A DNA stretch of 27,647 nucleotides from a virus. Shown in pieces: positions 1-27,647 of this stretch; positions within the stretch are counted from its first letter, which is position 1; every line of letters starts with the position of its first letter. The notes beneath the pieces are model-generated. The model was not told the origin of the DNA, did no database searches, and saw nothing but the letters and a program-made list of their open reading frames with translations. The stretch is from positions 1 through 27,647 of IMG/VR virus record IMGVR_UViG_3300022926_000091; one strand, written 5' to 3'. Position numbers and translations under genes: made by a program.

Positions 1-762
1 AAACGCCGCATGGGTCTTGGTGTTACAGGTGTAGCCAATGCTATTGAGGCATTAGGGTTTGAGTATGGCAGTGATCGTTTCCTACAAACACTAGAAGAAA
101 TTATGGGAGTGATTAGAGATGTTGCGTATACTACGTCAGTTGAACTTGCTATTGAAAAAGGTCCGTTTCCTCTCTTTAGTCAAGCATACCTTGGTTCTGA
201 TTTTGCTAAGTCTTTGCCTGATAATATTCGTGATCTCATCAGCACTTACGGTATTCGCAACAGTCATCTTCTTTCGGTTGCTCCAACAGGAACTATCAGC
301 TTGTCAGCCGACAACGTATCCTCTGGAATTGAACCCGTCTTCTCACATTACTACGATAGAACTATCCAAACCTTTGATGGACCCAAGGTTGAACGAGTAG
401 AAGACTACGGCTATCGTGTGTTTGGTGTGAAAGGTAAGACTGCTGATGAACTGTCTGTGTTTGATCATGTCAAGGTGTTGAATGTAGCATCACGTTACGT
501 TGACTCAGCATGTTCAAAGACATGTAACACAGGTGACGATGTAACATGGGAAGAGTTCAAACAGGTGTACATGGATGCATACGATGGCGGTGCATCAGGA
601 TGTACAACATTCCGTGCGGCAGGTAAACGTTACGGTATCCTGAATGCATCTAGCTCTGAGGACATTGTAGAGGAGCCACAGGTAGAGGAAACACAAGACT
701 ATGTAGATGAAGGTGGTGCTTGTTACTTTGATCCTGCTACTGGCTTACGTCAGTGTGAGTAG
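1..762 (+). CDS. nrdJ: Ribonucleoside-diphosphate/triphosphate reductase, class II (B12-dependent), C-terminal part
   Basis: The reading frame is open from base 1 (K-R-R then MGLGVTG), so the 5' part lies outside the window; about 253 residues are visible. They contain the RNR barrel signature GLGVTGVANAIEALG, the loop PTGTISLSADNVSSGIEPVF, and the C-terminal stretch with GGASGCTTFRAAGKRYGI. The protein ends CYFDPATGLRQCE, placing two cysteines ten residues apart right at the end; such a redox pair is typical of class II NrdJ enzymes, which use adenosylcobalamin to reduce ribonucleotides. The thiyl-radical and proton-relay residues would be upstream and cannot be checked. The gene leads a compact cluster and its stop overlaps the next start. 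Phage RNRs supply dNTPs for replication. The class II assignment is from motif memory; a class I NrdA is less likely because of the tail and the GLGVTG block. Confidence 0.9.
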   Translation, partial: KRRMGLGVTGVANAIEALGFEYGSDRFLQTLEEIMGVIRDVAYTTSVELAIEKGPFPLFSQAYLGSDFAKSLPDNIRDLISTYGIRNSHLLSVAPTGTISLSADNVSSGIEPVFSHYYDRTIQTFDGPKVERVEDYGYRVFGVKGKTADELSVFDHVKVLNVASRYVDSACSKTCNTGDDVTWEEFKQVYMDAYDGGASGCTTFRAAGKRYGILNASSSEDIVEEPQVEETQDYVDEGGACYFDPATGLRQCE

Positions 763-949
763 AAACCGTAAGCAGCTAGGTACTATTCCATCACCCTGCG
801 TAAAGGTCTGTCGTATAGATAACGATGGCTTTTGCGTGGGGTGCAAAAGAACTATTGACGAGATACGTGATTGGTGTATAATGTCAGAGTACGAACAACA
901 AAAACTTTTATTTGAACTAATGTGGAGGGCCGACAATGGGAACACGTAA
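755..949 (+). CDS. DUF1289-type small Cys-rich protein
   Basis: A 64-residue protein with the pattern SPCVKVC then GFCVGCKRT: cysteines at residues 15, 19, 27 and 30 (CxxxC...CxxC), followed by IDEIRDW. This is the hallmark of the DUF1289 family, small probably metal-binding proteins frequent in Proteobacteria and in marine phages; the function is not known. I chose the GTG at 755, which overlaps the nrdJ stop by 8 nt. The same frame opens at an ATG at 707, but the extra residues (a hydrophobic MKVVLVTLILLLAY) lie wholly inside nrdJ, are not part of the family and have no ribosome site. The 3' end overlaps the next gene by 14 nt. A candidate sigma-70 promoter sits inside this gene at 855-882. 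Confidence 0.75.
   Translation: MSRNRKQLGTIPSPCVKVCRIDNDGFCVGCKRTIDEIRDWCIMSEYEQQKLLFELMWRADNGNT
855..882 (+). promoter_or_regulatory. Candidate sigma-70 promoter inside the DUF1289 gene
   Basis: TTGACG at 855-860 (5 of 6 to consensus) and TATAAT at 877-882 (6 of 6) are separated by 16 nt. Transcription would begin near 889, about 47 nt before the ATG at 936, and would serve the nuclease-like, RMF-like and MazG-like genes separately from nrdJ. It overlaps coding sequence, so chance is possible. No operator-like dyad was seen around it. Confidence 0.5.
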
Positions 950-1382
950 ACAATTTAGCCGTGCACTATACGAAGCATATGATGCACCTGCAAAAGAAAA
1001 ACTTGCAGAGTATCTAACGGGTGCAGGGCATGAGATAACAGACATGAAGGAGAATTACAATGTGGATATTGTATCAACGAAAAAAGATTATACATACTTT
1101 AATGAAGCTGAAGTAAAACTTGCATGGAAAGGTGATTGGCCTACCGATTGGAAGGACATTCGTATACCTGAACGTAAAGGAAGATTGCTTGAAAAATATG
1201 AGGGGGAGAATGGAGTGCTTAACTTCTACATCTTCCGTAAAGATATGAAGCAAGCTTGGCGTATCAAGGATACAAGCCTGACGAAGGATCGTCTACGTGA
1301 GGCATATGGACGTAACATCTTAAAGGGTGAACTGTTTTATCACATACCATACACTGAAGCAGAACTAATTAACGTAGCATAA
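936..1382 (+). CDS. Putative PD-(D/E)XK nuclease-fold protein
   Basis: A 148-residue protein starting at ATG 936, with GGAGG at 923-927 giving good spacing. Asp44 in NVDIVS is followed by a strand ending in Glu59-x-Lys61 (EAEVKLAW). This D-(15)-ExK layout fits the catalytic core of PD-(D/E)XK nucleases and Holliday-junction-resolvase-like folds. The downstream GDWPTDWKDIRIPERK block is rich in basic and aromatic residues, as expected for a DNA-contacting surface. Similar proteins occur in marine phage genomes as hypotheticals. If active, it could process replication or recombination intermediates, or act as a homing-type or anti-host nuclease. The fold assignment is an inference from motif spacing; no family name is certain. 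It lies within the nucleotide-metabolism cluster and probably shares the internal promoter at 855-882. Confidence 0.55.
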   Translation: MGTRKQFSRALYEAYDAPAKEKLAEYLTGAGHEITDMKENYNVDIVSTKKDYTYFNEAEVKLAWKGDWPTDWKDIRIPERKGRLLEKYEGENGVLNFYIFRKDMKQAWRIKDTSLTKDRLREAYGRNILKGELFYHIPYTEAELINVA

Positions 1383-1393
1383 GGAGAATGCAT

Positions 1394-1618
1394 ATGAACA
1401 AACAACTAACTCGCAAACAACGTGGCCTTGGCAAATATGATGCACCGTTAAAATTTCAACACGAGAAAGGCTACAAGGATTTTCGGCAGGGGCGTGTCGT
1501 TAATCCATTCCCTGATGATACAATGCAGCACAGGGAGTGGGAACGTGGGTTTAACAAAGCCTACTTTGAGCAGTTAAAACGGGTGAAGGAGTATGAACAA
1601 GCTACAGGACGAGGCTAG
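1394..1618 (+). CDS. Small basic protein with ribosome-modulation-factor-like motif
   Basis: A 74-residue basic protein. Two in-frame ATGs exist (1388 and 1394). The AAGGAG at 1381-1386 runs straight into the first but sits 7 nt before the second, so I chose 1394. The core reads GYKDFRQG (26-33), NPFP (37-40), then HREWERGFNKAY (46-57). A Gly-rich turn, an N-P-[FY] and an 'R-x-W-x-x-G-[FW]' helix resemble the RMF/CrpP-like family of small proteins (ribosome modulation factor binds 100S ribosomes). That relation is only motif-level. Its 3' end overlaps the MazG-like start by 26 nt, so translation is probably coupled. Otherwise it is a phage hypothetical. Confidence 0.5.
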   Translation: MNKQLTRKQRGLGKYDAPLKFQHEKGYKDFRQGRVVNPFPDDTMQHREWERGFNKAYFEQLKRVKEYEQATGRG

Positions 1619-1958
1619 AGCATTTATGGAAAGTAAATACGAGAACCTAAACTTCAAGTCATATCAAGATATGGCATCGGAGACTGCGATATATAAACAT
1701 GAACATCAGGTAATCTATCCTGCACTAGGTCTGGCGGCAGAGGCAGGTGAGGTTGCTAACAAAGTCAAAAAGATTTTACGTGATGGGAAGTTTGATCGTG
1801 AAGCAATTGCAGACGAGGTGGGAGATTGTCTGTGGTACATTGCTGCACTATGTCGTGATCTAAATGTAGACATGACGGAGCTTGCGAAGAATAACTTACG
1901 TAAGCTACATGACCGCAAGGTAAGGGGTGTCCTCTCTGGGAGTGGAGACAAGCGGTAA
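1593..1958 (+). CDS. MazG-like nucleotide pyrophosphohydrolase
   Basis: A 121-residue all-helical protein with the MazG metal-binding signature: Glu50-x-x-Glu53 (LAAEAGEVANKVKK) and, 22 residues on, Glu75-x-x-Asp78 (ADEVGDCLWYIA). Enzymes of this family hydrolyse NTPs or dNTPs to the monophosphate plus pyrophosphate with Mg2+. Phage versions are thought to clean the nucleotide pool or alter host stringent signalling, although substrate preference cannot be read here. Single-domain length (about 100-120) is normal for phage MazG. The start at 1593 has AAGGAG only one base upstream; Met12 at 1626 is an alternative, with GAGG at 1611-1614 a little too far away. It is the last gene of the rightward block, ending directly in a terminator. 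Confidence 0.85.
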   Translation: MNKLQDEARAFMESKYENLNFKSYQDMASETAIYKHEHQVIYPALGLAAEAGEVANKVKKILRDGKFDREAIADEVGDCLWYIAALCRDLNVDMTELAKNNLRKLHDRKVRGVLSGSGDKR

Positions 1959-1996
1959 AAAAAAATTAGGGGGCTGTAATGGCCCCCTTTGTTTTA
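1956..1996. terminator. Bidirectional intrinsic terminator between convergent blocks
   Basis: A 7-bp stem AGGGGGC (1968-1974) / GCCCCCT (1982-1988) closes a 7-nt loop. An A-run (1957-1965) precedes it and TTTGTTTT (1988-1995) follows. Read on + it ends the MazG-like transcript; read on - the A-run becomes a U-run and ends the structural transcript. It lies exactly between the two convergent stop codons (1958 and 1998). Confidence 0.85.
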
Positions 1997-1997
1997 T

Positions 1998-4900
1998 CTA
2001 TCTTGACATCAATCCACTTCTACCACTACTGGTATATGTTTTCTGTATTGTCTTTGACCGTTTAATAAGTTCCCTCAATACTTCTGGGCTTGTTAAATCT
2101 GGATCATCTGCATTTTCATTCTTAGGATCATTCATATATTCTATTACAGCTATACGTCTGTAGTCTTTTGGTATGCTGTTATACTCTGACAACGCCCTAG
2201 AGAATGGATCGGCAAGAGCCTCTGTACCTTTTTCTCTTAGTCCAGACTTAAACTCACTAAGCTTGCGTTCTAAGATTGGTTTTATCTGAAGCTTGACATA
2301 TGCATCTTCACTATACTTTTCTTTTACTTCAGGTCTTAGTGCTTCATAGTTCTTTCTGAACACTCTATCCTCTAGTGCAAGCATAGCATCGTGTAACATA
2401 GGCACGAACTTAGCAATCTCTTCATTCTCACGTGCAGCAACTGCATCAATGTCAGAGTTACTACCTACCTTCCACTTAGGTGTACCGTGCGCTATGAAGT
2501 ACTCACCAGTGTCGGAGTCACGTGGACTTAGGTTGATACCTAATGTAACCTTCCATGCAGCATCTGGACGTTCTACGTCCTCTGGGAACACAGTTACCTT
2601 TTCATCCATCTTTCTTTCAGCTTCAGCATCACGGAAACGTCTGTTGTAACTATCCATCAAACCACGTTTAACAGCATCAACTGCATCTTTAGGTGCAGGT
2701 TTTAGGTCTTGCTTGTACGTATTCTCACGTCCAAATGTTAGCTCTTGTCCACCTACATCCACATCTACAGGACCATACATTCTTTGTGCATCAATGAACT
2801 GTCCAAAGCCTGTTAGATAAGATGTAAAGTAATTACCTACAGCTTTACCCGCCGCCTCTGCAGCAGCCTGACTACCAGAAATGTCCATGCCATCTGCTAG
2901 TGACGCAATCTCTTCAATAATAAGATTACCTGTACCCGTTCTGAACGTAGTACCTATGAAAGTTTCTGCAAACTCTTTACCATCCCACCACAGCGATCCA
3001 AATGTACCTTCTTTAAGGTGCTTTAGAGATTCACCAATGTACAAGATTTGTCGCATTGGAAACATAGGAGATGTGTCTACTGCATTTTCACCTGCACCAA
3101 ACATCTTATAATCTTCAGGTGCATTTTCACTGGTTCTGTACTGATAGGCAGCACCGATAGCAGCAAGTCCAACCAAGTTACGTTGAATACCAAGCCTATC
3201 TTTTGGAGACATCTTGGTTAATTCTTTCTTACTTGGATTAACTATGTCCATGACCTTTTTAGTCAGGGGGATAGCACCACCTGCAGCATACTGCGCCATG
3301 ATTTCCATACTGTTGAACATAAATCTAGGGAACTCTACCACGGTAGTTAGTGGTATACCAAAGACTCTACGTCCAGTGATCATGTTAGTTAAGTCTTGGA
3401 AGAATTTATTGTCAGGTTGTTTTGCGTAGGTAACAGACAAAGCAGACTCAACAGCGTCATTGACTAGTGCAACAAAAGAACGTGCCTTATCAGGGCGTAC
3501 TGTGCTTGCATCGTTAAGTAGGTCAGGCAGTTTACCTTCAATCATAGTATCAATCAGGTCAATACCATATTCGTTTTTAGTAAGCCTACGTAGCTCACCA
3601 AGAAATGCACCACGACGAACCAAGTGTTCTTGCCATTGGTTAGTAGTGTTCATCATTTCAACAACGTCTTCTAGTGGGTTAAGAAGTTTATCGTTTAATC
3701 CACCTTCGCCACGTCCAGTAGCCTTCCTGATTTCGTTCAGGTTATCATACATACGTTTTGATTGTGTTTGAAACTGAGGGTTGTCTAGTATAAGATCAGA
3801 GAAACCTTTGGCTACATCAGGGCGAGAGAACACATATTTGTGTGAAGAGAACGCATCTTTCCACAGGTCTTTGTTTACTACAGCTTTAGCTGCGCCTACA
3901 AATCCACCTTTACCGTCTATTACACCGCCTGTTATAGGCTTACCAAACTCAACTAGGACTGTATCTATCATGTTGCCAAGCGAATCCATAGGAAGACGCA
4001 GTGCGGCACTTTCAAAGTTACGCATGGCTGTAGCAATCTGGCTAACCATTGCACCACGACGAACATTCTCAAGGCGTTGACCTGCCTGTGACATGCGATC
4101 CTGTACTTCCTGAAGCTTACGTGTTTGTATATCATTTACTTCACCAATAGGACGTACACGTTTAATCTGACTTGCTATGTTAAGAAGCTTACCTGCGTCA
4201 CTGAAAGAACCAATACTTGCAGACACGTATTCTTCAAATGACAGACCGTATTTATTTAGAACAGTAATCAGTTCCTCTGTACCTACAAGTTCTTTCTGTA
4301 GGGTAAGGTCTAGTAGTGTTTCTATGACACCTTTGTCTTTGTTTTTAAATACTGTACTGTTAGGGTATCTTTCCTTGAAGTCAGCAACAACCGCAACAAG
4401 TGCCTTTGCCTTATCAGGGTTTAGTACAGGAGAGATCAAGCCCTCTTCAGCACCAACAAGCATTGCCATCTGATCTGCAACGACAATTTCCCTTCCATCA
4501 TCGTCTACTTGAACGTCAAACAAATCTCGTCTAGTACTTTCACTAGCTTTACGTGCTAGGTCATAGTCTACTTCTAGTGAACCATCTTCTTTTTGTATGG
4601 ATATAAGTTTATTTTCGTCAATGATAGTGCCATTTGCATCACGAGCACCTGTGTTTATCTCGTGCTCAATGATAAGCTTATCCATTAACTCTTTGTTCTT
4701 ACCCGCCATTGCATCGGCAGCAATACGTGCATCTTCTTTAGACTGTAATGTGGCAAGCATAGCACCGCCATAGTTATTACGTCTAGCAACCTCAAGTTCT
4801 TTGTCTAGCTTAATAGCCCTTTGATAATCTTTTACCCACGTAGGTTTAACTTTTGTAAGACCACCGATAAATGCGTTGGTTTCCATGAACTCCATGAATG

Positions 4901-5807
4901 CACCAGTTTTATCTGCAACATCCTCTGCCATTTCTTCAGGCGTGTCACCTACGTCAAACTTACCACCAAACGACAGGACATTTTTGACTGTTTCAAAGCC
5001 TATGCCTTTTTGTTCGGCTATCTCTAGTGCTTCTTGTATTGTATCTGTGTATGCATCAGTAGTAAGCTGTACACCTGTTCCCAAAGCTTGTAGTATATTA
5101 AAGCCTTTAAAACCTGTAAGGTCTAAGTAGTCTTTTATTAGTTGATCTTCTGCTTTTTTGGGGTTTAATCCTTCTTCAATGGCAGGTTTGACATACTCTT
5201 CATAGTACATGCGTTCAGCTTCAGTCTGAATTGCATTCTTCTGATCTATGTATTCTAATAATTCATCGGCACGTAACTTACTTAGGTCTTCCTTTGATCT
5301 AGTCATAAAGTCAACAGGAAGTTTTTTGTCTTGAAGTATTTGTTCTATATAACCAAGCTCTTTAATGTCAGATTGCATCTGTTTATTTGATGAATCTATA
5401 TCTCTTAGTGTAGTTTTAGTACGAGAAAAGTTTTCTTCAGTCTGCTCTTCTACACTTTGTACGAATGGTTTTACTGCCACACCGTTATATGTATCACTAA
5501 CGGGTAACATACGTTTATTATAGTACTCTGCATATACGGGATTATCTTCAGGTGCCACAACTAAAGGCTCACCTGACGTGTCAACTACTTTATTTTCGTC
5601 CTCTACTACTTTATTACTTGCATTCTCTGCAGGATCGTAGTCTTTTACTGCATTTTTTAGCATGTCACTTATAGAACTGCTTTGCTTTTGTGACTGTTCT
5701 GGTGACATAACAGGTTGTTGAGGTTGAACTTGTTGTGGTTCATCCTCTTCTTCGCCTGTCTGATAGCCTTTTACAGCTTTACTTAACAGTTCTTCAATAG
5801 TGGCCAT
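1998..5807 (-). CDS. Very large internal virion (ejection-type) protein, 1269 aa
   Basis: I do not recognise a catalytic domain. Residues 1-75 are acidic, Gln/Pro-rich and probably disordered. They carry a twofold motif, IEELLSKAVKGY (4-15) and ISDMLKNAVKDY (46-57). The rest is largely helical: Glu/Lys-rich segments up to about 600, then amphipathic stretches, a hydrophobic patch near 876-888 (NLVGLAAIGAAYQ), an Ala/Gly-rich helix near 975-1000 and a basic C-terminus. Length and position as last gene of the structural array match the giant internal or ejection proteins of podoviruses (T7 gp16-like role), which enter the cell first and help form a channel for DNA. No transglycosylase motif is visible, so wall degradation would have to come from elsewhere. 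It follows the 364-aa gene by 5 nt; the ribosome site (AGGT) is weak, so coupling to that gene is likely. Confidence 0.7.
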   Translation of the reverse strand: MATIEELLSKAVKGYQTGEEEDEPQQVQPQQPVMSPEQSQKQSSSISDMLKNAVKDYDPAENASNKVVEDENKVVDTSGEPLVVAPEDNPVYAEYYNKRMLPVSDTYNGVAVKPFVQSVEEQTEENFSRTKTTLRDIDSSNKQMQSDIKELGYIEQILQDKKLPVDFMTRSKEDLSKLRADELLEYIDQKNAIQTEAERMYYEEYVKPAIEEGLNPKKAEDQLIKDYLDLTGFKGFNILQALGTGVQLTTDAYTDTIQEALEIAEQKGIGFETVKNVLSFGGKFDVGDTPEEMAEDVADKTGAFMEFMETNAFIGGLTKVKPTWVKDYQRAIKLDKELEVARRNNYGGAMLATLQSKEDARIAADAMAGKNKELMDKLIIEHEINTGARDANGTIIDENKLISIQKEDGSLEVDYDLARKASESTRRDLFDVQVDDDGREIVVADQMAMLVGAEEGLISPVLNPDKAKALVAVVADFKERYPNSTVFKNKDKGVIETLLDLTLQKELVGTEELITVLNKYGLSFEEYVSASIGSFSDAGKLLNIASQIKRVRPIGEVNDIQTRKLQEVQDRMSQAGQRLENVRRGAMVSQIATAMRNFESAALRLPMDSLGNMIDTVLVEFGKPITGGVIDGKGGFVGAAKAVVNKDLWKDAFSSHKYVFSRPDVAKGFSDLILDNPQFQTQSKRMYDNLNEIRKATGRGEGGLNDKLLNPLEDVVEMMNTTNQWQEHLVRRGAFLGELRRLTKNEYGIDLIDTMIEGKLPDLLNDASTVRPDKARSFVALVNDAVESALSVTYAKQPDNKFFQDLTNMITGRRVFGIPLTTVVEFPRFMFNSMEIMAQYAAGGAIPLTKKVMDIVNPSKKELTKMSPKDRLGIQRNLVGLAAIGAAYQYRTSENAPEDYKMFGAGENAVDTSPMFPMRQILYIGESLKHLKEGTFGSLWWDGKEFAETFIGTTFRTGTGNLIIEEIASLADGMDISGSQAAAEAAGKAVGNYFTSYLTGFGQFIDAQRMYGPVDVDVGGQELTFGRENTYKQDLKPAPKDAVDAVKRGLMDSYNRRFRDAEAERKMDEKVTVFPEDVERPDAAWKVTLGINLSPRDSDTGEYFIAHGTPKWKVGSNSDIDAVAARENEEIAKFVPMLHDAMLALEDRVFRKNYEALRPEVKEKYSEDAYVKLQIKPILERKLSEFKSGLREKGTEALADPFSRALSEYNSIPKDYRRIAVIEYMNDPKNENADDPDLTSPEVLRELIKRSKTIQKTYTSSGRSGLMSR

Positions 5808-5812
5808 AAATT

Positions 5813-6907
5813 TTAACCTACTTTAGCAACAAATATTGGCATTTCTGGTACGTTTATATATACGCCAAGGATAGGGATAGACACACCCGTAGCTTCATCA
5901 GTTTGGTATGTGGTAAATACTGTACCTGTTTTAACATTATCAAAAGCACCCGCACTTGCGGCATTAGGAATTTCTAGTGGTGTAGTTTCTGCCGCACTTC
6001 TTGTAGCATAATTACGTAATTCATTTTCTACCATAGCTTTTTCAGAAGTTATTCGGTTAGTAATATAAGGATCACCAATATCCTGTGCAAATTGCCAACT
6101 ACTAGAAGCATTCATAACACCCTGATAAAGTGCAGCTAAACCTTCACCTACTCTACCTTCAAACTGTTGTATAAGTTCTTCATTAAAGTCTACCTTAAAA
6201 CCTTTAAGCTGTAGAGCTTGACCTTTAGTTTTTACAAGAGAGTTTTCAAACGCAGTTGCATCAGACACTTTTGTTATGCCCTGAAAACCATTGCCGCTAC
6301 TTTCAACCTTTTCTGCAACTGCTCTTTTGTTAATCTTAGTAAGCAATTCAGTTTCTTGTTTTTGTAAAGCGTCTAACTCTTTCTGTTGTTCCTCAGTAAG
6401 TGTACCTACAGACAACAATTTCATCTGACTTACAGCATTGGCGTTAAGCATAGTGTCAATGTCAGGCATAGTGGATTCACCGTACAATGTTTTAATTGCG
6501 GCATTATCCCATTGAATGCCTATTGGACCAACGGGTTTATCTGTGGCAGTGTTTAGTGTCTCACCTGTTTTTTCTAGTGATCCAGTTTGTGTAAACAAAC
6601 TGTTTACATTAACACCTTTTACAAAGGCTTGCTCACCTACAGACAGAGCTTGGTTATATGCACCCTCACCCATCTGTACAATTTGAGCAGCACTTTCTGG
6701 TGTGTATCCTTGAAAAGTTAATGCACCTATTCGTTCTTTAGCAGCATTTTCATCTGCCCTACGTTGATTGGCTGCAGCTACACGAGCTTTACGGACACGT
6801 TCTTTTTCATCTTGTTCTTCTTTATACAACTGTGCTTCTTTAGTCTTGATCATTTCAACCAAGTTATCAGATGCGCCACCGATAAATGCTCCAAAGTTAA
6901 ATGCCAT
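5813..6907 (-). CDS. Internal virion protein with N-terminal coiled coil, 364 aa
   Basis: A 364-residue soluble protein. Residues 1-20 (AFNFGAFIGGASDNLVEM) form a mildly hydrophobic Gly/Ala segment. Residues 22-65 are a highly charged K/E/R/A helix that should form a coiled coil. The middle is Gln/Thr-rich, and the C-terminus is a beta-rich stretch (SIPILGVYINVPEMPIFV). No known domain was recognised. The start overlaps the previous stop by one base (TAATG) and has GGAGG upstream. Flanking genes are all of the internal virion class, so I infer a structural or ejection role, possibly as partner of the 1269-aa protein made next. It could also be a tail-associated protein. Confidence 0.6.
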   Translation of the reverse strand: MAFNFGAFIGGASDNLVEMIKTKEAQLYKEEQDEKERVRKARVAAANQRRADENAAKERIGALTFQGYTPESAAQIVQMGEGAYNQALSVGEQAFVKGVNVNSLFTQTGSLEKTGETLNTATDKPVGPIGIQWDNAAIKTLYGESTMPDIDTMLNANAVSQMKLLSVGTLTEEQQKELDALQKQETELLTKINKRAVAEKVESSGNGFQGITKVSDATAFENSLVKTKGQALQLKGFKVDFNEELIQQFEGRVGEGLAALYQGVMNASSSWQFAQDIGDPYITNRITSEKAMVENELRNYATRSAAETTPLEIPNAASAGAFDNVKTGTVFTTYQTDEATGVSIPILGVYINVPEMPIFVAKVG

Positions 6908-7437
6908 TACTGCCTCCGTGCCATTAGACCTGTAGCTTCAGGCTCTTCTGTTTCCATCATAGGTTCTTCAGTTGGTTCTTCTGGTGTTTGCTCTTCAGCA
7001 ATACCACCAGTTTCTTCCATACGTTTCTTTACATCACGCATTGCTTTAGCAATTGTTGAGTCACGGAATTTACCTTGCTCAGGTTCTTCCATCTCTGTAC
7101 CAATCACATAGTCAACACCTTCTTCATCACCAACGTAAGATAACATTTCAATCAGCACTGGCATGATAAGGATACCCACATCAATACTGTGCTTACCTTG
7201 CATGACACCACCAGACTGTAAAGAGTTTGCGATTGTGGTAAGGGGAATACCAAGTTCCATTACCTCTACCATCTGATCACGAAACTGTGGCTCAAGAATA
7301 CGTGGAGCATAAAAGTCCATAGCTTCTTCCACTGTATTGTACTGGGGTGGGTGTTGCCAAGGACGTGCACCCAGTTCAGCAGTTAAGCTTTGTCCAGGGA
7401 TAGGAGCATTAAAACTCTTACGATAATTCTGTGCCAT
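6907..7437 (-). CDS. Conserved phage structural-cluster protein, 176 aa, unknown function
   Basis: A 176-residue protein. The centre (about 30-115) has helices with buried hydrophobics (EAMDFYAPRIL, DVGILIMPVLIEMLSYV). The C-terminal 50 residues are strongly acidic and Glu/Pro/Thr-rich (EEQTPEEPTEEP), probably disordered, ending in a basic ARRQ. It starts and ends with one-base TAATG overlaps, so it is translationally coupled on both sides. Proteins of this appearance accompany the internal virion genes of marine podoviruses. I cannot assign a function; a minor virion component or assembly chaperone for the large neighbours would fit. Confidence 0.55.
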   Translation of the reverse strand: MAQNYRKSFNAPIPGQSLTAELGARPWQHPPQYNTVEEAMDFYAPRILEPQFRDQMVEVMELGIPLTTIANSLQSGGVMQGKHSIDVGILIMPVLIEMLSYVGDEEGVDYVIGTEMEEPEQGKFRDSTIAKAMRDVKKRMEETGGIAEEQTPEEPTEEPMMETEEPEATGLMARRQ

Positions 7438-7652
7438 TATAATTTATTCCTATACTCACGAATTTGTTGCATTGCATCAAGCACCATGTCATATGGTTGT
7501 TTATCTTTAGGGGCATCTTGCTTAGGCTTACGTGTCATATCACGTGCAAGTAAACCACCAGTTTTCTGTGGTTCCATTGTTGGCTTGCTACGTTTACTTA
7601 AATCACGTACAGCCTTTGCATAACCTTTTGCTGCAGCAGTATATAAATTCAT
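7437..7652 (-). CDS. Small basic protein, 71 aa, unknown function
   Basis: A 71-residue, Lys/Arg-rich protein beginning MNLYTAAAKGYAKAVRDLSK, with a GGLLARDM turn near 32-39 and a C-terminal helix YDMVLDAMQQIREYRNKL. The ribosome site AAAGGAA lies 9 nt upstream of the ATG. Its stop overlaps the next ATG (TAATG). The amphipathic N-terminal helix is notable, but no family is recognised. Its place between two internal virion genes suggests a minor virion or assembly role. Confidence 0.6.
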   Translation of the reverse strand: MNLYTAAAKGYAKAVRDLSKRSKPTMEPQKTGGLLARDMTRKPKQDAPKDKQPYDMVLDAMQQIREYRNKL

Positions 7653-7664
7653 AATACTATTCCT

Positions 7665-10382
7665 TTAAAATCCTAAAAGACTTCCACCAAACGTTTTGCC
7701 AAGTGTAGACATATCAGTAAACAGTACGCTACTTACAAGCTTACCAAACGAAGCAGAAGAGTTTGCATCAATCATCATTTTACGTTCTTCAAGTGACAAT
7801 TGTTCTTGTGCAAGTTCATTCAAGCGATCTTGTTGGTTCTCTGCACTTGTCCATGCCCATTCCATCTGATCACCGTATAACTGCCACATGTTATTGTAAG
7901 CAGTGTTAGAGATGTCCAGTGTATTGATAGCATTCAATTCGTTTGCACGGTTAATAGCAGCAGTATCTGCTGTAGCAATCTCTCTACGCCACTGAGCATT
8001 TGACTGATCAACTACCAACTGGTTCTGTGCATTGAACTGTTCACGTTGGTTCTTCATCTCAGCATTAAACTGGTTAGCTGCATTAACTTGACCTGCATTA
8101 AAACGTTCTTGTGCATTCTGTTGTTCTGAATTGAACATGTTAATGGTTGAGTTCAAGTTGTCGTAGAACTGATTAGCTTGGTTCTCTGATTGTGCATTAA
8201 ACTGACGTGAAGCATTTACAGCAGCTTGGTCAGTCAACATAGAGTTAATAACCTGTTGTGACTTAAACAGTTCTGTTTGTTGTTCGTTGGACAAGTTAGC
8301 CATGTCTAGCTGTAAGAAGTTTTGAGCATTCTGTACTGCAGTCTGTTGACGGTTGTTCAGGTTACCCATGTCTAGGTTAGCTAGTGCAGATGCCTCTGCA
8401 AGAACCATAGCTTGACGGTTAGACAAGTTCTCTAAGTTCATTGTTTGTACTGAACGAGCATTCTCTAACTGAATCTGTTGGTCAGCAGTAAAGTTCATAT
8501 TAGCAATGTCACTAATTGTACTTGCTTTTAATACACGAGTTTGGAAGTCTTGATCAAACTCTTGACCCAAGAACTTAGCACGTTGTTCTGCCGCAAGCAT
8601 AGCACGTGCTTGACGATTTGACAAGTTCTGTGCTTCAAATTGTGCTTGTGTAGCTGCATCAGCTTGTGCAATTGGTAGTGCACTTTCCATAGCTGCTTGC
8701 ATAATGGCTTGTCCTGCCATTGACGAAGCACTAAGACCACGAGCAGCCATCTGTTGGTTAGCTAGACGTACAGCCCCTGCAGCCCACGGGGGTGGTGCAG
8801 TACCCTCAAACTGTTCCATCAAGCCTACAAGCTGACCTTGTACTGTGGCTTTCTCTGAAGGTGTAGCAGTTGCTGCATCAATCTGTTCAGTAAACTTAGC
8901 TGCTTTAGTTGCATCTGCAGAAGCACCAGATACTATCTCGCCGTCTTGTATCTCACGTTGTACTTCATTCTCCATGAGAGTTGCAGTACCTTGTGCAGCA
9001 TTCAGATCACCTACCATACTTGCTGTAGCCATAGCTGCAGACACTTTAGCACGAGCATCGTCTTCATTGGTCTGTGCTGCGTTTAGTGCCTGTGTCTGTG
9101 CAGCCACTTGATCTGCTTGTACGTCTGCTTCATACTTAGCTGTATCAGGCTGATCTACATTTGCAGATAAATATGTATTAGCTAGTGCAACTTCACTTAC
9201 ACCAAACTCACCAGACACCTGACCACTACCTTGAGGAATAAACTGACCTGCTTCTTGTTTAATCATAGTAGGATCAACACGAGCACCTTCAGGCAACGTA
9301 GGATCAGTTGCACGTTCAGTCATTACATCTTTAATTGTTTTCTGTGTGGATTGATAGAGTGGCTGAAGCTGTTGCAGACGTGAATATGTGTCTGACACTT
9401 CTTTGCCCTTAGCTTCTACAAGTTCTTTTAGGTATGGATCATTAGGATTGGCTGCAGCTTGTTGTTGCAGACGTTGTAGTTCTAAGTTTTGTTGTGTGTA
9501 GTTTGACTGTGCATTGGTATACTCTTGTTCAATGTTTTGAATATCACCAGTTACACCACCAGTTACACTACTAGATAAATAGTTACGGTAAGCATCTTGT
9601 TGTGCTTTATTTTGTGTATATTCTTCACTACCCTTAAAGTTATTAATGTAAGTAGGAATAATGTTAGCGGCATCGTTTTCTACACTAGAACGATTTTTTG
9701 CAGTATTCTTAATAGTTGTTCCATCTGCATACGTAATAGTCCAGTTACGTGGTCCACCTGAAATAGTATACTTATTAGGATCGGCAGGAAGTTTACCAGA
9801 CTTAAACATATCTTTAAGTTGAGGACCAAAATGACTAGGTACATTAGCAGTGTATTTTTTAATTACATCTTCACCTAATGGTTCAGGCATAGTAACTGGT
9901 GCAGGACCACCATCACTAGGACCAGTACCTATCTGTACACCCTGCTGTTGAGCATACTGTTGTGCTTGCTGCATTGTGTCAAGGTTAGTCTTTACAGCTT
10001 TACCTGTTTGATCAAGTACCTGAAAACCTGTGTCTGTCTTTTGTGTAGTGTACAGAGGTTGTTGTGTTGACACTTGTGGTGTAGTTACATTTGGACCAAG
10101 CTGCATAGTCTGAGGTTGTGGTTGTTGCACTTGATCTTCAGGTTTTTGTTGTTGATTAATAGTTGGAAAACCGCCTACCTGAAACTTTTGTACTGCACCA
10201 CCACGTGCCATAGTCATAGCTGCTTGTTTAAACTGATCCATCTGTGCTTGTTTGTCAGGATTTTGATTAAGGTATTCTTGAAAGCCAGACATGTCACCAG
10301 TATAACCCAGTGTACCTGCAATTCGTTGCATGGCATTTGGTTTAAAACCACCGAATGTAGGATTTTTAATTTGATTAATCAT
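7665..10382 (-). CDS. Large Gln/Asn-rich internal virion protein with hendecad repeat array, 905 aa
   Basis: Residues 1-170 are Gln/Pro-rich and include MARGGAVQKFQVGG (58-71), a Gly-rich motif that recurs in marine phage virion proteins. Residues about 275-360 are a Q/A/L-rich helix (LELQRLQQQAA). From about 560, Ala-rich sequence leads into an unbroken array of 11-residue repeats (576-828), many ending in -N or -FN; LSNRQ recurs at corresponding positions. The C-terminal 77 residues carry a Trp-rich patch (MEWAWTSAE), a charged helix and a Gly/Leu tail. Eleven-residue periodicity favours long, nearly straight or slightly right-handed coiled coils. I infer a filamentous internal or ejection protein that may span the envelope when ejected; this is not proven. 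A tail-associated scaffold is the main alternative. The ATG at 10382 has AAGG about 8 nt upstream. Confidence 0.7.
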   Translation of the reverse strand: MINQIKNPTFGGFKPNAMQRIAGTLGYTGDMSGFQEYLNQNPDKQAQMDQFKQAAMTMARGGAVQKFQVGGFPTINQQQKPEDQVQQPQPQTMQLGPNVTTPQVSTQQPLYTTQKTDTGFQVLDQTGKAVKTNLDTMQQAQQYAQQQGVQIGTGPSDGGPAPVTMPEPLGEDVIKKYTANVPSHFGPQLKDMFKSGKLPADPNKYTISGGPRNWTITYADGTTIKNTAKNRSSVENDAANIIPTYINNFKGSEEYTQNKAQQDAYRNYLSSSVTGGVTGDIQNIEQEYTNAQSNYTQQNLELQRLQQQAAANPNDPYLKELVEAKGKEVSDTYSRLQQLQPLYQSTQKTIKDVMTERATDPTLPEGARVDPTMIKQEAGQFIPQGSGQVSGEFGVSEVALANTYLSANVDQPDTAKYEADVQADQVAAQTQALNAAQTNEDDARAKVSAAMATASMVGDLNAAQGTATLMENEVQREIQDGEIVSGASADATKAAKFTEQIDAATATPSEKATVQGQLVGLMEQFEGTAPPPWAAGAVRLANQQMAARGLSASSMAGQAIMQAAMESALPIAQADAATQAQFEAQNLSNRQARAMLAAEQRAKFLGQEFDQDFQTRVLKASTISDIANMNFTADQQIQLENARSVQTMNLENLSNRQAMVLAEASALANLDMGNLNNRQQTAVQNAQNFLQLDMANLSNEQQTELFKSQQVINSMLTDQAAVNASRQFNAQSENQANQFYDNLNSTINMFNSEQQNAQERFNAGQVNAANQFNAEMKNQREQFNAQNQLVVDQSNAQWRREIATADTAAINRANELNAINTLDISNTAYNNMWQLYGDQMEWAWTSAENQQDRLNELAQEQLSLEERKMMIDANSSASFGKLVSSVLFTDMSTLGKTFGGSLLGF
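7899..8657 (-). repeat. Protein-level hendecad array, about 23 x 33 nt
   Basis: Codons for residues 576-828 divide into 33-nt units without any register change. The N-terminal half groups as 22-residue double units, with LSNRQ, LNNRQ or LSNEQ at the same place in several copies. The C-terminal half (719-828) is made of single units such as SEQQNAQERFN, AGQVNAANQFN and AEMKNQREQFN. DNA copies have diverged, so this is not a recent tandem duplication. Confidence 0.8.
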
Positions 10383-10394
10383 ATCTATGCCTTA

Positions 10395-10646
10395 CTATTT
10401 TAATGTCATCCAGACTGCACCTGCTATAAAAGTCAGTACGCCTACTGTTGCTATTTTTACAATGGTATTCCATATACCTTTACGAGTATCACGCCATGCT
10501 TCTAGTAAGCTACGCATCTCAGTTATATCTTTGTGTGCGTCATCATCTAGCAGTCCAATAGAACGTAAAGCTTCCTTTGCCCCACGTCTTGCTGCACGAT
10601 CTAGCATAGCTTCTAGTTCATCAGATGTTAGCTTAATGTCCGACAT
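10395..10646 (-). CDS. Small tail-anchored membrane protein, holin candidate (DUF6127-like)
   Basis: An 83-residue protein with a helical, charged N-terminus (SDELEAMLDRAARRGAKEAL), a central helix (MRSLLEAWRDTRKG) and one C-terminal hydrophobic helix at about 61-82 (IVKIATVGVLTFIAGAVWM), so it should insert as a tail-anchored membrane protein. The pattern recalls DUF6127, small proteins of alphaproteobacteria and their phages, sometimes suggested to act as holins. A holin or spanin-like role is plausible, but no lysin gene is in the window to support it. It sits 10 nt after the tail chaperone-like gene and 12 nt before the 905-aa gene. Confidence 0.55.
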   Translation of the reverse strand: MSDIKLTSDELEAMLDRAARRGAKEALRSIGLLDDDAHKDITEMRSLLEAWRDTRKGIWNTIVKIATVGVLTFIAGAVWMTLK

Positions 10647-10656
10647 GGCCTAACTC

Positions 10657-11160
10657 TTATGGTTTAGTAGGCCAATCGGCAGCTTCTAGGTGAGGCCAGT
10701 TAGCATGGGTAGTGATGTCACGTAGTGCTTGACGGTAAGCTGTTTGTTCAGCAGTCATAGTCAAGTCAGATGATGCCCACCAATCAGTTTCAGCAATCAA
10801 GCGATCACGTTCATTGCGATTACTTTCTGCTGCATCACTGTCAAGACGTGCTTGATATGCTGCTTCATGTTCTGCTTTAGTAGTTGTAACACCATCTTCT
10901 GTGGTGTCACTGAACATATCAGCTATTTCCCAAGCCTCAACCCAGTTGCCTAAGCTGTCCTGTACGACACCATTGCGGCGTACTGATTGATATGCACCAA
11001 TACCTTCTGTAGGTTGAGGTGCACGTAGCACAGGGTCTACATTAAGTGCGTCAAACACGTTAGTGCTCCACACTTTAGGCATAGACATGTTAGGGTTTTC
11101 CTTGCGGAGTTGCCCCTGTGATTTAAGTTCGCCTGTTGTGCGATCACGATATTCAGTCAT
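10657..11160 (-). CDS. Phage tail (fibre) assembly chaperone-like protein
   Basis: A 167-residue protein. The C-terminal part (113-167) has the layout of the phage tail assembly chaperone family (PF16778 type): RNERDRLIAETDWWASSD, then YRQALRDIT, and finally WP...WPTKP at the end. The N-terminal 110 residues differ from standard members and include GIGAYQSVRRNGVVQDSLGN, which may be the part that contacts the fibre. Such proteins are encoded right after a fibre gene and help it fold or attach, which is the arrangement here, directly downstream of the 663-aa adhesin. AAGGAG lies 10 nt before the ATG. Confidence 0.75.
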   Translation of the reverse strand: MTEYRDRTTGELKSQGQLRKENPNMSMPKVWSTNVFDALNVDPVLRAPQPTEGIGAYQSVRRNGVVQDSLGNWVEAWEIADMFSDTTEDGVTTTKAEHEAAYQARLDSDAAESNRNERDRLIAETDWWASSDLTMTAEQTAYRQALRDITTHANWPHLEAADWPTKP

Positions 11161-11188
11161 TAGTTGATACTCCTTTTATGACCTTGAG

Positions 11189-13180
11189 TTATGCTGCGAT
11201 TGCATAGAAAATATAAGTTCTGCCGCTTAGGTTCATATCACCACCAGCACCTGCTGGCACGCTAAATCCCGCAGAATATGGATCTATTCTATCTTGTGAG
11301 CTACTTATTCCACCAGCACTTTCCATTTCAGTAAAGCTATCATTTCCAGATGCAATGCCATTGCCAAAAGCTGTATTATACATTTGCCACGACCCCGCAT
11401 GAGAAGAACACTTGACCATTACCCAGCTTGCGCCATTGGAAAACCCGCAATCAACATTGATGTCAGAACCAGTACCCGTGTAAATACCCACCTTAGAGAC
11501 ACCAGCAAGTGTGGCAAAAAGATATGCAACATAATTTTCATTATTCGCATTTATATCTGGATCGGCAATAATAGAAAAAGTTGTATCTGTCGGTTGCGAT
11601 GGAAAATATGCTTGACTTACCGCACCAGTAGTACTATTTAATAGTAGTCGTTGCGTTGTAGAGGTATTACCCGATCCCGTGGGTAAAGAAGATGTCCAAG
11701 ACCGTGCATTATCACGACTTTTAATCCAAATTAATTCAGGGGCAACACCAAGACTATGAGATATAATATGGGGGTTTGCTCCGTTCCCGATGTAAGGAAC
11801 GACATCAAAAAAATGAGGCGCACGTTTCCATGCTTGGTATCCAATTAAGTCAACTTGACTATTAATATCTGTTGCGGCCCCCACTTGGACATGATTTTGA
11901 GCCTCATTAAAATGCACGGCATCATTGTAACTATACGCTGTATTGCTATTGGTTGCGAATGTTCCACTGCCAAGCGCTCTTGTGGCTACATAATGATCCT
12001 TTGAACTTCCAGATGGCTTGATAATGCACATATCAGGAGAAAAGCCAAAACCAGCATTGCTGTTAGTTGTGGTATTGTTTGAGATATTATTTGGTTGCCA
12101 TCTTGTGCTACCAGATGCAGATAAATTTTGACTTACATCAAATACATCAGATGCACTTTCTGGTATGGCAGTCCCACGGCGTATGGCAACATAAATATAT
12201 GTACCGCTGTTCCATGTATCACTTATTTCTGTTCTAAACCCTGTCGCCGTTGGGTCTAGCCAATTTTCTGTGCTATTTTCAAAAGAAGTGGTGTTGGGGA
12301 ACAAACGATTGTCAAACCTTGAGGTGAAACCGCTCATACTGTTAAAAATAACCCAGTTTCCATTACCTGAAGTTTTCTTAAACAATAACCATTGCGGCTC
12401 AAAACCTACATTAATTTCAGCTTCACTTCCTGTTCCTGAATAACTCCCACACTTGATAATGTCCTGATCCCCTGTAGGGCCGAAATTACCGTCACCATCG
12501 TTGTGGGCGAATAGGTAGGCTATATAAGTTCTACCAGAGATATTTAGGTTACTTCTTACAGTGAAGGATGACGTTGTAGGATGTGTATATGTCCAATAGT
12601 CGCTAGTAAAAGCGGATGTAGTGCTATGAAGCATAGCAACATAGTTTGCATCATTTGTACCATTGTTCATTCTGCGGTGATACACGTTCCAATCATTCGT
12701 ACCGTTAGTCTGCTTAACGAGCATCATGCCGACAGTATGATCTAGGTTATGTGAAATCGTTCTGTCGCCAGTGCTGTCGCCGTTCCAAGTAACAATGTCA
12801 AAAAACTTGGGGGTTTTTCTAAATGTGAAAGCCACATGATCCTTGCCACTATTATTCTCTGACGTAACATTGCTTCCAACGGTAAATCCGCTAGTCGTGA
12901 AATTGGTTAAACCCTGACCACCACCTGCCGTAGCTTGCCCACCTGTGGTATTGCTGTGAATGTAATTTCTCACACCCCTAGTCGTGTCGTAAAGTGCATG
13001 GTTGTCAGAAAAATCTCTACCTTTCAGCCAAACCAGACCGCCTTCGGTACTCAAATCAATATTGTTAGTTATTGTTAATGAGGAGCCTGTTCCGTGATAT
13101 AAATAGCTGCTGAATAATTCTTCTACGTTTGTACCACCACCACCTGCTGCAGACATCATTAACTTTTTAATGTTACTCAT
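11189..13180 (-). CDS. Six-repeat tail adhesin, DUF7483-like, 663 aa
   Basis: Begins MSNIKKLMMSAAGGGG, an opening often seen in marine phage tail proteins of this class. The body holds six divergent units of about 100-120 residues. Each opens with a strand like LVWLKGR, MMLVKQ, WLLFKK, MCIIKP, LIWIKS or WVMVKC (near 49, 151, 264, 384, 483 and 586), followed by a Trp/Tyr-containing strand, and closes with an aromatic strand such as HVAFTF, YIAYLF, YIYVAI, YVAYLF or YIFYAI. Two units share the block KFFDIV/HFFDVV with ISHNLD/ISHSLG. This all-beta repeat array is typical of receptor-binding fibres or spikes. The next gene is a tail chaperone-like protein. RBS AGGA overlaps the end of the upstream gene. 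Codon choice looks less AT-biased than in the neighbours, which could indicate module exchange. Confidence 0.75.
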   Translation of the reverse strand: MSNIKKLMMSAAGGGGTNVEELFSSYLYHGTGSSLTITNNIDLSTEGGLVWLKGRDFSDNHALYDTTRGVRNYIHSNTTGGQATAGGGQGLTNFTTSGFTVGSNVTSENNSGKDHVAFTFRKTPKFFDIVTWNGDSTGDRTISHNLDHTVGMMLVKQTNGTNDWNVYHRRMNNGTNDANYVAMLHSTTSAFTSDYWTYTHPTTSSFTVRSNLNISGRTYIAYLFAHNDGDGNFGPTGDQDIIKCGSYSGTGSEAEINVGFEPQWLLFKKTSGNGNWVIFNSMSGFTSRFDNRLFPNTTSFENSTENWLDPTATGFRTEISDTWNSGTYIYVAIRRGTAIPESASDVFDVSQNLSASGSTRWQPNNISNNTTTNSNAGFGFSPDMCIIKPSGSSKDHYVATRALGSGTFATNSNTAYSYNDAVHFNEAQNHVQVGAATDINSQVDLIGYQAWKRAPHFFDVVPYIGNGANPHIISHSLGVAPELIWIKSRDNARSWTSSLPTGSGNTSTTQRLLLNSTTGAVSQAYFPSQPTDTTFSIIADPDINANNENYVAYLFATLAGVSKVGIYTGTGSDINVDCGFSNGASWVMVKCSSHAGSWQMYNTAFGNGIASGNDSFTEMESAGGISSSQDRIDPYSAGFSVPAGAGGDMNLSGRTYIFYAIAA

Positions 13181-13186
13181 TCTATG

Positions 13187-14563
13187 TTATCCTAAGTCTA
13201 AACCTGCTGTAAAGCCATACCATGTAGTACCACCATCATGTGTGTAGAACACAAACTGATCTACTGCAGAGGCAGTGCTTGTAAGTTGAGGTACACCAGA
13301 GGCTGCATACTGATCTGCATTAGGCCAAATAATAGCACTAGGCCATGTTACAGTATAACCACTAGCACTTGCATCTTGTACAATCTTCAGTGAGAAACCA
13401 TAAGCTGTACCACTTGCAGGTGGGTTGCTGATTGTAAATGTGGTGTTCTCCGTTAGTGTATGGCTGAATACGTTACCTGCTTCACAGTCAATCGTAGTTG
13501 CATTACTTGATGATGTTACAGCAGCAAATGTTTCATTGTAAGATGTTACCACAAGTTCGCCATCAATGTCAACATCACCTGTGTAACTTTCTAGTGCGAA
13601 GTCAGTAAGTTTACTATCAAGTTGTGTCTGGATGTTTGACGTTACACCGTCTACATAGTTAAGTTCTGTAGTACTCGCAGTAATACCATCAAGAGTGTTT
13701 AGTTCTGCAGTTGTTAAAGTTGCACCATCAAGGATGTTTAACTCCGTACCTGTTGCAGTTACTTCTGTGCTATCAAGAGTAAGACCTGTAGTAGTAATAG
13801 TTATGTTAGAAGAACCGTCAAAGTTAGCTGCACCTGATGTTACACCTGCAATAGTGATGGTACGTGCAGTTGTAAGTGTATCTGCCGTATTTGCAACAAT
13901 AGAACCTGAACCTGTTAGAGTACCATCAACTGTAAGATTACCCGTAATTGTACCATTACCTGATACAGCTAAAGTTCCCACATTTGCAGTATCAATAGAG
14001 CCAGTATCAATGTAAGCAGTGCCATCAATATAGGCGTTACGCCACTCAGAACCAACGGCACCAAGATCGTAAGAGTCATCAACAGAAGGAATAAGACTTG
14101 AAGCAATATCCGCATTTACTGTCACCGTATCTGAAGCTGCATCACCAAGTGTTGTGTTACCGTTAACTGCAAGAGTACCTGTAAGTGTTGTGTTTGTTGA
14201 TACAGATAGTGTACCTGTGATTGCAGTTGAACCTAAACTAACTGCACCTGTAGATGTAATAGAACCATCTAAGTTAAGATCACCTGCTAGATAAGCATCT
14301 TTATATTTCAGGCTAGATGTACCAAGGTCTACAGTGTTTGTAGTTTTAGGGCGTAGTACAGAGGCTGTAGCTACAACATCCTGTGTTGGTCCAATGACTT
14401 CAATAGGCGCACCTTCTGATGTAGTGCCATCGTGAGTATGGCCCGTACTAGCATTAAATGCTGTTTCAATAGCATTGAACTCGTTGTCAAGATCATCGGC
14501 ATCAATAACATTACCGTTAGCAATATTATTACCTGTATCTGCTCTTACGTAACCTGTACCCAT
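13187..14563 (-). CDS. Tail fibre with TELN-LDG repeats and C-terminal beta domain, 458 aa
   Basis: N-terminal GHTHDGTTSEGAPI (41-54) is a common fibre motif. Two copies of a DLG...AY[LI].G element (79-94 and 166-181) follow. The shaft is Thr/Gly/Ser-rich, with LTGTLAVNGNTTLG-like beta turns and a 13-residue repeat TELNILDG, AELNTLDG, TELNYVDG (273-306). The C-terminal domain (about 340-458) contains TVTWPSAIIWP and FVFYTHDGGTTWYGFTAG. It closely matches the end of the 835-aa fibre, so both may share a tip or trimerisation domain. RBS AAGGAAA is 6 nt upstream. The role is receptor binding or fibre structure; the exact receptor is unknown. Confidence 0.8.
   Translation of the reverse strand: MGTGYVRADTGNNIANGNVIDADDLDNEFNAIETAFNASTGHTHDGTTSEGAPIEVIGPTQDVVATASVLRPKTTNTVDLGTSSLKYKDAYLAGDLNLDGSITSTGAVSLGSTAITGTLSVSTNTTLTGTLAVNGNTTLGDAASDTVTVNADIASSLIPSVDDSYDLGAVGSEWRNAYIDGTAYIDTGSIDTANVGTLAVSGNGTITGNLTVDGTLTGSGSIVANTADTLTTARTITIAGVTSGAANFDGSSNITITTTGLTLDSTEVTATGTELNILDGATLTTAELNTLDGITASTTELNYVDGVTSNIQTQLDSKLTDFALESYTGDVDIDGELVVTSYNETFAAVTSSSNATTIDCEAGNVFSHTLTENTTFTISNPPASGTAYGFSLKIVQDASASGYTVTWPSAIIWPNADQYAASGVPQLTSTASAVDQFVFYTHDGGTTWYGFTAGLDLG
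13646..13747 (-). repeat. 13-residue (39-nt) tandem repeat in fibre shaft
   Basis: Three copies of [TA]ELN-x-[LV]DG lie at residues 273-280, 286-293 and 299-306, exactly 13 residues apart. The element is common in phage fibre shafts and probably forms successive triple-beta turns. Confidence 0.8.
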
Positions 14564-14572
14564 AAGCTTTCC

Positions 14573-16123
14573 TTACTTCCTATTGTTTTCAGCAAATTCA
14601 AGTATTGCTGTATCTAACAAAAATGCTGAATTAGAACTGTCATCTTCTATTCTTAGTGCCACTGTATTACCTGAACCTACAATGTTATTGTTAAATGATT
14701 GTGTACGAGGTTCTCCGTATGCAGTTGTACCATATACTGCTAAGTTATTACCGAAGAAACCACCGCCACCTGCGTCTGACACAATTGATATTGTTGCAGG
14801 TTGTATTTTGTTTTTATCATTTTGATTATATCTAAGATTACAGTCAATATTAATTGCACCAAATGGTTTAATATATAGATCAAGTTTATAAAATGTTTTA
14901 CGTTTCTGTGGATCGGTAACTGGCATAAATGGTGATTCATATATAGCTACAACATTGTCACCATCACGGGATGTGCCACTTTCCATACGATACACATAAC
15001 CGTCATTGTTTGAAAAGATTACATATTCGTTGTCACCAATGTATTGTGAGTCAGCAATATAAACTTTGTAGCCCTTTGTTTCAGCCCACTGAAAACCTGT
15101 ACCACCTTGGTCAATAAACTTAGTAGCTAGTACACCCTTAGCAATGCCAACTTTTTCACCATTCACATAACCAAACATACGGTACTGTGCTTTACCACGA
15201 ATTACTGTACTAGAAAAACTTCCTGCATAAGACTGAAGTTCATTTACAGTAGGGCGTATATTCTTTGATGCAACGTCAATACCAAAGTCACCAATACGTT
15301 CTGTTGAGCTTAGTGTACGTAGTCCGTCTGGACCAAGGAACATAATATCAGAACCAACTTCTTGAATTGTATCAGCACTTAAACAACCAAGGTCTTCTGT
15401 GATTGCACTAAGAGTAAAGTCAGCAGCACTGTTACCATTTAGTCGCATAATCTTATCACGACAAAATACAATCAATGAGTCACGATAAACTTTAAGGCCA
15501 GTAATCTCTGAGTTAAGACCAATGCTACCTGCACCATTAGCGGGATCAAAGTCTGTGTCTGAGTATGGTGCAGTAAAGACTAGTTCAGAACCATTACCAA
15601 AAAACAATGTACTCTTAAATAATTCTACTGTGCTTGCACCTTCAACTGCACTGTTACCTGTGCCACTGCCAGTTATATAAGTCATAGCCTGTGTGCTATC
15701 AGTGTAGTATGCGGGATAGTTTAAACCATCAACAAACACGATCTTTAAAGCATTGTTAAAGTTATAGCTTACGTGTCTTGCTTTAGTAAACCCAGTATCA
15801 CTAGCAGTTACAAGAGATGACCAAGCAGGTGTAGCATCTGTTGTGTTAATTAAATAATATACACCACTACGTGCAGCAATAAAACGTTCTTCATCTGCAT
15901 TTTCTACAACTGCTAATGCTTGTGTTACACCACTACCAGTTAACTGTGCATCATCTAGTTTAGTGTATCCTGCTACTTTACGGTACCCACCATCAAGTGA
16001 CGGTTCAAAGTTTTGCAGAATAAATGCAGAGCCTACAGCATTCATACCCTGTTGCAATGGGCTAATGTTAGTAACCAAACCACCCGTAAACTGTACAGGG
16101 AATGTGGACCAAGCTGTAGTCAT
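14573..16123 (-). CDS. Tail hub / beta-propeller-like protein (tail tubular B or P22 gp10-like), 516 aa
   Basis: The N-terminus has FTGGLVTNISPLQQG (12-26), then FILQNFEPSLDGGYRKVAGY, the opening typical of propeller-type tail nozzle and packaged-DNA stabilisation proteins of podoviruses. Strand-turn units with repeated aromatic and Gly residues (YRMFGYVNGEKVGIA, KVYRDSLIVFCRDKIMRLNG, IMFLGPDGLRTLS) fit blades. Length (about 500) is close to P22 gp10 (472), while T7 gp12 is longer (794), so I favour the P22-type role. It lies directly downstream of the tail tubular A-like gene, as expected for the pair. No clear Shine-Dalgarno precedes the ATG, which sits 3 nt after the previous stop, so translation may rely on coupling. 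Confidence 0.7.
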   Translation of the reverse strand: MTTAWSTFPVQFTGGLVTNISPLQQGMNAVGSAFILQNFEPSLDGGYRKVAGYTKLDDAQLTGSGVTQALAVVENADEERFIAARSGVYYLINTTDATPAWSSLVTASDTGFTKARHVSYNFNNALKIVFVDGLNYPAYYTDSTQAMTYITGSGTGNSAVEGASTVELFKSTLFFGNGSELVFTAPYSDTDFDPANGAGSIGLNSEITGLKVYRDSLIVFCRDKIMRLNGNSAADFTLSAITEDLGCLSADTIQEVGSDIMFLGPDGLRTLSSTERIGDFGIDVASKNIRPTVNELQSYAGSFSSTVIRGKAQYRMFGYVNGEKVGIAKGVLATKFIDQGGTGFQWAETKGYKVYIADSQYIGDNEYVIFSNNDGYVYRMESGTSRDGDNVVAIYESPFMPVTDPQKRKTFYKLDLYIKPFGAINIDCNLRYNQNDKNKIQPATISIVSDAGGGGFFGNNLAVYGTTAYGEPRTQSFNNNIVGSGNTVALRIEDDSSNSAFLLDTAILEFAENNRK

Positions 16124-16126
16124 GTC

Positions 16127-16846
16127 TTATACTTTCAATAAACCAAATGTATTTGGATTGCTATACTTTACAGTAGAACGTACATACTCATATGTGTTAA
16201 TTTGTAGACTACGCATATACTTAATGCCTTGTTCAAACTTTTGTTGAGACAGTTGAGCAGACTGATTGTCACCTCTAAATTGATAGGCATAATACATAGC
16301 CCCATCAGTAATTACATGTTTAAACTCTTGTGGTACTGTAGGTACATCATCATATAATTCTAACTCTACAGGATTACGATAATATTCATATACTAGTTCA
16401 TAAGCTTTATCAGGTGTAGGAAATATAATAAATTCTTGACTAGGTGTTCTACTTACGTATCTTGGTTTACCACGTATACCTGTATCACTATTGTACTCAT
16501 AGTCAGAATACTTGTCAAGATATTCTTGATATGTAATACTTTGCAATTTTGTAGTTGTGATATTTAAGCTACTATTACGTTTGATACGAAAACTATTCAT
16601 GTCAATTGTTTTAGCATCATAAGGATACCCATAACGTGTGACACCTGCAGTTAGTATGTCTTCTTCTTCTACGTGATTCCAAGGCCAACCAAACTCTTCG
16701 TGATTGATGTGACGAATAGCAGAGTTAACTGAGTCTTTAGCTGTATTATAATAACCTGTAGCTGTAGCAAAGTTAGAACTTGTAAGCTCTACTTCATTGA
16801 GCCTACGGTTTACTTCATTTACAAGTCCAAGAAAGTTATATGCCAT
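16127..16846 (-). CDS. Head-tail adaptor / tail tubular protein A-like, 239 aa
   Basis: A 239-residue, aromatic-rich protein starting MAYNFLGLVNEVNRRLNEVEL, a helical opening like those of gp4/gp11-type adaptors. It carries HINHEEFGWPWNHVEEED (near 47-65), a motif common to tail tubular A proteins of marine podoviruses, and FIIFPTPDKAYELVYEYYR in the middle (a beta segment often followed by a helix that packs on the portal). It continues into YAYQFRGDNQSAQ, where adaptors have a helix that inserts between subunits. AGGGA lies 7 nt upstream; the start overlaps the preceding stop (TAATG). Its role is to join the portal to the tail hub. Confidence 0.8.
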   Translation of the reverse strand: MAYNFLGLVNEVNRRLNEVELTSSNFATATGYYNTAKDSVNSAIRHINHEEFGWPWNHVEEEDILTAGVTRYGYPYDAKTIDMNSFRIKRNSSLNITTTKLQSITYQEYLDKYSDYEYNSDTGIRGKPRYVSRTPSQEFIIFPTPDKAYELVYEYYRNPVELELYDDVPTVPQEFKHVITDGAMYYAYQFRGDNQSAQLSQQKFEQGIKYMRSLQINTYEYVRSTVKYSNPNTFGLLKV

Positions 16847-17166
16847 TATTTTTCCCTTACACGTAGGAATACAGTACGTTCAAATATTAATCCGTCAGAA
16901 GTGGTTATTGTGCAATACAGTCTATATTTAATATTATCTGTACCTAAACCCATACGTGCTGTTGCAACACTATCTGTGTTTGTTGCAGATACCAGTTGTA
17001 TTCCATGTACTACTTGACCACTAGGAACTAATTCCGTTTTAACACCATCTGCATTATCAACCGACCACGTAACACTGTTAATAGTTGCAGGTGTAATAAA
17101 ACGTGACCAATCAATGCTGTAATCAGCTAGTTCATCTGGGTCTTTGTTAGGCCACTTTAATGACAT
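16846..17166 (-). CDS. Ig-like connector / tail-associated protein, 106 aa
   Basis: A small all-beta protein. It has the opening KDPDELADYSIDWSRFI, then INSVTWSV with alternating hydrophobics, and ends ITTSDGLIFERTVFLRV, a final beta strand pair. This layout matches short Ig-fold proteins placed next to head-tail adaptor genes in many phages, probably decorating the connector or tail. The start has AGGAA 7 nt upstream and the stop overlaps the adaptor start. Function beyond structure is unknown. Confidence 0.6.
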   Translation of the reverse strand: MSLKWPNKDPDELADYSIDWSRFITPATINSVTWSVDNADGVKTELVPSGQVVHGIQLVSATNTDSVATARMGLGTDNIKYRLYCTITTSDGLIFERTVFLRVREK

Positions 17167-17178
17167 TATATATTCCTA

Positions 17179-18471
17179 TTATGCTGCACGTACATGTGAC
17201 ATGTTTGTATTAGACGAAGCTGCCGCAATGTATATTGTACGTGGTCTACTGTAGTCAGCTTTAATTGACTCATAGTCAAACTGTACTGCGTTAATTGTTT
17301 CATCACCTACAGTAAACGTACCCTGTACACCCACTGGCAATACTACAGCTTGACAATCTGTTGTAACAGTATTTCCTGATACTGTACCTGCTACACCTTT
17401 ACCTGCTAGACTGATGTTAGCATCCGACTCAACTACAACTTCGTCACCATCTACTAGAAGTGAGTCAGTGATAATCTCTAAGCCAAACCCTACAGGTTGG
17501 ATAGTTGGGCCAAATCCTGCATCAACAGTAAGGTAAGCAAGGTTAGCTGCATTTACAATGTCTGTAGAAGCATTTGTACCATCAAAGTGTAGTAATGCTA
17601 ATGTGTCATCATCTACTGCAAAGGCAGAGGTAGGTGGAGTAAAGCCTGTTCCAGTATATTTTGCTACATCAGAAAGTCTTACTTCGTCAATGTAACCATC
17701 AAAATCACCAAAACCATTTTTACCTACAGTAAAAGTACCATTGTCTGGGCGGTTAGCAGTAGAACCTGATTCCTCTAATGTTCCGTTAATGTATAGTCTA
17801 TGAACGTTTCCTTCACGTTCAACCGTAATCATAGTCCAGACATTTGCAGAAACTCTGGTATCAGAAATAAAGAGAGTCGTTGATCCTGCAACAGTACCTT
17901 GGACTTGATCTCCTATTAAATAAACACTTAATAGAGAACTTGTACCAGACTGAAATAGTCCTTTATAACCTGTAACGTTGTCAGGTCTAATCCACATATC
18001 TACTGTGAAATCACCTGAACTTAAATCAATGTTACTATCAGACTCTACATAATCATCTGTTCCATCTAACAGTAATGATGCAGTGCCAAACTTTTGTTGT
18101 GCTGTAGAAAGTTGTGCATCACCCTCTGCTGTAAATGTTGAGAATGAGTTAGAGCTAGTTATATTACCTGTAGCAGATACGCCAGTAATAGTAGGTGTAG
18201 TACCAACGCCTAAGATAAATGTTAGGCCATCATCTGCTGCACCTGTACCTGTTACACCTGTTGGTGCAACTACTGCTTCTGCTGCCGCTGTTGCACTACC
18301 TGCTGCACCGTTAGCTTGTACACCTGTAAGATCAACATTTGTACGTGAGCTAACATTTGGTGTGCCTATAGCACCTGTACCTGCTACACCTGTAAGGCTA
18401 AAGGAAGCATCGGCCTGTTCATAGCTTTCACCAAAGGTAGCTACGGAGAAAGGATTAGTAGAGTAGGCCAT
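17179..18471 (-). CDS. LamG (concanavalin-like) tail adhesin, 430 aa
   Basis: Residues about 119-275 form a LamG/pentraxin-like jellyroll: FGTASLLLDGTDDYVE, DFTVDMWIRPD, WTMITVEREGNVHRLYING, FDGYIDEVRLSDVAKYTGTG, in the canonical order. Such domains bind carbohydrates or proteins, so a cell-surface role is likely. Before it are four [LAI]TGV--[GTN]G[AN] copies (near 26, 47, 69 and 94), about 22-25 residues apart. The C-terminal 120 residues are beta-rich and end in SRPRTIYIAAASSNT. The N-terminal MAYSTNPFSVATFGESYEQA probably attaches to the tail. AAGGAG lies 7 nt upstream. It lies between the 835-aa fibre and the tail-tube genes. Confidence 0.8.
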   Translation of the reverse strand: MAYSTNPFSVATFGESYEQADASFSLTGVAGTGAIGTPNVSSRTNVDLTGVQANGAAGSATAAAEAVVAPTGVTGTGAADDGLTFILGVGTTPTITGVSATGNITSSNSFSTFTAEGDAQLSTAQQKFGTASLLLDGTDDYVESDSNIDLSSGDFTVDMWIRPDNVTGYKGLFQSGTSSLLSVYLIGDQVQGTVAGSTTLFISDTRVSANVWTMITVEREGNVHRLYINGTLEESGSTANRPDNGTFTVGKNGFGDFDGYIDEVRLSDVAKYTGTGFTPPTSAFAVDDDTLALLHFDGTNASTDIVNAANLAYLTVDAGFGPTIQPVGFGLEIITDSLLVDGDEVVVESDANISLAGKGVAGTVSGNTVTTDCQAVVLPVGVQGTFTVGDETINAVQFDYESIKADYSRPRTIYIAAASSNTNMSHVRAA

Positions 18472-18481
18472 AAGTTACTCC

Positions 18482-20989
18482 TTATGCCGCTGCGTCTACG
18501 GATTGAACGCCGTACCAATTGCCACCACCGTCCCTTGTCCAGAACACATAAATGTCAATTTCACCACTTGCTGGTGCATCAGGCGCAGTGCCGCCAGCCC
18601 ATTTAACTGATGTAGGCCAAGTGATTGTGCCGCCGTTGCCTGTTATTTGCAGAATAAATGCAGTAGAATACCCTGATGTTGGGCTTGTAAATGTAAAAGT
18701 GCTGTTGGCATTCATTACACAAGCAAAAGCACCCGCACTATTGACGTTACAAGTAAAGCTACTTCCGACACCTAAGTCATTATAGTCCTCACGGAAACTA
18801 CCATCGTTAGTGAACACACCGTCATAGGTTATTCTTAGCTTTTCTGTGATGTTTCCTTCGCCATTGTTAAAGGCAGTGTCAACATTATCAGTAACCTTAA
18901 AGACCAAAGCAGCAGGGGCATAGGTAAGTGCTGTACGATCAACTGAAATATCAGCCATAACACCAGCTTCAGTTTCATTCCACCAAACTATTCGTTGAGA
19001 TTGTATGCCAGTGGCAGCACTAGGTGCAATGAATTTTAGATCATCGTCTTTTAATATGTGTGTGTGATCGCCAACACTAATATGACCTGTGTCATATATT
19101 GCGTTAGCATTCATATCAATAGCAGTATCAAAGTATGTAAGTGTGCCTCTGACGTAGTTAGTACTACCGTTTGCATAGTTCCAATGTGTATTGGAGCCGT
19201 TTCCATTTATGATTGTTAATTCATTATCAACAGTTAAAGAGCCTGTCATTGTGTCATTGGTATCACTACGCAAGAACTGCGAACTGTCTATGCTATCAAG
19301 TAGCTGAGAGTTTGCTGCCGTACCCGATGTGCTTAACTTACCATCAAGTGCAGACTGCAAGCCATCTACGTTTGATATAACGTGGTTGTGGCTATCATCT
19401 GCAACAGTTGCTGTGATACTTACATTACCACCACCATTAAAGCTAGTGCTTCCTGATACATCACCTGTAAGACTAATTGTACGTGAAGTAGCTAATGCTG
19501 TAGCTGTACTTGCGTTACCACTAAGAGCAGCAGTAATAGTACCTGCACTAAAGTTACCTGATGCATCACGAGCTACAACTTTGGATGCTGTGTTATTAGG
19601 TGTAGCATCTACGCCAATCGTAAGAGCAGCACCTTCGGAACCTGCAGCACCACCTGTAATGTAGTTGCCTGAAGCCACAGACGTTACGTAGTTACCTGTA
19701 GTGTCAGTACCTAGTGCTACAGAATCAGCAGCAATAGTAGTTGCAATAGTTGCGTTACCTGTACCATCTACACCTGTAACGCTACCAGTGACATCACCTG
19801 TCAAGCTGATAGTACGACCTGTTTCCCAAGCTGTTGCAGTAGCTGCATTGCCTGTTGTGTCTTGGTTACCTGTAGTGTTAACACCTGGTAGGTTAATACT
19901 TGCTGTACCATCAAATGATACACCGCCAATGTTACGAGCAGTCTGTAGGGCGGTAGCTGTAGAAGCATTACCTGTGACTGCACCAGTAACGTTACCTGTG
20001 ACATCACCTGTTAGGTCTGCTGTTACAGTGTTAAATGTCACATCAGAGCTTGTTTCTACAGCCTGACCAATATTAATACCAGAGCCATCTACAGTAACAC
20101 CTGTACCTGCATCCGCAGAAAAGACAGTACCTGTTAGTGTAATACCGTTACCTGCACTGTATACAGCAGTAGCTGCAACTTGTGTAAATGTAATATTAGT
20201 TGTACCAAAGGTAATAGTACCTTCAGTGTTCATCACATATAATTCACCTGCACCTGCCGCACCTTCTAGTACGAAGAATGCGTCACCTTTACCAAACGAG
20301 TTAGGGTCAGATGGGGCATAGCTATCTGTGTCTGTAGAACGGGTTAGTACCCAGTTAGTGCTTGCAGAACCTGTGTTAGTTACAGTGTATACACCGTTCT
20401 GTGTAGCATCTGTTTGTTCATAAATAAGTACACGGTCATTTGTGCTTAGTGTAACACCATCAATGACTAGTGCAGCTTGTGTGCTGTTGTTAGTAAGTGT
20501 AGCACCTACACCTGCAGTACCATTATCGTAATCAGCACTTAGGTTACCTTCACGCTCAACACGTACTGGATCGTGGTAGTGCAAACCTGCAGCAGCAATT
20601 GTGTCTACGTACTCTTTTGTCGCAGCTTGTAATGCAGTCTGTGGATCACGATTAAGCTCAAGATCACCATCAGCATTAAAGAATGCAGCTTTACCTGCAG
20701 GTTGTGAAATAAACACTTCAGCTTGTGCAGTAAGGTTAACGGCACTTCCTGAGTTAGAACTTGCTAATACGGTAGTACGAGCTAGGAGTGATGAACCTTC
20801 TGTCCATGTTCCTAGCCCGACTTCCCAGTTATTAGTGCTAGGCTCAAAGATACTGTAGTAAGTAGTATCACCGTCAGACAAAGCAGCAGCAAAAGTCTGG
20901 AAGCCATCTACTGTACCATTCAGGGTAAGCGTACCTGTACCTGTAGTGGTAGTTGTTTGTTTTACTCTGTCTTTAATTACGAGAGCCAT
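18482..20989 (-). CDS. Large tail fibre, 835 aa
   Basis: The N-terminal region (1-140) has VKQTTTTTGTGTLTLNG and ends with PQTALQAATKEYVDTIAAAG, a coiled or hinge segment typical of fibre anchors. Residues 150-320 are beta-rich (DRVLIYEQTDATQNGVYTV). The shaft (about 325-530) carries repeats such as LTGDVTGNVTG and GNASTATALQTAR (327-350, repeated near 491-512 and partly near 380-403). Next comes LDSIDSSQFLRSDTNDTMTG (564-583), a widely recurring fibre motif. The C-terminal domain (about 733-835), with TITWPTSVKW and IYVFWTRDGGGNWYG, is related to the end of the 458-aa fibre. AGGAG lies 9 nt upstream. It probably recognises the host surface. Confidence 0.8.
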   Translation of the reverse strand: MALVIKDRVKQTTTTTGTGTLTLNGTVDGFQTFAAALSDGDTTYYSIFEPSTNNWEVGLGTWTEGSSLLARTTVLASSNSGSAVNLTAQAEVFISQPAGKAAFFNADGDLELNRDPQTALQAATKEYVDTIAAAGLHYHDPVRVEREGNLSADYDNGTAGVGATLTNNSTQAALVIDGVTLSTNDRVLIYEQTDATQNGVYTVTNTGSASTNWVLTRSTDTDSYAPSDPNSFGKGDAFFVLEGAAGAGELYVMNTEGTITFGTTNITFTQVAATAVYSAGNGITLTGTVFSADAGTGVTVDGSGINIGQAVETSSDVTFNTVTADLTGDVTGNVTGAVTGNASTATALQTARNIGGVSFDGTASINLPGVNTTGNQDTTGNAATATAWETGRTISLTGDVTGSVTGVDGTGNATIATTIAADSVALGTDTTGNYVTSVASGNYITGGAAGSEGAALTIGVDATPNNTASKVVARDASGNFSAGTITAALSGNASTATALATSRTISLTGDVSGSTSFNGGGNVSITATVADDSHNHVISNVDGLQSALDGKLSTSGTAANSQLLDSIDSSQFLRSDTNDTMTGSLTVDNELTIINGNGSNTHWNYANGSTNYVRGTLTYFDTAIDMNANAIYDTGHISVGDHTHILKDDDLKFIAPSAATGIQSQRIVWWNETEAGVMADISVDRTALTYAPAALVFKVTDNVDTAFNNGEGNITEKLRITYDGVFTNDGSFREDYNDLGVGSSFTCNVNSAGAFACVMNANSTFTFTSPTSGYSTAFILQITGNGGTITWPTSVKWAGGTAPDAPASGEIDIYVFWTRDGGGNWYGVQSVDAAA

Positions 20990-21003
20990 AGTCTATGCTC
21001 CTA

Positions 21004-21441
21004 TTAAGCGATACGAATGATAGCGTTTGATGCGTCTGCAGTTGGGAACTGGATAGTATAGTCACCGTTTGTAGATGTTTGTGTTCCACCAAAATCAATC
21101 ACTGCGATTGCTTTGTTTGAAGCAGATGCATTGTAAAGAATACAACCGTCTGCAGAAATAGTTGAAGAGGTAAATACCTCATCGTCAATATCAACGATAG
21201 CTGTTGTGCCATCTACTGATATAGTAACGTTGTCTAGTAATTGTCCACCTGCTGAATAACCTGTACCTGTAGCTTCGTCAGAGTTACCTGTTACATCAGA
21301 GTAGTTAGTAGTAGTTGCGTCATATGTGCCTGTAGGAGAGGCTTTAATCAGGGCCAAATAAATATTATGGGTATCCAAATCATGAGTACCACCCAAAAGT
21401 TCTGATTTAAAGCTCGTACACATTGCTGTTGTGATAGCCAT
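21004..21441 (-). CDS. Virion protein, 145 aa, beta-rich, unknown role
   Basis: A 145-residue protein: MAITTAMCTSFKSELLGG, then NIYLALIKASPTGTYDATT, GYSAGGQLLDNVTISVDG and a run of strands ending in YTIQFPTADASNAII. Proteins of this pattern recur after the coat gene in marine phages and are probably structural (head fibre, decoration or neck), although I cannot say which. AAGGA lies about 12 nt upstream. A stem-loop (21472-21497) precedes it, after the 136-aa gene. Confidence 0.6.
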   Translation of the reverse strand: MAITTAMCTSFKSELLGGTHDLDTHNIYLALIKASPTGTYDATTTNYSDVTGNSDEATGTGYSAGGQLLDNVTISVDGTTAIVDIDDEVFTSSTISADGCILYNASASNKAIAVIDFGGTQTSTNGDYTIQFPTADASNAIIRIA

Positions 21442-21471
21442 TTTTTGGAGTCCTTCCGTTAGATAAGCTTA

Positions 21472-21497
21472 GAGGGGCCATTAAATAACAGCCCCTC
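21472..21497 (-). terminator. GC-rich stem-loop without strong U-tract, possible attenuator
   Basis: GAGGGGC (21472-21478) pairs with GCCCCTC (21491-21497) around a 12-nt loop. On the coding (-) strand the stem is followed by TAAGCTTATC, which is not a good U-run, so termination would be partial. It lies just after the stop of the 136-aa gene and may reduce read-through into the tail genes or protect the coat mRNA 3' end. Confidence 0.5.
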
Positions 21498-21509
21498 AGA
21501 GTATTTTAA

Positions 21510-21920
21510 TTATGCAAGTGTGTCACGGTCAACTTCTGCTGCGCCACGAGTTGCCTCGTTAACGTCAACAACAATTGCCCACACTCGTGCAGTAGCTGCT
21601 GCAGGTGACCCAGTAATAGCTGCAACTGCATCAATTGTATCTTCTGATGCAATAACTGCTTGAGTTTGAGTACCATACACAAACGTACCTGCCGCCGCCG
21701 CATCTATAGATGTAGCAGCCATAAAGGTTGTAGTTTCATCATTAATTGCAACGGTATAAGCAGATACATCGTCAATAGCATCAATCAATTCAACACCTGC
21801 TGCAAGAACAAGTGTACCTGCTCCTACAGTTGGTCCTGCAACTCGGCCTGATGCTGTTGGAAGTTCAATTTCCTTCTCAACCATGTATGCTTTTGACAAC
21901 AAAGAAGTAGATTTACCCAT
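21510..21920 (-). CDS. Small capsid-associated protein, 136 aa, possible decoration protein
   Basis: A 136-residue Ala/Thr/Val-rich protein: MGKSTSLLSKAYMVEKEIEL, then PTVGAGTLVLAAGVELIDAI, AYTVAINDETTTFMAATSID and a C-terminus RVWAIVVDVNEATRG. The beta-rich, Cys-free, low-charge composition and position directly after the coat gene suit a decoration or head-stabilising protein; no family was recognised. GGAGG is placed well before the ATG. It presumably shares the coat promoter. Confidence 0.6.
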   Translation of the reverse strand: MGKSTSLLSKAYMVEKEIELPTASGRVAGPTVGAGTLVLAAGVELIDAIDDVSAYTVAINDETTTFMAATSIDAAAAGTFVYGTQTQAVIASEDTIDAVAAITGSPAAATARVWAIVVDVNEATRGAAEVDRDTLA

Positions 21921-21934
21921 TGTTCAATCCTCCC

Positions 21935-23032
21935 TTACGCCAAGTTATATGCTGCAGTAACGATTGCTTCTGGGCGAAGAATCTTGCGACCGTATAGGTG
22001 CATACCACGAACAATATCTGCAAATGAGTCAGGGTCACGATATGTTTCAGTTTTGTTGATCTGCTCTGCAGTTGCAACGGCTGAATCATGACCTGCTACG
22101 ATAACACCAAAGTTAGAAGCGTTTGAGCCACCAACAGTTGATGAACCTGTACCTAGTGAAGGTAGGTTGTTTGAAGTGTAAACACGGAAGCCGTGTAGGT
22201 TTGACACTGACAACCCGTTCTGTAGTCCTGAACCACCGAAGTCGGCGTTCAATAGACGTGAATCTTCGTCTTTCAAGACTTCCATGAATACTGGGTCCAC
22301 AACGATCCAACGACCTTGTGTATCAACATTCTGTTGGTCCATCAAACGAGACATACGTGCAAGAATTTGCAACGGGAATGCGTTACCTGCAGTTGCAGAT
22401 TTCGCAGCAGTAGCACCACCTGCACGAGGCTCAATACCAATTGAACTGTTGGCTGAACCTGCAGTACCTGATGTGTTTGTAAAGTCAGATGCGTCTAGTG
22501 ACATAGAAGCCAATAGTTCCGCACCAACTAGGTTAGCACCATCAGAAGCAGTATCAATAGCCTTTGTGCCGTTTACAGTAGTGTTAACTGTGCTTGCATT
22601 TGCATGAAGCGCAGCTTGTGCAAAACCAGATAGGTATCCAAGAACTTCTTGGTCCATTTGGTCTGCCAAACGATATGCCGCACGATCAGATGCCAAGCTT
22701 TGGAAATTGACGTGACTATGAGCTTCCTCAATGTCGTCCACTTTGAACGCAAAGTAGTTAGCTTTGTCAATGGTCAATGAGAAATCCTCATCATCCAAAT
22801 CTTGTGGTGTGATCTGTGTACCACGATCGTATTGTTTCACGGTGATCTCAGGTTCTTTAATGATTTTAACTGAATCACCCATGTTTGCAATCTCTCCGAA
22901 ATAATCAGAGTTTGTGATTGCTTCAACAACAGATGCCTTGCGGAATGCAAGTTGCACCTGTTTGGAATAGATTACTGGACTAAAATTACCATTGGGTAAA
23001 TTGCCGTAACCCGATGCTGATGGAAATGCCAT
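21935..23032 (-). CDS. Major capsid protein, HK97-fold type, 365 aa
   Basis: Starts MAFPSASGYGNLPNGNFSPV. The N-arm is followed by SKQVQLAFRKASVVEAITN and GEIANMGDSVKIIKEPEITV, a stretch conserved among marine podovirus coat proteins. The spine helix region (about 98-135) contains DDIEEAHSHVNFQSLASDRA. An Ala/Ser/Thr-rich segment (about 135-225) may be an inserted domain. The core continues with GRWIVVDPVFMEVLKDED and the C-terminal RGMHLYGRKILRPEAIVTAA. A length of 365 is typical for HK97-fold coat proteins that use a separate scaffold, which is the previous gene. AAGGAG lies 8 nt before the ATG. Upstream is a 249-nt gap with a promoter and leader, indicating separate, strong expression. Confidence 0.9.
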   Translation of the reverse strand: MAFPSASGYGNLPNGNFSPVIYSKQVQLAFRKASVVEAITNSDYFGEIANMGDSVKIIKEPEITVKQYDRGTQITPQDLDDEDFSLTIDKANYFAFKVDDIEEAHSHVNFQSLASDRAAYRLADQMDQEVLGYLSGFAQAALHANASTVNTTVNGTKAIDTASDGANLVGAELLASMSLDASDFTNTSGTAGSANSSIGIEPRAGGATAAKSATAGNAFPLQILARMSRLMDQQNVDTQGRWIVVDPVFMEVLKDEDSRLLNADFGGSGLQNGLSVSNLHGFRVYTSNNLPSLGTGSSTVGGSNASNFGVIVAGHDSAVATAEQINKTETYRDPDSFADIVRGMHLYGRKILRPEAIVTAAYNLA

Positions 23033-23247
23033 AACATTTTCTCCTTAAAGCATAAACAGATGCTAAACACACAGAGTACTATATAGGAGGCTAATCGTTT
23101 ATGGGTGCGTAGAATATAACACTTGGCCTTTGTGCTACAACTACGGGCCATACGTATTAGGTAAGTCCGTAAGGTCTGTTGTTTGCGTGGGGAATATACG
23201 TCAGTATGGGTGTCCTATTGGGGCCACACTAACATATGATACATATA
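23033..23247 (-). promoter_or_regulatory. Long 5' leader of the coat gene
   Basis: About 210 non-coding nt follow the promoter. Visible elements on the - strand: AAGGAG at 23041-23046 directly after a 5-bp hairpin AGCAT/ATGCT (23049-23064), a TAGCAC/GTGTTA pairing, and an ACGTAT/ATACGT pair about 37 nt apart. Together these could form a structured leader that sets mRNA stability or coat translation. I see no ORF with a ribosome site and no recognised riboswitch. Confidence 0.5.
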
Positions 23248-23268
23248 GTTATATCATAAATAACTATA
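23244..23268 (-). repeat. 9-bp inverted repeat overlapping the coat promoter
   Basis: TATAGTTAT (23244-23252) and ATAACTATA (23260-23268) are exact inverted copies with a 7-nt centre. They cover the -10 and most of the spacer. As the dyad is essentially upstream of the predicted start site, it would act as a DNA operator rather than an RNA hairpin. It is AT-rich, so partial chance is possible. Confidence 0.6.
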
Positions 23269-23275
23269 ATGTCAA
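23248..23275 (-). promoter_or_regulatory. Sigma-70-like promoter for the coat gene
   Basis: On the - strand TTGACA (23275-23270, perfect) and TATAAC (23253-23248, 5 of 6) are separated by 16 nt. The -35 begins 6 nt after the scaffold stop codon. Transcription would start near 23240, giving extra coat mRNA over the read-through from portal and scaffold. The spacer is very AT-rich, as in strong promoters. Confidence 0.7.
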
Positions 23276-23281
23276 TACTTT

Positions 23282-24145
23282 TTACCTAGCTGAACCAGAT
23301 AAATCGTAAATAAAGTTTCCAGTGCGAATAGATTCCATGATCTCATCAGATCGTTTTTCGTATTCTTGTGGAGACATCTTCTGTACCTCAGACTCTTTGA
23401 TAGCCATTCCCGAAGTATCTGACTGAGGTTTGCTACGTTGATTCCGTGTTTCCACAGAACGTGCAGCATCTTTTGATGTGGATTTAGTTTTTTTAATACC
23501 ACGATCAGATTTGTACAGATCAATTGCACGAGCAGCAGAACGTGCGTCATTGTCATTTTCATACAATGCATCTTGTACCCATTTAGGTTGTTCCTCTGCC
23601 CAATCATGAAAGTCATCACTATCACGAATAGTGTCAAAGTCTGGGTGCAAACGCATTAACTCTGCTTCAGCTTTTTCACGTGCTGCAGTCTCACGCATTT
23701 CGTCTACTGCTTTTACACGATCTTCCAAATCTGCAGCTTGTTCTTTTGCCTTTTTAATTGCAATAGTTTCAACAATTGCTGCTACATCTGGATACTTAGT
23801 TGCCCAAGCTTCAATGTCTTCGTCTGACTTAGGTAGTCGGATTTCTTGTTTTGTTGCTTGGTTAAGCTGTTGCTCAAGTGCCTTAATACGATCTTCGTAT
23901 TCTTTTTCTTTTGTTTGCTGATGTCGGCGTAGATCACCATAACGTTTCTTAAAGCTACGTTCTTCAGCATTTGCAGGTTCAGCTTCTTGTGGTTCTTGTT
24001 CCACTGCTTCACCTTTTTGTTCAGCTATTAGCTGTTCAAGTTCTTCTTCTTCTTTTTGGATTCGTTCTTCGTTTGTATATTTACGATTGGCAAAAGCCAC
24101 TTTCTTTTGAGGCTGCATTTCTTCAGCCATAATTGTATCTGACAT
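23282..24145 (-). CDS. Capsid scaffold protein, 287 aa
   Basis: A 287-residue, highly charged and Glu/Lys/Arg-rich protein: an acidic coil (EERIQKEEEELEQLIAEQKG), then SFKKRYGDLRRHQQTKEKEY, which is the common opening of scaffold helices in marine podoviruses, and a long coil through about residue 105. The middle has KYPDVAAIVETIAIKKAKEQ. A basic segment (about 220-245, KKTKSTSKDAARSVETRNQR) precedes the C-terminal helix that would bind coat. It has no signal or membrane segment. Placed immediately before the coat gene, as usual. AAAGGAC sits about 7 nt before the ATG; the 72-nt gap ahead of it contains a short imperfect stem but no clear terminator. Confidence 0.85.
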   Translation of the reverse strand: MSDTIMAEEMQPQKKVAFANRKYTNEERIQKEEEELEQLIAEQKGEAVEQEPQEAEPANAEERSFKKRYGDLRRHQQTKEKEYEDRIKALEQQLNQATKQEIRLPKSDEDIEAWATKYPDVAAIVETIAIKKAKEQAADLEDRVKAVDEMRETAAREKAEAELMRLHPDFDTIRDSDDFHDWAEEQPKWVQDALYENDNDARSAARAIDLYKSDRGIKKTKSTSKDAARSVETRNQRSKPQSDTSGMAIKESEVQKMSPQEYEKRSDEIMESIRTGNFIYDLSGSAR

Positions 24146-24217
24146 TATCTGTCCTTTTTACTAGGGCCACCGTAGCCTGTTGGTAGGGGGATGGGTAGCT
24201 AGTCATATTGGTGGTTA

Positions 24218-26656
24218 TTATTTTTTACGGCTTGCAAGTCCACCTTTTTTGAAGCCTGTCTTAATACCCTTGGATTGCTGTTCAAGTTTTTCTTTAATTT
24301 TAGCACCTTCGGATTTTATTTTATCTACTTCAGCTTGTGATGCTCCACCTGCTTTTGCTTTAGAAGCAACTTCTGCAGTTTTTTGATCTGCAGTTTTTAA
24401 AGATTCAGTTGCTTTTTCTTGCATTGTTTTTTGCATTTTATCTGCAAAACTTGGGCCATCGTCGTCTTTATCTTTTCTTGGCTTACGTCTTTGCTGTCCT
24501 GGTTGATACGCAGTAGGTGCAGGAGTTGTAGGTGCAGATGGTTCATCATCACGTCCTCTGCCTCTACTTGATGATTGTGCTAGTTTATTTGTTAACTCTT
24601 CAAGTGTAGTACGGGGATCAAGTTTTTCATACACACTACGTCCAGTAATAGAAATAGGACTGCGTAAATTTCCTATATAATCTTGTACCTGTTGTGTTAC
24701 AGTTGATGTAGTAGACATTTCAGGTGTATATGCTTCTACTGCTAATGGACCAAATGCTGCTTTTGTCTGATAGTCTGTAATAGTAGGTGTTTGAGTACCT
24801 TCTTCTTGTTGTTTGGCTTTTCTGGCTGCTTGCTCTGCGTTATCAAAACCCCTAAAATTATTATAGAAAAGTTCATCGTTTTGAGCCAGAACTTCCCCTT
24901 CATTAAAATCTGACGTAGCATTTGTTTCAAGTGCTGTGCCTGTAGTTTCACGAATACGTGCACCTTGTTCTGCCATGTCTCGTATCTCTGTTGGAGATGG
25001 TGGTGTTTTAGGTGCTGATATAGGAGCTTGATCTTCAAACGGTATAGTTTCAACAGTTTCTGGTGCTACAGGTGCAACTGGTGTAGCAGGACCAACTTCT
25101 AGTTGTTCTCCAGATTCAGGAATAGCCTTTACTGCCTCTAATATTTCTTCACCCGATTTAGGTTCTAGGTTACCAAACGAAAATGCTCCCTTTGGTACAT
25201 CATCATCAGGTGAACCTAATTTGTAACCTTTAGCAGCAAGTTCATTTAAAACTTTTTGTTGTGTGTTTGTAGTTTTATCGTCAGGTTCATCTGGGTCTTG
25301 TGTAGCACCAAGACCTGCTCCTACTTTAGCAGTTACTTTTTCTGCTTTAGATAAACCAAGAGCATCTGTAACTGTTCCTGTAATTTCATCAATTACTTTA
25401 GCAAGTATACCTTTACCTTCATCTGTTGTCAAACGTGTTTTTATTTTTTCTAGTGCATCTAACTGCCCTTTAATAGGTGTCTTACGTGCTTGTGCAATTT
25501 TTTCGTCAAGCATGTCTACAATTTGTTTCTTTTGTTGTTTACTAGCAAGAGCAAGCATACCACCTAATAATGGATTAATTGCAACACCGATACCTGCAGC
25601 TACATTCCCATACGTGCTTGCTTTCTCTGCCTCTTTGATCCACATGTCTAGTGCTTTACCATCAGTGGCTGATGTGTCCATTCCAAAGCCACCCGCTTTC
25701 TGGAACTCTGACGGTTCTGGTGGTGGTGTTCTATCATCGTCACCACTATCAACTGGCGCAGCTTCTGCTTCAGTCTCTGTAGGCATTTGACCTGCAGGGA
25801 AATATCCCGCAGGAATTGGGTATACTGGCTCACCACCCAAGAATGGGATAAACAGGCTATCACCTGCTTCGTTTTTATATTCACGTACATCTTGATCTGA
25901 CGGATCAAACATAGGTGTTACGAAAGTACCTTGTTGAGCATGGATGACACCACCCCGTGCTTTCTTCTGTGGCTCTTCCTCTTCTTCTTCACCCTCAATA
26001 ATAATCAAGTCCATCATACCAAATGGCATATCATCAGGCAGTACAGCTTCATCACCATTACCCATCTGACCCATAGCTTCCATCTGTTTCAAGCCTTGCT
26101 TGGCATCTTGACGAATACGCATTAAGTTTTCAAGACCAATGTAACGTACTACGTCTGCAGGAAAAACAAACTCACCTTCACTGAGCATGGCAGGAATATC
26201 GTCACGTACCTCTTTACGTGTACTACCTACAGGTACTTCATTGCCCGATTCTTCATCAACCATGCCACCTTCATCACGAAGGCCACCGTCTTCAAAGAGT
26301 TCCATTTGTTTTTCTAGCATGGGAGTACCACCTTTATTAAGTCTTTTTCCAGAAAAATAATTTATAAACTCTTCTCTAGTAGGATTTTTTTCATTAAGAA
26401 AATTTAATATTTCTTTTGAGGTTGCCTTTGAAGGAATAGGCTCTGCTGCAGATTTATTTTTTTCAAACATATATTCTATTTGAGGCATAGATAATTCTTT
26501 ACCGTCTTTAAATGTAATTATATTTACTTCTTTACCATCGTATTCTTTGGAAGACAAATCCCAAGAAGGTTCCATTTCTTTATAGATACCTTTTTTCATT
26601 TCAGGTTCTTCTAAACTATGACTACGATCTCTAAAAAGTTCCATTTGTTCTTCCAT
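24218..26656 (-). CDS. Large virion-associated protein between portal and scaffold, 812 aa
   Basis: Recognised as a type common in marine phages but without an assigned function. The conserved block lies at about 113-200: MLEKQMELFEDGG, then DDIPAMLSEGEFVFPADVVR and LMRIRQDAKQGLKQMEAMGQ. An acidic run (222-228) leads to KARGGVIHAQQGTF (232-245), akin to the RGG motif in the 905-aa protein. A Gly/Ala/Leu segment (about 350-371, GNVAAGIGVAINPLLGGM) may be membrane-active. The remainder is Pro/Glu/Thr-rich and disordered, ending with a Lys-rich tail, FKKGGLASRKK. Residues 1-112 are an extension with distinctly low GC. Met113 (26320) has its own AGGTGG upstream and is a possible second start. AAGGAA precedes the first ATG. 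The role could be ejection or portal-associated assembly. Confidence 0.65.
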   Translation of the reverse strand: MEEQMELFRDRSHSLEEPEMKKGIYKEMEPSWDLSSKEYDGKEVNIITFKDGKELSMPQIEYMFEKNKSAAEPIPSKATSKEILNFLNEKNPTREEFINYFSGKRLNKGGTPMLEKQMELFEDGGLRDEGGMVDEESGNEVPVGSTRKEVRDDIPAMLSEGEFVFPADVVRYIGLENLMRIRQDAKQGLKQMEAMGQMGNGDEAVLPDDMPFGMMDLIIIEGEEEEEEPQKKARGGVIHAQQGTFVTPMFDPSDQDVREYKNEAGDSLFIPFLGGEPVYPIPAGYFPAGQMPTETEAEAAPVDSGDDDRTPPPEPSEFQKAGGFGMDTSATDGKALDMWIKEAEKASTYGNVAAGIGVAINPLLGGMLALASKQQKKQIVDMLDEKIAQARKTPIKGQLDALEKIKTRLTTDEGKGILAKVIDEITGTVTDALGLSKAEKVTAKVGAGLGATQDPDEPDDKTTNTQQKVLNELAAKGYKLGSPDDDVPKGAFSFGNLEPKSGEEILEAVKAIPESGEQLEVGPATPVAPVAPETVETIPFEDQAPISAPKTPPSPTEIRDMAEQGARIRETTGTALETNATSDFNEGEVLAQNDELFYNNFRGFDNAEQAARKAKQQEEGTQTPTITDYQTKAAFGPLAVEAYTPEMSTTSTVTQQVQDYIGNLRSPISITGRSVYEKLDPRTTLEELTNKLAQSSSRGRGRDDEPSAPTTPAPTAYQPGQQRRKPRKDKDDDGPSFADKMQKTMQEKATESLKTADQKTAEVASKAKAGGASQAEVDKIKSEGAKIKEKLEQQSKGIKTGFKKGGLASRKK
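26298..26649 (-). repeat. 13-nt direct repeats flanking the AT-rich 5' extension
   Basis: AACAAATGGAACT occurs at 26649-26637 and at 26310-26298, 339 nt (113 codons) apart, encoding Q-M-E-L-F in both places (residues 4-8 and 117-121). The residues around them (MEEQMELFRD, MLEKQMELFED) are also alike. The DNA between is about 28% GC by hand count over 26341-26640, against about 44% just downstream. Confidence 0.7.
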
Positions 26657-26666
26657 AGTAATTTCC

Positions 26667-26882
26667 TTATTGAGATTTTAATACTTCATCTCGTAGTAAC
26701 TTCAGCCTACGTAACTGATAGATAGCACCCTGTGCTCTATGAACTGCAACAAGTTCACTAGTTTGTTCCATTGCACGATGCTGTTGTGCAATTATTGTGT
26801 CTATGTAGTCTTCAAACTTAGCCCATTGGGCTTGGTTGCTGACCAGACCCTTGAGCTTGTTGAGGTGCTCCCTGTCCTGCAT
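26667..26882 (-). CDS. Small helical protein overlapping the portal 3' end, 71 aa
   Basis: A charged, all-helical protein, MQDREHLNKLKGLVSNQAQW, with a long amphipathic helix containing FEDYIDTIIAQQHRAMEQTS and ending RRLKLLRDEVLKSQ. It shares 65 nt with the end of the portal gene in another frame. The frame extends two codons further to a GTG at 26888, but AAGGA at 26893-26897 is better placed for the ATG at 26882. Small genes of this sort are common after the portal of marine podoviruses, possibly as assembly factors; no family is assigned. Confidence 0.6.
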   Translation of the reverse strand: MQDREHLNKLKGLVSNQAQWAKFEDYIDTIIAQQHRAMEQTSELVAVHRAQGAIYQLRRLKLLRDEVLKSQ

Positions 26883-27647
26883 TACCACTAAATCCTTGTT
26901 CTTGCGGTGTTGGTGCTTGGCCTACGCCAATGTTACCGCCACCTGCTCCCGATGTATCCATTGGGTTTGCCCCTGCAGGTGCAGGTGCTCCCTCTGGCGT
27001 TGGCTGTTGTGCTTGCATACCTTTCATAAGTTCTGCTTGCAATGCAGCCTCGTCCATATTGTTAGTTACTTTGTCGGGATCAAGGTCAAGAGACTTTGCA
27101 ATCTCACGAATAATGTATTGGAACTTAGCAAACGGTGCAAGTGCAGGGTTGGATGATACTTGCAAGAATTGCATTAGTCGTTGACTACGTACTTCGTTAG
27201 CCATCAGACTTTCAGTTCCACGTGCTTTAACTTCTAGGTCACCACGCATTTCTGGATCAAAGTCAAACTGCATATTAAAGCGGAATAGACCTTCGCCCAT
27301 TGGACGTAGTAAGTAGTCGTCAATGTTTTTTATTACATTTTTGATACCGCCACTGGCAGCACCCATTAGCATACTGATACCACTAGCTGTACGGCCTACA
27401 CCTGACACACCAGTTTGCCCGTGTGCAAATGATGGGAAACCTGTGGATTCATCAGCTAGTACTCGTGCCTTGTCAAATAGTTGTAAGTTCTCACCTGCAA
27501 CATTCGGGAACTTAGTGCCAAAGATAGCTTGTCCTGGTGCACCACCTTGTCTACGGAATACTTTGCCTGGGTATACTGATAAGTCTTGGCCTGGAACTAG
27601 GTTAGTTTCATCAACCTCAATCAATAGGTTACCAGATAATACAGCAT
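26818..27647 (-). CDS. Portal protein, P22-like, C-terminal part
   Basis: The frame is open to the right edge, so the gene is 5' truncated; a possible TTG start at 27624 is internal, since coding sequence AVLSGNLL precedes it. About 275 residues remain. They include QAIFGTKFPN, then GQTGVSGVGRTASGISMLMG and GGIKNVIKNIDDYLLRPMGE, a block conserved in the portals of marine podoviruses of the P22 portal family. The last 70 residues are Gln/Pro/Gly-rich (QGAPQQAQGSGQQPSP) and disordered. The portal forms the dodecameric DNA entry ring. The first gene of the visible structural array; terminase would lie further right, outside the window. Confidence 0.85.
   Translation of the reverse strand, partial: AVLSGNLLIEVDETNLVPGQDLSVYPGKVFRRQGGAPGQAIFGTKFPNVAGENLQLFDKARVLADESTGFPSFAHGQTGVSGVGRTASGISMLMGAASGGIKNVIKNIDDYLLRPMGEGLFRFNMQFDFDPEMRGDLEVKARGTESLMANEVRSQRLMQFLQVSSNPALAPFAKFQYIIREIAKSLDLDPDKVTNNMDEAALQAELMKGMQAQQPTPEGAPAPAGANPMDTSGAGGGNIGVGQAPTPQEQGFSGNAGQGAPQQAQGSGQQPSPMG

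Follow-up and report, generated by a model that had tools for sequence, protein, structure and literature searches.

An N-terminal module site on the portal-adjacent protein of HMO-2011-type marine phages and its probable role in carrying cargo

The N-terminus of a conserved, portal-adjacent phage protein is almost certainly a recombinational plug-in site, as its sequence variation reveals, such that phages gain, lose or stack in-frame modules right ahead of the core start (Met-xx-QMELF), with each module ending in a linker of the form (F/L)N(K/E)GGxx. We found this site through an 812-aa open reading frame (ORF) in the window, that is, the whole 27,647-nucleotide stretch of IMG/VR record IMGVR_UViG_3300022926_000091 analyzed here, where residues 1-112 are one such module. 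We further consider it fairly probable that the protein is a virion-associated carrier in HMO-2011-type phages, with this portal-adjacent N-terminal site taking up cargo by recombination.

The window and the isolates have the same gene order (portal, 812-aa gene or ortholog, scaffold position, coat protein), an order already annotated for Roseobacter phage CRP-1 and Puniceispirillum phage HMO-2011, and tblastn with the 812-aa protein matched both phages within residues 99-296 (E 3e-49 and 5e-38, respectively). Orthologs of its core are CRP1_gp49, HMO-2011 N386_gp49 and CRP9_gp54, all annotated as hypothetical proteins. Because the orthologous protein and the gene order are common to CRP-1 and HMO-2011, we assign the window to the HMO-2011-type marine phages, which are described as dominant and widely distributed in the ocean (PMC9038755), and the 812-aa ORF to their portal-adjacent gene. 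In an alignment of relatives Met113 is the first residue of the conserved core, which opens with M-x-x-QMELFEDGGL(R/K)DEGG...DDIPAMLSEGEFV, and a Pfam scan of the 812-aa protein returned only Pre_tape_measure (below cut-off) and LIP, with no MuF domain found.

Table 1. Features of the 812-aa ORF and its neighborhood (positions in the window).
Feature	Position	Strand	Basis
812-aa ORF, portal-adjacent gene	24218-26656	(-)	open throughout; protein starts MEEQMELFRD
Met113 codon of the 812-aa ORF	26320-26318	(-)	translation
N-terminal extension, residues 1-112	26321..26656	(-)	translation, composition, AlphaFold2, dN/dS
Linker KGG-TP-Met113, joining module to core; candidate start inside the gene (AAAGGTGG then ATG)	26318..26336	(-)	conserved junctions of relatives
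Conserved core, 700 aa from Met113: GG motifs, DDIPAMLSEGEFVFPADVV block, C-terminal tail GGLASRKK	24218..26320	(-)	relatives
Upstream 13-nt repeat copy AACAAATGGAACT (EQMELF)	26637..26649	(-)	ORF nt 8-20; compared with L006/L007
Downstream 13-nt repeat copy AACAAATGGAACT (KQMELF), start of conserved core	26298..26310	(-)	ORF nt 347-359; core start of relatives
Portal protein gene, 3' part, upstream neighbor	26818..27645	(-)	position homologous to annotated portal in CRP-1 and CRP-345; tblastn against relatives
Small linker ORF ending ...LRDEVLKSQ*, between portal and 812-aa gene	26667..26888	(-)	left exchange breakpoint near ORF end
Scaffold-position gene: hypothetical protein between 812-aa gene and coat protein	23282..24145	(-)	same position as CRP1_gp47
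Coat protein position	21935..23032	(-)	same position as putative coat protein in CRP-1/HMO-2011

Among 222 non-redundant relatives, counted from similarity-ranked scans and hence not an abundance estimate, 126 are extended in frame at the N-terminus by about 50-1290 aa, about 84 have an ORF that starts at the core itself, and nine are cut by a contig end. A sequence-only reading of the window had proposed that residues 1-112 are an in-frame cassette set ahead of a normal gene with Met113 as its original start, and the relatives bear this out: many close ones (L006, L007, L010, L011-L013, L016, L018, L021 and others) begin at the position equivalent to Met113 and others have unrelated modules at that same site, so that the homologues do not all share the 112 residues. 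Judged by these comparisons, what had been described as a single case is an example of a general phenomenon across relatives. The extensions represent about 73 full-length types, yet 107 of the 126 are linked via common segments of at least 60 aa, and their domains therefore appear to be reused in different combinations. From module to core the junction follows the consensus (F/L)N(K/E)GG-xx-M-xx-QM; 117 junctions have a GG with the core QM signature no more than about 14 residues after it, and an ATG lies between the two in 110 of these but is absent from seven.

The two copies of AACAAATGGAACT at the ends of the extension, exactly 339 nt apart, were located in the ORF where the sequence-only reading had placed them, and they constitute its longest exact repeat. 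As standalone evidence of insertion the repeat was rejected, given that some exact 13-mer repeat occurs in 165 of 500 codon-shuffled versions of the ORF (about a third). What gives it meaning is that both copies fall on the conserved start signature of the core and that this signature recurs inside the longer extensions of seven relatives (e.g., GGVAIDKQMKML in L071 and GGVAEQMEMF in L114). The N-terminus of the window protein, MEEQMELF, is a footprint of the kind seen in those seven, and the upstream copy is likely the footprint of an old core start, such that the repeat likely exists because the module lead still begins with a copy of it. Two module-free relatives (L006 and L007) have the same AATAAGGAA context ahead of the start as the window, followed directly by the core.

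The AT-richness of residues 1-112, originally a hand count of 28% against 44% G+C, held up on proper calculation, with 29.2% G+C in codons 1-112 versus 41.1% in the remaining ORF (z = -5.3 relative to random sets of 112 codons from the same ORF) and only 0.3% of 336-nt windows across the whole stretch being as G+C-poor. A second AT-rich trough lies at 16261-16644 (30.7-31% G+C over 336 nt), inside the ORF at 16127-16846 (-). Such composition, together with the lack of a database family, is what one would expect of an assembly or annotation artefact or of a non-coding AT-rich insertion open by chance, but we give that explanation virtually no chance, as conservation already refutes it: the extension is identical in independent IMG/VR contigs (the window, or L001, as well as L002 and L027) and has homologues at 69-75% identity. 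Against L037/L086 dN/dS is about 0.2, and residues 1-112 are therefore, by this estimate, under purifying selection.

The module itself would comprise a roughly 75-residue beta-hairpin/helix domain and a disordered lead that begins with the old core-start copy. AlphaFold2, run on seven sequences, predicted a beta hairpin plus helices with disordered ends. In the window, residues 1-29 are probably disordered, residues 30-104 form the small predicted domain (strands 33-39, 42-48 and 54-56; helices 57-66, 78-90 and 94-103) and residues 105-112 the linker LNKGGTP, with pLDDT of about 80 over residues 31-60 and 81-100. A structure search with the model (pLDDT 65) gave no PDB match, and no known family was identified for the extension in Pfam, in PHROGs or by tblastn in INPHARED. 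We tentatively place it in a wider small-domain family that HHalign reaches only by way of an intermediate (79%, then 97.8%, then 99.5%, the first link being partly the common linker). A homing endonuclease or intein was also considered and dropped, as scans of the 112 inserted residues gave no endonuclease or splicing family.

An HMM of residues 30-112 detected the same domain elsewhere, a search that the sequence-only reading had called for. It forms the sole extension in L205, precedes another module in L215 (flanks like those of L205), sits at the C-terminal end of the long extensions of L109 (1286 aa), L110 (1124 aa) and L147, and is also present in L117 and L120; in L110 it shares one extension with LPD23. 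Between L037 (3365-3847) and L086 (3431-3703), otherwise closely similar phages, there is a 210-nt in-frame indel within the module (about residues 8-77 of L037), and modules therefore seem to be mosaic themselves.

Gain and loss can be seen in five pairs of phages whose flanks are 94-99% nucleotide-identical on both sides and that differ by module presence (L047/L059, L016/L017, L006/L004, L024/L031 and L046/L056). The window and L014 differ by only 2 mismatches across about 400 nt of module tract (99.5% identical). This tract opens about 30 nt ahead of the ORF start and closes about 33 nt inside the core; the flanks outside it are about 80-92% identical. Synonymous divergence reaches 0.73 in the core and is close to 0 in the module. 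The window's module has therefore moved recently between phages, with breakpoints in conserved flanks. Transfer would proceed by homologous recombination, on the left in the DEVLK end of the linker ORF and on the right in the QMELFEDGG start of the core.

Scans of 66 representative extensions against Pfam, NCBIfam and PHROGs revealed sister modules of recognizable families, namely LPD23 (6), Hydrolase_2/SleB, phage tail lysozyme, NlpC/P60, TIGR02594 (3), LysM (2), DUF6782 (a putative metallopeptidase family), DUF7178 and several endolysin families. Among isolates, the CRP-2 extension holds a cell-wall hydrolase (PF07486, E 1.3e-11) and that of CRP-9 a TIGR02594-type domain plus another module. 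In L071 a second extension includes HELRH, which by eye reads as a zincin-like motif. A 550-aa sister module has a predicted fold resembling a BFVD entry named large polyvalent protein associated; its model had no PDB match and matched only viral polyvalent-type entries. The DUF7178 module is fused to the core in CRP-212 (L098) and encoded as a separate ORF directly upstream in CRP-738 (L100), which makes these two phages a natural fused/unfused comparison.

That same arrangement could be taken to mean that a small upstream ORF and the core are two separate genes fused by loss of a stop codon, the fusion being neutral. We regard this as very unlikely, considering that in-frame fusion is seen in 126 of 222 relatives, mostly via the common GG linker with the core start kept, that recent exchange spans the junction, and that simple stop loss leaves the core-start copy at the 5' end of the module unexplained. 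The module could instead be an adapter for particle structure or assembly, for example a packaging signal or a spacer touching the scaffold or portal, and not host-acting cargo; this is less improbable, though still unlikely. The window's module is small and without an enzymatic family, and its domain often lies directly beside the core, including at the C-terminal end of very long extensions (L109, L110, L147, L117 and L120), as an adapter might. About two fifths of relatives, however, have no module and near-identical phages differ in it, which argues that it is dispensable for assembly, and sister modules are clearly enzymatic.

The junction also bears on whether one gene yields two proteins. 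An internal start at Met113 would make more of a core-only product than of the long one, with the linker kept for translation (AAAGGNGG, 6-9 nt, ATG), a scheme that is compatible with a carrier and that we entertain as a tentative minority possibility. The Shine-Dalgarno (SD)-like sequence reported ahead of Met113 is present: AAAGGTGG gives a duplex of -8.5 kcal/mol, versus -6.2 for AAGGAA before Met1. Across fused genes 110 of 117 linkers retain the ATG, the spacer being 6 nt in 63, and SD duplex energy at the core Met has a median of -7.2 versus -0.4 at other internal Mets. Yet other K/E/Q-GG sites are equal or stronger (-8.3), since K/E-G-G codons yield the SD-like signal automatically; GGA, the codon giving the best SD, is not favored at the first Gly, seven linkers lack the ATG, and the Met may have been kept because fusion was recent. 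A two-product gene is thus a possible candidate, with support no greater than the amino-acid linker alone gives.

Returning to the carrier, the core would be packaged with the head and the module carried into the host or periplasm at ejection, with the GG linker presumably acting as a spacer or processing site. The window's front piece is then probably cargo carried by the virus particle. What the sequences themselves document is that the site is polymorphic with a precise junction, that the module was exchanged recently and is under purifying selection, and that sister modules hold enzymatic or polyvalent domains; a literature search for virion proteomics of the 812-aa protein or of this phage group found none. 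Counting against a carrier, many of the modules are small, perhaps structural adapters and not effectors, the window's module has no known family or solved fold, and the core has no MuF domain.

The opposite end of the protein varies as well. Short basic C-terminal tails are alike in three window ORFs (GGLASRKK, 24218-24250 (-); GLMARRQ, 6907-6930 (-); SGLMSR, 1998-2015 (-)), and a tail of that kind occurs in 86 of 189 complete core proteins of relatives; it could be a packaging or processing signal. GGLASRKK ends the core in many relatives, a Cys-containing CCFIMLEARYG...RYRDE domain is found in CRP-345 (L092) and CRP-13 (L097), and HMO-2011 has a different C-terminal domain again. Given this variability, both ends of the carrier protein may be swappable. 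Directly after the carrier gene, CRP-345 (L092:7204-7908) and CRP-13 (L097:6249-6944) have a methyltransferase gene, an insertion that suggests a second variable spot downstream.

Among known systems, MuF-domain proteins and MuF polymorphic toxins (Mu gp30, SPP1 gp7; Jamet et al. 2017, PMC5576092) likewise belong to the DNA packaging/head module and combine a conserved carrier with swappable domains, and the 812-aa gene also adjoins the portal. The toxins among them are known from temperate phages of Firmicutes. The 812-aa gene differs in having no MuF domain and in being variable at the N-terminus rather than, as in MuF, the C-terminus; a Pfam scan of the window protein gave no toxin family, and no toxin/immunity pair was identified. 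Polyvalent proteins are multidomain phage proteins encoded near virion genes that mix peptidoglycan-, protein- and nucleic-acid-targeting domains, and MuF, in which a head protein is joined to effector domains, has been cited alongside them (Iyer et al. 2017, PMC5512222). The 812-aa gene resembles these in lying near late virion genes, between the portal and scaffold/coat positions, and several sister extensions hold peptidoglycan hydrolase, metallopeptidase and LPD domains. Two or more conflict-type domains share a polypeptide in L110 (LPD23 with the window's domain) and CRP-9 (TIGR02594 with another module), but the Pfam scan gave none in the window protein, whose own extension lacks a recognized polyvalent domain. 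Unlike polyvalent proteins, this system has a defined carrier core, a single plug-in point, a conserved GG-xx-M-xx-QM junction, and module presence/absence between near-identical phages. The morphogenesis module of the HMO-2011-type group is reported to have very few insertions and deletions (PMC8528129), and in the literature on this group, including that study, we found no mention of a plug-in site.

A broader proposal, which we hold as doubtful, is that this portal-adjacent virion protein is a general cargo-loading platform of a dominant marine phage group and a carrier class distinct from MuF, in which (F/L)N(K/E)GG modules would be appended, stacked or swapped at the N-terminus by flank recombination, packaged with the head and freed in the host by cleavage close to or at the GG, while the retained internal start would yield core-only copies. 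The gene is annotated only as hypothetical in phages described as dominant in the ocean (PMC9038755), and its hypervariable N-terminal site, with peptidoglycan hydrolases, LPD and unknown modules, offers a catalogue of candidate early-infection or counter-defence functions. The GG linker provides a simple handle for mining new modules, and the near-isogenic natural pairs with and without a module make the site directly testable.
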